DNA of 64,000 bases from Prosthecobacter vanneervenii (GTDB lineage: Bacteria; Verrucomicrobiota; Verrucomicrobiia; Verrucomicrobiales; Verrucomicrobiaceae): assembly GCF_014203095.1 (NCBI RefSeq), contig NZ_JACHIG010000004.1:124001-188000 (forward strand), read 5' to 3'. Of this stretch, positions 1-64,000 are shown in pieces. The position numbers and the translations under genes are program-made. Positions within the stretch are counted from its first letter, which is position 1, and every line of letters starts with the position of its first letter. The notes under the pieces are model-generated. The model worked only from the letters and a program-made list of their open reading frames with translations, was not told the origin of the DNA and did not search any database.

Positions 1-221
1 GTGGAGAAAAGCACGATGCAGTTGAAGCCGTGCGTCTTGGCCAGGATCTTGGCCAGCATGGGCATGCTCTCCTCCGTGCGGTACTCCTCGTCACCGGCCA
101 CCAGGACGATCTTTTTGCCTTTGCCGGCGCCGACCGGATTGGCCGCGACTTCGAGATATTCCTGCGCGTGCGCGGACAGGGCCGAGCCGAGGAGTGCGAG
201 GGTGAATAGGAGCTGCTTCAT
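1..221 (-). CDS. ThuA-like domain protein, N-terminal part
   Basis: The visible part starts at ATG 221 and runs off the window edge, giving about 73 residues. It opens with a signal peptide ([20 protein letters not shown]), so the product is probably secreted. The mature part contains [19 protein letters not shown] followed by an [11 protein letters not shown] segment, which matches the first strand and helix of ThuA-like (trehalose-utilisation) domains common in secreted PVC proteins. The catalytic half is outside the window, so substrate and full length cannot be judged. It is the only gene whose 3' end is missing. Confidence 0.7.
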
Positions 222-344
222 GGATTGGGGAAAAAACGAGCGGGAAAGCTAGTACCGCACAGGGCGGCGAAACCGGACAAGAAAAAATCGCAAGAGTTCG
301 TACAAACCCACCACGGGGAGGCCCATGGTTAACTGTTTCGACTG

Positions 345-740
345 TTATGAGATCAAGATACGCAGCTTCTGCGTCACTTCATCACGACTCAGCACGCCCG
401 CAGCCACTCCAAGCGTGAGGCTTTCCCACGCATCCACATCCAGCTCCTCATTTTTCAGCAGACCATTCTCGCACAGAAACACAAGGCATGTGGCCAGCGC
501 GACACGCTTGTTACCATCCACAAAAGGGTGATTGCTGCAAAGGTAGAAAAAGTAGGCCGCTGCGATTTCGATGGGATCAGACATCATGGTCTCACCCATC
601 ATCGTGGCCTGCGGAGCTGCGATCGCGGATTCCAGCAGCTCACGAGAACGCAGCCCTGGGCTGCCGCCATGCGCGGCGAGCACCTCGGCATGGATCGCCA
701 GCACGGCATCAATAGTTGGGTGCAGGACTGGGCCGCTCAT
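345..740 (-). CDS. doc: Doc-type toxin (death-on-curing, Fic fold)
   Basis: This 131-residue protein carries HPFVDGNKR at residues 71-79, the Doc variant of the Fic motif. Doc proteins phosphorylate EF-Tu rather than AMPylating targets. The length is normal for Doc. The start codon overlaps the stop of the upstream AbrB-like gene by four bases, the coupling typical of toxin-antitoxin operons. The antitoxin partner is AbrB/MazE-like rather than the classical Phd, a pairing that also occurs in other bacteria. Toxicity is inferred from family, not shown. Confidence 0.88.
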   Translation of the reverse strand: MSGPVLHPTIDAVLAIHAEVLAAHGGSPGLRSRELLESAIAAPQATMMGETMMSDPIEIAAAYFFYLCSNHPFVDGNKRVALATCLVFLCENGLLKNEELDVDAWESLTLGVAAGVLSRDEVTQKLRILIS

Positions 741-967
741 GAAAGTCGCCGGAACAGCTCGCTATTCTTTCCAATCAGGCGTTTGGCTGTTTCAGCGGCA
801 TTCGCTGCCTCGATCACTGGAGGCATTAAAGGCACGATGGTGATGGTGCCACCAGCATGCACTTCGACATTCACCTCATCTCCGACTTTCAGTCGTGCAA
901 GCTGGAGCAGGGCGGAATCAAAAATGATCCCCTGGGAGTTGCCGATTTTGCTGATGGTTTTAACCAT
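737..967 (-). CDS. AbrB/MazE-type antitoxin
   Basis: This 76-residue protein begins MVKTISKIGNSQGIIF, the swapped-hairpin AbrB/SpoVT DNA-binding fold of MazE-like antitoxins. The C-terminal tail from about residue 50 is the expected toxin-neutralising segment. It is the first gene of a two-gene operon and overlaps the Doc gene by four bases. A promoter-like sequence with a palindrome between its boxes lies directly upstream, which fits autoregulation. Confidence 0.85.
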   Translation of the reverse strand: MVKTISKIGNSQGIIFDSALLQLARLKVGDEVNVEVHAGGTITIVPLMPPVIEAANAAETAKRLIGKNSELFRRLS

Positions 968-972
968 GCGTA

Positions 973-1001
973 AAACTATGTATTACATGGCGGGTTGTCA
1001 A
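973..1001 (-). promoter_or_regulatory. Promoter and palindromic operator of the Doc/AbrB module
   Basis: Read on the minus strand, TTGACA (996-1001) and TAGTTT (973-978) are separated by 17 bases and lie just upstream of the AbrB start at 967. The perfect palindrome ATGTA-T-TACAT (978-988) sits in the spacer beside the -10 box, where a bound antitoxin dimer would block RNA polymerase. The sites are visible; their function is inferred. Confidence 0.45.
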
Positions 1002-1037
1002 ACGTCACAATGCGCTCCTGGAAGCACTCCGTGTTCT

Positions 1038-2564
1038 TCACCTCGCCAGAACCGCGATCTCCTCATCGCTCAGCGCGCGATCCCAGAGGGCAAACTCGTC
1101 CATCGCCCCGCTTAGGAGGCGGATGGCCACGCCGCCGGAGCTGCGGCGGTCATTCCAGTTGCCGAGCTCGGCGATGCCGATCTTCAGTGGGGCGGTGTCC
1201 TTGAGCGCGGCGCGGGTCAGCAGCTCGCCATTGGCATAGTGGCGCACCTCCTTTGAGGCGGGGTCATACACCACGGCGAGGTGAGTCCAGCGGCCAAAGC
1301 GCTCCGGGGTAAAAAGCACAGGGGTATCATGATCCACATGCGCCGCGCCACCGCCGCCGGCAATGCCGAGGCGCACTCTCCCATCTCTCATGATCTGCCA
1401 GTGCGTCTTGCGGTCGCCCCAGCCTTCGGACATGAAAAGGGAATTGAAGGTGCGGTCCAGACCGTTCACGCGCACCCACACGGCCATGGTCAGCGCCTTG
1501 GTCTCGCCGGGAATGTTCAGCCGCACGCGGTCGCTCACATTGCGAAATTCCAGGGCGCGCTTGCCCGGCCAGCGGCCTGTCGTCCACGATGCACCGACAA
1601 TGCTGCCATCGGCAATTTGAGCGCCGTTCACCGCATGGTTGCGCAGGGAGCGTGCCCCTTCGTCATCTTGGAAATCAAAGCGCAGGCGCAGCCCGGCATC
1701 GGCATTCAGCTTGGCGCTGGAGGCCAGCCATTTCTCAAACTGAAAGCGCTGGGACATCGCACTGCGCGCATCGATCTCATTCAGCGAGGCAAAGCTGGAC
1801 GCATTCGCCGGAAGCACCGCCGTGTTCCCCGCGATGGCCATGGCCTGCCCCTCTTTCAGCGACTTCATCGTCACCGCAGGCTGGTGCAGCTCCACCTCGC
1901 CCTTGAACACATGCACCTCCGCATTCTGCGCGCCCACATCCAGGCCAAACTCGGTGCCGAGATCCACGATGGTGCCCTTGGGCGTGTTGATACGAAAGCC
2001 CTTGGCCTGTGGCGGCACCTGCGCGCTGAGCTTGCCACGCGTGCAGGTGGCCTCTCCGGAAGACACGAGCTGCAGCTCCGCAGGTCCTTCAATGAGCACA
2101 CGCGCCCCTTGATAAAACTCGATCTGCGCGATGCCCGACTTCAGCCTCAGCCAGCCCGGCGACAGCGGCGTTCCGGGTGTGACGGCGGCAGATTCCCACT
2201 CCAGATTCACCCCACGTGTCAGCACCGCCACGGAGGCCGTGGTTTCCTCTTCAGCCTCGGGTTGTGGACTCAGGGTTTCATTGATCAACCACGCACCCAT
2301 CAGCGCGATGCAGGCCGCCATGGCCGCCACACTGGTCACCGTGGCAAAGGTGAAGCGCCGCTTGGGCAGTAGCGCAGGGCGGGTTCCCATGCTCTCCACC
2401 ACCAGTGGTTTGGTGGCACGCAGCATGGCGTCCATCTCAAAGTGCTGCAGCAGCCGCTCGCCTAGATCTGGGTACGTTTGCAGCAGCGCGTGCAGTTCCT
2501 CGGCCTCGCCGGTCGTCAGCGTGCCTTCGAGATAGCGTTGGATGAGGGTGTCCGTGTCAGGCAT
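1038..2564 (-). CDS. FecR-domain anti-sigma protein with C-terminal LamG domain
   Basis: The protein has 508 residues. A cytoplasmic N-terminus (1-70) with an anti-sigma-like helical segment is followed by one membrane helix (about 71-93). A FecR-like region (about 105-235, including GTIVDLGTEFGLDV) comes next, and a LamG/concanavalin-like domain (about 330-505) is probably periplasmic. It overlaps the upstream ECF sigma gene by eight bases, so the two are translationally coupled. The architecture suggests a transmembrane switch in which the LamG domain senses a ligand, perhaps a glycan, and controls sigma activity. The ligand is not predictable from sequence. Confidence 0.85.
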   Translation of the reverse strand: MPDTDTLIQRYLEGTLTTGEAEELHALLQTYPDLGERLLQHFEMDAMLRATKPLVVESMGTRPALLPKRRFTFATVTSVAAMAACIALMGAWLINETLSPQPEAEEETTASVAVLTRGVNLEWESAAVTPGTPLSPGWLRLKSGIAQIEFYQGARVLIEGPAELQLVSSGEATCTRGKLSAQVPPQAKGFRINTPKGTIVDLGTEFGLDVGAQNAEVHVFKGEVELHQPAVTMKSLKEGQAMAIAGNTAVLPANASSFASLNEIDARSAMSQRFQFEKWLASSAKLNADAGLRLRFDFQDDEGARSLRNHAVNGAQIADGSIVGASWTTGRWPGKRALEFRNVSDRVRLNIPGETKALTMAVWVRVNGLDRTFNSLFMSEGWGDRKTHWQIMRDGRVRLGIAGGGGAAHVDHDTPVLFTPERFGRWTHLAVVYDPASKEVRHYANGELLTRAALKDTAPLKIGIAELGNWNDRRSSGGVAIRLLSGAMDEFALWDRALSDEEIAVLAR

Positions 2565-3093
2565 GCGCGTGTCCTCCCTGGCTGGCGGTGGTGCGCTCGA
2601 TGCACTCGCGCAGTTTTTCCCGCACGCGGGAAAGAGCGCGGCAGACCGTGTCCGCCTTCATGTTGATCTGATCGGCGATCTGCGGAGTGCCGATGTCGTT
2701 GTAATAGTACAGCTCCACCAGCTCGCGGCTTTTTTCCGGCAGCTTTTGCAGGCAGCTGCGCAGCACGCTGATCTCCTCCTCGTAGCGTGGCGGTGCCTCG
2801 CGCTCCTCCGCCAGCAGGCGGATGTGATCGGCCAGCTTTTGCACCACCTCGGGCTGCTGTTTGGTGCGCTCGCGCCACTGCCGCAGCGCGATGTGCCGTG
2901 TCATCGTGGCCAGCAGCGGCCGGGCATCCGTGCTCAGATCCCACTGTGACTCCTTCGCCATGAACTCCAGAAACACCTGCTGCGCGATGTCCTCCATCAG
3001 CCCCGGCCACGGTGCATACTTCAGCGCCACCCCTCTCACAAAATCGTGATGGGCCAGGAAAACCTGCGCAGCCTGAGTCTCGTGCGTGTTCAT
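2557..3093 (-). CDS. ECF RNA polymerase sigma factor (Rhodopirellula/Verrucomicrobium type)
   Basis: The protein has 178 residues. It has a region 2 (FVRGVALKYAPWPGLMEDIAQQVFLEF) and a region 4 with the helix-turn-helix GTPQIADQINMKADTVCRAL. The ALSRVREKLRECIE ending is typical of the ECF group expanded in planctomycetes and verrucomicrobia. It starts at ATG 3093 and runs into the FecR/LamG gene with an eight-base overlap. Together they form a sigma/anti-sigma pair whose targets are not visible here. Confidence 0.9.
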   Translation of the reverse strand: MNTHETQAAQVFLAHHDFVRGVALKYAPWPGLMEDIAQQVFLEFMAKESQWDLSTDARPLLATMTRHIALRQWRERTKQQPEVVQKLADHIRLLAEEREAPPRYEEEISVLRSCLQKLPEKSRELVELYYYNDIGTPQIADQINMKADTVCRALSRVREKLRECIERTTASQGGHAHA

Positions 3094-3168
3094 GCGTCTG
3101 GCATTATCTCACACCGGCAGGGGAAACCGGACAGGATTTTTTGTGGAGGGCCGGGTTAAGGGAGAGCC

Positions 3169-3582
3169 ATGTTGACCGCTGGGTTGGTTTCCGCTTTCTT
3201 AAAAGATAATATGCGGATGGCTCGATACATCGCTTCAGGAATTGTTTGTGCGTTGGGCATCGGCGTTCTCACGTTTCTTTTTACTGGAGCAGGTCATGGT
3301 TGGACATCAGGCGTCTATTCTGCATTTCCCAGTTTTGTTGGTGCACCGTTAGCAGCAGTGGCCTGGGCCAGTTCGCAAAAAGCCGTGACTCTGGCATGTT
3401 CCTCGATTGCGATATTAATTGGATTAGGCACCGATCTCTTTCTCTTCTTCAGCACCCTGGAAGAGGGCTCAAATTATCTTGGTCGAGTATGGGAAGCCAT
3501 GCCGTTCTTGCTGGCTGTTTGGGTCTTGCTGTTTGCTGGCTGGCAGATGGTTGCTATTTCAGCCGCCTTCAAAAGGAGCTAG
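3169..3582 (+). CDS. Small integral membrane protein, unknown function
   Basis: The product is 137 residues with about four hydrophobic helices and no recognised domain. Start 3169 is supported by an AGGGAG element six to eight bases upstream. The in-frame ATG codons at 3211 and 3216 are alternatives that would begin at MARYIASGIVCALG. Base composition is visibly lower in GC than neighbours, which hints at transfer. No operon partner is evident. Confidence 0.5.
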   Translation: MLTAGLVSAFLKDNMRMARYIASGIVCALGIGVLTFLFTGAGHGWTSGVYSAFPSFVGAPLAAVAWASSQKAVTLACSSIAILIGLGTDLFLFFSTLEEGSNYLGRVWEAMPFLLAVWVLLFAGWQMVAISAAFKRS

Positions 3583-3606
3583 ATTCACAACGTTCAGTTC
3601 AACACG

Positions 3607-3687
3607 ATGTCCAACCGCACCTTTGTTTGCCTCGAATGCAGGACTTTGAAGGCTGGCGGGACCTTAGAACCTATTTGGCTGAATTAA
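3607..3687 (+). pseudogene. Possible truncated zinc-ribbon-like small gene
   Basis: ATG 3607 opens a 26-codon frame beginning MSNRTFVCLECRTLKAGG. This resembles the first CxxC knuckle of short zinc-ribbon proteins seen in this phylum. It stops at 3685-3687 before any second CxxC pair. The sequence to about 3782 is open in another frame with a basic tail, compatible with a frameshifted remnant. The evidence is the motif alone. Confidence 0.25.
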
Positions 3688-4074
3688 AAGTCGGTGTTAT
3701 CCCGCTGAGAAAGCCAAGACCTGCACTGAAGCCCAAAGGCATTCGCTCTCTGTTCCAACTGCCTGCCCGAAAACGAAAGTAGCCAGAGGCTTGGAACATT
3801 TAGAGAGCGTTGGCACCTCGGAGAAACTTACGATTTCTCAAGCCGGTTGCGGTCTTGCATGTGAAGCTCTCGTGCCGAAGGTCCAGCGGGAGCAAGAGAG
3901 ACCGCCTCGTCCGCCGAGCGGAACCAATCTTCCAGCCAATGCCCATCCGCAGGCTGTTCTGCCGTCGGAAATGATGCATGAATTTCGATCACGGCAGTCA
4001 TGGGCCAAAGATTCTTCACCGACACACCCATGTCAACCTTGCCTGGCAGTAGGCTGCTGCCAGGTGCATAGCCA
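3688..4074. other. Gene-poor stretch with one weak reading frame
   Basis: No recognised gene lies here. A 67-codon frame on the minus strand (3828-4031) has no family resemblance or clear ribosome-binding site. I regard it as unproven. Confidence 0.3.
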
Positions 4075-4701
4075 CTACACCTTCACAAAATCCCGCATCG
4101 TATTCAGCATCACCATCACGGAGCACGCACCGGCATCCGGGAATCCCAGGCACGCTTCACCCAGCGTCTTGGCGCGGCCAAACTGGGCGATCATGTTTTT
4201 GCTGGCTTCCTTGCCACCTTCAGCAGCAGCGGCCACGGCGGCGAGTGAGTCTGTCAGTGAGAGGCCGGCGGACTCGCGCGCTTTCTCAGCAGCGGGAGCG
4301 AGGGCGTCGATCATCGTCTTGTCGCCGGGCTTGGCACCGCCGCGCTTCATCACACCTTCGAGGGCGGCGGAGAGCAGGAGGGAGAGGCCTTCAGCGTCGA
4401 AGGTCGGGCGGCCGGCGAGGGCCTTGCCACCCGCGCGATAAACGGTACCAAAGATGGCTCCCGAGGCTCCGCCCATGCTCGTCATCATCGCGGTTCCGGT
4501 GGCCACAAAGACCTGCTCCACACTGGCAGGGTCCATGGGCTCCAGCTGGGCCTTCACCGCCTCCATGCCGCGCTTCATGCCGAGGCCGTGGTCGCCATCG
4601 CCGAGATCGCGGTCGGCCTGGGAGAGCATGGGTTCGGCGGCGATGATGGCGTCGGCCACCTGCAGCATCATGAGGCGCACTTGGTTGGGTTTGAGTTCCA
4701 T
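4075..4701 (-). CDS. dhaL: DhaL-type dihydroxyacetone kinase nucleotide-binding subunit
   Basis: The protein is 208 residues, normal for a stand-alone DhaL/DAK2 protein. DLGDGDHG at residues 32-39 supplies the aspartates that coordinate magnesium and nucleotide phosphates, and MTSMGGASGAIFGT matches the second DAK2 signature. DhaL normally passes phosphate to a ketose-like substrate bound covalently on DhaK, and no DhaK is present in the window. It lies 95 bases downstream of the lsrF-like aldolase on the same strand, so the two are probably co-transcribed. The substrate may be a small keto-sugar, which is inference. Confidence 0.85.
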   Translation of the reverse strand: MELKPNQVRLMMLQVADAIIAAEPMLSQADRDLGDGDHGLGMKRGMEAVKAQLEPMDPASVEQVFVATGTAMMTSMGGASGAIFGTVYRAGGKALAGRPTFDAEGLSLLLSAALEGVMKRGGAKPGDKTMIDALAPAAEKARESAGLSLTDSLAAVAAAAEGGKEASKNMIAQFGRAKTLGEACLGFPDAGACSVMVMLNTMRDFVKV

Positions 4702-4796
4702 GGTTTTGACGAGAAGGGAAGGGAGTGGGTGGGGTGGATGGAAGAAGGGGGATCAAGATGATCCCCCTCCTGTGAATGCGTTCAGACTGCTGGCGC

Positions 4797-5765
4797 TTAC
4801 TTCTTCTTCAGCTCCTTCTTCTTGAGGTCGTTGTAGAGTTCGAAGGCCTTGTTGGCATTCAGACCGCCGTGCACCACGCCGTGCACTGCCTGCATCATGG
4901 AAACAGGGGCGTCGCTCTGGAAGATGTTGCGGCCCATGTCCACGCCGCTGGCGCCCTGTTTGATGGCGTTGGCGCACATCTTGAGAGCATCGAGCTCGGG
5001 CAGCTTCTTGCCACCGGCGATCACGATCGGCACCGGACAGCAGCTCGTCACCGTGTCGAATTCCTTCTCGGTGTAGTAGCACTTCACGATGTTGGCGCCG
5101 AGTTCCGCCATGATGCGGGTGGCCAGGCGGAAATACTGCGGCGTGCGGGCCATCGCACGACCCACGGCGGTCACGCCCATGACGGCGATGCCATAGCGGC
5201 TGGCGGCATCGACGAGGTCGGTGAGGTTCTTGAGGCTCTGGCGCTCGTAGGCGCTGCCGATGAAGACCTGCACGGCCAGCACGGCGGCATTGAGGCGGAT
5301 GGCTTCTTCGATGTTGAGCGCGGTGCTCTCATTGGAGAGGGGCTCAAAGCCGGGGCGGCCAAACTTGATCTTCTTGCCGTCGAGCTCGCCTTCCCACTCT
5401 TCCATGGGGCTGATCATCGAGGTGCCGCCGGAGGCACGCAGGGCGATGGCCTTGGTGGTGGAGGCGGGGATCACAGAGCGCTGGATGCCGCGGGTGAGCA
5501 TGAGGCAGTCGGCCCAGGGGGCGAGGGGGAGAATGGTCTGGTCCACGCGCTCCAGACCGGTGGTGGGGCCCTGGAAGTAGCCGTGGTCAAAGGCGAGCAT
5601 CACAGTGCGGCCGTCCTTGGGGTTGAAGACCTTGGAAAGGCGGTTCTTGAGACCCCAGTCATACTGGTGGCAGCCCTTGAGGAAGAAGCCGGGGGCCTCC
5701 TGGGGGACGTCGGTGAAGAATTCCTTTTCCTTCTTGTCTGCTGCGCTGGTTTGGATGTCGGCCAT
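4797..5765 (-). CDS. lsrF: LsrF-like class I aldolase/thiolase
   Basis: The protein has 322 residues and starts at ATG 5765. Long stretches match E. coli LsrF, the 3-hydroxy-5-phosphonooxypentane-2,4-dione thiolase of AI-2 catabolism. Examples are [35 protein letters not shown] and [15 protein letters not shown]. Lys228 in IVKCYYTE is the likely Schiff-base lysine. Compared with the E. coli protein as I recall it, there is an extra segment of about 22 residues near positions 121-142. None of lsrACDBGK is nearby; the only partners are dhaL and a divergent AraC regulator, so a role outside AI-2 signalling is likely. Confidence 0.85.
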
Positions 5766-5864
5766 GGTGTGTGTGTCTGTGGGTTGAGAGCGTGAACCCT
5801 TAGTCACTCCCCGCTTGCCGTCCATGCACGGGCTCGCCAGATTTGTGTCGGATTTTGCAATCGC

Positions 5865-6698
5865 ATGCAGACGAAGAAAAGCATCCTCAGTCTCGTGCCC
5901 GCCGGTTCTGCGCATCGCGTGCAGGGCCAGCGGACGGTGGCGCTGCCCGGCGTCACAGTGGACATCCTGACCACGCGCAAGATCGAACTGCAGCAGTGGG
6001 AGCTGCGGCGGCTGAATGATCCCTACTGGCGGCTCTACTGGCCGGTGAGCGCGGGCGGCGTGGTGGAAATCGGCGGCGAGCAGACCCCGCTGGAGCCCGG
6101 CTTCATGTATCTGATTCCGCCACACACCACTTTCAGCACCACCACCACGCGGCCTTTCAGCAAGTGGTACGCGCACTTCAATCTGGGCCCGCTGGCAGAC
6201 CGCGCCGCGCCGGGCATCCACCGCTTTCCCACCACCGCGCCGCTGCGCAGCCTGATCCCCAGCCTGATGGAGATGAGCCGGCAGGAGGAGGCGGTGAAGT
6301 TCCCATGGCCCACCATCCAGCTCGTCATCGCCGCCGTGCAGTGCCTGCCGGACACCGTGTGGGAAAAGCAGCACCTCGATGCCCGCGTGCAGCGTGCCAT
6401 GGAGTTCATGCACCAGCACCTGGGTCTGAAGCTCACGGCCGAGCAGGTGGCCCGGCATGCCGGGCTGAGCCTGCGAAATCTGAACCACCTCTTTCAGCAG
6501 GAGCTGCAGCAGCCACCCATGCGCGTGCTGCTGGACTACCGGCTGGACGAGGCCTGCCGCCGCCTCAGGCATACCAAGGAGAGCATCGAGACCATCGCCG
6601 AGCAGTGCGGCCTCACAAATCGCTACTACTTCAGCCGCATGCTGCGCCAGTACCGCAATACCTCGCCGGCGATGCACCGGGACGAGAGCTGGGGCTGA
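5865..6698 (+). CDS. AraC-family transcriptional regulator
   Basis: The protein has 277 residues. The N-terminal half is a cupin-like ligand domain ([28 protein letters not shown]). The C-terminal hundred residues hold the two AraC helix-turn-helix units ([20 protein letters not shown] and [20 protein letters not shown]). It diverges from lsrF across a 99-base gap, so it probably controls the lsrF-dhaL operon and itself. The cupin suggests a sugar-like effector. Confidence 0.88.
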
Positions 6699-6822
6699 GA
6701 CGCGAAACCGCAGCAGTCAGTGGAATCACAAGCCGCAGCTGCCCATGACACCGAACGATTGAGAGTGGCATCATAGAGTGACGCAGCACTTGATTAAGGC
6801 AGGTCATCGTCGCCAGGTTTTA

Positions 6823-6960
6823 GCACCAAAGGTGCGGCCTAGCGTAGCCCAGGGCTAGCGAGCCTCGGCGAGCGCCGCCCTGGGTATCTGCACCAGCAGA
6901 TGGACAGCAAACCCAGCGCCATCTTCACACGCCGCGTCCCCCAGCAGCGTCCTCCCGCCA
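6823..6960 (+). repeat. Dispersed hairpin repeat, family B, copy 1
   Basis: This copy lies in the 397-base gene-free stretch 6699-7095, where no gene is visible. It begins with hairpin GCACC-AAA-GGTGC (6823-6835). A larger stem with arms CCCAGGGC and GCCCTGGG (6848-6884) and a central AGCCTCGGCGAG follows, then GCAAACCCA and a CCAGCAGCG segment. The same order occurs at 35173 and 43224. Stem bases differ between copies but remain paired. Confidence 0.6.
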
Positions 6961-7095
6961 CGCCGCAGCAGGCCGCCTGTGTCTCCGTCACACACCACGC
7001 TCCGGCTCCAGCTTGCACAGGTACACCATTCGCATCAGTCCATCCCGCAAGCCTCAACAAAGACTGTGGAGGGAAGACAGACTTTCCCCTCCAGC

Positions 7096-7890
7096 TCATT
7101 TCTTCGGCCCGATCTCCAGCCCCGCCAGCCACGGTGCTGTGATCTGCGGCGGCATGCCACCAAACGGCTGGTACGCAGGGAGCTGGATCACGCTCATGCT
7201 GTGCGCCTGGGAGGCGATGAAAAAGAGCGCATCGGCGCAGTCCTCCGTCTGGATCATCGCGCTGCGATGCTCGGCGGTGGGCTTCACCGGGCGCTTTTCC
7301 ACCAGCGGCGTCAGCGCCTCGCCAGGGGCGTATTCAGAGAGCACGATGCCATGCGCATTGAGCTGCATGCGCGCGGCAAAGAGCATGCCGTGCACCGCCC
7401 ACTTGCTGGCGGTGTAGGGCACGCCGGCGTAGGAGTCATAGCCATGACCGGCGGTGGAGGAGACCACGACGATCTTGCCGCCGCCGCTCTCGGCCATCGG
7501 CTTGGACACCGCCTGGATCATGTTCACCACGCCCATCACGTTCACGTCCATCACGCTGCGCCAGCTCGCCTCGCTCGCCAGTTTGGCGGGGTCGGCATGC
7601 GCCATGAAGCGGTCCGGTGTGTTGATGCCCGCAGTGTGGATCAGCGCGGCGATGGGCCCGTGCTGCAGCACCTGCGCCACGGCGGTGGCCACGCTGGCGG
7701 AATCCGCCACGTCACACACGATGGAGATGATGTTGGGCGAGAGCGCAGCCGTGGCCTGCAGAGATTCCAGCGTTCTGCCAAAAATAAACGTCTTCGCACC
7801 AGCATCTGCAAACCGCTTCGCCGCGCTCTGTCCCATGCCGCCGCCACCTCCGGTGACGATGACGATCTTGTCTGTCCATTGTGTGTCCAT
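7096..7890 (-). CDS. Short-chain dehydrogenase/reductase
   Basis: The protein has 264 residues. The dinucleotide-binding motif TGGGGGMG lies at 13-20 and the catalytic residues are Ser144/145, Tyr159 and Lys163 (YTASK). DVADSAS after strand 3 is usual for this classical SDR family. No signal peptide is seen, so it should be cytosolic. It is divergent from the DUF1080 gene and has no obvious pathway partner. Substrate cannot be assigned. Confidence 0.88.
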   Translation of the reverse strand: MDTQWTDKIVIVTGGGGGMGQSAAKRFADAGAKTFIFGRTLESLQATAALSPNIISIVCDVADSASVATAVAQVLQHGPIAALIHTAGINTPDRFMAHADPAKLASEASWRSVMDVNVMGVVNMIQAVSKPMAESGGGKIVVVSSTAGHGYDSYAGVPYTASKWAVHGMLFAARMQLNAHGIVLSEYAPGEALTPLVEKRPVKPTAEHRSAMIQTEDCADALFFIASQAHSMSVIQLPAYQPFGGMPPQITAPWLAGLEIGPKK

Positions 7891-8006
7891 CCGCCGACCC
7901 TAGCGGCACTTCGCGGGGCGTCGAATGAAGCGTGCGTTTTTGTGCAAAATTTTCAGCCGCGGGTGTTGCAAGGTTCTGATTGGAAACCACGCCGCCACCC
8001 GCCAAG

Positions 8007-8795
8007 ATGCGCGTCATGATCCGCCGCCTCTCCGCCCTCCTGCTCGCCTTGCTCTGCCTGACCGCTGCTGCCGATGAGCCGAAATGGATCCCGCTCTTCA
8101 ATGGCAAAGACCTCACCGGCTGGACCATCAAGATCGCCAAGCGCCCGCTGGGGGAAAATTATGCGAACACCTTCCGCGTCGAAGACGGCATCCTGAAAGT
8201 CAGTTACGACGGCTACGACAAGTTTGACCAGCAGTACGGCCACCTCTTCACCAATCTGGCCTACTCCCACTACATCCTGCGCATGGAGTACCGCTTCACC
8301 GGCACCATGATGGCAGACGCCCCAAAGTATGTGAACCTCAACAGCGGCGTCATGCTCCATGCGCAGCCGCCGCAGAGCATGCGCTTTGACCAGGGCTTCC
8401 CCTCCAGCCTGGAGATGCAGTTTCTAGCCGACGAAGGCAAAGGCCCGCGCTCCACTGGCAATCTTTGCACGCCCGGCACGCATGTGGAGATGGGCGGCGA
8501 GCTGATCACCAAACACATCGTCAAATCCAGCGCGCCGACCTTCCCCGCCGAGGAATGGGTGCGTGCGGAGGTCGAGGTGCGCGGCAATGACGAAATCATC
8601 CACCGCATCAATGGCGTGGAGGTCCTGCGCTACCAGCGCCCCCAGCTCGATGCCGCCTGCAAGATCGCCCCCGCCAGCGACATCGTCGAAGCGGGCGGCG
8701 ATGTCATGCTAGGCTACGGCCACATCGCCCTTCAGGCCGAGGGCCAGCCCGTCTGGTTCCGCAAGATCGAGCTCATGTCGCTGGAGAAGAAGTAA
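8007..8795 (+). CDS. Secreted DUF1080 (3-keto-disaccharide hydrolase-like) protein
   Basis: The protein is about 262 residues with signal peptide MIRRLSALLLALLCLTAAADEP. The mature part starts KWIPLFNGKDLTGW, the hallmark of DUF1080, a concanavalin-like fold that includes 3-keto-glycoside hydrolases. LNSGVMLHA and the LEMQFLADEG segment are also typical. I chose ATG 8007 over an earlier in-frame ATG at 7980 because it places the signal peptide at the N-terminus; 8016 is also possible. It probably acts on sugars in the periplasm. Confidence 0.8.
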   Translation: MRVMIRRLSALLLALLCLTAAADEPKWIPLFNGKDLTGWTIKIAKRPLGENYANTFRVEDGILKVSYDGYDKFDQQYGHLFTNLAYSHYILRMEYRFTGTMMADAPKYVNLNSGVMLHAQPPQSMRFDQGFPSSLEMQFLADEGKGPRSTGNLCTPGTHVEMGGELITKHIVKSSAPTFPAEEWVRAEVEVRGNDEIIHRINGVEVLRYQRPQLDAACKIAPASDIVEAGGDVMLGYGHIALQAEGQPVWFRKIELMSLEKK

Positions 8796-8808
8796 GCTTG
8801 CGACCCGG

Positions 8809-8967
8809 AAGTACGATGGGCACTCCTGCCCGTCGGTCAGCGTTACCGCTGGCATGTGGGTTCACACTCGACATGCAGCGGGCACAGGCTCGATGCTTCT
8901 TTGGCAACCTGATCACAGTGCGGTTGGCGAAAGCGCTCATCGACGGACAGGAGTGTCCATCGTACTT
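8809..8967. repeat. Inverted pair of REP-like hairpins
   Basis: The left arm (8809-about 8842) contains AAGTACGATGGGCACTCCTG. The right arm (about 8934-8967) is its near-perfect reverse complement. Each arm also has its own small hairpin (GGGCA-CTCC-TGCCC, and GGACA-GGAG-TGTCC). The 159-base unit fills the gap between the DUF1080 stop and the end of the split amine oxidase gene, resembling a bacterial interspersed mosaic element. Confidence 0.6.
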
Positions 8968-8973
8968 TTGGCC

Positions 8974-10526
8974 TCACACCCCATCAATCGCCAGCGCCAC
9001 CCGCCTTGCCGACCGCGTCGCCGCATCCTGTCCCCACGGCAGATTGTCATACGCAGCTCCCGCAAAGTGCACACGCCCCACCGGCTGGATGAGGTGCGGC
9101 CAGATTCGCGCCAGCTTGCCCAGCGCAAAGGCATGCCGCTCACAGCCAAAGGCCAGCGGCTCCTCCTTCCACCACTCATGCACGATGGCGCGCTCGATGC
9201 TGTCCTTGTTGTGGCCAGGATAAAACTTCCGGAAGGCGGCCAGCGCATCCTCCGCCGAGAGCACGGGTGGGCCGCTGCCCATCAGCACGCAGCTCTCTCC
9301 AGGCACCTCGCCTGCGCATTCATACACCAGCCCCATGGTGCTGTTCCCCGTTTCCAGGTTGATGCTTGGCAGCGTGTCGCCCTCCCAGAAGCGTGTCTTC
9401 GCCTGCAGTACGATGCGCGACTGCATGCCCATCGGCGTGTGCTCCAGCGCAAACTTCTTCGCCTCCGGCCAGCCTGGCGTCACCTGGATGCCCGCGATCA
9501 TCAGCGGCGACACACACATCACCGCATAGTCCCCTTTCAGCGTCTGCTCCTTCTTGTCCGGCCCTTCGGTGAAGGTGACTGCGACTCCGCCCGCATCATG
9601 CGTCAGCGTGGTCACCTTGCAGTTCTTCCGCACGCGCTCACCGAGCAGCCTGGCAAAGGTGTCCGGCAGCAGCTGGTTGCCGCCCTTGAGCCGGAACACC
9701 TCGCGCTTAGACCTGTTCTCGAAAAGAATGTCCGATTGAACCGGCGAGCGCAGCGGCCCCAGTGGCAAGGCGGGAGCGCCGCCTGCTATTTGAAAATAAC
9801 AGGCAAGCGACCAACGCAGCCAATGGGGCCGCTCCGCCGCCCGGGCAATGTGACAGGCTTTTCGAGAACTGGTATAAACACCGGCAGCCCGCGCATCTTC
9901 ACAATGGATTCCTGCCAGATGCGGTACAGCGCCGAGACATCGCTCTCTGTGGCGGGCTTCTCCTTGCTGCTCAGCCGCGAGCCGCCGCAGAAGCCGCGCG
10001 CCGTTTCAGATGCGCCCTGCTCCGCCAGCCAGTCGCCCAGCACCACGTGGTCCAGCTCGTCCAGCCCCACGCCAAAGGGCTGGTACTCGTCCTTAAATTT
10101 CTCCGCCATCGGCCCAAAGAACAGGCGGGACAGGTTCTTCCACCCATGCTCCTGCATGTAGGCCACCTCGCGCTCGTTAAAGCCAAATTCCCGCTGCGTC
10201 TTCGCATCCGCCAGCTCTTCCTCCGTGCGCCATTTTCCGCGCACGTTGGAGTACATCTTCCGCCGCCGCTCATAGGTCAGCACGGGCAGGTCAAACTTTC
10301 GCACCCACTCGCGGTAGGTGTCATAGCCGGGATCGGTGAACTGCTCCGCCCCCACATCCGCATACAGGCCGTCTGGCAGCGGATCATAGATCGTCTTCAC
10401 ATGCCCGCCCGTGCGTCGTGCTGCCTCCAGCACCGTCACGTCATGCCCGCGCTCCATCAGGTCATACGCACAGCTCAGCCCGCCAATGCCTCCGCCGATG
10501 ACGACGACCTTTTTCTTCGCAGGCAC
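8974..10526 (-). pseudogene. Flavin-dependent amine oxidase, disrupted by a miniature element
   Basis: The upstream half (10526-9876) has the FAD-binding motif VVVIGGGIGGLSCAYDLMER, then LEAARRTGGHVKT and DVGAEQF. The downstream half (9708-8974) continues KREVFRLKGGNQLLPDTFA and ends with the FAD-binding HFAGAAYDNLPWG segment. Deleting 167 bases at 9709-9875 rejoins GLPVF to KREVF in frame and restores about 461 residues, a normal length for protoporphyrinogen oxidase/monoamine oxidase-like enzymes. As it stands, the upstream frame stops inside the element. The only available start is GTG 10526, which falls inside what looks like the end of a Tat-type signal peptide, so the N-terminus is damaged too. 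Confidence 0.88.
9709..9875 (+). mobile_element. Family A miniature inverted-repeat element, copy 1 (inserted in amine oxidase)
   Basis: The 163-base core (9711-9873) has terminal inverted repeats ACCTGTTCTCGAAAAG and CTTTTCGAGAACTGGT. Inside are nested complementary segments (GCGGCCCC with GGGGCCGC, and GCCTGCTATT with AATAACAGGC), so the whole unit folds back on itself. TA dinucleotides at 9708-9709 and 9875-9876 could be a target duplication, as made by IS630/Tc1-type transposases. No transposase is encoded. A copy with four differences lies at 36973. Confidence 0.85.
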
Positions 10527-10606
10527 CGCTTGAGCCGCAGCACCCGCGAGCAGCGCCCCCGTGGTGGTTGCCGACGGGAGAGGACAGGGGGACAGGCGCG
10601 CATCCT

Positions 10607-10636
10607 CAAGATACGCGTGCAGACACGCGCATCTTG
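10607..10636. repeat. Strong hairpin between alaS and the amine oxidase
   Basis: Arms CAAGATACGCGTG and CACGCGCATCTTG, 13 bases with one G-T pair, close a four-base loop. It lacks a T-run, so it may be a repeat unit rather than a simple terminator. It lies just upstream of the damaged signal-peptide region of the amine oxidase. Confidence 0.55.
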
Positions 10637-10665
10637 AAAAGCTGCCAGGGCCAATGTCAGAAAGC

Positions 10666-13545
10666 CTACGCGCCGATCAGCTTCCGCGCTTCAGCCAGTG
10701 CCGCATCCACCTTCGACACATCCTTGCCGCCGCCGCGTGCAAAGTCCGGCTTGCCGCCGCCCTTGCCGCCCACGATCGGCGCGATGCCCTGGATGATCTT
10801 CCCGGCCTGCACCTTGCCCTGATGCTCCTTCGCCACGCTCGCGATCAGCGCCACGCTGCCGCCGCCCGTGGCTCCCAGCACCACGATGCCGTTGAACGAG
10901 GCCTTCAGCGCCTCAGCCACGCCCACCGCGTAGTCCGCATCCACATCGCCCAGGTGCACCACGATGGCGTTGTTGATGACGGCTTTGGCCATCAGTTCCC
11001 GGGCCTTCGTGGAGGCTTCGCGCTGCTGCGCCGCCTTCAGAGCTTTTTCGAGTTCCTTCTGCTGGGTCAGAATCTGCTCCAGCTTCTTCTCCAAATCCGC
11101 AGCACCCTGCGCGCTCACCTTGCCGGCCAGCAGCTTCAGCAGCTCCGCATCAGCACGGGCGGCATTGTAGGCTTCCAGTCCGGCGATCGCTTCGATACGG
11201 CGCACCCCGGCGGCCACGGCGCTTTCTCCCACGAGGCGGAAGAGGCCGATCTCGCCCGTGCTGCGCGTGTGCGTACCACCGCACAGCTCCATGCTCCAGC
11301 CGTCCAGCTTGTTGCGCTGGCCGCCGATCTGCACCACGCGCACGAGGTCGCCGTACTTCTCGCCGAAGAGGGCCATGATGCCCTTGTTGGCCTTCGCTTC
11401 CACATACGGCACTTCCGTCCAGGAAACCGGTTCGTTGGCCACGATGCGCTCGTTCACCAGACGCTCGATGTCGGCGATCTGCTGCGCAGTCAGCGCGCCG
11501 CTGTTGAAGTCAAAGGTCAGCTTGTCCGGAGTGACGCTGGACCCCTTCTGCGTGGCGTCCTTGCTCACCACTTCATGCAGCGCCCAGTGCAGGATGTGCG
11601 TCACCGTGTGGTGGCGCTCGATGGCATGACGGCGTGGCGCATCGACGATGAGCTTCACGGTGCTGTCCACAGCGGGAGCTTCGTCACCATCCAGGAAGTG
11701 CAGCCAGGTGTTGCCCACCTTCGTCGTGGCATTGATCGGGTACGTGTTGGCTCCGAGAATGAGCTGCCCCGCATCGCCGATCTGCCCGCCCATCTCGGCA
11801 TAGCAGGTGGAGACATCGAGCACGACGGCGGTCTTGTCTTTCATCGACACGACTTCGAGGACTTTGACGTCGGCTTCGAGAGCGTCGTAACCGATGAACT
11901 TCGTCGGAGCCTTGGTTTCGATTTCAGAGACGGAGACGACTTGCTTGTTTTTCTCGCCAGCTTTGCGAGCGCGTTCGCGCTGCTCTTCCATGAGTTCGTT
12001 GAAAGTGGCTCTATCAATGCCCAGACCTTGTTCTCGTGCCATCAGCTCGGTCAGATCGAAAGGGAAGCCTTCCTGGTCATAGAGTCGGAATGCGAGTTCA
12101 CCAGAAATCATCTTGGTGGTGGAACCATCAGCGTTCTTTTTCGAGACGATCAGTTCGCCATCCTTGGTGCTATAAGTCAGGCCGTCAGAACCTTTTGATG
12201 GGGTGGTGTCGTTTGAACTTGCCAGCGAAACTGCTTTTTCAAACAGCGCGATACCTTTGTCCAAAGTCCGGTTAAAGCTCTCCTCCTCCAGCTTCAGCAC
12301 GCTCTTGATCTGTTCCTTCTTCGTGCGCACTTCGGGGAACACATCCCCCATCTGCGCGGCCAGCACATCGACCAGCTTGTAGAAGAACGGCTCCTTAAAC
12401 TCCAGTGTGCGGCCATACTTCACCGCGCGGCGCAGGATGCGGCGCAGCGTGTAGTTGCGGTCGCTGTTCCCGGGCTGGATGCCATCGGCAATCGCAAACG
12501 AAAGCGTGCGCAGGTGGTCGGCGATCACGCGGAAGGCCACGTCGATTTTTTCCTGTTCGCTCACTGGCACCACATGGCCCTGCTCATTCGCCTTCGGCAG
12601 CGTGCTCTTGTATTCCTTGCCGCTTAGCTTCGTCAGCTCGTCAAAGATCGGCTTGAACACGTCGGTGTCGTAGTTGCTGATCTTCGCGTTTTCAAAGTCG
12701 GTGAAGCCTTTGGTACCCTGGATGATCGAGCACACACGCTCAAAGCCCATGCCCGTGTCCACGTGCTTGGCGGGCAGCGGCTCGAAGGTGCCTTCGGGCG
12801 TCGCGTTGTACTGAATGAAGACGTTGTTCCAGATCTCGATGCAGCTCGCGTCGCTGCCGTTCACCAGCTTGGCTCCGGCGCGCTGGCGCTCTTCGTCCAG
12901 GTCACGCGGGCCGGGGGTCAGGTCGATGTGGATCTCCGTGCACGGGCCGCAGGGGCCGGTGTCGCCCATCATCCAGAAGTTGTCCTTCTTGTTCCCGTTC
13001 ACGATGTGGATCTCGGGATCCAGACCGATGCTGCGGAACTTCTCCGCCCAGATGTCCCAGGCTTCCTGGTCGCGCTCGGCGGGGTCGTTCTTGGACTTGT
13101 CCGGCTGGTAGATGGTCGCAAACACGCGGGTCGGCGGGAACTTCCAGCGCTCAATCACCAGCTCCCAAGCCCAGGAGATGGCTTCTTTTTTGAAATAATC
13201 GCCAAAGCTCCAGTTCCCCAGCATCTCAAAGAGCGTGTGGTGGTAGGTGTCCAGTCCCACATCCTCCAGGTCGTTGTGCTTGCCGCCGGCGCGGATGCAT
13301 TTTTGAGTGTCCGCCGCACGGGTGGGCAGTCCTTTGTGCAGCACGCCGGGCCAGGTGTCCACGTCCGCGCTGCGCTCGCCTAGGAAGATCGGCACAAACT
13401 GGTTCATCCCCGCATTGGTAAAGATGCGTGCGCCGTCGCGGCTGGTGTAGCCCACATTGTCACTGGGTACGATGGTGTGCTGCTTCTCCTTGAAGAAATC
13501 GAGGAAGCTCTGGCGGATCTGGGCGGCGGTGGGGACGGCGGACAT
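10666..13545 (-). CDS. alaS: Alanyl-tRNA synthetase
   Basis: The protein has 959 residues from the preferred ATG 13545 (MSAVPTAAQIRQSFLDFF), the conserved family N-terminus. An in-frame ATG at 13572 adds nine unlikely residues. The catalytic domain includes TNAGMNQFVPIFLGE and the GDTGPCGPCTEIHID signature. The editing domain has HHTVTHILHWAL and CGGTHTRSTGEIG with zinc-binding residues, and the end is a glycine-rich DHHA1 domain (GGKGGGKPDFARGGGKD). Length and order are normal. It charges tRNA-Ala and hydrolyses mischarged Ser/Gly-tRNA. Confidence 0.97.
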   Translation of the reverse strand: MSAVPTAAQIRQSFLDFFKEKQHTIVPSDNVGYTSRDGARIFTNAGMNQFVPIFLGERSADVDTWPGVLHKGLPTRAADTQKCIRAGGKHNDLEDVGLDTYHHTLFEMLGNWSFGDYFKKEAISWAWELVIERWKFPPTRVFATIYQPDKSKNDPAERDQEAWDIWAEKFRSIGLDPEIHIVNGNKKDNFWMMGDTGPCGPCTEIHIDLTPGPRDLDEERQRAGAKLVNGSDASCIEIWNNVFIQYNATPEGTFEPLPAKHVDTGMGFERVCSIIQGTKGFTDFENAKISNYDTDVFKPIFDELTKLSGKEYKSTLPKANEQGHVVPVSEQEKIDVAFRVIADHLRTLSFAIADGIQPGNSDRNYTLRRILRRAVKYGRTLEFKEPFFYKLVDVLAAQMGDVFPEVRTKKEQIKSVLKLEEESFNRTLDKGIALFEKAVSLASSNDTTPSKGSDGLTYSTKDGELIVSKKNADGSTTKMISGELAFRLYDQEGFPFDLTELMAREQGLGIDRATFNELMEEQRERARKAGEKNKQVVSVSEIETKAPTKFIGYDALEADVKVLEVVSMKDKTAVVLDVSTCYAEMGGQIGDAGQLILGANTYPINATTKVGNTWLHFLDGDEAPAVDSTVKLIVDAPRRHAIERHHTVTHILHWALHEVVSKDATQKGSSVTPDKLTFDFNSGALTAQQIADIERLVNERIVANEPVSWTEVPYVEAKANKGIMALFGEKYGDLVRVVQIGGQRNKLDGWSMELCGGTHTRSTGEIGLFRLVGESAVAAGVRRIEAIAGLEAYNAARADAELLKLLAGKVSAQGAADLEKKLEQILTQQKELEKALKAAQQREASTKARELMAKAVINNAIVVHLGDVDADYAVGVAEALKASFNGIVVLGATGGGSVALIASVAKEHQGKVQAGKIIQGIAPIVGGKGGGKPDFARGGGKDVSKVDAALAEARKLIGA

Positions 13546-13703
13546 GATTTGGCTGGGGAAAAGGGCGCGCATGGTAGCGGGCGCTGGCCGAAGGTAAAGC
13601 CGGGGTTTGCACAGCTCCTAAAAGCCTAGGTCAGCCCCTCGCCAAAACCCACGGAATAGGCCTGCGGACAGCCTGGTGTCCCGGCGAGCATGACAGAAAA
13701 CAA

Positions 13704-13731
13704 TTTGTAAAATTACTGTAACTAAGATAAT
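13704..13731 (+). promoter_or_regulatory. Candidate promoter of the pilin gene
   Basis: TTTGTA (13704-13709) and GATAAT (13726-13731) are spaced by 16 bases in a markedly AT-rich stretch that ends at the pilin start 13746. The match to a sigma-70 promoter is moderate; if used, the leader is very short. Confidence 0.35.
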
Positions 13732-13745
13732 ATTTATAAAAGAAT

Positions 13746-14153
13746 ATGACTTTTGGCCATCGAAAACTCAAAAAAACCAGCTCTTCCGCACACGGATTCA
13801 GCTTGGTTGAGCTTTTGGTCACCCTCATGGTCCTGGGTCTCATGGCCGCCATCGCCATGATTTCCTTCGGGGGAGCCCGCCAGGGCGCCGAAGATCAAAA
13901 AGACCGCCGCAATGCCCAGGAGATCACCAGCGTGGCAGGCATGGCCAGCGCCGCAGGTGCCGCGTTCATCGTGCCTGGAGACGAAAAGGCTTCCATCGTC
14001 AATCTCCGCGATGGCGTCAGCCCCACCAAAGGCGCCTTCCGCGGCCGCCTTTTCAAGATCGGTGCCATGGGCGATGCCGAGATCACCGGGGCCATGCGCT
14101 TTATCGTCATGTCCGGCGACGAGTTGCGGTACAACACCACCCTCAGCCAGTAA
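13746..14153 (+). CDS. Type II/IV pilin-like prepilin protein
   Basis: The protein has 135 residues. A basic leader ends in HG followed by FSLVELLVTLMVLGLMAAIA, the prepilin peptidase site with Glu at mature position 5 and the hydrophobic assembly helix. The mature globular part is small, about 115 residues, like a pseudopilin or minor pilin. No other pilus genes are nearby. It probably inserts in the inner membrane before assembly. Confidence 0.88.
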   Translation: MTFGHRKLKKTSSSAHGFSLVELLVTLMVLGLMAAIAMISFGGARQGAEDQKDRRNAQEITSVAGMASAAGAAFIVPGDEKASIVNLRDGVSPTKGAFRGRLFKIGAMGDAEITGAMRFIVMSGDELRYNTTLSQ

Positions 14154-14231
14154 GGGCGTCCTGCCTCCGCTCCCTGCATGGAGAATGCCGCTGTGCATCA
14201 AGAATGGCGCTTCTCCGGCGTATGACACAGC

Positions 14232-17200
14232 GTGACCCGCGTTCCCCTCATCGTTCTTCTCGCCGCCGCAGCCACCGCTTCTGCGCAGCAGGCCCCGCGT
14301 CCCATCCATTTCTCCCGGGAGATCCGTCCCATCCTGAGTGAGAACTGCTTCTTCTGCCACGGCCCCGATGAAAAGAAGCGCGAGGCCGGCCTGCGTCTCG
14401 ATGACGAATCCAGTGCCAAAAAGAACAACGACGGCACCATCGCCGTCGTCCCCGGCAAGCCCGAGCAGAGCGCCCTCCTCCAGCGCATCATCAGCAAGGA
14501 TCCCGACGAGGTCATGCCTCCGCCCAAGCAGCACAAGACCATCCCGCCCCAGCAGATCGCGCTGCTTACCGAGTGGATCAAGCAGGGCGCGCCCTGGGGA
14601 AATCACTGGAGCTACGAAAAGGTGGTCAAACCGGCCGCGCCCAAGATGGCTGCCTCTGGCATTCAGAATGCCGAATGGAAAGCCTCCTCCAATCCGGTCG
14701 ATGCTTTCCTGGCTCAGCGCCTGAATCAGGAAAAGCTGCAGCCCTCCCCGCAGGCAGACAAGGCCACCCTCATCCGCCGCACCGCGCTGGACCTCACCGG
14801 CCTGCCACCCACACCCGCAGAGCTGGAGGCTCTGGAAAAGCAGCCCCATGACAAGGTGGTAGAGCATTACTTAGCCACACCCGCCTACGGCGAGCACTGG
14901 GCCCGCCAGTGGCTCGATCTCGCCCGCTATGCCGACAGCTCCGGCTACCCCAGCGACCAGCCCCGCGAGATCTGGGCCTACCGCGACTGGGTCATCCGCG
15001 CCCTGAACGCGAACATGCCCTTCGATCAGTTCACCATCGAGCAGCTCGCCGGCGATCTCCTGCCCAAGCCGACCGACGACCAGCTCATCGCCACCGCCTT
15101 CCACCGCAATACGATGACACAGAACGAAGGCGGCACGGACGACGAGGAGTTTCGCAATGCCGCCATCATCGACCGCGTCAACACCACCTTCGCCGTCTGG
15201 ATGGGCACCACCATGGCCTGCGCCCAGTGCCACACGCACAAGTACGACCCCATCACCATCAAGGAGTACTTCCAGTTCTACGCCTTCCTCAATCAAAGCG
15301 CCGACAGCGACAAGAAAGACGAGGTGCCTCTGCACAGCTTTGACACCGCCGAACTCATTCAAAAACGCGCGAACCTGAAACGCGAGATCGACACCTTGGA
15401 GAAACAGTTTTCCTCCCCCGCCCCCGCATGGCTCGCCGGTCTCGATGCCTGGGACCAGGGCTTTGCCCGCGATCTCGGCTGGCAGACACCGCCGCCCGCG
15501 AAGGTGAGTACGCAGTCAAAACAGACCGCCGCCATCGCTGCCGACGGCACCGTCTCCATCCCCAAAAACACCGACACCGACACCTACACCGTCGAACTCC
15601 CCGCCACCGGCGACAAGCTCAGCGCCCTGCGCCTGGAGACGATACCAGCCGCTGGTTTCGGCAACTTCGTCCTCACTGACCTCAAGGCGGAAATCGTGCG
15701 TGCCGATGCCGCACCTCCGCCGCAGGCACGCTACGTCCGCGTCGAGCTTCCCGGGGACAAAAAGATGCTCCAGCTCGCCGAGGTGCAGGTCTTCAGCGGC
15801 AGTCAAAACATCGCCCCCTCCGGCAAGGCCTCCCAGAGCAGCACCTACACCGATGCCGCCGCCCGCCGCGCCAACGACGGCGGCACCGAAGGCGACTACG
15901 CCAAAGGCAGCGTCTCCCACACCGCCGACGGTGACAAAGATCCCTGGTGGGAGGTCGATCTCAAAGAATCCAAACCCGTGGACCGCGTCGTCGTCTGGAA
16001 CCGCACCGACGGCGGCACCGGCAAGCGCCTCGATGGCTTCCGCGTGCTCCTGCTCGATGAAAAACGCCAGACCCTCTGGAAGAGCGACCCCACCCCCGCA
16101 CCGGACAAAGACAAAACCTTTGCCACCAGCGGCCCCGTGGCGGTCACCTTCACCACCGCTCTGGCCGACTACGAGCAGAGCGGCTTCACCGCCAGCTCCA
16201 TCCTCAAGCCCAAGGACAAAAAGCAGCAGGGCTGGGCCGTCTCCGGAGCCACTGACAAGCCGCACACCCTCACCCTCCTCGCCGCCACTCCGGTCATGAT
16301 ACCCCAGGGCGCGCGCCTGCGCATCACCCTTGCCCAAAAGAGCGAGCACAAGCAGCACACCCTCGGCAGCTTCCGCCTCAGCTACACTGGGGACGCCCGC
16401 GTGCAGCAGGCCGCCAAGGTCCTGCAGGAGGTCGTCGCCGCGCTCGCCCAGCCCAAGGACAAGCGCACGCCCGCGCAGCAGCACACCGTGGTGGATTACT
16501 TTGTGCGCAATGTGTCCAAAGCCTCCGCCTCACAGCGCACCCGCCTTGCCGCCGCACAGAAAGAGCTCGCCGCTATCAAGCCCGTTACCGTGCCCATCAT
16601 GCGCGATCTCGACCCCAAGCAGCGCCGCATCACCAAGATCCAGCTTCGTGGCAACTGGCAGGCCCTCGGTGACGAAGTCACCGAGGCCACCCCCGCTGCC
16701 TTCAATCCTTTGCCCAAGGACGCTCCGCGCAACCGCCTCACCATGGCCCGCTGGATCGTCAGCCGCGACAATCCCCTCACCGCCCGCGTTACCGTAAACC
16801 GCCTCTGGGAAAGCATCTTCGGCACCGGCATCGTCCGCAGCAGCGAGGAGTTCGGCAGCCAGGGAGACCTGCCCGTGCACCCCGAGCTGCTCGACTGGCT
16901 CGCCGCCGAGCTCATGGACAGCGGCTGGGACATCAAGCACATCCTCAAGCTCCTCCTCACCACCGCCGCCTACCAGCAGACCTCCAAGAGCACGCCCGAG
17001 CTCAACGAGCGCGACCCCGACAACCGCTTCCTTGCTCGCGGCCCGCGCTTCCGCCCCACCGGCGAGCTGCTGCGCGATCAAGCCCTCGCTGTCAGCGGCC
17101 TCCTCAGCCCCAAGATGTACGGCCCGCCCGTCCGCCCCATGACGCCCAATCTCGGCCTCACCACCGCTTTTGGCCGCAGCAATGACTGGACCGTGAGCCC

Positions 17201-17669
17201 CGGAGAGGACGCCCACCGCCGCAGCCTCTACACCGAAGTCCGCCGCAACAGCCCCTATGCCAGCTTCACCACCTTCGACGCCGGCAACCGCGAAGTCTGC
17301 ATGATCCGCCGCAGCCGCACCAACACTCCGCTGCAGGCCTTCGTCACCCTGAACGATCCCGTCTTCATCGAGACGAATCAGGCCATGGCCCGCCGCCTCG
17401 TCGCCGAAGCCAAGACCACCCCCGAGCGCCTCGCGCTCCTCTTCAAGCTCTGCCTCTCCCGCGCTCCCGCCGCTCATGAGTCCGCAGCACTCACCAAGCT
17501 CTACGACGACTCCCTCACCACCTACCGCGCCGACCTCCCCGACGCCACCAAGATGGCCACCGAACCCCTCGGCCCCGCCCCCAAAGACGCCAACATCCCC
17601 GAACTCGCCGCCTGGACCGCCGTGGCAAACGTCATCATGAACCTCGACGAGTTCCTGATGCGCCGCTGA
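14232..17669 (+). CDS. Secreted DUF1549/DUF1553 protein with planctomycete cytochrome c and discoidin-like domain
   Basis: The protein has 1145 residues with a GTG start and signal peptide (VPLIVLLAAAATASAQ). Residues about 28-100 form a planctomycete-type cytochrome c domain with haem motif CFFCH. DUF1549 follows (WARQWLDLARYADSSGYPSD, with CAQCHTHKYDPI). Around residues 500-630 is an F5/8 type C-like segment (NIAPSGKASQSSTYTDAAA). DUF1553 forms the C-terminus (LTARVTVNRLWESIFGTGIV). Such proteins usually sit next to a DUF1501 gene and are linked to polysaccharide breakdown, with biochemistry still unclear. Here DUF1501 is 2.4 kb downstream, separated by an inserted toxin-antitoxin cassette and an autotransporter. 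Confidence 0.9.
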   Translation: MTRVPLIVLLAAAATASAQQAPRPIHFSREIRPILSENCFFCHGPDEKKREAGLRLDDESSAKKNNDGTIAVVPGKPEQSALLQRIISKDPDEVMPPPKQHKTIPPQQIALLTEWIKQGAPWGNHWSYEKVVKPAAPKMAASGIQNAEWKASSNPVDAFLAQRLNQEKLQPSPQADKATLIRRTALDLTGLPPTPAELEALEKQPHDKVVEHYLATPAYGEHWARQWLDLARYADSSGYPSDQPREIWAYRDWVIRALNANMPFDQFTIEQLAGDLLPKPTDDQLIATAFHRNTMTQNEGGTDDEEFRNAAIIDRVNTTFAVWMGTTMACAQCHTHKYDPITIKEYFQFYAFLNQSADSDKKDEVPLHSFDTAELIQKRANLKREIDTLEKQFSSPAPAWLAGLDAWDQGFARDLGWQTPPPAKVSTQSKQTAAIAADGTVSIPKNTDTDTYTVELPATGDKLSALRLETIPAAGFGNFVLTDLKAEIVRADAAPPPQARYVRVELPGDKKMLQLAEVQVFSGSQNIAPSGKASQSSTYTDAAARRANDGGTEGDYAKGSVSHTADGDKDPWWEVDLKESKPVDRVVVWNRTDGGTGKRLDGFRVLLLDEKRQTLWKSDPTPAPDKDKTFATSGPVAVTFTTALADYEQSGFTASSILKPKDKKQQGWAVSGATDKPHTLTLLAATPVMIPQGARLRITLAQKSEHKQHTLGSFRLSYTGDARVQQAAKVLQEVVAALAQPKDKRTPAQQHTVVDYFVRNVSKASASQRTRLAAAQKELAAIKPVTVPIMRDLDPKQRRITKIQLRGNWQALGDEVTEATPAAFNPLPKDAPRNRLTMARWIVSRDNPLTARVTVNRLWESIFGTGIVRSSEEFGSQGDLPVHPELLDWLAAELMDSGWDIKHILKLLLTTAAYQQTSKSTPELNERDPDNRFLARGPRFRPTGELLRDQALAVSGLLSPKMYGPPVRPMTPNLGLTTAFGRSNDWTVSPGEDAHRRSLYTEVRRNSPYASFTTFDAGNREVCMIRRSRTNTPLQAFVTLNDPVFIETNQAMARRLVAEAKTTPERLALLFKLCLSRAPAAHESAALTKLYDDSLTTYRADLPDATKMATEPLGPAPKDANIPELAAWTAVANVIMNLDEFLMRR
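17636..17669 (+). repeat. 34-base direct repeat, left copy (end of DUF1553 gene)
   Basis: These are the last 34 bases of the DUF1553 gene, encoding MNLDEFLMRR and the stop codon. They are identical to 18264-18297. Sequence beyond both ends differs, so the repeat has sharp borders. It marks the left edge of the toxin-antitoxin cassette. Confidence 0.95.
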
Positions 17670-17723
17670 TTCGCAGGGCCAAATCGTCGATTGCTCTTTG
17701 CCACTGGGAGATCATCTTTCACC

Positions 17724-17942
17724 ATGACCATCGCACTCGAACAGATTCGTCAGATGCCAGTGGTGCAGCGCATCCAGCTGGTGGAGGACATCTGGGACTC
17801 CATGGTGGCGGAAGACGTGGACTTCCCGCTTAGCAGTGCCCAGCTTGCCGAGCTTGATGAGCGGCGTGCTGCCATGGCGGCCGATTCGTCCATTGGTATC
17901 CCATGGGCCGAGGCCAAGGCACGGCTGCTGGCAGGACAGTGA
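17724..17942 (+). CDS. Addiction-module antitoxin (TIGR02574-like)
   Basis: The protein has 72 residues starting at ATG 17724. The sequence MPVVQRIQLVEDIWDSM and the closing WAEAKARLL match the short helical addiction-module antitoxins that partner RelE/ParE toxins. The toxin gene starts three bases after its stop. The pair lies between two copies of the DUF1553 gene end, so it looks like a late arrival. Confidence 0.85.
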   Translation: MTIALEQIRQMPVVQRIQLVEDIWDSMVAEDVDFPLSSAQLAELDERRAAMAADSSIGIPWAEAKARLLAGQ

Positions 17943-17945
17943 CCC

Positions 17946-18248
17946 ATGAAAAAATCCGTCCTCTCGCCATGCGCGCTCTGTGATGCAGATGACGCGCGTC
18001 GATGGTACGAAAACTGCGAGCCAGGCCTGGGTTCCGAGTTTGTCCGGGCGCTGGAAGAATGTCTGTCACGCATCGAGGCCAGTCCTGAAATGCATCGGGT
18101 CGTGCTGGCCCCTTATCGCAAAGTGCTCATGCGCCGTTTCCCGTTTCAGGTCATTTACGAGATCCGTGAAGACAGCCTTTGGATCCTCGCCGTTTATCAC
18201 GCCAAACGTGATTCCGCCCTGCTGCGCAAAAGGATGACCGGACCATGA
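17946..18248 (+). CDS. RelE/ParE-family toxin
   Basis: The protein has 100 residues. The core has a helical N-terminal part (DDARRWYENCEPGLGSEFVRAL) and the strands VLMRRFPFQVIYEI and WILAVYHAKRD, characteristic of ParE/RelE folds. It follows its antitoxin by three bases. Whether it poisons gyrase (ParE-like) or cuts mRNA (RelE-like) cannot be decided from the sequence. Confidence 0.87.
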   Translation: MKKSVLSPCALCDADDARRWYENCEPGLGSEFVRALEECLSRIEASPEMHRVVLAPYRKVLMRRFPFQVIYEIREDSLWILAVYHAKRDSALLRKRMTGP

Positions 18249-18263
18249 AAGGGGCTTTCTCTG

Positions 18264-18297
18264 CATGAACCTCGACGAGTTCCTGATGCGCCGCTGA
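18264..18297 (+). repeat. 34-base direct repeat, right copy
   Basis: An exact duplicate of the DUF1553 gene end (17636-17669), including the stop codon, sits 16 bases after the toxin gene. It has no gene in front of it here. It therefore looks like the original gene end displaced by the 594-base cassette, or like a copy carried by the cassette. Confidence 0.95.
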
Positions 18298-18304
18298 CAC
18301 ACCG

Positions 18305-18322
18305 CCCCCCTTTGGTGGGGGG
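18305..18322 (+). terminator. G/C hairpin after the displaced gene end
   Basis: CCCCCC and GGGGGG arms enclose a six-base loop immediately after the right 34-base repeat. It would be the natural terminator of the DUF1553 transcript before the cassette arrived. There is no T-run, so rho-independent function is uncertain. Confidence 0.35.
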
Positions 18323-18397
18323 TGCCTGACTAGGGCTTGAAGCGGGCGGACCGCTGGAAGTACAAGGCTGAAACATTTCAGCCTCCTCCCCCTTTCC

Positions 18398-20059
18398 ATG
18401 CTGTCTGCCCGCATCTCCGCACTCGTTGCCCTCGTCTTCCTCATCCTGGCCGGTGCCAGCCATGCGCAGGTGCCATTCGACACGCTGATCTCAAACTACG
18501 GCCAGCCCAACCAGCTGACCAATTTCAACCTGTATGACCAGTCGCAGCGGGTTGCCTGGGACTTCACCACCGGCGCGGACGCTTACTCAGACCTCTTCCT
18601 GACGGTGCAGGCGAGCAACAATGACGGCGGCGGCCGCTATCTGACCGCAGAATTTTTCACCTCCGCCAGCTCCGCGCCGGACACGCTCGTGGGCAGCGTG
18701 CAGATCCGGGTGGGATTCACCGAGGGCAGCTTTCAGGACTTCAGCAATGACCTTCCCGCCGCTGTCGCGCTGGCTGCCAACACCACCTATTGGGTGGTCC
18801 TTTCCCTCACCGATCCGCTGAGCCATGGAGGCCCTCCAGGCATCCGGTTTCGAAACATCGCGGACGGCACCACCGACGCGGGCGGCATCTACTCCAGTGT
18901 GAGCGGCACCTCTCTTCTCACCTCGTCAAACAACGGCAGCACCTGGACCGCCCAAAGCGGCACCGACGCCCTGAAATACCTGCTCGAAGGCACCAAGGTG
19001 GTCGTGGTGGTGCCCGTGGTGCCGCCAGATGCAGTGCTCACCGCGCAGAGCCTTCAAAGCCTCGCACTCCAAAGCACCAGCGCCTTGCTGGAAGACTTCG
19101 CCATGCGCCTCTTCCGTGTGCGCTCCGGCCAGGGGGGCACCGCCAATCAAAACACCGTGCTGGTGGATCTCGCTGCGGAGGATGAGCAGGTGGTGCTCGG
19201 CGAAGGCGACGGCCCCGGCTCGCCGCCCCGCCTTGTCGGTCTCACCACCGGTGCCCGCGCAGGTCAGCTCCGCATCTTTTCTTCATTCGACTACGGCTAC
19301 GCCGGCCTCACCAGCGCGTCAGCCCTCCGCAGCAACACCTACGGCGGTACCCTGGGCATGGAGCTGACGCTCACCGATCATCTCGCCTTCGGGGTCGGGA
19401 TGGGCGCACTGACAGCACAGACTCGCGTGGCTGGCGGCATCGCCTCGGTCAATACCGACGGCCTCACCCTCGCCAGCTATGCCACCTATCAGCGCGGCGG
19501 CACCTATCTGGACCTCCTCTACGCCGCCACCATGCTCGACCACAGCGTCATCCGTGGCGCGGCCATCTCCAGCCCGTACAGCACCGTGCACACCGTGCAG
19601 TTCAATACAGGCCACAACTTCATCTCCGGTCGCTTCACGCACGGCCCCTTTGTCGGTGTGAACTACGCCCACGCCACCACCAATCCCTACACCGAGACCG
19701 GCCCCGGTGCCGTGACGGTGGACCGCCAGCGCTCAGACACCATCCAGGGCCGGGTGGGCTGGCAGGGCAGCGCACAGTTTGATCGCGGCTGGGGCGTCAT
19801 CATTCCTCAGGTGCGCCTCTCCTGGGACAAACAATATCTCAATGACAGAAGCGTCTCCAATGTGGCCCTCGCCGGCGTGCCGGGCGTCGTCACTCGCACC
19901 AGCACAGGCGGCGCGTCGCAAAACGGCCTCGGTCTCGGCGCAGGTGTCATGGTCAGCCTGAACAGCGGCTGGGCCTTCGGCCTGAACTACCAGGGACACC
20001 TGCTCGACGGAGCCGCCAACCTGCACAATGCCATGGCCTACGTCTCCTGGCGCTGGTAG
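18398..20059 (+). CDS. Autotransporter-domain outer membrane protein
   Basis: The protein has 553 residues with a signal peptide (ARISALVALVFLILAGASHA). Residues about 25-200 resemble a choice-of-anchor beta-sandwich (NQLTNFNLYDQSQRVAWDF). The C-terminal roughly 270 residues form an autotransporter beta-barrel with alternating hydrophobic strands, ending in the aromatic YVSWRW. The passenger is short. It should reside in the outer membrane with the N-terminal domain exposed. It interrupts the usual DUF1553-DUF1501 neighbourhood. Confidence 0.85.
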   Translation: MLSARISALVALVFLILAGASHAQVPFDTLISNYGQPNQLTNFNLYDQSQRVAWDFTTGADAYSDLFLTVQASNNDGGGRYLTAEFFTSASSAPDTLVGSVQIRVGFTEGSFQDFSNDLPAAVALAANTTYWVVLSLTDPLSHGGPPGIRFRNIADGTTDAGGIYSSVSGTSLLTSSNNGSTWTAQSGTDALKYLLEGTKVVVVVPVVPPDAVLTAQSLQSLALQSTSALLEDFAMRLFRVRSGQGGTANQNTVLVDLAAEDEQVVLGEGDGPGSPPRLVGLTTGARAGQLRIFSSFDYGYAGLTSASALRSNTYGGTLGMELTLTDHLAFGVGMGALTAQTRVAGGIASVNTDGLTLASYATYQRGGTYLDLLYAATMLDHSVIRGAAISSPYSTVHTVQFNTGHNFISGRFTHGPFVGVNYAHATTNPYTETGPGAVTVDRQRSDTIQGRVGWQGSAQFDRGWGVIIPQVRLSWDKQYLNDRSVSNVALAGVPGVVTRTSTGGASQNGLGLGAGVMVSLNSGWAFGLNYQGHLLDGAANLHNAMAYVSWRW

Positions 20060-20124
20060 GCATGGTAAATCCTGCTTGGCTGGCAAAGGAGCTGCGTCTC
20101 CGTGCGTATCTTTGACACGCACGC

Positions 20125-21576
20125 ATGAACCCCATTCTCCACGACTCTCTCCAGCTCAAAACCCGCCGCCAGTTCCTCGGCCATGCGGGCCAGTTCAGCC
20201 TCGGAGCCATCGCCATGCATGCCATGCAGCAGAAGGCTGGGGCCGCCATGGTCGCGGACAATCCGCTCATCCCCAAGAAGACCCACTTCGCCCCCAAGGC
20301 CAAGCGCGTCATCTACCTCCACATGTCGGGCGCGCCGCCCCACCTCGACCTCTTTGACTACAAGCCCGAGCTCGTAAAACGCAGCGGCCAGGACTGCCCC
20401 GACTCCATTCTCAAAGGCCGGCGCTTCGCCTTTACCACCGGCGTCCCCAAGCTCATGGGCACCCCGCGCACCTTCGCCCGATACGGCAAGGCCGGCATGT
20501 GGATGAGCGACGCCTGCCCCAATTTCCACACCATCGCCGACGAGATCTGCATGGTCCGCTCCATGAACACGGACCAGTTCAATCACGCCCCCGCAGAGCT
20601 GCTCCTCTTCACCGGCCACGCACGCCAGGGTCGCCCCTCCATGGGCGCCTGGGCCACCTATGGCCTCGGCACAGAAAATCAGGACCTCCCCGGCTTCGTC
20701 GCTCTCATCTCCAGCGGCACCCAGCCCAGCGGCGGCCAGGGCTGCTGGGGCAGCGGCTTCATCCCCAGCGTCTATCAGGGCGTGCAGTGCCGCAGCAAGG
20801 GAGACCCCGTCCTCTTCGTCAGCGACCCCGCCGGCATGAACCGCGCCATGCGCCGCAAGACTCTCGACGCGCTGCAAGATCTTAATCAGCAGCAGGTCGC
20901 TGAGTTCGGCCATCCGGAAACCGTCACCCGCATCGCCCAGTACGAGCTCGCCTTCCGCATGCAGACCAGCGTGCCCGAGGTCATGGACATCTCCCAGGAG
21001 CCGCAGCATGTCATCGAGGCCTACGGCGCCAAGCCTGGCGAATCCAGCTTCGCCAACAACTGCCTCCTCGCCCGCCGCCTCGTGGAAAAAGGCGTCCGCT
21101 TTGTGAACCTCTTCGACTGGGGCTGGGACTTCCACGGCACCAGCGAGGGCAGCGGCATCACCACCGGCCTCACCGCCAAGATGGCTGCGACTGACAAGCC
21201 CGTCTCCGCCCTCATCAAAGACCTCAAGCAGCGCGGCCTGCTGGAGGACACCCTCGTCATCTGGGGCGGCGAATTTGGCCGCACCCCCTTCCGCGAAGGC
21301 CGCACCGCCGCCAGCGCCGTCCTGGGTCGCGACCACTACCCCGACTGCTACACCCTCTTCATGGCCGGCGGCGGCGTAAAGGCCGGATTCGACTACGGCA
21401 GCACCGACGAGCTCGGCTTCAGCGTCGCTGAAAACAAAGTCCACGTGCACGACTTCCAGGCCACCGTCATGCACCTCCTCGGCTTCGACCACGAGCGCCT
21501 CACCTACCGCTTCCAAGGCCGCGACTACCGCCTCACCGACATCCACGGCCACGTGGTCAAAGACCTGCTGGCGTGA
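20125..21576 (+). CDS. DUF1501 family protein, Tat-exported
   Basis: The protein has 483 residues. The N-terminus contains a twin-arginine motif (TRRQFLG), implying folded export. The body has the DUF1501 features: IYLHMSGAPPHLDLFDYKPEL, MVRSMNTDQFNHAP and the alkaline-phosphatase-like ending IWGGEFGRTPF. The fold is related to sulfatases and phosphatases. It typically works beside DUF1549/DUF1553 cytochromes in PVC bacteria. The exact reaction is unknown. Confidence 0.93.
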   Translation: MNPILHDSLQLKTRRQFLGHAGQFSLGAIAMHAMQQKAGAAMVADNPLIPKKTHFAPKAKRVIYLHMSGAPPHLDLFDYKPELVKRSGQDCPDSILKGRRFAFTTGVPKLMGTPRTFARYGKAGMWMSDACPNFHTIADEICMVRSMNTDQFNHAPAELLLFTGHARQGRPSMGAWATYGLGTENQDLPGFVALISSGTQPSGGQGCWGSGFIPSVYQGVQCRSKGDPVLFVSDPAGMNRAMRRKTLDALQDLNQQQVAEFGHPETVTRIAQYELAFRMQTSVPEVMDISQEPQHVIEAYGAKPGESSFANNCLLARRLVEKGVRFVNLFDWGWDFHGTSEGSGITTGLTAKMAATDKPVSALIKDLKQRGLLEDTLVIWGGEFGRTPFREGRTAASAVLGRDHYPDCYTLFMAGGGVKAGFDYGSTDELGFSVAENKVHVHDFQATVMHLLGFDHERLTYRFQGRDYRLTDIHGHVVKDLLA

Positions 21577-21778
21577 AATCCCAACGCGTGAAAAAGCTAA
21601 GATAGCGCCCGCAATCGCAGCGCTTTAGGAGCGCGGAATTCATTCCGCAGCAGGTCGTCTGCATGCCTCGCGTGAGACAGGGTTTGGCACGTCGCAAACA
21701 CACTGGTTCCGGGACGCCGAGGAGATGCAAATGATGCGTAAAGCGCGGTGATCTGTACAACTCACTTCCCCTTCCCCC

Positions 21779-22024
21779 TTACCCCCCCTGCACCGGCGGC
21801 ATGATCGCCACCTCACCGCCGTCATGCAGCGGCTCATCTCGCTTCACATAGGTCTGGTCCAGCGCCAGCAGCAGGCTTCCCTGCCATTCAGCGATCTTTG
21901 GCCACCGCGCTTCTACCTGTGCCAGCAGCTCGCCCATCGTAGCACCGGCAGGCACTTCCACAGAGATCTCGTCCGTGCCGGTGATGTCCCGCAGGACGGA
22001 GAAAAACAGCACGCGCAGCTTCAT
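21779..22024 (-). CDS. moaD: MoaD/ThiS-family sulfur carrier protein
   Basis: The protein has 81 residues from ATG 22024 (MKLRVLFFSVLRDITG). It has a ubiquitin-like fold, a DGGEVAIMPPVQGG ending and the C-terminal Gly-Gly that is adenylated and thiocarboxylated. This is the small subunit of molybdopterin synthase. Its start overlaps the stop of hpt (ATGA). No MoaE or other molybdenum cofactor genes lie in the window, so the hpt link may be only transcriptional. Confidence 0.85.
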   Translation of the reverse strand: MKLRVLFFSVLRDITGTDEISVEVPAGATMGELLAQVEARWPKIAEWQGSLLLALDQTYVKRDEPLHDGGEVAIMPPVQGG

Positions 22025-22584
22025 GATGCTGGGTCCAGGTTCAGGATTCCGATGCACGGCAGATTCCGGAAGCGGCCCCGGAAGTCCATGCCGTAGCCCA
22101 CCACAAACTCATCATCGATCTCAAAGCCCGCGTCAGCCACCACTTCGCGCAGGCGTGGCCGGCGCTTGCTCAGCAGCACGCAGGTGCGCAGGCTCGCAGG
22201 TTCCTGCTCCAGGATGCGCTCGGTGATCGCCCCCAGCGTCAACCCCGTGTCCAGAATGTCATCCAGCAGCAGCACATCCTGCCCGTGCAGGTTCAGCGTG
22301 GCGGGCCAGTTCACCTTCACCTCGCCCGTCGTCGCCGTGCCGCCTTGGTAGCTGCTCGCGCTCAGCGTGTGCAGGCGCACCGGCATCTCCAGCTTGCGCA
22401 GCAGATCCGCCACAAAAAACAGCCCGCCGTCCATCAGCGCCACCACCGTCACCACACGCCCTGCCAGCTCCACATTCAGCCGCGCCGCCATCTCAGCCAC
22501 CCGCGCCGCGATCTGCTCCGGGCTGAGCAGCACGCGTTCAAGATCTTGAATGACGCCGGTGACGTTGGAGGGCATGGATGGCAA
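22021..22584 (-). CDS. hpt: Hypoxanthine phosphoribosyltransferase
   Basis: The protein has 187 residues. The PRPP-binding loop VLLLDDILDTGLTLG and the flexible-loop Ser-Tyr (SASSYQGG) mark a type I phosphoribosyltransferase of the HPRT group. It converts hypoxanthine or guanine with PRPP to IMP or GMP in purine salvage. It is the first gene of a two-gene unit with moaD, and is divergent from pdxH over a 66-base gap. Confidence 0.92.
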   Translation of the reverse strand: MPSMPSNVTGVIQDLERVLLSPEQIAARVAEMAARLNVELAGRVVTVVALMDGGLFFVADLLRKLEMPVRLHTLSASSYQGGTATTGEVKVNWPATLNLHGQDVLLLDDILDTGLTLGAITERILEQEPASLRTCVLLSKRRPRLREVVADAGFEIDDEFVVGYGMDFRGRFRNLPCIGILNLDPAS

Positions 22585-22650
22585 AAGAGTGCGTAAAAGG
22601 CCAAAGCTGACGTAGCGCAGGCCGGTTGGTGTGCGTTTCTTTTAACCCGA

Positions 22651-23304
22651 ATGAACCCGACTGACAAACCGAACCTGCCTGACCTCCGCGTGAGCTACAA
22701 TCAGGGCGAGCTCGACGAGCACACCGCCCCCGCCGATCCCGTGGAGCTCTTCACCCTCTGGATCAATGACGCCCTTGAGCACAAGCTCCCCGAGCCCAAC
22801 GCCATGAGCCTCGCCACCAACGGCCTCGACGGCACCCCCACCGTCCGCACCGTCCTCCTCAAAGGCATCGACGAGCGCGGCTTCCACTTCTACACCAACT
22901 ACGAGAGCCGCAAGGGACACGAGATCGCCGCCGACTCCCGCGGTGCCGCCTGCTTCCTCTGGGCCAGCCGCCACCACCAGGTCTGCCTCAAGGGCCGCAT
23001 CTCCAAGCTCGACCGCGCCGATGCCGAGCAGTACTTCGCCGTCCGCCCCTACGGCCACCAGATCGGTGCCTGGGCCTCCAGCCAGAGCCAGGTCATCCCC
23101 GGCCGCGAATGGCTGGAGCAGCGCGATGCCGAGATCAAAGCCCAATACCCCGAAGGCCAGGTCCCATGCCCTCCCCACTGGGGCGGCTACACCCTCCTCG
23201 CCGATGAGATCGAGTTCTGGCAGGGCCGCGTCAGCCGCCTCCACGACCGCATCCGCTACCGCAAGGAAAACGGCGTCTGGGTCAAAGCGCGCCTCAGCCC
23301 GTGA
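22651..23304 (+). CDS. pdxH: Pyridoxamine 5'-phosphate oxidase
   Basis: The protein has 217 residues. It has the FMN-binding stretch RTVLLKGIDERGFHFYTNYE, then RKGHEIA and ASRHHQV. The family ends in the C-terminal signature EFWQGRVSRLHDRIRY, present here. The enzyme oxidises pyridoxine or pyridoxamine phosphate to pyridoxal phosphate with oxygen. Length is usual. A 240-base non-coding stretch follows, without recognised features beyond a possible degenerate dispersed repeat. Confidence 0.95.
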   Translation: MNPTDKPNLPDLRVSYNQGELDEHTAPADPVELFTLWINDALEHKLPEPNAMSLATNGLDGTPTVRTVLLKGIDERGFHFYTNYESRKGHEIAADSRGAACFLWASRHHQVCLKGRISKLDRADAEQYFAVRPYGHQIGAWASSQSQVIPGREWLEQRDAEIKAQYPEGQVPCPPHWGGYTLLADEIEFWQGRVSRLHDRIRYRKENGVWVKARLSP

Positions 23305-23527
23305 GATCTATTTGGAGTGCGGCTGCGCAACGAGGAACGAGTGGAGCTGCCGCTTTCGAGCGTCTCGTCGTGGGCTGAGGTGGAAGAGCCTGCGGACACC
23401 CACTGGCACTCCCGCCTTTGGACATCCCACGTTTGCGTAAATTGACCAGCACGTCGTTCAGGGAAGCAATTTGGGGAACCACAATAGCCCTTGGCAAAAA
23501 ACTCAACTCCTCACTTGCCTTTCGGAA

Positions 23528-23547
23528 TTTTCAGTTTTCATTGAAAA
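23528..23547 (+). promoter_or_regulatory. Palindromic operator before the GbsR-like gene
   Basis: TTTTCAG-N6-TTGAAAA lies just before the preferred GTG start of the regulator gene. It shares the TTTCAG-N6-(C/T)TGAAA plan with the site at 24088 in front of the next gene. The two matching sites around one regulator gene suggest an autoregulated operator. Confidence 0.5.
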
Positions 23548-23548
23548 C

Positions 23549-24070
23549 GTGAGCAAGGAACTGCCAGAATGGGAAAAAGCCCGCGAGGAATTCGTCATCC
23601 AGTGGGGCTCGCTCGGTACCCAGTGGGGCATCAATCGCACGATGGCCCAGATCCATGCCCTGCTCATGACCGCCCCGGAGCCCATGTGCACAGACGAGGT
23701 CATGGAGCGACTGGAGATCAGCCGCGGCAATGCCCACACCAATCTCAAAGACCTCGTCAGCTGGAACCTCGTCCGCATCATCACCAAGAAAGGCGACCGC
23801 AAAGAGTACTTCGAGGCTGAAAAAGACGTCTGGAAAATCTTCATCACCATCTCCAAGGAGCGCAAGCGCCGCGAGATCGAGCCCGCCATCCACCTCCTGC
23901 GCGACTGCGCCGCCCGCACCAAGGACGAAACCGTCGGCCCCGGCAAGGAGTTCCACCAGCAGATGAAGGACCTCGACGAGTTCCTCAGCTTCGGCGTCAA
24001 GGTGGCAGACACCGTCATCTCCATGAAGCACGCCTCCGCCCTCCAGTGGGCCATGCGCCTCCTCGGCTAA
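23549..24070 (+). CDS. GbsR/MarR-family transcriptional regulator
   Basis: The protein has 173 residues from GTG 23549. The winged helix region (FVIQWGSLGTQWGINRTMAQ, then MCTDEVMERLEISRGNAHTN) is typical of GbsR-type regulators of the MarR superfamily. A longer version from TTG 23471 would put the palindrome inside the gene; I prefer 23549 because that leaves the operator upstream. It heads a four-gene run with two membrane proteins and a DCC oxidoreductase, which it probably represses. Confidence 0.8.
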   Translation: MSKELPEWEKAREEFVIQWGSLGTQWGINRTMAQIHALLMTAPEPMCTDEVMERLEISRGNAHTNLKDLVSWNLVRIITKKGDRKEYFEAEKDVWKIFITISKERKRREIEPAIHLLRDCAARTKDETVGPGKEFHQQMKDLDEFLSFGVKVADTVISMKHASALQWAMRLLG

Positions 24071-24087
24071 TTTTTTCATGCCTTTAT

Positions 24088-24107
24088 GTTTCAGAAAATA
24101 CTGAAAC
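24088..24107 (+). promoter_or_regulatory. Perfect palindrome before the membrane-protein operon
   Basis: GTTTCAG-AAAATA-CTGAAAC has seven-base perfect arms. It overlaps a plausible -10 hexamer (AATACT, with TTCATG 16 bases upstream), placing it where a repressor would compete with RNA polymerase. It matches the site at 23528 and lies between the regulator and its likely target genes. Confidence 0.6.
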
Positions 24108-24142
24108 TACCGAACAAACAAAACGCAAACCGACACACCGCC

Positions 24143-24559
24143 ATGAACCACACCGTCATCACCTACAGCCTCTACCTCATCCTCGCCGTCAGCATGACGG
24201 TCTGGGTCGCGCGCACCCTCCACAAAAACGGTCGCATCTTCCTTGTGGACTGCTTTCACGGAAACACGGAGCTGGCAGACAGCGTCAACCACCTGCTCGT
24301 CGTCGGCTTTTACCTCATCAATATCGGTTTCGTCTCGCTCTACCTCAAGACCACCGAGGAGATCGAGGCCGCACGCGGCGTCTTTGAGGCGCTCAGCGGC
24401 AAGATGGGCGTCGTGCTCCTCATGCTCGGCGGCATGCACTTCTTCAATCTCTACGTCTTCACCCGCATGCGCCGCCGCGCCACCCTCGCCCACCTGCCTC
24501 CTCCCGTGCCTGCCATGAACCGCGTCAGCAAAGCCCACGACATCCTGGACACCCTGTAA
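24143..24559 (+). CDS. Conserved membrane protein, unknown function
   Basis: The protein has 138 residues starting at ATG 24143. There are about three hydrophobic helices, with NGRIFLVDCFHGNTELADSV between the first and second and a basic tail (RMRRRA). It resembles a family I know only as uncharacterised in verrucomicrobia. It is the first gene after the palindromic operator and overlaps the next gene by one base, so it is translated with it. Confidence 0.65.
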   Translation: MNHTVITYSLYLILAVSMTVWVARTLHKNGRIFLVDCFHGNTELADSVNHLLVVGFYLINIGFVSLYLKTTEEIEAARGVFEALSGKMGVVLLMLGGMHFFNLYVFTRMRRRATLAHLPPPVPAMNRVSKAHDILDTL

Positions 24560-25023
24560 TGAAAACGTTTCTCCGCAAAATGAAGCTCTCGTTCCTCGCG
24601 ATGTTGTGCGGCTGGATTGCGTGCAACATCGCCTGGTGGGCGGGTGCAGTGCTTGCAGCAAGGGCTGTCATGCCACCGCACACAGATGACATCGTGTTAA
24701 TCACAGCGTGGACCGCCATTGTCGTGTTGGCAGCATGGCTGGCGGTTTTTCTGCCGGTGGATCTCTGCGTCAATGACCGCTCAAAGCTGCGCAGACCACT
24801 TACTGCGGCACTGTGCGGATTCCTGTCTGCATTCATCATTGTGGCCGGGGTTTTCGCCATCGCTGTTTCTTCTTTATTCGAGTATCAAAGCCTCATGGAA
24901 AGTATCTGGCGGGCGCTGGACAAGGCTGCTCTGCCCTACGCACTGGGCACCTGCGCCACCGGAACAGTCGCCGCATGGACTCGGGCCTTGATGGACAAAC
25001 CAAACCGCAACCAAATACCATGA
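24559..25023 (+). CDS. Integral membrane protein, unknown
   Basis: The protein has 154 residues with about four predicted helices (LAMLCGWIACNIAWWAGAVL, TAWTAIVVLAAWLAVFL and two more). It starts at TAATG, sharing a base with the previous stop, and its own end overlaps the DCC gene. Genes in this run therefore look co-translated. No known domain is seen. Confidence 0.6.
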   Translation: MKTFLRKMKLSFLAMLCGWIACNIAWWAGAVLAARAVMPPHTDDIVLITAWTAIVVLAAWLAVFLPVDLCVNDRSKLRRPLTAALCGFLSAFIIVAGVFAIAVSSLFEYQSLMESIWRALDKAALPYALGTCATGTVAAWTRALMDKPNRNQIP

Positions 25024-25445
25024 ACACCCTCATCATCTTCTACGATGCCCGCTGCGGCCTCTGCTCGCGCTTCCGCCGCTGGATGCTCGAACAGGCCGCG
25101 TATGTGCGGCTGCACTTTCTGCCCTACGACTCACCCCAGGCACTCCGCCTCTGCCCCGATCTTCCCAGCCTGCGCGCCGATCAGGAAATCGTCGTCATGG
25201 GAGACGACGGCTCTCTCTGGCAGGGCGCAGGTGCCTGGGTCACCTGCCTCTGGGCGCTGTGCGAATTCCGCGAGTGGTCACTCCGCCTCGCCAGCCCCGC
25301 ATTGCAGCCCATCGCCCGCAAAGTCGTGCACTGGATCTCGACCAACCGCATCACCCTCTCACGCCTCCTCCGCCTGCGCAGCGACGACCACATCAAACGC
25401 CAGATCACCGACGTCACCTGCGACACCGGCGCATGCTCTCTCTAG
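25020..25445 (+). CDS. DCC-family thiol-disulfide oxidoreductase (DUF393)
   Basis: The protein has 141 residues. The N-terminal YDARCGLCSRFRRWM is the Cx2C motif of the DCC/DUF393 thioredoxin-like family. The rest follows the family plan (SLRADQEIVVMGDDG). It could carry out disulfide exchange in the cytoplasm or at the membrane. Its ATG overlaps the stop of the preceding membrane gene, closing the operon. Confidence 0.8.
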   Translation: MNTLIIFYDARCGLCSRFRRWMLEQAAYVRLHFLPYDSPQALRLCPDLPSLRADQEIVVMGDDGSLWQGAGAWVTCLWALCEFREWSLRLASPALQPIARKVVHWISTNRITLSRLLRLRSDDHIKRQITDVTCDTGACSL

Positions 25446-25511
25446 CCCATTTGAATGAACTCTATTTGCACCTCTGCGCGGCATTAGCACACGGCACTCC
25501 GCGAAAGGCGC

Positions 25512-25547
25512 CAGCATAGTGGTCCGCACAGTCCCCTGTGCGGCTTC
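25512..25547 (+). repeat. Family C hairpin repeat, copy 1
   Basis: The core CAGCATAGTGGTCCGCACAG is followed by CCCCTGTGCGGCTTC, forming an eight-base stem (CCGCACAG with CTGTGCGG) and a four-base loop. All 36 bases recur exactly at 30560. It lies between the DCC gene and the large haem protein. Confidence 0.9.
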
Positions 25548-25713
25548 CTTCACACCCAACCAACCACGCGCTTCCCCAACGCATATTTCCCCCAGCGCCA
25601 TTTCAATCAATTCGCGGATATTCGCGGCTCATTCGCGTTGCATCCCCCTTTCATCCCATCCTCCCCCGAATCCCTTCTTGAACGAACCCTCGCGCCTGCG
25701 CTGTAATGCCTTC

Positions 25714-28700
25714 ATGCCATTCCTCCGCAGCCTGCTCATCCTCGGCACCCTCGCCGCCAGCCTCCACGCCGCCGAGGACAAAATGCGTCTCGTTCGTGAA
25801 ACAGACGCACTAACCCCCGATCAGGAACGCTCAGGACTCCACGTGCCGCCGGGTTTCACCGTGCAGCTCTTCGCCAGCGAGCCCCTGATCAACAAGCCCA
25901 TCAACATGGCCTTCGACGCACGCGGCCGCTTGTGGGTTTCCTCCACCGTCGAGTACCCCTACGCCGCAGACAAGGCCCGCTGGTCAGACCCCCAGGGTAC
26001 CCGCGTCAAACACAGTCGCGATGCCATCAAGATCCTCGAAGACACCAACGGTGACGGCCGCGCAGACAAAGTCACCGACTTCGCCGACGGCCTCAACATC
26101 CCCACCGGCGTCCTCCCCTGGCACAAGCCCGAGCACAAAGCCGGATGCATTGCCTGGAGCATCCCCAACATCTGGTACTTCGCCGACACTGATGGCGATG
26201 ACAAAGCCGACCACCGCGAAATTCTCTTCGGCCCCCTCGGCTATGAAAAAGACACCCACGGCATGTGCAGCAGCTTCCGCATGGGCCTCGACGGCTGGGT
26301 GTACGCCACCCACGGCTTCAACAACACCAGCAAGTTGAAGGTGAGACAGCCTACGGAACACACAGAAGACACAGAAAAAAAGAAATCCGGTTCCGTGTCT
26401 TCCGTGCTTTCCGTAGGCACCTCTGAATTGGAGCTGCACAGCGGCAATGTCTTCCGCTTCCGCCCCGACGGCTCACGCGTGGAAATCTGGACGCATGGCC
26501 AGGTCAATCCCTTCGGCCTCTGCTGGGACCGCTTCGGCAATCTCTACAGCGCCGACTGCCACAGCTCGCCCATCTACCAGCTCATCCGCGGCGCCTGCTA
26601 CCCCAGCTTTGGCAAGCCGCACGACGGCCTCGGCTTCGCCCCCGTCATGTGCCAGCACAGCCACGGCTCCACCGGCATCTGCGGTATCGTCTATATCGAC
26701 GGCGGCGTCTGGGGCCCCGAGTGGGACGACCACATGCTCGTCGGCAACTGCGTCACCTCCCGCGTGAACCACGACACTGTCACTTTCACCGGCTCCACAC
26801 CCAAGGCCAACGAGCAGCCCGACTTCATCACCAGCGACGACCCCTGGTTCCGCCCCGTCGATCTCCAGCTCGGCCCCGACAACGCCCTCTACATCGCCGA
26901 CTTCTACAACAAGATCATCGGCCACTACGAAGTGCCGCTGGATCATCCGGGAAGAGACAAGGAGAGAGGGAGGATCTGGCGGGTGGTGAATTTGAAGCAC
27001 ACAGTGAGTTCAACGGAGTGGGCCGAGTACGCGAGCAGTTCCCAAAAGATGAGGCTTGTTCTGGAAAAAGGCAGTCCTCCGCAGCGCAAGATTGCCACGG
27101 ATTGGTTTGCGCAGTCACCGGAACTTTGGAAGACAGAAAACTTTGCCTGGTGTGGCAATTGCTACGAAGCGCTGCATCCACAGACCACAGACCGGCGAGC
27201 CATAGAGGCCAATACCTGGGTCGGACTTCGCACAGGCAATGAAGGTGACCGCGCAAGAGTGGCCATGGGAGCCGCCAACTTTCTTGAAGAACGGGACTTC
27301 ACCTGGAGGCATGCGAGCGTGAGGTTCCTTGCGGCTCTGGATTACTGGCCAGATGAGGCGAAGGCAGCAATGGTGCTGACCGCACGCGAAATCACGACAA
27401 CACAGACCGCTACGTTGCGCATTTTGTCTCAGGCGATCGCCTCTCATCCAGCACCGGAATTTGTGGCTCCCATGTTGATGCATCTCGGGCGTGTTCCGCA
27501 TGAAGATCCCTCGCTGCGTCTCGCCATCATGATCGCTCTGCGGAGCTGCCTGGAAGTTCCGAACGGCTGTCTGGCACTGCAGGGTGTCAAGATTCCAGCC
27601 AGCCAGAATGCAGACATGGTGCAGCTTGTCAGTAGCGCCCGTTCAGCAGAAGCCTCCCAGTTTCTCTGGGATCAGTTTGCATCATCCAAGGATGTAGAAC
27701 AGCAGCAGGCCATGTTTCTTCACGTGGCTCGTTATGGCGAGTCCAAGCTCGTCGAGCAGGCGATTGCACTCGCCCGCAAATCATCGGAATCATCCGACAC
27801 CCACTCGGCCATTCAAAAGCTCACCGCCATCCACAACGGCCTCACCGAGCGCGGCGCTCCCGCCAATCCCGAGCTGCTCCAATGGGCTCAACAACTCGCC
27901 ACCCAGCTCCTCGATTCCGCACAGCAACAACCCGCCCCCGCCTGGACCTCCTCTGGCGAGGCCCAATGGTCCCTGCAGCCCCGCAAATGCACCGACGGCA
28001 CCGAGGCGCAGGTGCTCCAAAGCATGGCCAAAGGAGGCGGCGATGAAGAAAAGCGCACAGGCATTCTCAAATCCAAAGACTTCACCGCACCCGCCAAACT
28101 CACCGTGTGGATCAACGGTCATCGCGGACCACCCACCAGCAAACCTCATGACAAAAACCTCGTGCGAGTCGTCGATGCACAAAGCGGCACCACACTCGCC
28201 AGCGTGTTCCCACGCCGCCACAACGACTGCCGCCGCGAAGAGCTGGACCTTTCCAAACACACCGGCAAAACCGTGCACCTTGAGATCGTTGATGGCGATG
28301 ACGGCAAAGCCTACGCCTGGCTCGGCATCACCCGCATCGAGCCCGCCGTCGTCAGCGTGAACGACTTCCAGAGCGAGGACAGCACCCGCACCGCGCTCAA
28401 GACTCTCGCCATGCTGCTCCAGCACACCGCACCCGCTGTGCTGCGGGAAAAGCTCTCCGCCTACCTGCCACCACGTCCCGCACCACCACCGCTGCCCGTT
28501 TCACCCGAGCAGCGTCAGCAGCTCGATACACTCATCGCCACACGCTCTGCCGCCTACGCCAAAGCTAGGCCGGACATCGCCGCAGGAAAGACTGTCTTCA
28601 CCGCGAACTGCGCCGTCTGCCATCAGATCCGCGGCACCGGCGGCCTCATCGGCCCGCAGCTCGATGGCATCGGCGCACGCGGCCCCGAGCGCCTCTGCGA

Positions 28701-28983
28701 GGACATCCTCGACCCCAACCGCAACGTGGACGCCCACTTTCACCTCCACACCCTCATCCTCAAAGACGGCACCACCCTCAGCGGCTTCCTCAAAGGCGAA
28801 GCCGGCCAGGTCCTCATCCTCGCCGACGCCGCCGGCCAGGAACACCGCATCTCAAAAAACGATCTCTCCAAAGACACCACCACCCCCATGTCCCTCATGC
28901 CCCCCGTCTTCGGCCAGACGCTCGATGAGAAAAACTTCATCAACCTTCTTGGCTACCTAGTCCATGAGAAGACCGGGCAATAA
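25714..28983 (+). CDS. PVC-type membrane-bound dehydrogenase with haem-binding C-terminus
   Basis: The protein has 1089 residues with a signal peptide (LRSLLILGTLAASLHA). The N-terminal half forms a seven-bladed-propeller-like dehydrogenase domain (GLHVPPGFTVQLFASEPLIN, LHSGNVFRFRPDGS, GQVNPFGLCWDRFGNLY). HEAT-like helices (about 440-700) follow. A carbohydrate-binding-like segment and a cytochrome c domain (CAVCHQIRGTGGLIGPQLDG) end the protein. This matches the TIGR02604/TIGR02603 architecture of planctomycetes and verrucomicrobia, presumably periplasmic sugar or alcohol oxidation. Residues about 212-235 are encoded by an inserted palindromic repeat. The region at about 29.4-27.8 percent into the gene and beyond 26960 changes codon use slightly but stays open. 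Confidence 0.88.
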   Translation: MPFLRSLLILGTLAASLHAAEDKMRLVRETDALTPDQERSGLHVPPGFTVQLFASEPLINKPINMAFDARGRLWVSSTVEYPYAADKARWSDPQGTRVKHSRDAIKILEDTNGDGRADKVTDFADGLNIPTGVLPWHKPEHKAGCIAWSIPNIWYFADTDGDDKADHREILFGPLGYEKDTHGMCSSFRMGLDGWVYATHGFNNTSKLKVRQPTEHTEDTEKKKSGSVSSVLSVGTSELELHSGNVFRFRPDGSRVEIWTHGQVNPFGLCWDRFGNLYSADCHSSPIYQLIRGACYPSFGKPHDGLGFAPVMCQHSHGSTGICGIVYIDGGVWGPEWDDHMLVGNCVTSRVNHDTVTFTGSTPKANEQPDFITSDDPWFRPVDLQLGPDNALYIADFYNKIIGHYEVPLDHPGRDKERGRIWRVVNLKHTVSSTEWAEYASSSQKMRLVLEKGSPPQRKIATDWFAQSPELWKTENFAWCGNCYEALHPQTTDRRAIEANTWVGLRTGNEGDRARVAMGAANFLEERDFTWRHASVRFLAALDYWPDEAKAAMVLTAREITTTQTATLRILSQAIASHPAPEFVAPMLMHLGRVPHEDPSLRLAIMIALRSCLEVPNGCLALQGVKIPASQNADMVQLVSSARSAEASQFLWDQFASSKDVEQQQAMFLHVARYGESKLVEQAIALARKSSESSDTHSAIQKLTAIHNGLTERGAPANPELLQWAQQLATQLLDSAQQQPAPAWTSSGEAQWSLQPRKCTDGTEAQVLQSMAKGGGDEEKRTGILKSKDFTAPAKLTVWINGHRGPPTSKPHDKNLVRVVDAQSGTTLASVFPRRHNDCRREELDLSKHTGKTVHLEIVDGDDGKAYAWLGITRIEPAVVSVNDFQSEDSTRTALKTLAMLLQHTAPAVLREKLSAYLPPRPAPPPLPVSPEQRQQLDTLIATRSAAYAKARPDIAAGKTVFTANCAVCHQIRGTGGLIGPQLDGIGARGPERLCEDILDPNRNVDAHFHLHTLILKDGTTLSGFLKGEAGQVLILADAAGQEHRISKNDLSKDTTTPMSLMPPVFGQTLDEKNFINLLGYLVHEKTGQ
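26349..26418. repeat. Palindromic repeat in frame within the haem protein gene
   Basis: GCCTACGGAA at the left and TTTCCGTAGGC at the right are inverted. Between them are further complementary stretches (ACAGAAGACACAGAA against TTCCGTGTCTTCCGTG). It encodes the low-complexity TEHTEDTEKKKSGSVSSVL peptide inside an otherwise conserved propeller blade without breaking the frame. Confidence 0.8.
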
Positions 28984-29005
28984 GACGACCTCGTGCACCA
29001 CCGTT

Positions 29006-29839
29006 ATGATTGACCCGATTTACAAGTTCCTCCCACCGAGTCGTGATTCTTATATAGAAGATGGCAAATTGAGGTTCAGCCAGCCTCGTTCACTCAACGA
29101 CCCATTTGAGTTGGTTAACTTTAACGTGCTCAAGGGGTACGAACAGCATTTAATTTCATCATTTCAGTCAGAGCTCCAGAGAATCGAAAAGATCAGTGAT
29201 CCATCAATTAGAGAGATTGAAAGGCAAGGAGTTCAGTCTGCTATCGACGAAGAGCTAGCGTGCGTGGGCAGAAAGGGTTCAAAGGAGCTAACCAAGTTTA
29301 CTCAGGATATTATAGATAAATTTGGCAAAAAACTTGGAGTTCTAAGTTTATCCGATCGCTGGAACAGCTCTTTGATGTGGTCTCATTATGCCCAGAGACA
29401 CACTGGGTTCTGTGTTGGATTTGACAGGAGCCATCCTTTCTTTGCTGATGAGACACTCCAAAAGACAAAGCTTAGGCCTGTTGTTTATGGTCTCGCCAGA
29501 ATCGATTTTGAAGAGGAAATTCAGGGGCTTGGGCCAAGGATACCTTTCTATAAATCGCCTGAATGGGCTTACGAAGAAGAGTCACGAATCACATTTTATT
29601 GGGAACGTAACGGGCCAATCAATTTCACCGAATTGAAAGCAGAGAACCCTCCAGGAACCCCAGTTCGGCTACTTCATGTCCCGCACGAATCCATATGCGA
29701 ACTATTGATTGGAATGGAAACACCAGCTGACTTGAAAGAGAAGATCATTAAATTCGCAGCTAGACTGAGAGTGCCTGTCTTTGAAACTTTCCAGTCCGTT
29801 ACAAAACTAACCTTAGAACGTGGAGAATTGATTTTGTAA
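29006..29839 (+). CDS. DUF2971 family protein
   Basis: The protein has 277 residues from ATG 29006 (MIDPIYKFLPPSRDSYI). LRFSQPRSLNDPFELVN, LSLSDRWNSSLMWSHYAQRH and GFCVGFDRSHPF mark DUF2971, often found in defence-like or mobile contexts but without a settled role. The gene is strikingly AT-rich and uses codons unlike its neighbours, so recent transfer is likely. It starts 22 bases after the haem protein stop. An earlier start at 28964 would overlap that gene. Confidence 0.75.
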   Translation: MIDPIYKFLPPSRDSYIEDGKLRFSQPRSLNDPFELVNFNVLKGYEQHLISSFQSELQRIEKISDPSIREIERQGVQSAIDEELACVGRKGSKELTKFTQDIIDKFGKKLGVLSLSDRWNSSLMWSHYAQRHTGFCVGFDRSHPFFADETLQKTKLRPVVYGLARIDFEEEIQGLGPRIPFYKSPEWAYEEESRITFYWERNGPINFTELKAENPPGTPVRLLHVPHESICELLIGMETPADLKEKIIKFAARLRVPVFETFQSVTKLTLERGELIL

Positions 29840-29841
29840 AA

Positions 29842-30429
29842 ATGATAGAACTTCGGTTGCATACTTTGTCGGCAGTAATGCTCCTCAGCGCCGCCCTCGC
29901 CGCCGAAGCCCTCAAGCCCCACCCCAAGGCCCTCGCCAACATCCACCCTCCCGGCGAAGTGGACCGCCCCGAGATGGTCCAATACATCGTGGTAGATCCT
30001 GCCACACTGCCGGGCATCGTCGTTGACGAAACCAGCGCCGACCTCGTCGGCGATTGGCAGTATTCCACCCACACCCCGCCCTACGTCGGCCTCGGTTACA
30101 TTCACGACATGAAAGCCGGGAAGGGAACCAAGTCCGTCACCTTCACTCCCACGCTGCCCGCAGCAGGCTGGTATGAGGTACGTCTGTCCCATTGCTACAA
30201 CATCCGCCGCTCCACCCAAACCCCCGTCACCATTCACCACGCCGATGGCGACACCAAAGTCGTCATCAATCAGCAGCAGGAGCCCGAGCACGCCCATCTC
30301 TTCCGCACCCTCGGCACCTTCCGCTTCCAAGCCGGCCGCACCGGCTGGGTCCGCATCTCCAACGAAGCCACCGAACCCGGCAAAGTCGTCATCGCCGACG
30401 CCGTCCAGTTTCTGCCGGTCAAAAAGTAG
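29842..30429 (+). CDS. Golvesin C-terminal-like domain protein
   Basis: The protein has 195 residues. The N-terminus through AALAAEA looks like a signal peptide, although the first ten codons come from AT-rich sequence like the upstream gene. The mature part matches the golvesin C-terminal/xanthan-lyase carbohydrate-binding domain (GIVVDETSADLVGDWQYSTH, GKGTKSVTFTPTLPAAGWYE, VVIADAVQFLP). It is usually a module of larger enzymes, so the stand-alone form may be a fragment. Confidence 0.7.
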   Translation: MIELRLHTLSAVMLLSAALAAEALKPHPKALANIHPPGEVDRPEMVQYIVVDPATLPGIVVDETSADLVGDWQYSTHTPPYVGLGYIHDMKAGKGTKSVTFTPTLPAAGWYEVRLSHCYNIRRSTQTPVTIHHADGDTKVVINQQQEPEHAHLFRTLGTFRFQAGRTGWVRISNEATEPGKVVIADAVQFLPVKK

Positions 30430-30450
30430 CCTTGTTCCTGCGGAACAAGG
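30430..30450 (+). terminator. Hairpin after the golvesin-domain gene
   Basis: CCTTGTTCC-TGC-GGAACAAGG, with nine-base perfect arms, starts right after the stop codon. It lacks a T-run; terminator function is likely from position but unproven. Confidence 0.45.
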
Positions 30451-30559
30451 ATCCGCTCCGCCATACCCTCATTTCACCTCTTCCACACAGCTCTCTACGT
30501 TTTAAATATTGATATAACCCCATCAGTCGCGATACCTTCCATGGCCTTCGCGAAGGCGG

Positions 30560-30595
30560 CAGCATAGTGGTCCGCACAGTCCCCTGTGCGGCTTC
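30560..30595 (+). repeat. Family C hairpin repeat, copy 2
   Basis: All 36 bases are identical to 25512-25547. It lies in the gene-free stretch 30451-30827, where nothing else was recognised. Confidence 0.9.
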
Positions 30596-30827
30596 TGGGC
30601 AGTCGCGCAAGCTGGGTGGCACACAGAGGACTATGTGGACTTCATCGTGCGCCAGCCTTCAGCCTACGCATGCGCGGCACAGGTAGGGCTGGCTGTCCCC
30701 AGCCAGCCGTCGTCGGAGCCCATCACTTTCTCGTAAGTCGTGCGCAGAGAGCAAAAAGAGCATGACATTCAAATACTCCGCTGCCTCCGCGGCAAAGCCG
30801 AGCCGCCCTGCCGCCATCCCACCCCAC

Positions 30828-30860
30828 AAAAAAGCCGGGCATCTCTCGACACCCGGCTTT
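30828..30860 (-). terminator. Rho-independent terminator of the sigma factor gene
   Basis: On the minus strand AAAGCCGGG and CCCGGCTTT arms enclose a 12-base loop and are followed by a T-run. It starts 16 bases after the sigma factor stop codon. Confidence 0.85.
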
Positions 30861-30875
30861 CACATTCGTTAAATC

Positions 30876-31772
30876 TTAATCCTCCTCGGCTTCCGCAGCA
30901 GCAGCGGCCTTCTTCCGCTTCTTCTTGCCACCAGCGTTGCGCAGCGCCTTCGGGATCGGGTCTTCCTTCTTCTGCAGCGCACGGCGCAGCTTGCGCAGCG
31001 CGATGTTCTGCAGCTGGCGGATACGCTCGCGCGTCACGCCAAATTCCTGGCCCACCTCTTCCAGCGTGCGCGGCTTCTGGCCGGCCAGGCCAAAGCGGGC
31101 GTCGATGATCTTGCGCTCACGCTCATCCAGCACCGTCAGCAGGCCGTCCAGCTGGCTGTGCATGTTCTTGTGAGAGAGCAGGTCAAACGGCGTCTGCGCG
31201 TTTTCGTCGCCCACGATTTCACCGAATTCCGTGCTGTCGTCGTCACTGATCGGCGCATCCAGGGAGGCCGGACGCATGCTGGCCACCTTCAGCTGGCTCA
31301 GCTTCGCGCGGTCGATGCCGATTTCCTCGGAAAGTTCGTCATCCGTCGGCTCGCGGCCCAGTTCTTCGGACATCGCCATCGCCACACGGCGCATCTTGCT
31401 GATCTTGTCCACCATGTGGACCGGCAGACGAATCGTCTTGGACTGATTGGCGAGAGCGCGCTTGATGGACTGCTTGATCCACCACGCGGCGTAGGTTGAA
31501 AGTTTGCCACCCTTGTTCGGGTCAAATCGTTCCACAGCCTTCATTAGGCCGATGTTTCCTTCAGAAATGAGGTCGAGAAGTGGCAGACCGTAGTTGGCGT
31601 AATCCTGGGCGATCTTCACCACGAGGCGGAGGTTCGCACGGATCATGTGCGAACGGGCCTCGGGATCGCCCCGCTTGATGCGTTCGGCAAGCTCGACTTC
31701 CTGGTCGGGAGTCAGCAAGTCAGTCTTGCCGATCTCTCGCAGGTAAATCTTGATGCCTCCGTCGAGTTCCAT
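30876..31772 (-). CDS. RNA polymerase sigma factor, RpoD/SigA family (short form)
   Basis: The protein has 298 residues. Regions 1.2 (DGGIKIYLREIGKTDLLTPD), 2 (NIGLMKAVERFDPNKGGKLS, STYAAWWIKQSIKRAL), 3 and 4 (TLEEVGQEFGVTRERIRQLQ) are complete. It lacks region 1.1 and the long non-conserved insert, so it resembles group 2 (RpoS-like) or compact primary factors. The C-terminus is a Lys/Ala-rich tail. The gene stands alone with a clear terminator and a long upstream region. Confidence 0.9.
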   Translation of the reverse strand: MELDGGIKIYLREIGKTDLLTPDQEVELAERIKRGDPEARSHMIRANLRLVVKIAQDYANYGLPLLDLISEGNIGLMKAVERFDPNKGGKLSTYAAWWIKQSIKRALANQSKTIRLPVHMVDKISKMRRVAMAMSEELGREPTDDELSEEIGIDRAKLSQLKVASMRPASLDAPISDDDSTEFGEIVGDENAQTPFDLLSHKNMHSQLDGLLTVLDERERKIIDARFGLAGQKPRTLEEVGQEFGVTRERIRQLQNIALRKLRRALQKKEDPIPKALRNAGGKKKRKKAAAAAEAEED

Positions 31773-32170
31773 ATTGAGCGTTCTAGGTTGGTAATACGAT
31801 GCAAGGACCCTCGTCCTTGCCCCCGGCTGCGACGCAGGGGGTGTTCATTATAAAGGCGAATTTCCACTTCGCTCGTGTTTTTTGAGCAAGTTTACGGCCA
31901 GTATCAGAAAATGGACCGGTGATAAGGTGCACGAGTGAAGATTTGACAACCTACGTTCAACTAAACTTTCGGCACGTCGTCAACATCATTTCTAAAAAAA
32001 GTTAAGTTTTATTAATATTTTCGCCTGCAAATCGGCACTTTTTCAGCTTTGAAACTCCATAGGCAAAATTTCCGCCCTATCCCAGGCCCGGCAGTTTGTC
32101 TCCTCCCAATGCAGCCGACCGCTTGACACCGCCCCGCCCCGCCCCGACTTACTGCCCCTCAAAATCCGCC
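31773..32170. other. Intergenic region between sigma factor and pdhB
   Basis: About 400 bases have no gene. Near the sigma factor side a TATAAT box is visible on the minus strand around 31846-31851, but no convincing -35. An AT-rich run at 31990-32030 may hold the pdhB promoter. No other feature is seen. Confidence 0.4.
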
Positions 32171-33166
32171 ATGCCCCGCCGAATCACCTACCGCGACGCC
32201 GTCCGTGAAGCCCTCGATGAAGAAATCGCCCGCGACCCCATGGTCGTCGTCATGGGAGAAGAAGTCGCCCAGTACAACGGCGCCTACAAAGTGACCCAGG
32301 GTCTCTGGGACAAATGGGGCGACAAGCGCCTCGTCGACACCCCCATCAGCGAGGCCGGATTCATCGGCATGGGCATCGGTGCCAGCATGCTCGGCGTCCG
32401 CCCCGTCATGGAGCTCATGTTCTGGAGCTTCTACACCGTCGCTTGGGACCAGATCGTGAACAACGGCGCCATGGTCCGCTACATGAGCGGTGGCAAGATC
32501 AATTGCCCCATCGTCATCCGCGGTCCTGCCAATGGCGGCACCAGCGTGGGTGCCACCCACTCCCACACCCCGGAAAACATCATGGCCAATTTCCCCGGCA
32601 TGAAGTGCGTCTGCCCCAGCAACGCCTACGATGCCAAAGGCCTCATGAAAGCCGCCATCCGCGACAATGACCCCGTCATGTTCATGGAGAGCACCAAGCT
32701 CTACGGCGAAGAGTGGGAAGTCCCCTCCAACGACGAACTCCCCAACGGCGAACTCTTCATCCCCCTCGGCCTCGCCGATGTGAAGCGCGTCGGCACAGAC
32801 ATCTCCCTCATCGCCCATGGCAAGGCCGTCATCACCTGCCTTGAAGCCGCCCGCATCCTCGAGGAAGAGCACGGCATCAATGCCGAAGTCGTTGACCTCC
32901 GCAGCATCCGCCCGCTGGACGAAGATACCATCCTCGAATCCGTCGCCAAGACCCACCGCGCCGTCTACGTCGAGGAAAACAAGCCCTACTGCGGCATCGG
33001 CGCCCAGATCGCCTACATGATCCAGGAGCGCATCTTCGATGAGCTCGACGCCCCAGTGCAGCGCGTCTGCAGCCTCGACTCCCCCGCCATCTACAGCCCT
33101 CCCCTTGAGGCCATCCAGCTCCCCACCGCCGACGTCGTCGTCGCCAAGGCGCTTGGCATTTGCTAA
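32171..33166 (+). CDS. pdhB: Pyruvate dehydrogenase E1 component, beta subunit
   Basis: The protein has 331 residues from ATG 32171 (MPRRITYRDAVREALDEEIA). It shows MGEEVAQYNGAYKVTQGL, the DTPISEAGFIG strand and the C-terminal transketolase domain (GADISLI-like GTDISLIAHGKAV). It is the beta half of the thiamine-diphosphate E1 heterotetramer that decarboxylates pyruvate. The alpha subunit gene is not adjacent and not in the window. The E2 gene follows after a HicAB insertion. Confidence 0.93.
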   Translation: MPRRITYRDAVREALDEEIARDPMVVVMGEEVAQYNGAYKVTQGLWDKWGDKRLVDTPISEAGFIGMGIGASMLGVRPVMELMFWSFYTVAWDQIVNNGAMVRYMSGGKINCPIVIRGPANGGTSVGATHSHTPENIMANFPGMKCVCPSNAYDAKGLMKAAIRDNDPVMFMESTKLYGEEWEVPSNDELPNGELFIPLGLADVKRVGTDISLIAHGKAVITCLEAARILEEEHGINAEVVDLRSIRPLDEDTILESVAKTHRAVYVEENKPYCGIGAQIAYMIQERIFDELDAPVQRVCSLDSPAIYSPPLEAIQLPTADVVVAKALGIC

Positions 33167-33178
33167 ACTGGAGCTGCC

Positions 33179-33397
33179 ATGAAATTCACCCAGGTCTTCA
33201 AAAAAGTGCCGGAAGGCTACGTCGGCTTTGTCGAGGAGCTGCCCGGTGCCAACACCCAGGGTGCCACACTTGAAGAAACCCGGGCCAACCTGCTCGAAGC
33301 CATTGAGCTGGTCATGGAGGCCAACCGCGTTCTTGCCGAAGAGGAGATCGGCAATGATGAGGTTTATCGTGAAACCATGCTCCTGGCCGCCGCTTGA
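33179..33397 (+). CDS. hicB: HicB-like antitoxin
   Basis: The protein has 72 residues, with the HicB partial RNase-H fold (VPEGYVGFVEELPGANTQGA, then LEETRANLLEAIELVME). It starts 12 bases after pdhB and overlaps hicA by four bases. It probably neutralises HicA and may be co-transcribed with the pdh genes. Confidence 0.85.
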   Translation: MKFTQVFKKVPEGYVGFVEELPGANTQGATLEETRANLLEAIELVMEANRVLAEEEIGNDEVYRETMLLAAA

Positions 33398-33579
33398 AAT
33401 TCCGTGACCTCATCCGACACTTGCATGACCACGGCTGTGAACTCTTGCGTGAAGGCGGCAATCACTCGATATACGTCAATCGCACCACTCGCAAAAGCTC
33501 CTCTGTCCCGCGCCATCGCGAGATCAATGACTTCCTTGTGAACAAAATCTGCAAAGACCTCGAAATCCCCCGCCCTTAA
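33394..33579 (+). CDS. hicA: HicA-like mRNA interferase toxin
   Basis: The protein has 61 residues, with a TTG start overlapping hicB by four bases. KFRDLIRHLHDHGCELLREG followed by GNHSIYVN matches HicA, a double-stranded RNA-binding fold whose His (here in GGNHSIY) is catalytic, and PRHREINDFLVNKICKDL is the family end. It is 15 bases from the E2 start, so the whole toxin module sits inside the pdh operon. Confidence 0.87.
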   Translation: MKFRDLIRHLHDHGCELLREGGNHSIYVNRTTRKSSSVPRHREINDFLVNKICKDLEIPRP

Positions 33580-33594
33580 ACCCTTTTCCCCGCC

Positions 33595-34887
33595 ATGCCC
33601 AAATTCATCGAAATGCCCAAGCTCAGTGACACCATGACCGAGGGTACCCTCGCCAAGTGGACCGTCAAGGAAGGGGACAAAGTCTCCGTTGGCAAAGCCA
33701 TCGCCGACATCGAGACCGACAAGGCCACCATGGAATACGCCAGCCCGTTTGAAGGCGTCCTGCACAAGTACATTGCCACCCCCGGCGGCAAGGTCCCCCT
33801 CGGCGCTCCGCTCGCTGTCATCTTGGAAGAAGACGAAGCCGCTCCGGCCAATCTCGACGAGCTCATCGCCAAGGCCCAGGCCGCCGCCGTTCCTGCTCCT
33901 GCTGCCGAGAAAAAGCCAGCTGCCTCCGCCACCAAGGCCGCATCCGCCGGTCCTCGCCTTCCCCTGGCACCCCAGCACAAGAGCCGCGCCGCCTCCGCGG
34001 GTGCCGCCCTCCGCGTCAAAGCTTCCCCGCTTGCCAAGAAAATCGCCGCTGAGCGTGGTGTGGACCTGAATTCCCTCATCGGCAGCGGCCCTGGCGGCCG
34101 TGTCGTTCGCGCCGATGTCGAAAACGCCCCCGTTGGCGGTGCCTCCGCTGGCCGCGTCGCCGCCACCCCCGCCATCCGTCCCGTCGTCGGTCCGGAAGAC
34201 GAGCGCGTGCCCACCAGCACCATGCGCAACATCATCGCCGAGCGCCTCCTCGCCTCCAAGACGCAGATCCCCCACTTCTACCTGCAGATGGAGATCGACG
34301 CCGGCCCGCTCATGGCCTTCCGCGCTCACCTGAACGCCTCCGCCGAAAAGACCGGCGGCAACAAATACACCGTCAACGACTTCATCCTCAAGGCCGTCAT
34401 CCGCGCCGCCGAGGCCCAGCCCGCCATCAATGCCGCCTGGGATGGCGATGCCATCGTCAAGTTCAAGTCCGTCGGCCTCAGCGTCGCCATCGCCATCGAT
34501 GACGGCCTCGTCACCCCCGTCATCAAGCAGGCCGAAAAGAAAACCCTGCTCGAGATCAGCCAGAGCGTCAAAGACCTTGCCGGCAAGGCCAAGAACAAGA
34601 AGCTCAGCCCCGACGACTTCGCAGGCGGCACCATCACCGTCTCCAACCTCGGCGCTTACGGCATCGACCAGTTCTCCGCCATCATCAATCCTCCCCAGGC
34701 CGCCATCGTCGCCATCGGCAGCATCCGCTCCGCCCCTGTCGTCAATGACAAGGGTCAGATCGTCGTCGGCCAGCGCATGTGGGTCGGCCTCAGTGGCGAC
34801 CACCGCGTCGTGGACGGCGCCGTCGCCGCCGTCTTCCTCGCCGAGATGCGCAAGCTCCTCGAAAACCCCGCCCTCATGCTGGTGTAA
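33595..34887 (+). CDS. pdhC: Dihydrolipoamide acetyltransferase (E2) of pyruvate dehydrogenase
   Basis: The protein has 430 residues. There is one lipoyl domain (ETDKATMEYASPFEG with the lipoylated Lys), an Ala/Pro linker and an E1/E3-binding domain (ASPLAKKIAAERGVDLNSLI). The catalytic acetyltransferase domain ends in GDHRVVDGAVAA with the active-site His. Start 33595 keeps the conserved lipoyl start. It is the last gene before a strong terminator. Together with pdhB it feeds acetyl-CoA production. Confidence 0.95.
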   Translation: MPKFIEMPKLSDTMTEGTLAKWTVKEGDKVSVGKAIADIETDKATMEYASPFEGVLHKYIATPGGKVPLGAPLAVILEEDEAAPANLDELIAKAQAAAVPAPAAEKKPAASATKAASAGPRLPLAPQHKSRAASAGAALRVKASPLAKKIAAERGVDLNSLIGSGPGGRVVRADVENAPVGGASAGRVAATPAIRPVVGPEDERVPTSTMRNIIAERLLASKTQIPHFYLQMEIDAGPLMAFRAHLNASAEKTGGNKYTVNDFILKAVIRAAEAQPAINAAWDGDAIVKFKSVGLSVAIAIDDGLVTPVIKQAEKKTLLEISQSVKDLAGKAKNKKLSPDDFAGGTITVSNLGAYGIDQFSAIINPPQAAIVAIGSIRSAPVVNDKGQIVVGQRMWVGLSGDHRVVDGAVAAVFLAEMRKLLENPALMLV

Positions 34888-34918
34888 TCACACCACACTC
34901 AAGCGAATCCATCCCCAT

Positions 34919-34955
34919 ACGCGCCTGCGGCCTCAAACCCAGGCGCGTTTTTTTT
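34919..34955 (+). terminator. Rho-independent terminator after pdhC
   Basis: ACGCGCCTG and CAGGCGCGT arms are followed by a run of eight T residues. It lies 31 bases after the pdhC stop. Confidence 0.92.
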
Positions 34956-35111
34956 GCGAACAGCAGTCCACAGCCTCAGAATGCTTGCTGACGCAGCACC
35001 ATCATATGGGCCTGCTGGCCCGGCGTTTCATGCCCTGTCGTAGGATGGGTGTGGCGACAGCCCGCCCGTCCCTCAGCGGATGGCAAACATCACCACATAC
35101 CAGGCCGCCTA

Positions 35112-35431
35112 ATACCACTGGCAGTTGAAAACGAGTCTGTTCTCTTTTCGTCACTCAGCCCCTCTTTACGCCAACCCCAAAGGGGTTGCGTAATTGAGCC
35201 CAGGGTCAGCCGAGCCTCAGCGAGGCGACCCTGGGTCTGCAAGCCACCGGCTGGGAAGCAAACCCAAGACTTTCTACATCACACCGCGTTCACCAGCAGC
35301 GTCTGCCTTGCGCTCCGCCGCACATCGGCCCCCGCTTTCAGAACGCGCTTCAATACGACTCCGCCCCCCCAAGTATTCCGCAGCAAACTCTCCCTCTGAG
35401 ACAGACCCGTTTTCAACAGATGGCGGTATAA
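35112..35431 (+). mobile_element. Family B element with terminal inverted repeats, copy 2
   Basis: The ends are inverted: ATACCACTGGCAGTTGAAAA at the left against a reverse complement at the right (CGTTTTCAACAG followed by GGTAT). Inside are AACCCC-AAA-GGGGTT (35173-35187), a CCCAGGGTC...GACCCTGGG stem (35199-35235) and GCAAACCCA. Length is about 320 bases with no transposase. It fills most of the gap between pdhC and the HTTM gene; 34956-35111 shows nothing else. Confidence 0.7.
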
Positions 35432-35443
35432 GGCCATCCGCAC

Positions 35444-36349
35444 CTATCCCCTGCGCCCCAGCTTCCGCTCCAGCCAGTCCATGTCCTCCTTTTGCAGAAA
35501 GCTCAGATACAGCGTCATCATCGAAAGGAAAAACAGCATCAAATTGTACGCCATCAGGGAGATCCCCGCATGCAGCAGAAACCCCGCCGCAAAGCCCCAC
35601 CACCGCCAGCGCCGCACCACCAGCAGCACCGGTATCGCCAGCTCCACCAGCAGCACCAGGTAGGTCACCCCTTTCAGCAGCGTGCCGTAGTTCAGCACCC
35701 ACAGCCCCGGCCAGCGCGCATTGTGGGACAGCAGGAAAAAGCTCATGAAATCCCCGCCCATCCAGTACTCATCCCCCAGCCTCGCCAGCACGGCATGGAT
35801 GTAGATCGTGGCCAGCTGCACCTGCATCAGCGTCAGGCCGTAGCGTAGTGGCGGCGGCGCTGAGGCCGCCTTTTTCCGCGCCTCACGCGACTGCAGGCAC
35901 CAGCACGCAGGCATGGGGGACACCAGCACCAGAAAGGCCGTGCAGCGCAGCACCTCGTCCCAGCCCACCAGCACCAGCGGCGCTCGCATCGCGTAGGAAA
36001 ACTGCCACACATACACCACCGCCGCCGCCGCCCGCGGCCACACCCCCAGCATCAGCGCCACCATCGCAGCACCGCTGAAGAGCATGTACGTGCTCACTGC
36101 GCTCAGGTCCGTGCAGAAATAAAACACCGACCTGTAAAACCCCACCGTAAACTTCCGCACCGTCTCGTGGTCCACCATCCCGGCATCGGTAAAAAAGATC
36201 TCCCGGTCAGGCCAGATCTGCATCAGGTTCAGCAGCGCCACAAACGCAAAGCCGATCCGCACCGCCGCATACACACGCGCATCCGCCGGCGCTAGAAACA
36301 GGCCCTTCAGCCGCTCAGAGAGGTTCTGGGTTGGGGTTGCCTGCGTCAT
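35444..36349 (-). CDS. HTTM-domain membrane protein
   Basis: The protein has 301 residues with about seven hydrophobic helices. ARVYAAVRIGFAFVALLNLM, VGWDEVLRCTAFLVLVSPMP, MQVQLATIYIHAVLARLGDE and YWMGGDFM mark an HTTM (vitamin K-dependent gamma-carboxylase-like) protein. In bacteria its role is unknown. The gene start overlaps the upstream gene stop by four bases, so the pair forms an operon. It is an inner membrane protein. Confidence 0.85.
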   Translation of the reverse strand: MTQATPTQNLSERLKGLFLAPADARVYAAVRIGFAFVALLNLMQIWPDREIFFTDAGMVDHETVRKFTVGFYRSVFYFCTDLSAVSTYMLFSGAAMVALMLGVWPRAAAAVVYVWQFSYAMRAPLVLVGWDEVLRCTAFLVLVSPMPACWCLQSREARKKAASAPPPLRYGLTLMQVQLATIYIHAVLARLGDEYWMGGDFMSFFLLSHNARWPGLWVLNYGTLLKGVTYLVLLVELAIPVLLVVRRWRWWGFAAGFLLHAGISLMAYNLMLFFLSMMTLYLSFLQKEDMDWLERKLGRRG

Positions 36350-36918
36350 GGGTTCGAGGGAGCCGGGGTGTTTTTGGAGACCAGTGCCTTCAGCTCAAAC
36401 GGCCCCAGCACAGACGGCTTCTCCACCGCGATCTCCTTCAGCGACCGCACCCCCACCAGGCTGCGTGTATAGGCCGGGATCACCTCCAGCGTCACCTTCG
36501 CTCGCGGGGTGTAGCGTCCGGATCTCAGCAGTGCCTCCGCCGCACGGTGCATATATGCCTCACGGAAGACCCCGCGTGTCGCGTTGAAGATCACGCTCAT
36601 CATCCAGTTGTTCAGCCTCACCTGGTCATGCTGGGAAAAGCGCCGCAGCCCCGGCAGCACCACGCCCTCCTCCCGTGCCCTGCGTCCCTCTTCCTGCACC
36701 ACCAGCCGTGCCTCCAGCCGGTTCATGTTGGGGATCGTCTCAAACATGTTCCACTCCTGATGGCACCGCGTCAGGCGCTCATACGCGTTAAAGGCCGGAG
36801 AGAGCGCTATCTTGTCCCGCCACGGCACAGGCAGCATGCCCAGCAGCAGAAATAGCAGATGTACCGTGGCCAGGGCCACGATCCATTTTTCTCGCCTGGT
36901 CAGTGAGGAGGTTCGCAT
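36346..36918 (-). CDS. Membrane-anchored partner of the HTTM protein
   Basis: The protein has 190 residues from ATG 36918. One helix (WIVALATVHLLFLLLGML) is followed by a periplasmic segment (RRFSQHDQVRLNNWMMSVIF). Its C-terminus overlaps the HTTM gene. Such a partner is often found beside bacterial HTTM genes. No function is known. The family A element ends 55 bases upstream and may contribute its promoter. Confidence 0.6.
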   Translation of the reverse strand: MRTSSLTRREKWIVALATVHLLFLLLGMLPVPWRDKIALSPAFNAYERLTRCHQEWNMFETIPNMNRLEARLVVQEEGRRAREEGVVLPGLRRFSQHDQVRLNNWMMSVIFNATRGVFREAYMHRAAEALLRSGRYTPRAKVTLEVIPAYTRSLVGVRSLKEIAVEKPSVLGPFELKALVSKNTPAPSNP

Positions 36919-36972
36919 GAAAGAAAGTGCCGCCAAAAAAGCAGCGGTATGCCTCATTCATCAAATGATTAG

Positions 36973-37135
36973 ACCTGTTCTCGAAAAGAATGTCCGATTG
37001 AACCGGCGAGCGCAGCGGCCCCAGTGGCAAGGCGGGAGAGCCGCCTGCTATTTGAAGATAACAGGCAAGCGACTAACGCAGCCAATGGGGCCGCTCCGCC
37101 GCCCGGGCAATGTGACAGGCTTTTCGAGAACAGGT
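36973..37135 (+). mobile_element. Family A miniature inverted-repeat element, copy 2
   Basis: All 163 bases align with 9711-9873, with four differences, in the same orientation. The ends are the intact ACCTGTTCTCGAAAAG and its complement, so this is the better-preserved copy. It lies in the 347-base non-coding gap 36919-37265 between the HTTM pair and the MmcQ gene; nothing else is seen there. Confidence 0.9.
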
Positions 37136-37265
37136 CTGGGGTGGTATTCCTCACTTACCCCTCGTTCATTCCGCATCGTTTGCGCAGCCATCGCTCAATT
37201 TTTGCGCGCCCGTGGCGGTCATCTGTCATTTGCACCGTACCCCATGCCCGGCCTATCGTTCCCGC

Positions 37266-37619
37266 ATGGAGCTCCCAGACGTCATTGCCCAGTGCCTCAG
37301 CCTCCCCGGCGCCGAGGAGACCCAGCCCTTCGGCCCCGAGGCCCTCGTCTATAAGGTCGCCGGCAAGATGTTCGCCGTCACCTCCCCCGATGACTTCCCT
37401 GCCCGCATCAATCTCAAGTGCGACCCCCAGCGCGCCATCGAGCTGCGCGATGAATACCAAGGCATCCTCCCCGGCTGGCACATGAACAAGAAACATTGGA
37501 ACACCGTCATGCTCGACGGCACCGTTCCCCCCTCCCTCATCCGCGATCTGGTAAAACACTCCTACCAGCTCGTGGTGGACGCCCTGCCCAAAAAAGCCCG
37601 CGAGACCCTCAAAAAGTAG
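37266..37619 (+). CDS. MmcQ/YjbR-family protein
   Basis: The protein has 117 residues. FGPEALVYKVAGKMFAV, ARINLKCDPQRAIELRDEYQ and HWNTVMLDGTVPPSLIRDLV with the KHSYQLV tail are diagnostic of the MmcQ/YjbR fold. The fold resembles a DNA-binding cyclin-like module but has no settled activity. It is a single gene, start ATG 37266. Confidence 0.88.
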   Translation: MELPDVIAQCLSLPGAEETQPFGPEALVYKVAGKMFAVTSPDDFPARINLKCDPQRAIELRDEYQGILPGWHMNKKHWNTVMLDGTVPPSLIRDLVKHSYQLVVDALPKKARETLKK

Positions 37620-37659
37620 CCCAGTAGCGCCGCAACTGGATCAAAGCGCTGGCAACCTG

Positions 37660-38046
37660 TCACCAGATCAGCGGGATGCCGTAAGAGGGAAACTCACTGT
37701 CTGAAGAAACAAGCTGGCAGTTATCGATCTGCGCCTGCGCGAGAATCACACGGTCAAAAGGGTCTTTGTGATGTTTGGGCAGCTCGCTGCTGGCCAAGAG
37801 GGCTTCTGCCGAAATAGGAAGCTCTACAAGCCCCCATCTGGCGACTTGGTTGCTCCACCATGTTCGTGGTGGCTCGGGAAGCGCCAGTTTGCCGATGCTA
37901 TGCTTCAGGGCAATCTCCCACAAGCTGGCGTGGCTGACGCAAAGAACCGCTGCTGGATCGTTGATGGCTTTTGTAGCATTCGCACTGAGCAGGTCCGGCT
38001 CACTGGTCAGCCAGATCAGAGCGCAGGTGTCCAGCAGCAGTTTCAC
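37660..38046 (-). CDS. PIN-domain toxin (VapC-like)
   Basis: The protein has 128 residues. The acidic metal ligands include Asp6 (LLLDTCALIW), Glu44 (SLWEIALKHS) and the Asp pair in DPFDRVILAQAQ. PIN toxins are RNases. It overlaps its antitoxin gene by four bases and lies downstream of it. Confidence 0.9.
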   Translation of the reverse strand: MKLLLDTCALIWLTSEPDLLSANATKAINDPAAVLCVSHASLWEIALKHSIGKLALPEPPRTWWSNQVARWGLVELPISAEALLASSELPKHHKDPFDRVILAQAQIDNCQLVSSDSEFPSYGIPLIW

Positions 38047-38285
38047 AGCAGCCCAAGCTCCTGCATGCCAGCTTCATCCAAAGCTTCAAAAGATTTGGAG
38101 TCCCAGCGAACAGGCGCTGAAGTGCGCTCACCAACACGGGGGCGCGATAGTGAAGGCGGCGATTTCACTGGCACAATACGAGCCACTGCCACGGCTCCCT
38201 GGCGCAGCAGCACCTCCTCGCCCATGGCCACCTGTTGCAGCAATTGGGAGAAGTGTGTCTCGGCGTAGTCGAGAGTCGCTTCCAT
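38043..38285 (-). CDS. Phd/YefM-type antitoxin
   Basis: The protein has 80 residues from ATG 38285 (MEATLDYAETHFSQLLQQVA). It has the Phd/YefM start, followed by GEEVLLRQGAVAVARIVPV and a variable tail. The four-base overlap with the PIN toxin identifies the pair. A longer reading frame to 38411 would run into xth and is rejected. Confidence 0.85.
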   Translation of the reverse strand: MEATLDYAETHFSQLLQQVAMGEEVLLRQGAVAVARIVPVKSPPSLSRPRVGERTSAPVRWDSKSFEALDEAGMQELGLL

Positions 38286-38347
38286 GGCAGGAATGTCGCG
38301 TTCCAAAATCAGTGCGTCAAGATGACAAAAGGGCGGTTTCAGAGCCC

Positions 38348-39103
38348 TCACCCCACCACCAGCTCCACCGGACAATGATCGCTCCCATGCACATCGTCCC
38401 GGATCGTGCATGACTTCAGCGCTGGCTTCAGCTTCTCAGACGCCAGCCAGTAGTCCAGCCGCCACCCGATGTTCTTCGCCCGCGCATCCGGTGTGCGTTG
38501 CGTCCACCACGTGTAGCGGCCGGGGCTCGGATCAAACTGACGAAACACGTCGAGAAATCCCGCCTCCAGGTGCTTCGTAAAGCTCGCGCGTTCCTCATCG
38601 CTGAAGCCCGGATTCATCCGGTTGCTCTTCGGATTCGCCAGATCAATCTCCTGATGCGCGCAGTTCAGGTCCCCGCAGGCGATCACCGGCTTCTTCTTCT
38701 CCAGCTTCTTCAGGTGCGCACGGTACGCATCATCCCACGACAGGCGGTAGTCCAGCCGCGCCAGTTCGGCCTGCGAGTTCGGCGTGTATACATTCACCAC
38801 ATAGAAATCCGGAAACTCCACCGTGATCAGCCGCCCCTCACGGTCATGCTCGTCGATGCCCAGGCCCAGCGTGCTCGTCTTGAACGGCACACGGCTCAGA
38901 ATCAGCGTTCCCGAGTACCCCTTCTTCTGCGCACTGTTCCACACCGCGCTGTACCCAGGGAACCATGCCAGGTCCACCTGCTCCTGCTGCGCCTTCGTCT
39001 CCTGCAGGCAGATCACATCCGCATCCCCTTCCAGCATGTATTCGCGAAGACCTTTGTTGAGGGAGGCACGGATGCCATTGACGTTCCAGGTGGTGAGTTT
39101 CAT
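38348..39103 (-). CDS. xth: Exodeoxyribonuclease III
   Basis: The protein has 251 residues. It has the MKLTTWNVNGIRA start, a LQETKAQ metal site, CGDLNCAH and the ending VHGSDHCPVELV with the catalytic Asp/His. It is an AP endonuclease/3'-exonuclease of base excision repair. Length is normal; start ATG 39103. Confidence 0.95.
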   Translation of the reverse strand: MKLTTWNVNGIRASLNKGLREYMLEGDADVICLQETKAQQEQVDLAWFPGYSAVWNSAQKKGYSGTLILSRVPFKTSTLGLGIDEHDREGRLITVEFPDFYVVNVYTPNSQAELARLDYRLSWDDAYRAHLKKLEKKKPVIACGDLNCAHQEIDLANPKSNRMNPGFSDEERASFTKHLEAGFLDVFRQFDPSPGRYTWWTQRTPDARAKNIGWRLDYWLASEKLKPALKSCTIRDDVHGSDHCPVELVVG

Positions 39104-39201
39104 TTGAAAAAGGAGGTATCAGATAGAAGCCGGAAACCGCACGCAGGAAAGGAGGGAATCAGACAAGCTTGCACACCTCGGCGCTTCGCGTTCACTCTCC
39201 C

Positions 39202-39837
39202 ATGAGCTTCGACCTCCTCGCCCCGCACTATCGCTGGATGGAGGCGCTCTGCGCAGCTGGCAGGCTCCAGCGCTGCCGCACCGCCCTTCTCCCATTCATT
39301 CAGCCTCCGCGGCGCGTCCTCATTTATGGGGAGGGAAACGGCCGCTTCCTCACCGAGCTCTGCCGCCGCTTTCCCGCCGCTGAGATCACGGTCGTGGAGG
39401 CCAGCTCCGTCATGATCTCACTCGCCCGCGCGCGCTTGCAGCGCGCAGGGCTCGCCGCCACACACGTGGACTTCATTCATGCCGATGCGCTCACCTGGCA
39501 GCCCCCTGCGGCCACGTATGACCTCATCGTCACCTGCTTCTTTCTCGACTGTTTCCGCGCAGACCAGCTCCAGCACCTCGTCCCTCTCATCGCCTCTGCC
39601 GCCACCGCAGATGCCCAGTGGCTCCTGGCCGACTTCCAGATCGCACCCTCAGGCCTGCGCCGTTTGTGCAGCCGCATCATCGTCGCCTTCTTGTATGCCT
39701 TCTTTCGGCGTGTCACAAAACTCGCCGCGCATGAACTGGTCGATGTTTCACCGCTGCTGACAGCCGCAGGCTTCACCCGCTGCGAGCGCAGCACCTTCGC
39801 GCTTGGCCTTTTGTACTGCGAGCGCTGGCAGCGCTGA
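39202..39837 (+). CDS. Class I SAM-dependent methyltransferase
   Basis: The protein has 211 residues from ATG 39202 (MSFDLLAPHYRWMEAL). The SAM motif is ILIYGEGNGRF-like (VLIYGEGNGRFLTEL), then VVEASSVM and the DLIVTCFFLDCF strand. The substrate is unknown. The AHELVDVSPLLTAAGF end resembles small lipid or quinone methyltransferases. Confidence 0.8.
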   Translation: MSFDLLAPHYRWMEALCAAGRLQRCRTALLPFIQPPRRVLIYGEGNGRFLTELCRRFPAAEITVVEASSVMISLARARLQRAGLAATHVDFIHADALTWQPPAATYDLIVTCFFLDCFRADQLQHLVPLIASAATADAQWLLADFQIAPSGLRRLCSRIIVAFLYAFFRRVTKLAAHELVDVSPLLTAAGFTRCERSTFALGLLYCERWQR

Positions 39838-39927
39838 GAGATTGCGTCTCAGGCTCGTCGCATAACTTGATCAATGGATGCCAATCCACGCGGATCATTG
39901 CAGGCGCATTCATGCTTTTATACTGGC

Positions 39928-40842
39928 ATGGACCTTAAACCACACTCCCAAAATCGGTGGTTGCTTGCGCTGGGTGTCAGCGCCATGGCAGCCGTGTCAT
40001 TTTCCACCGCCAGCGCAGGCACTGCCGCTCCGGCCAAAGCTCCCGTCGCAGATGTTTTTGACTGGAAGGAGAACACCATCTCCCCTGTCACAAACCCGAT
40101 CTACTTCGAAGATCCGGTCATCCGCTCCGAGATCCGCCCCATCTTCATCTACCACAACTTTGACAACCAGTTCGTGACAGGTCGTGGCAGTGCACGCGTC
40201 GGTGCCATCCAGTTCCGCTACGCCATCACCGACCGCCTGGCCTTCATCGCCACCGAAGACGGCTACATGAACATCAACGGCACGGGCGTGAAGGGGAACG
40301 GCTGGCTCGACCTCGCCGCTGGTTTCAAATATGCGCTCGTCAATGACGTGCAGAACCAGTTCATCCTCACCCCCGGCTTCACCTTCCAGCTTCCCACCGG
40401 AGACAACAAAGTCTTCAACGGACGCGGCAGCGGCCAGATCAATCCCTTCGTCTCCTTCGCCAAGGGCTTCGGCAACCTGCACTTCACTGGCAACGTTGGC
40501 GTGCTCATCCCGCTGCTGCGCCAGGAGCAGAATACCATGGCCCACTACAGCGCCATGGTGGACTACCACGTCAGCAACTGGTTCATCCCATTCGCCACCG
40601 CGAACTTCTGGACCTCGCTGAACAGCGCCTCCAACATCCCCGGCCTCCGCACCAATGGCTATGACGTCATCAACTTCGGTTCTGGCAATGCCACCGGCGT
40701 CACCCAGGGCATGCTCGGCATCGGTTTCCGTTCCAACATCCAGAAAAACCTTTCACTCGGTTTTGCCTATGAAATGGCTGTTGTGAAGCCCTACGGCCTC
40801 TCCAACACCCGTTTCACCATGGACATGTGCATCCGCTTCTGA
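39928..40842 (+). CDS. Outer membrane beta-barrel protein
   Basis: The protein has 304 residues from ATG 39928, with a signal peptide ending ASAG. The body alternates amphipathic strands (FITPGFTF-like segments) with short turns and ends in aromatic RFTMDMCIRF, consistent with a transporter-like outer membrane barrel. No specific family is recognised. A good terminator follows. Confidence 0.65.
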   Translation: MDLKPHSQNRWLLALGVSAMAAVSFSTASAGTAAPAKAPVADVFDWKENTISPVTNPIYFEDPVIRSEIRPIFIYHNFDNQFVTGRGSARVGAIQFRYAITDRLAFIATEDGYMNINGTGVKGNGWLDLAAGFKYALVNDVQNQFILTPGFTFQLPTGDNKVFNGRGSGQINPFVSFAKGFGNLHFTGNVGVLIPLLRQEQNTMAHYSAMVDYHVSNWFIPFATANFWTSLNSASNIPGLRTNGYDVINFGSGNATGVTQGMLGIGFRSNIQKNLSLGFAYEMAVVKPYGLSNTRFTMDMCIRF

Positions 40843-40886
40843 TCTTCGAATTTCTGTTAGGTTGAGTCAGAGGTTAAGTTGAGTCG

Positions 40887-40919
40887 CGCACGGGGACGCA
40901 AGTCCCCGTGCGTTTTTTT
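40887..40919 (+). terminator. Rho-independent terminator after the outer membrane protein
   Basis: CGCACGGGGAC and GTCCCCGTGCG arms (11 bases) close a four-base loop and are followed by seven T residues. Confidence 0.92.
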
Positions 40920-41004
40920 GTTTGCCCGTCGCTCGCGATTTCAGAGGGGTTCCCATACGGAGGACATCGCCCTCTCAACCACTGCTCCCGCCCCGTATCT
41001 GCGC

Positions 41005-41057
41005 CAGCATAGTGGTCCGCACAACGCGAAGCTAGCCGAAGGCAATCCTCTGTGCGG
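41005..41057 (+). repeat. Family C hairpin repeat, copy 3 (expanded loop)
   Basis: It starts CAGCATAGTGGTCCGCACA like the other copies and ends CTGTGCGGC. The loop is enlarged by about 20 bases containing AGCTAGCCGAAGG. It sits in the non-coding stretch 40920-41292, otherwise unremarkable. Confidence 0.8.
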
Positions 41058-41292
41058 CTCGCAAGCCCCCTGGCCCACGATCCACCACACCCCCTGTGCA
41101 GAACCCACCACTCCATACCTTTCGCTGCACCCACCCTCGGAAGATAGCCTCCCCGGCTTTCAGTAGAAGACAGCGCCTCCGGCCCGTCCTTTCCACCCAC
41201 GACTCCTCTTCGCCCACCCTCAGCCCCAGAATTTCAAGAACCAGCCTAAGTTGCCACGACTCCGCTTCGTTGCATCTTATCCCCATACAACC

Positions 41293-42333
41293 ATGACCCG
41301 CCACCCCCTTTCTCATGCTGCCGGCGCCCTCGCGCTGCTTCTCGCGCTCAACTCCTGCGGCAAGCAAGAGCAGCCCCCCGCCGCTTCGGCTCCTGCCGCA
41401 CCGGCCCCGGCTCCCGTGGCAGCCAAACCCGCCGCCCCAGCAGCGACGCCTGCACCGGCTCCTACGCCTGCCCCTGCTCCGGCCAAATCTCTGGAAGCCA
41501 TGTTCTCCTCTGCCCCCGTGGATCTCAATGGCTTCGGCAGCGACGAGCCTGTCCTCCGCGCCGATGAGCCCAAGCGCGGCGTCATCGTCATCAGCCCAAA
41601 GGACCTCAAGCACTCCACCCAGCAGCACTGGGACCAGTACGACTGCAACAGCTTCAACCCCAAGCGCTGGGGCCGCTACGAGGTCCGCGTCACCTACACC
41701 CTCCGAAACACCACCCTCGGCACCCAGTTCCGCTTCGCCCAGCAGCCGCTCAAAAAGACCCTCATGGCCACCAGCCAGCCCAAGTGCGCCATCTACGGCA
41801 CCGTCTATGTGGAAAAGCCCATGACCTACCCCTTCTCCATCTTCACCGCCGCCACCGGCACCGAGCCCGGCTTTGAAGTGCACGAGGTCGCCTTCGTCCC
41901 CGCTCCCGAAGGCCCCGCTCCCGTCCAGGCCGCCGATGGCAGCATCGTGCTCGAAGCCTCCAGCGCCACCACCTGGGCCGAAAACATGCGCTACGAGCCC
42001 AAGTCCGAAAAGAACTGCCTCGGCTTCTGGACCAGCGAGGACGACTTCGCCGAGTGGGATTTCGAAGTCACCAAGCCTGGTCGCTACAAAGTCACCGTCG
42101 TGCACGGCTGCGGCACCGGCAACGAAGGCAGCCAGGTGGCCGTCAAAGTCGGCGGCCAGGAGCTCAACTTCACCGTCAAAGACACCGGCGGCTTCCAGAA
42201 ATGGTCCGAAGAATCCGTGGGCGAGGTGGACATCAAGGCCCCCGGCAAGATGCGCCTCGTCATCGACCCCGTCTCCAAGGCCAAGAGCGCCGTCCTCGAT
42301 GTCAGCAAGGTCGTGCTCAAGCCCGTAAGCTGA
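41293..42333 (+). CDS. Lipoprotein with Ala/Pro linker and carbohydrate-binding-like domain
   Basis: The protein has 346 residues from ATG 41293. The signal ends in lipobox LALNSC, so it is lipidated. Residues about 25-65 are an Ala/Pro-rich linker. Two beta-rich repeats follow (WGRYEVRVTYTLRNTT and the later YKVTVVHGCGTGNEGSQVAV) like DUF5077-type ligand domains. It probably lies on the outer membrane facing the periplasm. It ends six bases before the DUF1801 gene. Confidence 0.75.
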   Translation: MTRHPLSHAAGALALLLALNSCGKQEQPPAASAPAAPAPAPVAAKPAAPAATPAPAPTPAPAPAKSLEAMFSSAPVDLNGFGSDEPVLRADEPKRGVIVISPKDLKHSTQQHWDQYDCNSFNPKRWGRYEVRVTYTLRNTTLGTQFRFAQQPLKKTLMATSQPKCAIYGTVYVEKPMTYPFSIFTAATGTEPGFEVHEVAFVPAPEGPAPVQAADGSIVLEASSATTWAENMRYEPKSEKNCLGFWTSEDDFAEWDFEVTKPGRYKVTVVHGCGTGNEGSQVAVKVGGQELNFTVKDTGGFQKWSEESVGEVDIKAPGKMRLVIDPVSKAKSAVLDVSKVVLKPVS

Positions 42334-42339
42334 GACCGC

Positions 42340-42951
42340 ATGGACGTAGCGCGCACCTCCACCCGCGACCCCGAGGCCTGGCTCGACCTCGCGCCGGACT
42401 TCTCTCAGCGCATGGTCCGGCAGGTGCGCACTTGGATTCAGCACTGGGAGCCCGACCTCACTGAATCCATGAAGTGGAACATGCTCTGCTTCAGCGGCCG
42501 GAAAAACATCTGCGCCCTCAGCGCCTGCCAGAAGCACCTCGGCATCACCTTCTTTCGCGGCACCGAGCTGCGGGGCATCACCGACCTCTTTGACGGCGGC
42601 GAGTCCAACACCAGCATCCAGACCATCCGCGTCACCAAGTTGGAGAAGCTCAACGTGAAGGCCCTTCAGCGCCTCGTTCACGCCGCTGTCGCGCTCGACT
42701 CCGACGAATCCTCCAAACCCCCGCCTCCAAAAAAGCGCGCCGAATGGCCCATGCCGCCCGCCCTCGCCAAGGCGCTCAAGCAAGACAAAGCCGCCGCCGC
42801 CGGCTTCGCGGCCATGAGCATCTCCTGCCAGCGCGAATACAAAGTCTGGATCAGCTCCGCCAAGCAGGAGGAAACCATCCAGCGCCGCCTCGCCGAAACC
42901 CTCCGCGCCCTCGCCTCCGGCAAAAAATGGGCCCAGCGCAAAGAGGCCTGA
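42340..42951 (+). CDS. DUF1801/YdeI-like protein
   Basis: The protein has 203 residues. The first half (LTESMKWNMLCFSGRKNICA, then GITFFRGTELRG) is DUF1801. The second half has FAAMSISCQREYKVWISSAK as in the YdeI/OmpD-associated family. Function is unknown. It starts six bases after the lipoprotein and is probably co-transcribed. Confidence 0.8.
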   Translation: MDVARTSTRDPEAWLDLAPDFSQRMVRQVRTWIQHWEPDLTESMKWNMLCFSGRKNICALSACQKHLGITFFRGTELRGITDLFDGGESNTSIQTIRVTKLEKLNVKALQRLVHAAVALDSDESSKPPPPKKRAEWPMPPALAKALKQDKAAAAGFAAMSISCQREYKVWISSAKQEETIQRRLAETLRALASGKKWAQRKEA

Positions 42952-43008
42952 TCCACCGGTCTAAACAATCACATAGCCAAACCAGCTCCAAGGGCTTCGC
43001 CAATGCGC

Positions 43009-43041
43009 CAGCATAGTGGTCCGCACAGTCCCCTGTGCGGC
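43009..43041 (+). repeat. Family C hairpin repeat, copy 4
   Basis: CAGCATAGTGGTCCGCACAG and CCCCTGTGCGGC match copies 1 and 2; the TTC end is replaced by AAA. It is in the non-coding stretch 42952-43445, which also holds the two repeats listed next. Confidence 0.9.
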
Positions 43042-43053
43042 AAACGCAGTTCT

Positions 43054-43104
43054 CCCTCTCCCCGTCGAGGACTGGTTTGGCCCAGCATGTCTTCGGGGAG
43101 AGGG
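43054..43104. repeat. CCCTCTCCCCG palindrome
   Basis: CCCTCTCCCCG at 43054 is inverted at 43094-43104 as CGGGGAGAGGG, with a 29-base loop. A very similar palindrome is found in many bacterial genomes as an intergenic repeat. Confidence 0.75.
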
Positions 43105-43163
43105 CTGGGGTGAGGGGGGCACCCCACGCTGGACAAGAAAGGGCGTTTCTTCACTCGGATTTC

Positions 43164-43436
43164 ATACCACAATCTATTGCAAACTGGTCTGTTCATTTTT
43201 CGCCACAAACGCTTCTATTCGCACCAACCCCAAAGGGGTTGTGTAATTGAGCCCAGGGTCAGCCGAGCCTCGGCGAGGCAGACCCTGGGTTGCTGCAGAT
43301 CATACAGAGAAGCAAACCCATCGCCTTCTTCACGCGCCCCGTTCACCAGCAGCGCCTGCCTTGCGCTCCGCTGCACGTTGGCCTCGCTGTCACAACGCGC
43401 TTCAAGACGACCAGCCTCTTTTTAAACAGATGAGGT
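43164..43436 (+). repeat. Family B element, copy 3
   Basis: It has the same order as 35112-35431: degenerate ends (ATACCACAATC with a right end ACAGATGAGGT), AACCCC-AAA-GGGGTT, a CCCAGGGTC...GACCCTGGG stem (43252-43289), GCAAACCCA, and CGTTCACCAGCAGCG. It sits 9 bases from the end of the FAD oxidoreductase gene. Confidence 0.65.
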
Positions 43437-43445
43437 GCCCCCCCC

Positions 43446-45713
43446 TCACTTCACAAACTCCAGCCTGTCCGGCACCCCGTTGTTATTCCCATCAAACGGC
43501 AGCGCATCATCCAGATCCATCCTCCCGTCTTCATCATGGTCATGATCCTTCTGCAGCCACGCATCATCCCCGCACAGCCACTCGCCCTGCTTCTGCAGCG
43601 CATGCCATAGCTGCACCACCGCATCCGCACGTGTCAGCGCCCGCTGCGCCACATCCTTGCCAAACAGCCCCGCATCCACCTTGAGCTGAAGCGCCGTGCA
43701 CCAGCGGTACAGCGTTGCCCAGTCCGCCCGCTCTTCAGGATGGAAGTTCTTGTCCGTGGTGGCCAGTCCCCACGCACACACAGACTCGATCGCCGCACGA
43801 TCCCCATCATCCAGACCCACATCCGCAAAACGCGCCGCATCAGCCACCTTCCATTCTGCCGCATGCGGTCTGGCGCGCAGCATCCTGGCCAGCACGCGCG
43901 CCAGCTCCCGGCGCGTCATTACATGCTCTGCATCAAACAACACGCTGCCCGCCTCCACAGGCCACACGCCGCGTACGGCCAGCATGTTGGCCGCTTCAAA
44001 ATAGCCCGCCTCCAGCGGCAGATCCTGCCACGGCCAGATCAGCATTCCCGGCCCTCCAGCACCACGCACCAGCCGTAGCTGAATCTCCCGCCAGCTCTTC
44101 TGCGATGCCGCCGCCGCTCGCGGCTGCACACCATCCCGCAGGCACAGCCACGCCAGCGTCGCGCTCGCCTGCCCCACATGCATCATCTGCCCATGCAGCC
44201 GCAGCGCACTTTGCACCACGCTGCTGACACCAATGTTTTTTGAGCACCCCAGCAGCCCGTCCATCTCCACCGGCACCAGCCCACGCAGCGGAAACATCGC
44301 GCGGTCCGTGTCCGTGTGCCATCCACGCGATGGCGTCTGCACAAACTGCCACGCCCCATTGCGGTCATCTCCCAAAAACTTCCTCCGTGTCGGATGGAAA
44401 TCGATGTTGAACTGAAACCCGAACACACCATCCGGCACCATCACCTTCGCCCATTTCGGCTCCCGTGTTTCCGCGCGGATGTCCTGCTCCCGCAGCATGT
44501 ACAGCGCTTCCAGCCGCAGCCCCTCGCGCACATACGGCTTCGGTGGCAGCCGGTCCGCCGTGCCAAACTCATCCGTCAGCTTCATGTGCCGAAAGCTCTG
44601 CGGAAAGTCCCCCACCCGCTCATGCACCGCCGTCTGCAGATGATGCAGCATCCCCAGCGTGTGCTGCTTCGCATCATCGAAAATGATCTGCCTCTGCGCC
44701 GGTGTCAGATCCACGATGTTCTTCTTCGACGCACCCGCCTCCGTCTTCTCAAGCGCATCCACCACCCGCTGCGGCAGCTGGCACAGCGGATAATCCTGTA
44801 CCGGCCAGTTCAGAAACGTCGCCTCGGTTCCCGCTGCCAGCCCGTTGTGCCAGCGGTCCACAAGCCTCCGGTGCGTATACACACTCCAGCCCGACTGGCT
44901 GTACGGCCCCGTGCTCATGTCGCTGTCCACCCATGGCGGCGTCTTGTCCAGCTGAGCAAACGACCTCGCATCATACGTCGCCGGTTTGGCCACCACCTCG
45001 TCCTTGCCCGTCTCCCGCAGCACAACACACCACGACAGCGGATTCATCTCCTGCCGGCCCGCTTCATCATACGCCTCAGGCGCGCTGGCCTCGCCAAACC
45101 GCTCCTTCAGGTCCGCGCCCGCGCCATACTTCGCACCGCTCAGCTTCACCACATCACCCCAGTCCGAGGAATCCAGCGTCAGCTTCGCCCGAATGTTAAG
45201 CGTGCTTGAGGAATTGCGGAAAAAGACACAACCCGCGACCTTTTTGCCCTCCAAAATCACCTTCTGTAGTTGCCACCCCCGCTCAATTCTTAGCACTCCC
45301 GAATCCACATACGGCTTCAGCAGCTCCTCAAAAATCCGCGCTGCCGCTGACGGCTCAATCGTCTCCGTGCCACAGTACGCATTGCCAGGATTCGGGATGC
45401 CATACACCTGCGAATTGTGCGCGCGGATGCGTTGAATGACCTCGCTGTAAATCCCGCTGCGCGGAAAGTTCACCCTTCGCCCATTCACCGCCGTCCATTC
45501 ATCCGGACACCCCACCCCCTCCGCGCTGAACTGCCCTCCCAGCCACTCAATGTCATTCACCAGCACAATCTTCCTCACCCCCAGCCTCGCCGCCTGCACC
45601 GCCGCTGCACACCCCGACTCATTTCCTCCTACGATAAGAAGTTCAGTTTCAATATCTTCGGCAAACGCAGGCGCGAGAAAACCTGCGAACAAGAGCATGA
45701 TGATTCGCCTCAT
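43446..45713 (-). CDS. Secreted FAD-dependent oxidoreductase with SLH-like and calcium-binding C-terminus
   Basis: The protein has 755 residues with a signal peptide (MLLFAGFLAPAFAED). The FAD domain begins TELLIVGGNESGCAAAVQAA and includes FTLDSSDWGDV-like TLDSSDWGDVVKLSGAKYGA. The C-terminal third holds SLH-like repeats (EAGYFEAANMLAVRGVWPVE, MTRRELARVLARML). The end has EF-hand/dockerin-like loops (DHDEDGRMDLDDALPFDGNN). It resembles xanthan-lyase-like FAD oxidoreductases of PVC bacteria. The signal peptide and extra domains imply a cell-envelope or extracellular role. Confidence 0.8.
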   Translation of the reverse strand: MRRIIMLLFAGFLAPAFAEDIETELLIVGGNESGCAAAVQAARLGVRKIVLVNDIEWLGGQFSAEGVGCPDEWTAVNGRRVNFPRSGIYSEVIQRIRAHNSQVYGIPNPGNAYCGTETIEPSAAARIFEELLKPYVDSGVLRIERGWQLQKVILEGKKVAGCVFFRNSSSTLNIRAKLTLDSSDWGDVVKLSGAKYGAGADLKERFGEASAPEAYDEAGRQEMNPLSWCVVLRETGKDEVVAKPATYDARSFAQLDKTPPWVDSDMSTGPYSQSGWSVYTHRRLVDRWHNGLAAGTEATFLNWPVQDYPLCQLPQRVVDALEKTEAGASKKNIVDLTPAQRQIIFDDAKQHTLGMLHHLQTAVHERVGDFPQSFRHMKLTDEFGTADRLPPKPYVREGLRLEALYMLREQDIRAETREPKWAKVMVPDGVFGFQFNIDFHPTRRKFLGDDRNGAWQFVQTPSRGWHTDTDRAMFPLRGLVPVEMDGLLGCSKNIGVSSVVQSALRLHGQMMHVGQASATLAWLCLRDGVQPRAAAASQKSWREIQLRLVRGAGGPGMLIWPWQDLPLEAGYFEAANMLAVRGVWPVEAGSVLFDAEHVMTRRELARVLARMLRARPHAAEWKVADAARFADVGLDDGDRAAIESVCAWGLATTDKNFHPEERADWATLYRWCTALQLKVDAGLFGKDVAQRALTRADAVVQLWHALQKQGEWLCGDDAWLQKDHDHDEDGRMDLDDALPFDGNNNGVPDRLEFVK

Positions 45714-45757
45714 GGAAGTCGTGATGTTGCGTCGTTGCCGACTGGTTTGCAGTGCTG

Positions 45758-47038
45758 TTACACCTCCGCTCTCACCGTCGCATAGCTCTTCTTGCCTTTG
45801 CGTAGGATGCAGAGCTTGCCGCCGAGGAAGTGCTCCGCACCCAGCACGGGCACCTCACCGGCAGGCACCTGTACATTGTTGATATAGAAGCCACCACCCT
45901 TCATCAGGCGTCCGGCATCACCCTTCGAGGTGGCCAGGCCAAGAGTCACAAGCAGATCAGCGATTCCTGGGATGGTGCCCAGATCCACCGTGGTGCTCGG
46001 TGCCGAGGCGGTGGCCTCGATCAGCGTGTACACGTCAGCGGTGGCCAGATCGGCTCCACCAAAAAGTGCCTGAGAGGCCAGGATGACCTTCTGCAGCTCT
46101 TCCTCGCCGTGCACCATCCGGGTCACTTCTGCCGCCAGGCGTTTGTGGCCGCTGCGCTGTCCAGGGTTCGCATTGTGCTCAGCCTCAATGGCTTCGATCT
46201 CTTCATGCGAAAGCAGCGTGAACTGCCGCAGGAAGCGCGGCACGTCCGGGTCTTCGGAGTTCACCCAGAACTGGTAGAAGGCATACGGGCTGGTCTTCTT
46301 CGCGTCCATCCAGATGGCGCCTGCTTCGGACTTGCCGAACTTCTTGCCGGAGCTGGTCGTGATCAGCGGGAAGGTGACCACGAATGTCCTCTGTTCGGGC
46401 AGCTGCCGCTGCTCGCGCATTTTCCTCACCAGGTCGATTCCTGCCGTCATATTTCCCCATTGGTCACTGCCGCCGATCTGCACGGTGCAGCCATGGCGCT
46501 CATTGAGCACCACAAAGTCGTAGGCCTGCAGGATCATGTAGGTGAACTCAGTGAACGAGATGCCGCTTTCCAGGCGGGCGCTTACAGACTCCTTGGCTAG
46601 CATCCAGGCGATGGTGAAGTTTTTGCCCACATCGCGCAGCAGTTCCACGGCGCTCATCTTGCAGATCCAGTCCGCATTGTTTTCCACAATCGTCTGTTCT
46701 GGGACAAGAATGCTGCGGATCTGCACTTCGATGCGCTTCACAAACTCCGCCACGGTCTCCGGCGTGTTGAGCGTGCGCTCATTGGCCTTGCCGCTCGGAT
46801 CGCCGATCAGGCCGGTGCCGCCGCCGACGATGGCGATGGCCTTGTGTCCATGCTCCTGCACGCGACGCAGTGCCATCAGGGGCAGCAGGTTGCCGATGTG
46901 CAGGCTGTCGGCCGTGGGGTCAAAGCCGCAATAAAAGGTCTGCTGGGTCTTGAGGGCTTCCTTGAGGGCATCGAGGTCGCTGCACTGCTTCAGCAGGCCG
47001 CGCCATTCCAGGTCGGCGATCAGGTCGGTCGTGGGCAT
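45758..47038 (-). CDS. tyrS: Tyrosyl-tRNA synthetase
   Basis: The protein has 426 residues. HIGN (SLHIGNLLPLMALRRVQEHG), GGGTGLIGDPSGK and KFGKS (SGKKFGKSEAGAIW) are the class I signatures. The S4 RNA-binding domain ends the protein (GGGFYINNVQVPAGE). Length and order are normal for TyrRS; start ATG 47038. Confidence 0.97.
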   Translation of the reverse strand: MPTTDLIADLEWRGLLKQCSDLDALKEALKTQQTFYCGFDPTADSLHIGNLLPLMALRRVQEHGHKAIAIVGGGTGLIGDPSGKANERTLNTPETVAEFVKRIEVQIRSILVPEQTIVENNADWICKMSAVELLRDVGKNFTIAWMLAKESVSARLESGISFTEFTYMILQAYDFVVLNERHGCTVQIGGSDQWGNMTAGIDLVRKMREQRQLPEQRTFVVTFPLITTSSGKKFGKSEAGAIWMDAKKTSPYAFYQFWVNSEDPDVPRFLRQFTLLSHEEIEAIEAEHNANPGQRSGHKRLAAEVTRMVHGEEELQKVILASQALFGGADLATADVYTLIEATASAPSTTVDLGTIPGIADLLVTLGLATSKGDAGRLMKGGGFYINNVQVPAGEVPVLGAEHFLGGKLCILRKGKKSYATVRAEV

Positions 47039-47073
47039 GAGATAAAAGGATGAGAGTGGAGACGGCAGTCGGA

Positions 47074-47098
47074 AATGACGAGTTTTTGCTTCGTCATT
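47074..47098 (-). terminator. Hairpin between the small lipoprotein gene and tyrS
   Basis: AATGACGA and TCGTCATT arms enclose a nine-base loop. It lies 27 bases downstream of the lipoprotein stop. There is no clear T-run. Confidence 0.4.
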
Positions 47099-47124
47099 CG
47101 CCGTTGGGTTGTGTCATTCCACCG

Positions 47125-47637
47125 TTACGGCGTGGTTCCAGGCTCGGCACGGAAGAGCTGTGAGCCGTTGAATTTTTCGTTGGGTTTGAAGAGCCAGCCT
47201 GGGCTCTCATTGCGGACTTCCCAGCGGCGCAGCTCAAATTCCGGCAGCACCAGGTTGCTGTTCGGGTCAAACACCCGGCGGCCCGTGTAGCGGCCCCAGA
47301 TGGTGTACTCCGTGTTATGGTCATCACCGTAGGCATAGCCGCCGTCCGTGGGAGATTCAGGCAGGCGGTAGGGGATCTTCTGGTAGCGCTCATTCATGAT
47401 CACGAGCTTGGAGCTCTCCCAGCTCTGGCCCGGGCTGCGCAGGTAGCCCCAGAAATGCGTGTGGTTGATGTAAAACCGGCGGCCAATGTAGTAGTCCCCT
47501 CGTGGCTCCATGGCGATCTGGCGACGGCGTGCCTCCATGGCAGCAGCCTGCTGGGGAGAGAGGCTGGCGGTCTCGCAACCGGTGATAACGAGGCTGAGAG
47601 TGCAGAGCAGGATGGAAAAAAAGGCGCGGCTAGGCAT
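47125..47637 (-). CDS. Small lipoprotein, unknown function
   Basis: The protein has 170 residues from ATG 47637 (MPSRAFFSILLCTLSLVITGC). The lipobox LVITGC places a lipid on Cys21. The mature part (YYIGRRFYINHTHFWGYLRS, WGRYTGRRVFDP) has no known domain; tyrosine-rich repeats suggest envelope packing. An in-frame ATG at 47649 is an alternative start. Confidence 0.65.
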   Translation of the reverse strand: MPSRAFFSILLCTLSLVITGCETASLSPQQAAAMEARRRQIAMEPRGDYYIGRRFYINHTHFWGYLRSPGQSWESSKLVIMNERYQKIPYRLPESPTDGGYAYGDDHNTEYTIWGRYTGRRVFDPNSNLVLPEFELRRWEVRNESPGWLFKPNEKFNGSQLFRAEPGTTP

Positions 47638-47731
47638 GGCTGCCTGCATTGTGAATGCGCGCCGGGGCCGTCGCAATGGGAAAGGCGCAACTTGATGAAA
47701 GTCCGCCCACGCCCTTTTCGTGAAGGGGGCC

Positions 47732-49819
47732 ATGCGTCTCCTCCTCGCTTTCGCTCTCCTGCTCTCCGCTGCCTCTTCGTTCGCTGCGGACACGCCCAAT
47801 ATCGTCATCATCCTGGCAGACGACTACGGCTACGGCAGCGCTGGCTGCTATGGGGCGGACGGCAGCCTGGTGCAGACGCCGAACATCGACCGCCTGGCGC
47901 GGGAGGGACGGCGGTTTACAGATGCCAACACCACTTCCTCTGTATGCTCCCCCACGCGCTATTCGGTGATGACGGGCCGCTACTGCTGGCGCACCTCGCT
48001 TACCCACGAGGTGCTGGGCACTTTCTCTCCGCTGCACATTGAGACGACGCGGCTGAACATGGCCTCGCTGCTGAAAAAGCATGGCTATCAGACCGCCGCC
48101 ATCGGCAAATGGCACCTCGGCTACGGCACGGACGATGGCTCCTTAAAGTGGCGCACGGACTACACCGCCGAGCTCTCCCCAGGCCCGCTGGACATCGGTT
48201 TTGACTACCACTTCGGTGTGCCCAGCAACCATGGCGACCTCACGGGCGTGTTTGTGGAGAACCGTTTTGTCTATGGCCTGCGCAGCGGGAAGATCCCGGC
48301 AGGCATGAAGCTGAAAGGCCCGGATTCCGACGATCCGAACTTCAAGGCCACTTATGGACCCGAAGACACGGAAAACGGCAAGGTGACCATTTTGGATCTG
48401 GATGCGCCACGGCGCGTCAATCAGCGCGTGATGCCACTGCTGACCACCAAGGCGGCCGAATGGATCACGCAGCAGAAAAAGGGCACGCCTTTCTTCCTCT
48501 ATTACACGCCCGTGGCCGTTCACAATCCGGTGACTCCGGACAAGGACATGGCCGGCAAGAGCAAGGCCGGGCCCTACGGCGACTGGATCCAGGAGCTGGA
48601 CCGCAGTGTGGGCGGCGTGCTCAAGGCGCTGGATGAAAAAGGCGTGGCACAGGACACGCTGGTTATTCTCAGCAGCGACAATGGCGGTGTCTTCACGCCC
48701 ACTCGCGACAGCGTGCAGACGCAGGCTTACAAGGCCGGGCTGAAGGTGAACGCCAGCCTGCGCGGCGGCAAACACGACGTGTGGGAGGGCGGGTTCAAGG
48801 TGCCCTTCATCACCCGCTGGCCTGCAAAGATCCCCGCCGGTACGGTCTGCGACGACATGATCAGCCTGGCCGACATCCTGGCCACCACGGCGGCGATTGT
48901 GGGCGAGCCGCTCCCAGCCGCCGCCACGGCTGCGGAGGACAGCTTCAATGCCCTTCCCGCCTTCCTCGGAACGAAGGGCGCTGCGCCCACGCGCGATCAC
49001 ATGTTCATCCACAGCGCGGACGGCGTCTTTGCCATCCGCAAAGGTCCATGGAAATGGATCGAAGGCGTGCCAGTCAGCGAGATCAAGCTCGGCGCCCGCA
49101 AGTCGCGCGCCAGCCAGTTCAAGGCTCAGCTTTACAATATGAAGGAAGACCCCGCTGAAACGGTGGATGTCAGCGCGCAGCATCCGGAGGTGGTCAAAGA
49201 ACTCAGCGCGCTGGTGAACCGCTACCGCGACGGTGGCTACAGCCGTGAAATGCCGCCCATCGTGGAAAAGAAGCCTCCGCCAGCATTGCCTGCGCTGCAG
49301 GGCAAAGAAGTGCTGGCGCAGGATTTTAAGGCTCTGCCCGCCAAGCCTTGGACCCTGACGCGCGGCACCTGGCAGGTGCACGATGAGGCTATTTGGAACC
49401 CAATGCCGAAAACCGAGGAACAAGGTGCCACATTGACCGGACCGCTGCCCATCACCGATGGCACGCTGCAGTATGAGATGAAGCTGCACAGCGCAGGGCG
49501 TGTCTCGCTGCGCATTCACACGGCAGGAAAGCACTCCTTCCGCATTGTCGTCAGCAGCACGCAGATCGAGATCACCAAGAACCCCGACCCCGGTCAGGAC
49601 AAGACCCAGACCGAACCTCTGGCACGGCAGAAGCTGAAACTGAACGCCGAGGAATGGCAGACCGTGCGTGTCAGCTTCAAGGGAGACGAAGTCACTGCAC
49701 AGGTGGCAGGAGTGACCGCAAAGGGCAGGCATGCGGTGATCGCCGAGGCCAAGGAACAGCAGAATCTGATCGTCTTCGATGGCGAGGCCGGGTTCAAAAA
49801 TCTGCGCGTGGTGCAGTAG
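47732..49819 (+). CDS. Secreted arylsulfatase-type enzyme with C-terminal beta domain
   Basis: The protein has 695 residues from ATG 47732, just after an AAGGGGG ribosome-binding site. A signal peptide precedes TPNIVIILADDYGYGSAGCY (metal-binding Asp). Cys72 in SVCSPTRYSVMTGR is the formylglycine site of sulfatases (CxPxR). SSDNGG and IGKWHLG complete the catalytic core. The last about 190 residues form a separate beta domain (PALQGKEVLAQDFKALPAKP onward). It probably cleaves sulfate esters from algal-type polysaccharides. Confidence 0.92.
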   Translation: MRLLLAFALLLSAASSFAADTPNIVIILADDYGYGSAGCYGADGSLVQTPNIDRLAREGRRFTDANTTSSVCSPTRYSVMTGRYCWRTSLTHEVLGTFSPLHIETTRLNMASLLKKHGYQTAAIGKWHLGYGTDDGSLKWRTDYTAELSPGPLDIGFDYHFGVPSNHGDLTGVFVENRFVYGLRSGKIPAGMKLKGPDSDDPNFKATYGPEDTENGKVTILDLDAPRRVNQRVMPLLTTKAAEWITQQKKGTPFFLYYTPVAVHNPVTPDKDMAGKSKAGPYGDWIQELDRSVGGVLKALDEKGVAQDTLVILSSDNGGVFTPTRDSVQTQAYKAGLKVNASLRGGKHDVWEGGFKVPFITRWPAKIPAGTVCDDMISLADILATTAAIVGEPLPAAATAAEDSFNALPAFLGTKGAAPTRDHMFIHSADGVFAIRKGPWKWIEGVPVSEIKLGARKSRASQFKAQLYNMKEDPAETVDVSAQHPEVVKELSALVNRYRDGGYSREMPPIVEKKPPPALPALQGKEVLAQDFKALPAKPWTLTRGTWQVHDEAIWNPMPKTEEQGATLTGPLPITDGTLQYEMKLHSAGRVSLRIHTAGKHSFRIVVSSTQIEITKNPDPGQDKTQTEPLARQKLKLNAEEWQTVRVSFKGDEVTAQVAGVTAKGRHAVIAEAKEQQNLIVFDGEAGFKNLRVVQ

Positions 49820-51116
49820 CGGCACCACGCGCCAGCGCCACGGTGAGAGGCAGCCAGAAAAGCAGCCCCTCAAAGCGCGGCGCGGTGGCCAGCGAGGCCA
49901 GGGACTCGCCATCAAACAGCAGCCCGCCGCAGCCAAAGGCCAGCAGCGAGAGCCACGTGGCATCTCCTGCTTTTGCCAGATGATGAGCGCAAAGGATACC
50001 ACGACCTAGCACCACCAGCAGCAAGGCTGCACCGATGACGCCGCCATGCACGAAAGTGGCAAAGAAGGCGCTGTGCAGGTGGGACATCATCATGATGCTC
50101 GTCTTGGACTGCAGCTCGCACTGCCATAGCCCGCGCACGCCCCACTGGCCGGTGCCCAGCCAGACATTGTCCACTGCATGCCATCCGGCGCGGTAGATGT
50201 CCAGACGGCAGTTGTCACCACGTTCCACCACCTTTTGAAGCGGGTGTGGGATGCTTTGAGTTGATGCTAGGGCAGCCGTCGGCCCGGCACGCCACTGCTG
50301 GATGCGTGCAAACAATGGTGTGCTGGTGAAATACAGCGCAGCGGTGATCAAAAACACACAAGCCGCAGCACCACCGCGCCGCCAGCCTCGCGTCACCAGC
50401 AGCACCAGATGGCCGCAGGCCAGCGCCAGCATGGCTCCACGGCTGCCGGAAAGAAATGCCGCAAAATGCAGTAAACCCGCAGCGGCCCATCCCAGCCAGA
50501 GCGGCTGCGGCGTTGCCTTGGTCTCCATCAAAGACGCTAGCCACAGAGCGGAGAAGCCGAAGATCAAACCGGTGCACACAGGGTTGAGGCCTCCATGCAC
50601 CAGCAGGTTCATGAGCCGTTCTCCCGCCTGATGGCCAGGCAGCACGAAATAGGACAGCACGATGCTGATCAGCGCAGCTAGAGCGGACGTCAGTCCCATG
50701 AACCAGCCCATGGTATGCAGGGATAGGCCATTGTGCGCCTGCTGCCAGACAAGCATGCAAAACATCACCAGCAGCAGCATTCCGAGAATGCCGGAGATCA
50801 CTTCATCCGGTGCACGCTCGGCCATGAAGGGAATCTGCACGCAGGAGCGGATGAGCATCCACGAAAGAAAGAAGACAATGGAATGCACGCCCGCATCTGC
50901 CTGCCAGCTTCTGAGCAGCGGCGGCCAGTCTGTCCAGGCCAGCGCGCACGCGCCTGCGACGAGGAGCCATCCGAGATGCAGCCAGTGATTGGGCAGAAAG
51001 GAATGCCCGGCCACAAAGCCCGTCAATGCAATCTGGCCTGCCCATGTTCCGCCCGCCAGTCGGCGCAGCTCAGGTGCTGCGAACCCGTTTGCGAAAGCTG
51101 GCGTCAGGCTTTTCAC
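49794..51116 (-). CDS. O-antigen ligase-like membrane protein
   Basis: The protein has 440 residues with about eleven hydrophobic helices. SGSRGAMLALACGH and the long loop with RLDIYRAGWHAVDNVWLGTG, followed by SHLHSAFFATFVHGGVIGAA, resemble the Wzy_C/O-antigen ligase family, with essential His/Arg in the large periplasmic loop. It joins polysaccharide to lipid or carries out polymerisation in the inner membrane. The end overlaps the convergent sulfatase gene by 26 bases. Confidence 0.82.
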   Translation of the reverse strand: MKSLTPAFANGFAAPELRRLAGGTWAGQIALTGFVAGHSFLPNHWLHLGWLLVAGACALAWTDWPPLLRSWQADAGVHSIVFFLSWMLIRSCVQIPFMAERAPDEVISGILGMLLLVMFCMLVWQQAHNGLSLHTMGWFMGLTSALAALISIVLSYFVLPGHQAGERLMNLLVHGGLNPVCTGLIFGFSALWLASLMETKATPQPLWLGWAAAGLLHFAAFLSGSRGAMLALACGHLVLLVTRGWRRGGAAACVFLITAALYFTSTPLFARIQQWRAGPTAALASTQSIPHPLQKVVERGDNCRLDIYRAGWHAVDNVWLGTGQWGVRGLWQCELQSKTSIMMMSHLHSAFFATFVHGGVIGAALLLVVLGRGILCAHHLAKAGDATWLSLLAFGCGGLLFDGESLASLATAPRFEGLLFWLPLTVALARGAATAPRADF

Positions 51117-51553
51117 GTGGTCCAGAGTGTGGCTGCCAAAACGACCATCAGCAACGCGCAGGAGAGCGCCGCCATGGCCGGACTCTGCCAGGCTGGCGGC
51201 TGCACCACAGCCTCGGCGGGATTGCGCGGGTGGTAGTACACCGGCAGCTCCGCTCCTTGCGCCAGCCGGGCGATGAACTGCGTGGTACGGCCTGCGTCCT
51301 TGCCTGCTGCATGGTGCGTGTAGCGGCTGCCCTCAAAGGTGCGGCCATCCACGCTGTAAGAGTAGCGCAGCACCGGATCGTAGAGCAGGCAGCCGTCATG
51401 GGTCTTCTGCTTGCTGCGCCGCATTTCCGCCGTGACCACCGTGCCCTGGGTGCGCTGCCAGCGGCGCATGGCCCATGCGGTGCTGAAACGACGAAGGAAG
51501 TAGATGAATGCGAACAGCGCGAGCACCGCGCCCAGAAGCAGAAGGTGTGTCAT
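51113..51553 (-). CDS. DUF3592 membrane protein
   Basis: The protein has 146 residues from ATG 51553. An N-terminal helix (LLLLGAVLALFAFIYFLRRF) and a C-terminal helix enclose a DUF3592 domain (WQRTQGTVVTAEMRRSKQ, LRYSYSVDGRTFEGSRYT, VYYHPRNPAEAVV). Function is unknown. Its stop overlaps the O-antigen ligase gene start by four bases, linking the two. Confidence 0.8.
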   Translation of the reverse strand: MTHLLLLGAVLALFAFIYFLRRFSTAWAMRRWQRTQGTVVTAEMRRSKQKTHDGCLLYDPVLRYSYSVDGRTFEGSRYTHHAAGKDAGRTTQFIARLAQGAELPVYYHPRNPAEAVVQPPAWQSPAMAALSCALLMVVLAATLWTT

Positions 51554-51632
51554 GAGGAATGAAATGCCGGACGGCAGCCCCATGATGAAGGCGGGTTCAC
51601 ATCACTGCACGAAACAGTATCGCCACACACTC

Positions 51633-52277
51633 TCAGGACTGTTTGCGTCCGAGAAAGATGCCATACTGCCACACGCCGCCGTAGGCGGAAAAGCGCTCAT
51701 CCAGCAGGGGCGAAAACTTTTGACTCAGATATGGCCACAAATGGCCTTCCATGTGCACGTGGTTGACACCCATCCAGTTGCGGAACCAGGCGAAGCGCGT
51801 GTGGGAAAAATCCACCACGGCAATGATGCCGCCTTCTTCAAGATCTTCCCATGCAGCATCAATGGCCTGCTCCCAGCCGGGATTGAACATGCTCAAAGCG
51901 TATGAAAACAGCACGAGGTCGAAACGGCTGCCGCGTTCATGCACTGGCGCGCTGTAGGAGCGGCGCAGGAGATTGACCCGGTCGTCTTTCACTTTGGTGG
52001 CTGCGATGGACAGCATCTGCTCGGAGAGATCCACGCCGGTGATGTGGGCCTGGGCGAAGCGGCGGCGCAGGCCGGGCAGATTGCGCCCGGTGCCGCAGCC
52101 CACTTCCAGGATGCGCTGCGGCTTGCTCACGCATGCAGCGCGCATCAGCACTTCCTCACGGCCAAAGAGAAAGCTCCAGCGCGTGGCATCGTAGATGCGC
52201 GAGTGAAACTGGTAGTAGCGCTCCAGCGCAGTGCCCGTGCCCTGTGCGGAGGCTGTGGATGCGTGGGCCGTGCTCAT
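51633..52277 (-). CDS. btaB: BtaB-like N-methyltransferase for betaine lipid
   Basis: The protein has 214 residues from ATG 52277; a GTG codon one position earlier is also possible. The SAM-binding motif is ILEVGCGTGRNLPGL, with GVDLSEQML. The end matches BtaB proteins that add three methyl groups to diacylglyceryl-homoserine to make DGTS. The start overlaps the stop of btaA (TGATG), the normal btaAB order. It acts on membrane lipid. Assignment rests on synteny plus family match. Confidence 0.85.
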   Translation of the reverse strand: MSTAHASTASAQGTGTALERYYQFHSRIYDATRWSFLFGREEVLMRAACVSKPQRILEVGCGTGRNLPGLRRRFAQAHITGVDLSEQMLSIAATKVKDDRVNLLRRSYSAPVHERGSRFDLVLFSYALSMFNPGWEQAIDAAWEDLEEGGIIAVVDFSHTRFAWFRNWMGVNHVHMEGHLWPYLSQKFSPLLDERFSAYGGVWQYGIFLGRKQS

Positions 52278-53464
52278 CACAGCACCTCCGCAAAGTGAAG
52301 GCTGCCATAGGTGCCCACGCGGTCCAGCTGGTGCAGGGCTTCGGTGCGTTCGGGGAAGAAGCGCAGACGTGCACGCACGGACTCAGGCACAAAGTCGAGA
52401 TTCACTCCCGCGGAGCGCATCAGCACCTTGGCCCCTGGGGCACTGTTGGCCAGGATGAGCTCCCACTCGTCCAACAGCGCTGCAGTGTCGTGCGCGGCCA
52501 GCCAGTCCTGGTGGTCAAGCAGCACAAAGTGCGTGTACTTGCCGGGATATTCCCGCAGGAAGCCGGAAAGCGTGGTGGTGTAGCTTTTCAGGCGGTCCAC
52601 ACGCTGCTGCAGCGTGGCCAGATTTTCCTGCTTCAGGTAGTTCGGGCAGCAGCCGAGCGTGTAGGAGCCGGTCATGTACACACGCCAGAAATAGTTGTCC
52701 GCGATGGGCAGCTCGGTGAACACATGGCGCAGCTTGTCCTTCACGTAGTCGGTGAGGCCGCCGGGGTAGGAGTCCTGGATGAGCTTGATCTGCGGGCGCG
52801 GCACGCCGAGCAGCGTCATCAGCGTGGGCTGGCGCAGCAGCCAGTTGCTGAAGGGGCCCCAGATCTCGCGTTCAAAGAGCTCATAGGCATGGCGCTGCTC
52901 CTCAAGCGAGCGCGCATCCAGCAGGCAGGTGGCGAAGTTCTTGACGTTAGGGCGCAGCTTGAAGAGCGCATTGCCCATCACATACGCGGCGATGCCCGAG
53001 GTGCCGTGGTAGTAGAAAGACTTTTTGAGGCTGGTGGGATTGAAGAAGCCGATGCGCTTGTCCCAGAACTTCCGTGCAGGATCAGACAGCGAGCCGCGCA
53101 CGCGGTGGTACACTGCGCTGTATTCCGCGTGGGAGCCAAAGCCGAACATCTCGAAAAGCTCCTCGAAATCTCCACGGCGGATGAGCGCCTGCTTGAACTC
53201 CAGCAGTGCGTTCTGACGGTAGTTCATGTCCACTGCGTGGATGGCGGCGGGATTGTCGAGCAGGTAGTCGAGCGCGTTGCAGCCTGCGCTGGTGATCATG
53301 ACCACGCGGCTGTCGGAGTTCAGCTGCATGAGCTCGCGGTCGAGGCGCGGATCCTCCCACGCTGTGTTGTAGATGAGGTTGGAATTGTGAACATGGCGGA
53401 AAACCATGTCGTGGGCCGATTTCAACATCTGAACCGGACGGCGGGGGGAGGACTCTTTGAGCAT
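52277..53464 (-). CDS. btaA: BtaA: diacylglycerol 3-amino-3-carboxypropyltransferase
   Basis: The protein has 395 residues from ATG 53464; a GTG start at 53539 would add 25 residues over the inverted repeats. NSNLIYNTAWEDPRLDRELM and VVMITSAGCNALDYLLDNPA, then IHAVDMNYRQNALLEFKQAL, are signatures of the BtaA/DUF3419 family that transfers the aminocarboxypropyl group of SAM to diacylglycerol. It forms an operon with btaB. Product DGTS replaces phospholipid during phosphate shortage in several bacteria. Confidence 0.88.
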   Translation of the reverse strand: MLKESSPRRPVQMLKSAHDMVFRHVHNSNLIYNTAWEDPRLDRELMQLNSDSRVVMITSAGCNALDYLLDNPAAIHAVDMNYRQNALLEFKQALIRRGDFEELFEMFGFGSHAEYSAVYHRVRGSLSDPARKFWDKRIGFFNPTSLKKSFYYHGTSGIAAYVMGNALFKLRPNVKNFATCLLDARSLEEQRHAYELFEREIWGPFSNWLLRQPTLMTLLGVPRPQIKLIQDSYPGGLTDYVKDKLRHVFTELPIADNYFWRVYMTGSYTLGCCPNYLKQENLATLQQRVDRLKSYTTTLSGFLREYPGKYTHFVLLDHQDWLAAHDTAALLDEWELILANSAPGAKVLMRSAGVNLDFVPESVRARLRFFPERTEALHQLDRVGTYGSLHFAEVL

Positions 53465-53526
53465 GATCGCAGGAGGAGTGCGTGAGTCTTCCTTCCAATG
53501 TGACACAGAGCCAGCAGACGAGTGTG

Positions 53527-53570
53527 TTTGTTTCGTCACAATGTCAGGAGACGAAACAAATTCGTTTCAA
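53527..53570. promoter_or_regulatory. Inverted TTTCGT repeats between btaA and the PAP2 gene
   Basis: TTTGTTTCGT (53527-53536) and ACGAAACAAA (53551-53560) are inverted, followed directly by a third site TTCGTTTCAA. These lie in the 149-base gap between two divergent genes of lipid metabolism, so a shared operator is likely. No match to a phosphate-regulon box could be secured. Confidence 0.45.
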
Positions 53571-53613
53571 TGCACGCCATGGCATTTTGACGATCTTGTT
53601 TTGATTGCCGCTG

Positions 53614-54405
53614 ATGAATGACAAACACGGCCTGCTGCCGCCCTATGCGGCATCCTGGAATGAGCTGGCAACGGAGGACGCGGCTGCGTGGCTGCCCGCT
53701 GGTCTGGATCATCGCGCACGGCCCATGCTGGCCTGCTGGTGGGCGGATGTGCTGTGCCTCTGCCGCAGTGCGTGGGCCATGCTGAGGGCCAACCGGCTGA
53801 AACTGCTGTGCTTCATGACGGCAGGTGCTGCGCTGGTCTGCTGGCTCATGCCGCAGGATCTCGCGCTGCTGGCACGGCTGCGCTGGGCGGAGGACGCTCC
53901 GGACAATGCAGCCATTCATGGTCTGGCACGCTGGCTTAGCTACTGGGGAGATCTGGCGGGTTTTAACATGTTCGTGTTTGTCACACTCACCTGTTTCGCG
54001 TTCGTGCGGCGCTCATCCTTCTTTCGCAGGCTGGTGCTCGCCGCCGTGGTGGGAACTGTTCTCACAGGAGGCGTGGCAAATTTGGTGCGCGTGAGCACCG
54101 GTCGTGCGCGGCCCGGCAGCAACGTGCCCGCAGGATTCTACGGCCCCACCTTGAGCGCGCGCAAGCAGTCCTTTCCCAGCGCGCACACGGCCACATCGTT
54201 CGGTGCCTGCGTGCCGCTGGCGGTGGCCTTTCCTCCAGCGGGTGTGCCGCTGCTGGCCGTGTCTGGAGGCGTGGCGTGGTCGCGTCTGCAGAACAACTGC
54301 CACCACCCCAGCGATGTGCTCACTTCGGTGCTGCTGGCGTGTGTTTTTGGCGTGCCGCTGGGACTGACGGTGCGCCGCATGCGCCGTGCAGCGGCTAGCG
54401 TTTGA
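53614..54405 (+). CDS. PAP2-family membrane phosphatase
   Basis: The protein has 263 residues from ATG 53614, with about five helices. The three PAP2 motifs are present: STGRARPGSN, PSAHT and SRLQNNCHHPSDV with the catalytic His. It may release diacylglycerol from phosphatidate or dephosphorylate undecaprenyl pyrophosphate. The divergent btaAB neighbours make diacylglycerol supply for betaine lipid an attractive role. It overlaps the convergent glycosyltransferase by 11 bases. Confidence 0.87.
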   Translation: MNDKHGLLPPYAASWNELATEDAAAWLPAGLDHRARPMLACWWADVLCLCRSAWAMLRANRLKLLCFMTAGAALVCWLMPQDLALLARLRWAEDAPDNAAIHGLARWLSYWGDLAGFNMFVFVTLTCFAFVRRSSFFRRLVLAAVVGTVLTGGVANLVRVSTGRARPGSNVPAGFYGPTLSARKQSFPSAHTATSFGACVPLAVAFPPAGVPLLAVSGGVAWSRLQNNCHHPSDVLTSVLLACVFGVPLGLTVRRMRRAAASV

Positions 54406-56128
54406 TGAAAAGCTGCACCTCCGCCCAGCTGAAGCGCGCCATATTGAAGCCTTCAATGGTTTGCGTCTTCGTGCCGCTGGATTCCGATTTCAGCGTATCC
54501 GCAAGCGCCATGTTGTCTTTCGCAGTCTGGCCTTTGGGTGCGGTGCCAAGCAGTGCTTTGAACCAGCGGTCCAGCGTCCACTCGCGCCTCAGCATCACCA
54601 CTGCATGCGGGCCGGGCTTTTGCAGTACAGTTTTGGCGGAGCTGAGGTCATCGGTGAAGAGCCACTGATGATCGGTGTAGAAAACAAGGCTGGGCTCTGT
54701 GTAGCCGCAGCCGTGCAGTGCCGTGTCTGGCGATGTAGGGCCTATTTCTGCTGCCACCTGCACGGGGATCGAAGTGGCGCGCAGCTGGCTGCCCAGATGG
54801 GACAGGCTCGCGCTGGTGAGCAGCAGCGTGAGGCATGTCAGCGCGAGGTTTCGGTGTGTCAGTCCCTGTTTCCATACGGCAGCTGCCACAAAGCCACCCA
54901 GCACGAGCACGCAGGTGAGCAGCAGCAGCGCGCTGCAGAGCAAGGTGCGGACGCCTGCATTTGAAATCGGCATTGCCACCAGAAAACCCCAGCCCGCGAG
55001 AAGGAGCGCTGAAAGAGCAAACGGCAGCCACTTGGCCGCGCCGGGCAGTTTTGCAGCATCTTCAGGAGTACGATGCCGCCAGGCCAGCGCCAGCAGCACG
55101 ATGAAGGCGGGATAGCCTGGCATGACGTAATGCGGCAGCTGCGTGGCGTAGAAAAAGAAGATGATCTGCGGCGCGAGGAACCATGCGGCGAGGAAGGAGG
55201 TCTGCGCCGTCCAGTTTGCACGCAGACTGCACCACACCGGCAGCGCAAAGCCCATCCACGGGAAGAGGCTGAGCCAGGTGGTGAGGAGGTAGTAGCCGGG
55301 CACGAATTTGCGGCCGTTGAACACATCCGTGCCACGTTTCACCACATGCTCGCCCATGCCGGTTTTCCAGAAAGCACCGTTTGTTTCCATCAAAGCGGGC
55401 ACGCCCCAAGCGGCCACCATGGCCAGAGCGATGCAAAAGCCGGGCAGCAGCTGCAGCCGCGCCCAGGGCAGGGGCTTTCTCCAAAAGACCCAGCGCCACA
55501 GGATCAAGGCCAACAAAGGCACGAACCACGCGATGGGGCCCTTGGCCAAAAAGCCTGCGCCCAGCGAAAGCCACAGGCACCAGAACCAACCGCCCCAGCG
55601 CTGCGATGACGGCTCTGTCAGCAGCTCCACCAGCGCCCTACAGGCCAGCGCCACCAGCAGGATCATGGGCATGTCCGCCACACAAAGCCGCCCGTGCACC
55701 AGTGACTGCAGGCTGGTGAGCCAGGCTGCACCGGCGAGCAGTCCGGCACGTGAGTCCTGCACCAGCCTGCACGCCATGCCCGCCATGACCAGCGCCGTGA
55801 GGTACACGGCCACCACGCTGTGCAGGCGTGCCGCCAGCTCGTTCACGCCCAGCAGGGCGTAGTGCAGACGCATCCACCAGTAGGTGAGCGGCGGCTTGTC
55901 AAAACGGTAGTCGCCATTGAAGTAGGGTATGGTCCAGGTGCCGCGCTGCATCATCTCCACCGTGGCGTGGGCAAAGCGCGGCTCGTCGCGGTCCATCAGC
56001 GGGATGGTGGCCGTGCCCGGCAGATACAGCAGCAGCGCGAGCACGAGCAGCAGCCACCAGCTGTGGCGCTGACAGCGCGGATCATTCCAGAAGGAAGAGG
56101 CAGACAAACCCATCACGCCATTTGGCAT
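54395..56128 (-). CDS. ArnT-like GT-C glycosyltransferase
   Basis: The protein has 577 residues with about twelve helices. MDRDEPRFAHATVEMMQRGT and YFNGDYRFDKPPLTYW are the conserved PMT/ArnT-type periplasmic motifs with the catalytic Asp. LLPHYVMPGYPA-like TQLPHYVMPGYPAFI follows in a later loop. It transfers a sugar from polyprenyl phosphate to lipid or polysaccharide at the outer face of the inner membrane. The acceptor is unknown. It lies alone, convergent with the PAP2 gene. Confidence 0.9.
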   Translation of the reverse strand: MPNGVMGLSASSFWNDPRCQRHSWWLLLVLALLLYLPGTATIPLMDRDEPRFAHATVEMMQRGTWTIPYFNGDYRFDKPPLTYWWMRLHYALLGVNELAARLHSVVAVYLTALVMAGMACRLVQDSRAGLLAGAAWLTSLQSLVHGRLCVADMPMILLVALACRALVELLTEPSSQRWGGWFWCLWLSLGAGFLAKGPIAWFVPLLALILWRWVFWRKPLPWARLQLLPGFCIALAMVAAWGVPALMETNGAFWKTGMGEHVVKRGTDVFNGRKFVPGYYLLTTWLSLFPWMGFALPVWCSLRANWTAQTSFLAAWFLAPQIIFFFYATQLPHYVMPGYPAFIVLLALAWRHRTPEDAAKLPGAAKWLPFALSALLLAGWGFLVAMPISNAGVRTLLCSALLLLTCVLVLGGFVAAAVWKQGLTHRNLALTCLTLLLTSASLSHLGSQLRATSIPVQVAAEIGPTSPDTALHGCGYTEPSLVFYTDHQWLFTDDLSSAKTVLQKPGPHAVVMLRREWTLDRWFKALLGTAPKGQTAKDNMALADTLKSESSGTKTQTIEGFNMARFSWAEVQLFIKR

Positions 56129-56181
56129 GAGGGCATGGTTCGTCCGTCAGGAAGTACCGACGTTTTCGTCACACGGCAGGC

Positions 56182-56610
56182 TCAGTAGAGCAGGAAGCCG
56201 ATCTCGCTGTCCGTTAGCTGGGAGGTGTCGTCCATCGCCAGCAGGGCCTGGGTGTCGAAGGTGGCCTCCCATGGAGTCTCAGCCGCTGCGTGGAGCAGGG
56301 GCATGTCAGGAGCGGATGCTTCAGGCACCGGTTTGCTGGCCACCTGGACCTGAGCGGCGGGCTGGGTCTGGAAAATCACCAAGGCCAGCACCATGGCGGC
56401 CACGCTGACGGAGGCAAAAGCCCATTTGCCAGCAGGGGAGGCAAAGGACACATCCTCCCACCAGATGCGCAGAGATGCCAGCCATCCGCGATCCTGCGGT
56501 GTCTGGCGTGCGGCGCGGACCACGTTTTGGGCAAAATTGGAACGAGCCTCGATCGCGCGGGCCTGAGCCAGCAGCTTGGCGACGGGGTCTTGAGGTGAAA
56601 GCGGTTCCAT
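56182..56610 (-). CDS. Single-pass membrane protein, unknown
   Basis: The protein has 142 residues from ATG 56610. An N-terminal cytoplasmic part (PVAKLLAQARAIEARSNFAQ) precedes one helix (WAFASVSVAAMVLALVIFQT) and an acidic, Pro/Ala-rich periplasmic tail. The layout is like small anti-sigma-type proteins, but no sigma gene is adjacent. Function is not assigned. Confidence 0.6.
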   Translation of the reverse strand: MEPLSPQDPVAKLLAQARAIEARSNFAQNVVRAARQTPQDRGWLASLRIWWEDVSFASPAGKWAFASVSVAAMVLALVIFQTQPAAQVQVASKPVPEASAPDMPLLHAAAETPWEATFDTQALLAMDDTSQLTDSEIGFLLY

Positions 56611-56654
56611 GATGGCAAAAAAACAGCCGGATCGGCCCAAAGTTGCAAAAAATA

Positions 56655-57008
56655 TCAGCCTGGGGGCCAGTCGAGGCTGCGGCCCGCCAGCAGGTGTACG
56701 TGCATGTGGGGCACGGATTCACCGGCGTCTTTGCCGTGATTGATCACGAGACGGAAGCCCTTGCTGCGGTCTGAGATGCCCAGCTTTTCAGCGATCTTGC
56801 CTGCGGCCAGGAGCAGCGCGCCGAGTGTGGCCTGATCCGCTGCTAAGGCCTCTCCCACACGGGGGATGAGCTTTTTGGGCACGATGAGCACATGGATGGG
56901 AGCCTGGGGGCTGATGTCGTTGAAAGCAGCCACGAGGTCGTCTTCATAGACGAGCGGGGCGGGGATTTCGCGGTCGATGATCTTCTGAAAAATGGTCTTC
57001 TCGCTCAT
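56655..57008 (-). CDS. HIT-family nucleotide hydrolase
   Basis: The protein has 117 residues. The histidine triad HMHVHLLAG near residues 102-106 is intact, preceded by GFRLVINHGKDAGESVPHMH. The sequence is typical of HINT-like HIT proteins that hydrolyse AMP-lysine or adenosine phosphoramidates. It starts eight bases from the nrdR stop, so both genes form an operon. Confidence 0.95.
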   Translation of the reverse strand: MSEKTIFQKIIDREIPAPLVYEDDLVAAFNDISPQAPIHVLIVPKKLIPRVGEALAADQATLGALLLAAGKIAEKLGISDRSKGFRLVINHGKDAGESVPHMHVHLLAGRSLDWPPG

Positions 57009-57016
57009 GGGGGAAA

Positions 57017-57505
57017 TTAACGGAAAAGCTCCGGCTGCCGCCCGTCGCGCGGGCTGCGCTCTCCGAGACTCTTGATCTCGTCGATGAACTCGCCCACGTC
57101 CTCAAACTGGCGGTACACGGAGGCATAGCGGACGTAGGCCACGTGGTCGATGGCCTCAAGGCGGCGCATCACCTTGGCACCGATGACGGTGCTGGGGATC
57201 TCGCGGTAGCCTTCCTCCTCCAGCTCGTTGGCGATGTCGTCCACCAGCTGCTCCAGCTGCTCCATCTTGACGGGGCGTTTTTCGCAGGATTTGCGCACAC
57301 CGCCGAGGAGCTTGTCGCGGTTGAAGTTTTCGCGGGCGCCGTTGCGCTTCACCACGCGGAGCTCCTCGCGCTCCACGATCTCGTAGGTGGTGAAGCGGAA
57401 ATCGCACTTCATGCACTCCCGGCGGCGGCGGATGGCGTGCCCCTCCCGCGCCTCGCGGGAGTCGATCACTTTATCCTGGGAGCTTCCACATTTGGGGCAG
57501 CGCAT
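57017..57505 (-). CDS. nrdR: Transcriptional repressor NrdR
   Basis: The protein has 162 residues. Zinc ribbon cysteines 3, 6, 31 and 34 (MRCPKCG, RECMKCDFRF) precede an ATP-cone (RVVKRNGARENFNRDKLLGG). It represses ribonucleotide reductase genes according to ATP/dATP. Length is standard. It shares an operon with the HIT gene. Confidence 0.96.
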   Translation of the reverse strand: MRCPKCGSSQDKVIDSREAREGHAIRRRRECMKCDFRFTTYEIVEREELRVVKRNGARENFNRDKLLGGVRKSCEKRPVKMEQLEQLVDDIANELEEEGYREIPSTVIGAKVMRRLEAIDHVAYVRYASVYRQFEDVGEFIDEIKSLGERSPRDGRQPELFR

Positions 57506-57610
57506 TCTAGCAGGGGGTTACGCCTGGGAATGTGCTTTCGCGAGGGCAGAATGGCAAGCAGCTTCGTAGTTCGGGCTTTTCGGGCGGATTTTCGCGCCTA
57601 TGGTCCATTT

Positions 57611-58153
57611 ATGTCCCGCATCATCCTCGGCGTCACCGGTTCCATCGCGGCCTACAAGGCGGCGGACCTCGCCAGCCAGCTCACCAAGGCCGGCCACAAG
57701 GTGACCTGCGTGCTGACCAAATCCGCCCTGGAATTTGTCACTCCGTTGACGCTGAGCACGCTGTCCAAGAACCCTGTCATCAGCGACCTGTTTGCCGAAA
57801 AGGAGGGCTGGCAGCCCGGGCACATCCAGCTGGCGGACGAGGCCGACCTGCTGCTGATCGCCCCGGCCACGGCCAACATCCTCGCGGCCATGGCCAATGG
57901 CTTCGCGCATGACGCCCTCACCGCTATCGCCCTGGCCACCCGCGCGCCCATCCTGATCGCCCCTGCCATGAACGGCAAGATGTGGCAGCACCCCGCCACG
58001 CAGAAGAATGTGGAGACCCTGCGCGGCTACGGGGCGCAGTTTGTCGAGCCCGCGTCCGGGATGCTGGCCTGCGGGTATGAGGGTGTGGGAAGGCTGGCCG
58101 AGGTAGAGACCATCCTGCAGGCGGTGGCGGCGGTGCTGGCTGCCCCGCGCTAA
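57611..58153 (+). CDS. coaC: Phosphopantothenoylcysteine decarboxylase
   Basis: The protein has 180 residues. The flavoprotein start MSRIILGVTGSIAAYKAADL, the HIQLAD segment and LLIAPATANILAAMANG, then PAMNGKMWQHPA and GMLACGYEGVGR are the CoaC/Dfp signatures, with the PAMN and catalytic Cys present. It decarboxylates phosphopantothenoylcysteine in coenzyme A synthesis. It is a stand-alone CoaC; the CoaB half is not fused here. Confidence 0.92.
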   Translation: MSRIILGVTGSIAAYKAADLASQLTKAGHKVTCVLTKSALEFVTPLTLSTLSKNPVISDLFAEKEGWQPGHIQLADEADLLLIAPATANILAAMANGFAHDALTAIALATRAPILIAPAMNGKMWQHPATQKNVETLRGYGAQFVEPASGMLACGYEGVGRLAEVETILQAVAAVLAAPR

Positions 58154-58201
58154 AACGCCCCTTGGCAGCCCGCCTCGCGTCCATTAACTTGCGACACTCC
58201 C

Positions 58202-58531
58202 ATGCACGAACACGACGACACTGGCGACAAGCTGGAGCACGCGTACTTCTGCTACCTCGCCGACAAGTTTGAGCGGGAGCCGGAGCTGCTGCGCCGGGCA
58301 CAGGCGACTGTTCAGCGCTGGCTTTCCATCGACCATCATGGGGCTAAACAGCTTCTTTCCTGGCAGGAACTCATTATAAGTGCTCTAGAGACACAGGCCG
58401 GTATGTCGAGGCTTTGTAAAGTACTGCGTGCAGATGATGAAGAAACACGCTTTTTGAAAGGTTTCGCCCCCTTTCCTGGTCTGCTTAGTCGAGCAGAGAA
58501 AAAACAGTTTTTATGCGCTTCTCGTCATTGA
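58202..58531 (+). CDS. Small helical protein, possible antitoxin-like partner
   Basis: The protein has 109 residues, all helical. The TRFLKGFAPFPGLLSRAEKK tail loosely recalls small partners of DUF6036-like nucleotidyltransferases. It overlaps the following nucleotidyltransferase pseudogene by 19 bases. The central part is lower in GC than its surroundings. It probably belongs to a toxin-antitoxin-like pair whose second gene has decayed. Confidence 0.4.
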   Translation: MHEHDDTGDKLEHAYFCYLADKFEREPELLRRAQATVQRWLSIDHHGAKQLLSWQELIISALETQAGMSRLCKVLRADDEETRFLKGFAPFPGLLSRAEKKQFLCASRH

Positions 58532-59063
58532 AGCATCTGGCTGCGTCTGTCTCTGCCATCGCGCCTGAGGCCCATATTGTCGTTTTTGGTTCCTCTTCCG
58601 CTCTATGCACGCATCCAAATTTGCCAGAAGTGACCAACAGCTATGAGCAAACGTTGGATGCGGACTTCATTCTAGATCCATGGGATGAATCGTTGGGAAA
58701 CTTGCTTAGTGAAACACTTGGCAAGGACAGCGGCTTTTTCGAGCATTACAAGTATTACGCCGACATCGTGCGCCCTGCCGCCTTCGACAACTTCCCGCCC
58801 GATTTCCGAGACAGGCTCGTGCCCCTTGAAGGCTGCCCGCGGGTGTTTGCCCTCGATCCGCACTACATGGCCGTGGCCAAGCTCTTTGCCGGAAGGCCCA
58901 AGGCATCCGGCTGCTGGCTTTTCTCCTGGCCACCAACCGGCTGGATTAAGCCAAGGTGCGCAAGCTGCTATGGGACACGCCGATGGAGGAGAAATGGATC
59001 GTGAAAACCCATGCCGTGCTTGAGCAAGTGGTGGCTGAGGCGGCGCAGCAACGTGAGCCTTAA
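58513..59063 (+). pseudogene. Decayed nucleotidyltransferase-like gene
   Basis: The first 125 codons read MRFSSLKHLAASVSAIAPEA, VVFGSSSALCTH and TLDADFILDPWD, as in DUF6036-type nucleotidyltransferase-fold proteins. At about 58900 the frame shifts: a second frame continues IRLLAFLLATNRLD, then a TAA stop (58947-58949), then AKVRKLLWDTPMEEKWIVKT to the natural end at 59063. One frameshift plus one internal stop make it a pseudogene. Confidence 0.75.
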
Positions 59064-59064
59064 A

Positions 59065-59955
59065 TTACGGAGCCTTGGGATTGGTGATACGCATCAGCCA
59101 TTTCCGTGCTTGCTCGCGCGCAGGGCTCGGCCTCAGGGTCCAGGCGTCGTTGTGATTGAGGAAGCCGGTGCTGAGGAAGGTGAGGTCGGCATCTGGCAGG
59201 AGTGGGCGGAGGTAGGCTTCGGTTTCCTGGGCATTGAAGCCTTCGCCGCAGATGAACTGGGGCCGTTTGCCAAGGCGTTGCAGGCGCGTCAGGGCGGAGT
59301 TGCGGTCTGAGTTTGGATAGGGCCATTTGCGGACGCCGTCGTAGTGGCTGTAGGCGAAGAAGCCGCACCAAAGACGGGCGGTTTCGTCGTCGTGGAGGCC
59401 GAGGTAGTTGCAGGCGATGGCTCCGCGCGAGAAGCCGCATAAGAGGACTTTGGATGGATCGCCGCCGAATTGGCTGCACACCGTCTGCACGGCGGCGCGC
59501 AGGTGCTTCAGTGTGGGCTGCGGATCATAGGTGGGACGGGTGCCCCACCAGAGGGTGGCGATTTCATCGCCGTTGTCGTTCAAGTAAGGCACGCAGAGCC
59601 AGATGAAGCCTTTGCCGGCAGTGAGGCCGTAGCCGAGATTGCTGCCCTCGGGCACGCCGTGGCTCACATCGCCCTGCTTGCTGGTGAAGCCGCCGTTGCC
59701 TGCGAGTTCCACGATCACCGGCATCTTTACACCCGGTTTCCAATCGGTGGGCAGGTAGAGAACGTTATAGACGCCTGTGCCTTTTTTGGACTCCAGGGTG
59801 AGCTTTACGCGTTTGCCGGGTGAGGGAGCGCCCTCGCTTAATGCAGGCACGGTCAGATCCGGCTCCACGCTGCGGATGTCTGGCAGTTCTGCCAGACACG
59901 ACGAGGCCAGCAGCGCAGAAAAGACAATCGTCGTTCTGAAAGCGAGGACTGTCAT
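59065..59955 (-). CDS. Secreted alpha/beta hydrolase-like protein
   Basis: The protein has 296 residues with a signal peptide ending SSCLA. The nucleophile elbow GFSRGA (GxSxG) follows VLLCGFSRGAIACNYLGL, and the C-terminal His lies in a NHNDAW segment. It is probably a periplasmic esterase or carbohydrate esterase. Its start overlaps the stop of the TerD-like gene by four bases, so the two form an operon. Confidence 0.8.
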   Translation of the reverse strand: MTVLAFRTTIVFSALLASSCLAELPDIRSVEPDLTVPALSEGAPSPGKRVKLTLESKKGTGVYNVLYLPTDWKPGVKMPVIVELAGNGGFTSKQGDVSHGVPEGSNLGYGLTAGKGFIWLCVPYLNDNGDEIATLWWGTRPTYDPQPTLKHLRAAVQTVCSQFGGDPSKVLLCGFSRGAIACNYLGLHDDETARLWCGFFAYSHYDGVRKWPYPNSDRNSALTRLQRLGKRPQFICGEGFNAQETEAYLRPLLPDADLTFLSTGFLNHNDAWTLRPSPAREQARKWLMRITNPKAP

Positions 59956-62012
59956 AAAAAGTCGGCCCGGATTCGATCCAGATCATACGGGGTGATGCCT
60001 GCATCCTGCGCAAAGATGGTATCGGCTCCAGCGCGTTCTGCCACCACACTGCCGCGTGCTTTGGCATGCAATGAAAACAAGGTGTGCAGGTCCGGCTTGA
60101 TTCCGTAAATCAGAGAACGCAGCATCAATGTGATGGGGGGCAGATTGACGTGTACGTTGTTGGGAAGGCGCGGATACGCTGTCAGGGCTAGGTCTGCCCA
60201 GATGACTTCGCGCTCCACAAGATCAAACACGGCCGGGATGCAAATGCGGGTATTGGCGGCCACGTCCAGTTTATCCACGACGGTGCGAGCTTCGAAGACT
60301 TCGCCGGAATCCGGGGCCTGGCGTGCCATCCAGCCAGCAAAGCATTCGGGCAGATCGCAGTAAGGCTGCTGGGTATAGCTGGACAATGTCATCACGATGT
60401 AGCGCACGTTTGCTGCCAGCAGTCGTGCTGGCTCCACATCAATGAACTCGGCGGCACCCTCCGGAGCGTCCACAATGTCACCGCTATGGCAGCCGCCGAA
60501 GTTTTTGAGGTTGTAGTAGGACAACACATCCAGATAGCGCTGTTCTGCATCGAACAAGGAGGCCGAGAGATCGATGTCCGTTCTGCCGCGGCCATTTTTC
60601 CACCAGATGAAGAACCGCAGCACGGTGGCGTCCGCCAGCGGCAGGCGGCTGCCTCGCGTGAGAGTGCGCAAGGCTTTGGAGGCAGACCGCTGCGCCAGAG
60701 GCACCATGAACTTCTCCATGCCGGGTTCGACCCAGCAGCGGCCCAGAGGCGGCAGCATGGCGAAGCGCTCTACTAATGCACACTCACAGACAGTGGCTGC
60801 CTGCGCAGCGACTCCGGTCGGAAGGGACGGCATTTTTTTGGATACGGCAAAGACTTTGCCCACATCGCCTTTGGGGAAAAAGACGCGCAGTGGCAGCGGC
60901 TGGTCGCGATGCTGAAAATGGCTCAGCATCTGCAGCAGCACCGGCGTAGAAACCTTTCGGACGCATTCCTGAAACAATGACAGCACTGACTCTGATCGCG
61001 CCGCCAGACGCAGCAAATGGTCCATCCTGCGTGCAAGATCTCCAGGTCGTGACCGAAGCATTCCCAACACCTCATCCACCTGCCGTTTCTCCAGGGCGGC
61101 CTCCAGGCGGCTGTTGAAAGTGGTGATTTTTTCATCGGCACGCAAGGCTTTGAAGGCAGCAAAAATTTTGGGAACCTTCTCCGCGTGCTCGCCAGGATGT
61201 AGGCGCTCACCTAAGCGAATCCAGCGGCCCTTCCACCGCAGCATGTCTTCCAGGGCATTGTCGCAGCGCTCCATCCACGACAGCAGTAGGCGGCGTTCGG
61301 CGCGCGTGAACTTGCCAAATTTCACCGACGCGGCCAGCGATACATCTCCGCCGGACAAAGCCACAGCGAGGCGAAGCACATCGGTGACAATTTTAAAATG
61401 TGGCGCGAGCAGTTCGACAGCTTCCGGCGCATGTTTGAGCACTGCTGCCGAGAGCACGGCCAGATTTTCCTTGGAGGCAATCGTCTGCGGCAGCAAGGCA
61501 GGGAACTGCTCACGGCGCTCTTTGACGAACCAGATAAGATCCTCCTTGTCCTGTGGAGAAAGAGAGGTCTTTGCCCCGGCAAGCTGGGTGAAGATGGCGC
61601 GGAAGTCTGCCTCATGCCCGAGATCGATCACACGGAGCGGTGTCTTGTCGGTGAGTTCCGGACGCAGGCTTTTTGGATAAACCGGCAGCTTATTGGTCAG
61701 GTAGTGAACCAGAGCATTCAGGTAGAGCAACAGTTCGGGCGTCTCTTTCACCTGGCGGGGAAAGTCCGGGTACATCGGCGCGAAGGGACGGTGCGCGCCC
61801 ACCATCTGCCGGATGTCTTGGATAAGGGACGTGTAGAAAGCCGCCAGCTCGCGGTCACTGAGAGTTTGCACACGCTCCATCAGCGTCGGACTCATGACAA
61901 AACCCAATGCCTCCAAATTTTGCTGCATCATGGCCAGCATGGTTCCCGACTGGCTGCCGGTCCCGGGTGGGAGCAGCACCTTCTTACGTCTGCGGAGGTA
62001 GAGAGTGTTCAT
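59952..62012 (-). CDS. Large protein with C-terminal TerD-like domain
   Basis: The protein has 686 residues from ATG 62012 (MNTLYLRRRKKVLLP). The first about 450 residues are helical and not recognised. The last about 230 contain DIDLSASLFDAEQRYLDVLS, YYNLKNFGGCHSGDI and FIDVEPARLLAANVRYIVMT, which line up with the TerD stress-protein core (DLDAS..., YNNLKS...HTGD). TerD proteins bind calcium and act in tellurite/envelope stress systems. A hairpin lies directly upstream of the start, and a hydrolase gene follows in the operon. Confidence 0.68.
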   Translation of the reverse strand: MNTLYLRRRKKVLLPPGTGSQSGTMLAMMQQNLEALGFVMSPTLMERVQTLSDRELAAFYTSLIQDIRQMVGAHRPFAPMYPDFPRQVKETPELLLYLNALVHYLTNKLPVYPKSLRPELTDKTPLRVIDLGHEADFRAIFTQLAGAKTSLSPQDKEDLIWFVKERREQFPALLPQTIASKENLAVLSAAVLKHAPEAVELLAPHFKIVTDVLRLAVALSGGDVSLAASVKFGKFTRAERRLLLSWMERCDNALEDMLRWKGRWIRLGERLHPGEHAEKVPKIFAAFKALRADEKITTFNSRLEAALEKRQVDEVLGMLRSRPGDLARRMDHLLRLAARSESVLSLFQECVRKVSTPVLLQMLSHFQHRDQPLPLRVFFPKGDVGKVFAVSKKMPSLPTGVAAQAATVCECALVERFAMLPPLGRCWVEPGMEKFMVPLAQRSASKALRTLTRGSRLPLADATVLRFFIWWKNGRGRTDIDLSASLFDAEQRYLDVLSYYNLKNFGGCHSGDIVDAPEGAAEFIDVEPARLLAANVRYIVMTLSSYTQQPYCDLPECFAGWMARQAPDSGEVFEARTVVDKLDVAANTRICIPAVFDLVEREVIWADLALTAYPRLPNNVHVNLPPITLMLRSLIYGIKPDLHTLFSLHAKARGSVVAERAGADTIFAQDAGITPYDLDRIRADFL

Positions 62013-62022
62013 GCTTATGAGA

Positions 62023-62060
62023 AACCGCGTCTGCCAACGCGGTTGTCGGCAGACGCGGTT
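62023..62060 (-). promoter_or_regulatory. 13-base hairpin just before the TerD-like gene start
   Basis: AACCGCGTCTGCC and GGCAGACGCGGTT are perfect inverted arms with a 12-base loop. They end 11 bases before the chosen start codon, so the hairpin would lie in the 5' leader of the transcript. Confidence 0.6.
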
Positions 62061-62219
62061 AACGTGGAGAGCGAGGACTCTAGGTTTGAACAAGAGAAGG
62101 AAGAACCCTCATAGCCACGAATCCACTCTAAGATGAATGTCGCTGATTAGGCAACGTAAATTCCTCGCATGAGTGCAAAGAATGAGGTGTCTGAATCAGA
62201 AAGTTCCGGCTGCAACTCA

Positions 62220-63548
62220 TCACGCCAGCTCCAGGCCGCGCATGGTGCCGGTGCTGCTGGCGAAGGGGTTTTCTTCGAGGCCGAGACGTTCGAGCATGGA
62301 GACGAAGAGATTGGGCAGCGGGTAGTTGCGCGTGGTGTCGAAGACGAGGTGCTGGCCGTGCTTGAAGCCGCCGCCGGCGAAGAGCACGGGCAGGTTCGTG
62401 GTGACGTGGGTGCTGGCGTTGCCGAGATTGCTGCCGTAGAGGATCATGGAGCGGTCCAGTACGGTGGCGCCGCCTTCCTTGGTGGACTTGAGCCCGGTGA
62501 AGAGCTGGCCCAGCAGGCGCATGTGCTCGCGGTCGATGCTTTCGAGCTGTGCGAGTTTTTTCGGTGACTTACCATGATGTGACAGGCTGTGGTAGCCGTC
62601 GCTGATCTCGGCACCCTCCACCTCGATGGTGGGGGAGTTCACGCTGTCCAGCATGAGGGTGATCATGCGGGTGCTGTCGGTCTCAAAGGCCAGGCGCGCC
62701 ATGTCGTACATGAGCCGGGTCTTCTCCATGTAGTCTACCGGGCTGGCGGGGTCGGCGGGCTGCTTGGTTTTCACGGCGGGCTTGGGCTTGTGCTCCCACT
62801 CGCGGGATTTGCCGAGGCGCTGCTCCAGATCGCGCACGCCGGTGAAATATTGATCGAGGCGCTCGCGGTCATGCGCACCGAGATCGCGCTCCAGGCTCTT
62901 GGCCTGACCGGCCACGGCGTCCATGATGCTCTGCCCGAGCGCGAGGCGGCGCTCCTGCTCGGCGATCTCCTTGGGCGAGCCCTGCAGGAAGAGACGGCGG
63001 AAGACCTCGGAGGGTTTTTCTTCGCAGGGAATCAGCGCGCCGCTGCCTGTCCAGGAGAGGCTGCGGCTGCCCTGCGAGACATTGACGCCCAGCGTGAGCG
63101 AGGGGAAGCGCGTGAGGTGGCCGATGCGCTCTGCGGCGAACTGGTCGAAGGAGATGGTGTTGCGAAAGCCGCCGCTGCCCGGATGCGGTGCGGCGGTGAG
63201 GAAGCAGTTGTCCGCAGGATGGCCACCATCCACATCCGGATGCGAGACGCCGCTGAAGACGGTGAAGTCATTGCGATGCGCCTTGAGCACCTCCAGGTAA
63301 GGCGAGAGCTGGTAGTCGCGCCCGGTGGAGGTCAGGGCAGGAAAGAACTTTTCCGGCAGCAGGCCGAGGTTGTTGCAGACGCCGAGAAAGCGGCGCGGGG
63401 GCTCCTGCTTGGCCGCAGCGCGGGAAAACGCGGGCTGCATGGCTTCCAGAAACGGCAGCGCCATGCCGATGCCGGAGGCGCGCAGAAACTGCCGGCGTGA
63501 AACACCACGCTGCGTGGAGATGAAAACCGAGGGAGTGGGGCTGCTCAT
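62220..63548 (-). CDS. DUF1552 family protein, Tat-exported
   Basis: The protein has 442 residues. The twin-arginine signal [10 protein letters not shown] is followed by the DUF1552 core ([60 protein letters not shown]). It is a PVC-specific family usually coupled to DUF1588/DUF1592 cytochromes. It starts five bases after the DUF1588-type gene, so both are one operon. Activity is unknown. Confidence 0.92.
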
Positions 63549-63553
63549 GGAGA

Positions 63554-64000
63554 TTACTTGCTTTGGAACAACGTGCTCTGGACGATCTGATGTATCAGGG
63601 ATTTCACGCCATGGCCTTCGGCCTTGGTAGCGGCCAGCATCTGCTCGATGGCCGGGCGGTCGCCAAACTGGACGGGCGCGCCGGTGGCGTAGGTGACAAG
63701 CTGGCGCAGCAGATTGCGGGCGATTTGATCTTCATCGGCGAGCAGCAGCTTTTTCAATTCGCGGATGTCTTTGAAGTCGCGTCCATCCGGCAGCGTGCCG
63801 CTGGCATCCACCGGCTGTGCGGGATGGAAGGTGAAGGGCTGGCCGTTCTTGCCGTAGCCGGGCGGAGGAGTGCCGCCTTCGCCGAGGGCGCGGTAGTTAT
63901 CCCGCCAGCCGCCCATGACGTCGAAATTCTCCAGTGCAAATCCGGCGGGGTCGATCTTGGCATGGCAGGCGGCGCAGGTCTCCAGCTTGCGATGAGCGGC
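63554..64000 (-). CDS. DUF1588-type cytochrome protein, C-terminal part
   Basis: The visible 149 codons run off the right edge. [20 protein letters not shown] holds a haem CxxCH motif typical of DUF1588, followed by the C-terminal DUF1585 segment ending [20 protein letters not shown]. The 5' end and DUF1592/DUF1587 parts lie outside the window. Partner of DUF1552 five bases downstream. Confidence 0.88.

Follow-up and report, generated by a model that had tools for sequence, protein, structure and literature searches.

The window analyzed here, a 64,000-nucleotide stretch of the Prosthecobacter vanneervenii genome, encodes a predicted GbsR-type regulator whose gene is flanked by two palindromes of one design and followed by genes for two uncharacterized membrane proteins and a DCC-family oxidoreductase. 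Overall, the arrangement is with good confidence best explained as a GbsR-type repressor that controls its own gene together with a membrane-lipid and thiol-redox module, a reading drawn from comparative sequence that covers the sites, their conservation, their covariation, the link to the recognition helix, and unlinked targets. Because conservation, covariation with the recognition helix, the unlinked sites, and a published footprint of the related repressor CydE agree, we read both palindromes as almost certainly operators and not chance occurrences. The features are as follows.

23515..23520, + strand: putative -35 element TTGCCT of the regulator promoter, proposed from a conserved CTTGC
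23520..23525, + strand: third half-site TTTCGG, 3 bp left of the palindrome 1 core, at a peak of the half-site score
23528-23547, no strand assigned: candidate operator 1 (palindrome 1), TTTTCAG-TTTTCA-TTGAAAA, directly 5' of the regulator start and ending 1 bp ahead of its GTG (23549)
23549..24070, + strand: predicted GbsR-type (MarR superfamily) repressor, 173 aa, GTG start, recognition helix SRGNAHTNLKDL, assigned by sequence and fold match to Mj223
24088-24107, no strand assigned: candidate operator 2 (palindrome 2), GTTTCAG-AAAATA-CTGAAAC, beginning 18 bases past the regulator stop codon (24068-24070)
24110..24115, + strand: third half-site CCGAAC, 3 bp right of the operator 2 core, at a peak of the half-site score
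24143..24559, + strand: ORF1, a 138-aa protein that matches no Pfam model, with three predicted membrane helices and with H99 and N102 invariant
24559..25023, + strand: ORF2, 154 aa, hydrophobic and fast evolving, no Pfam match above cutoff, sometimes duplicated in relatives
25020..25445, + strand: DCC-family thiol-disulfide oxidoreductase with a DARCGLC motif (PF04134, E 3.3e-13, above cutoff)

The regulator and the two palindromes

The N-terminal domain of the regulator is a winged helix-turn-helix of the Mj223/MarR kind. Its best match among PDB sequences (hmmsearch) is Mj223 of the archaeon Methanocaldococcus jannaschii (1ku9, E 1.2e-19), which is also the closest solved structure: the AlphaFold model of the regulator (pLDDT 81.6) aligns with 1ku9 at Z 12.0 and rmsd 1.7 over 91 residues with 30% identity. 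Mj223 is the template used for GbsR models. In the C-terminal part, the model predicts helices at residues 111-123 and 130-158, joined to the N-terminal domain by a linker (about 91-110) at low confidence. Sequence and model together place the regulator in the GbsR-type branch of MarR. Identity as a CudC ortholog was rejected by the curated cutoff, as the CudC model (NCBIfam NF047500) scores 51.2 bits (E 1e-13) against a cutoff of 218. Of 48 genomes of the genus, 44 have a match to the regulator, a few of these matches being partial or a distant paralog; in the order, it is present in 206 of 289 genomes. Prosthecobacter sp. and Brevifollis gellanilyticus are among the named near relatives and place the window within or close to Prosthecobacter. 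A quick tree of 67 regulators, with some long branches, places it in a clade of 36 rows with an SRGNA-type helix, nearly all from Verrucomicrobiota (SH-aLRT 100), and groups the cydE-like proteobacterial proteins outside this clade with Verrucomicrobiota regulators of an ARSNV type. A second, distant GbsR-type regulator (L091 = G000:C1; L093 = G007:C3) precedes apparent polysaccharide-export ABC transporter genes; its gene in L093 is itself preceded by a palindrome of another sequence, GTTCAG-N6-CTGAAC.

The initial annotation described two palindromes of one design, one before the regulator and one before the next gene, and both are present there. The 6.66 Mb genome has only three exact copies of TTTCAG-N6-YTGAAA, operators 1 and 2 being two of them, and the reversed control pattern has 0 matches. 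The sole other exact site (G000:C3:46355) lies outside any long ORF, but its spacer is GC-rich and the site did not recur in relatives; the exact off-locus sites inspected in relatives with a clear gene call (L232, L234, and L253) are all inside genes. A wider regulon in the source genome was considered and rejected: sites with one mismatch number 28 genome-wide versus 25 for the control, so that sites outside the locus show no excess over chance.

At least 80% of 42 genus loci retain CTTGC 11-15 bp upstream of palindrome 1, and many relatives read TTGCCT-N16-TTTAAT ahead of the regulator, from which we infer a promoter. The position of CTTGC fits a -35 element with the -10 element inside operator 1, which suggests that operator 1 covers the -10 region. 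The second palindrome had been thought to overlap a plausible promoter, a claim not supported by a scan with the sigma-70 consensus, which shows no promoter over operator 2. Outside the palindromes, the half-site score peaks at an offset of 3 in the three groups of loci, to the left of the upstream site and to the right of the downstream site; in the window, the corresponding arrangements are TTTCGG-AAT-TTTCAG and CTGAAA-CTA-CCGAAC. This third half-site may recruit a second dimer.

We propose that the regulator would act as a dimeric winged-helix repressor that binds TTTCAG-N6-CTGAAA, with recognition extended by the third half-site 3 bp outside. Binding at operator 1, over the regulator's own probable promoter and next to its start codon, would lead to autorepression (presumably repression rather than activation), and binding at operator 2 would control the ORF1-ORF2-DCC operon. 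A small molecule or redox signal would be expected to release the repressor.

Conservation and covariation of the sites

Conservation at orthologous loci, the point on which the initial annotation had staked the idea, was examined across the order; both sites are conserved, and changes in their arms covary and track the recognition helix. The upstream site, some 20 bp ahead of the regulator's start codon, is an exact TTTC-N10-GAAA in 76 of 77 orthologous loci, and the downstream site has the exact core at most 60 bp past the regulator stop in 65 of 77, counts that overstate independence given that the loci are kin by descent and not independent trials. Shuffled upstream regions contain the motif in 0.12% of cases (0.1-0.2% for shuffled regions overall), and off-site copies number just 21 in 814 kb of the same loci. 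Among 80 named genomes, the exact core is found upstream in 75 and downstream in 52; the 28 named loci whose downstream site has no exact TTTC-N10-GAAA are a counterpoint to the regulon reading. Our conservation argument rests on these exact counts (77 loci and 80 named genomes) and on the shuffles, because site choice in the genus alignment demanded TTT...GAAA or at most two mismatches, and the invariance of letters there is partly by construction.

The variable letters of the arms follow the regulator type. At arm position 5, SRGNA loci mostly have A-T and ARSNV loci have T-A or T-C, so that the SRGNA helix is paired with CAG/CTG arms and the ARSNV helix with CTG/CAG or CCG. The right-arm T is found in all 50 of 50 SRGNA-type loci and is absent in 22 of 23 ARSNV-type loci. 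In most genomes, both sites shift together at this position (41 T/T, 8 A/A, and 8 C/C pairs, against 10 exceptions in the classified loci), and in a genome that has both regulator types (G070), each adjoins its own type of site (L144, L145). Position 6 pairs poorly in the genus (20/42 upstream and 15/40 downstream), which counts against the regulon reading.

Sites also occur where the regulator gene is not nearby. The ORF1 search of 289 genomes yielded 12 ORF1/DCC loci of this kind, and 8 of them have the exact motif at most 120 bp before ORF1; in two more (L269 and L275) the motif is 237 bp away or ahead of the operon start. The letters of these unlinked sites agree by and large with the type of regulator in each lineage: TTTCAG-CTGAAA is found in family f2 (L270, L271, L276), where SRGNA regulators occur, and TTTCTG-CAGAAA or TTTCGG-CCGAAA (L265, L262) in lineages having ARSNV regulators. 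Because unlinked loci carry a site with fitting letters, ORF1 and DCC appear to be genuine targets rather than mere neighbors of the regulator.

The downstream genes and their relatives

Gene coordinates and the overlaps of stop and start codons (TAATG between ORF1 and ORF2, ATGA between ORF2 and DCC) agree with the earlier description of two uncharacterized membrane proteins and a DCC oxidoreductase coupled in this way. The gene preceding the regulator is pdxH-like. Homologs of ORF1 are found in 86 of 289 order genomes, and its invariant histidine lies in a predicted membrane helix. No Pfam or NCBIfam family scores above cutoff for ORF1, ORF2, or the c15 family. Assigning a function to ORF1 from structure was abandoned, as the model is too weak (pLDDT 67.5) and has no PDB match at E 0.001 or better.

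Of 155 loci, a set whose groups partly overlap because some named records are the same genomes, 133 have at least one cassette gene downstream of the regulator and on its strand; none has such a gene upstream on this strand. The composition of the cassette varies across Verrucomicrobiota and draws on ORF1, ORF2, DCC, a fatty acid desaturase, an MBOAT acyltransferase, a TIGR01777 reductase, DUF2071, and DoxX. Within the genus, ORF1 is present in 38/40 loci, DCC in 37/40, ORF2 in 33/40, the desaturase in 14/40, and MBOAT with c15 in 6/40; the other genera of the family have MBOAT and c15 in 12/15, DoxX in 11/15, and the TIGR01777 reductase and DUF2071 in 10/15. The desaturase gene lies between the regulator and ORF1 in several close relatives and not in the window, and the source genome has other desaturase genes elsewhere.

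Because the arrangement in relatives adds the desaturase, MBOAT, TIGR01777 reductase, DUF2071, and DoxX, the output of the module is most likely membrane-lipid and thiol-redox remodeling. A lipid/redox role for the module as such is an attribution we make tentatively, at slightly less than even chances, and on the lipid side it is made here by association only, because the window's own operon has neither a desaturase nor an MBOAT gene. The initial annotation had suggested a coherent module, possibly for membrane or redox homeostasis; comparative evidence supports the regulon, and the homeostasis role stays at the level of association while gaining a lipid side from the desaturase, MBOAT, and DUF2071 of relatives.

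Several observations concern the loci themselves. Just 3' of the regulator in L058 (G016), a 68-aa ORF resembles the desaturase at its start and ORF1 at its end, which an internal deletion joining the two genes might explain, and L035, L041, and L044 have two tandem diverged copies of ORF2. Further along the window, a short repeat-like stretch at 26342-26425 is in frame in the gene of a PVC-type CxxCH protein, to which it adds about TEHTEDTEKKKSGSVSSVLSV; the insert at this position is similar in L051, different in L048, and missing in most other relatives, and a 16-mer of the stretch occurs once in the source genome. A gene at 28964-29839, found at this position in the source genome only among the relatives compared, encodes a DUF2971 protein that matches the PADLOC candidate defense family PDC-S31 (E 4.9e-34).

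Known systems and competing explanations

CydE of Alishewanella is a GbsR-type repressor of cytochrome bd genes that is derepressed by sulfate (Xia et al. 2018, PMC6096048). DNase footprinting located CydE on TATTTCAGAAATTTCTGAAAGTTCA and on a second, unrelated-looking site (Xia et al., PMC6096048); one footprinted site contains TTTCAG-AAATTT-CTGAAA, which is the operator motif of the window. TTTC-N10-GAAA is also found upstream of cydE-like genes on Rhizobium (TTTCAGAAATTTCTGAAA), Cupriavidus (TTTCACAAAATTCTGAAA), Methylobacterium (TTTCTGTCATGACAGAAA), and Burkholderia (TTTCTCTCTTGACAGAAA) replicons, with adjoining cytochrome bd genes shown for the Rhizobium and Microvirga records only, which are those that carry gene tables. 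These sequences point to the CydE footprint motif as an operator used generally in this GbsR branch, and by operator and closest characterized relatives the window regulator would resemble CydE more than the choline-sensing GbsR proteins. Unlike CydE, which controls cytochrome bd genes, the window regulator has other targets: neither cydAB nor cydABCD lies beside it. The cydE-like relatives examined have SRSNV or ARSNV helices, whereas the window regulator belongs to the separate SRGNA clade. On a Microvirga plasmid (L231), a cydE-like gene follows 3 kb after a perfect TTTCAG-N6-CTGAAA at 976-993; the interval holds two IS110 transposases, and insertion sequences may thus have parted operator and gene.

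The GbsR, OpcR, and OpuAR proteins of Bacillus belong to the same MarR subgroup and share with the window regulator an Mj223-like fold, AT-rich inverted-repeat operators, and, presumably, repression (PMC7396694, PMC6207618), which GbsR exerts by roadblock and OpcR by steric hindrance (PMC7396694). They differ in that their targets serve osmoprotectant uptake and synthesis, and the half-sites of Bacillus GbsR are 4 bp apart rather than 6.

That the module instead has a respiratory or oxygen/sulfur-linked membrane redox function, as with CydE and cytochrome bd, the lipid genes being accessory, is the alternative to which we give most room, although we consider it unlikely. CydE shares the operator; proteobacterial matches to the regulator at 38-46% identity adjoin cytochrome bd genes where annotated; DCC and DoxX are thiol- or sulfur-related families; and the invariant histidine of ORF1 falls in its predicted membrane helix. 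However, no cytochrome bd gene was recognized in Verrucomicrobiota neighborhoods screened against the cassette families, the clade separation is strong (SH-aLRT 100), and the desaturase, MBOAT, and DUF2071 point to lipids. A classical osmotic-stress regulator responsive to choline or glycine betaine would account for the fold and for the partial match to the CudC model, but that match is far below its cutoff, the downstream genes belong to membrane, lipid, and redox functions rather than to betaine synthesis or Opu transport, and the aromatic cage is reported to be confined to the osmostress GbsR group (Ronzheimer et al., PMC6207618), so we regard this explanation as the least probable of those considered.

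Hardly more credible is the idea that the palindromes are RNA hairpins, acting as an attenuator or terminator, and not DNA sites to which a protein binds. A 7-pair hairpin (-7.5 kcal/mol, z -2.0) can form from operator 2, and arm covariation by itself is also compatible with RNA pairing; yet there is no T run past the operator 2 stem and no terminator call there, and operator 1, immediately before the start codon and over the probable -10 element, would hardly be transcribed. The T-C combination at position 5 and G-A at position 6 do not pair, the site tracks the recognition helix of the regulator, and a GbsR-type protein, CydE, footprints on the same motif.

The type of operator was already known from CydE; the regulon, the operator code, and the modular targets are new. 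No description of this regulon was found in the papers searched, most subscription papers lying outside that scope. To our knowledge, few regulons have been described in Verrucomicrobiota. DCC, DUF2071, and TIGR01777 proteins form widespread families of little-known function. We judge the chances to be about even that Verrucomicrobiota have a phylum-wide GbsR-type code, in which two regulator clades with differing helices and matching operator letters govern an undescribed, modular membrane-lipid/thiol-redox pathway that includes a new family of three-helix membrane proteins (ORF1) acting with the DCC oxidoreductase. The regulator, the operator, the pairing of helix and letters, and the target set can all be read from the genome, making binding and derepression directly testable, and the system would offer a first handle on two uncharacterized membrane protein families and on the DCC, DUF2071, and TIGR01777 proteins.
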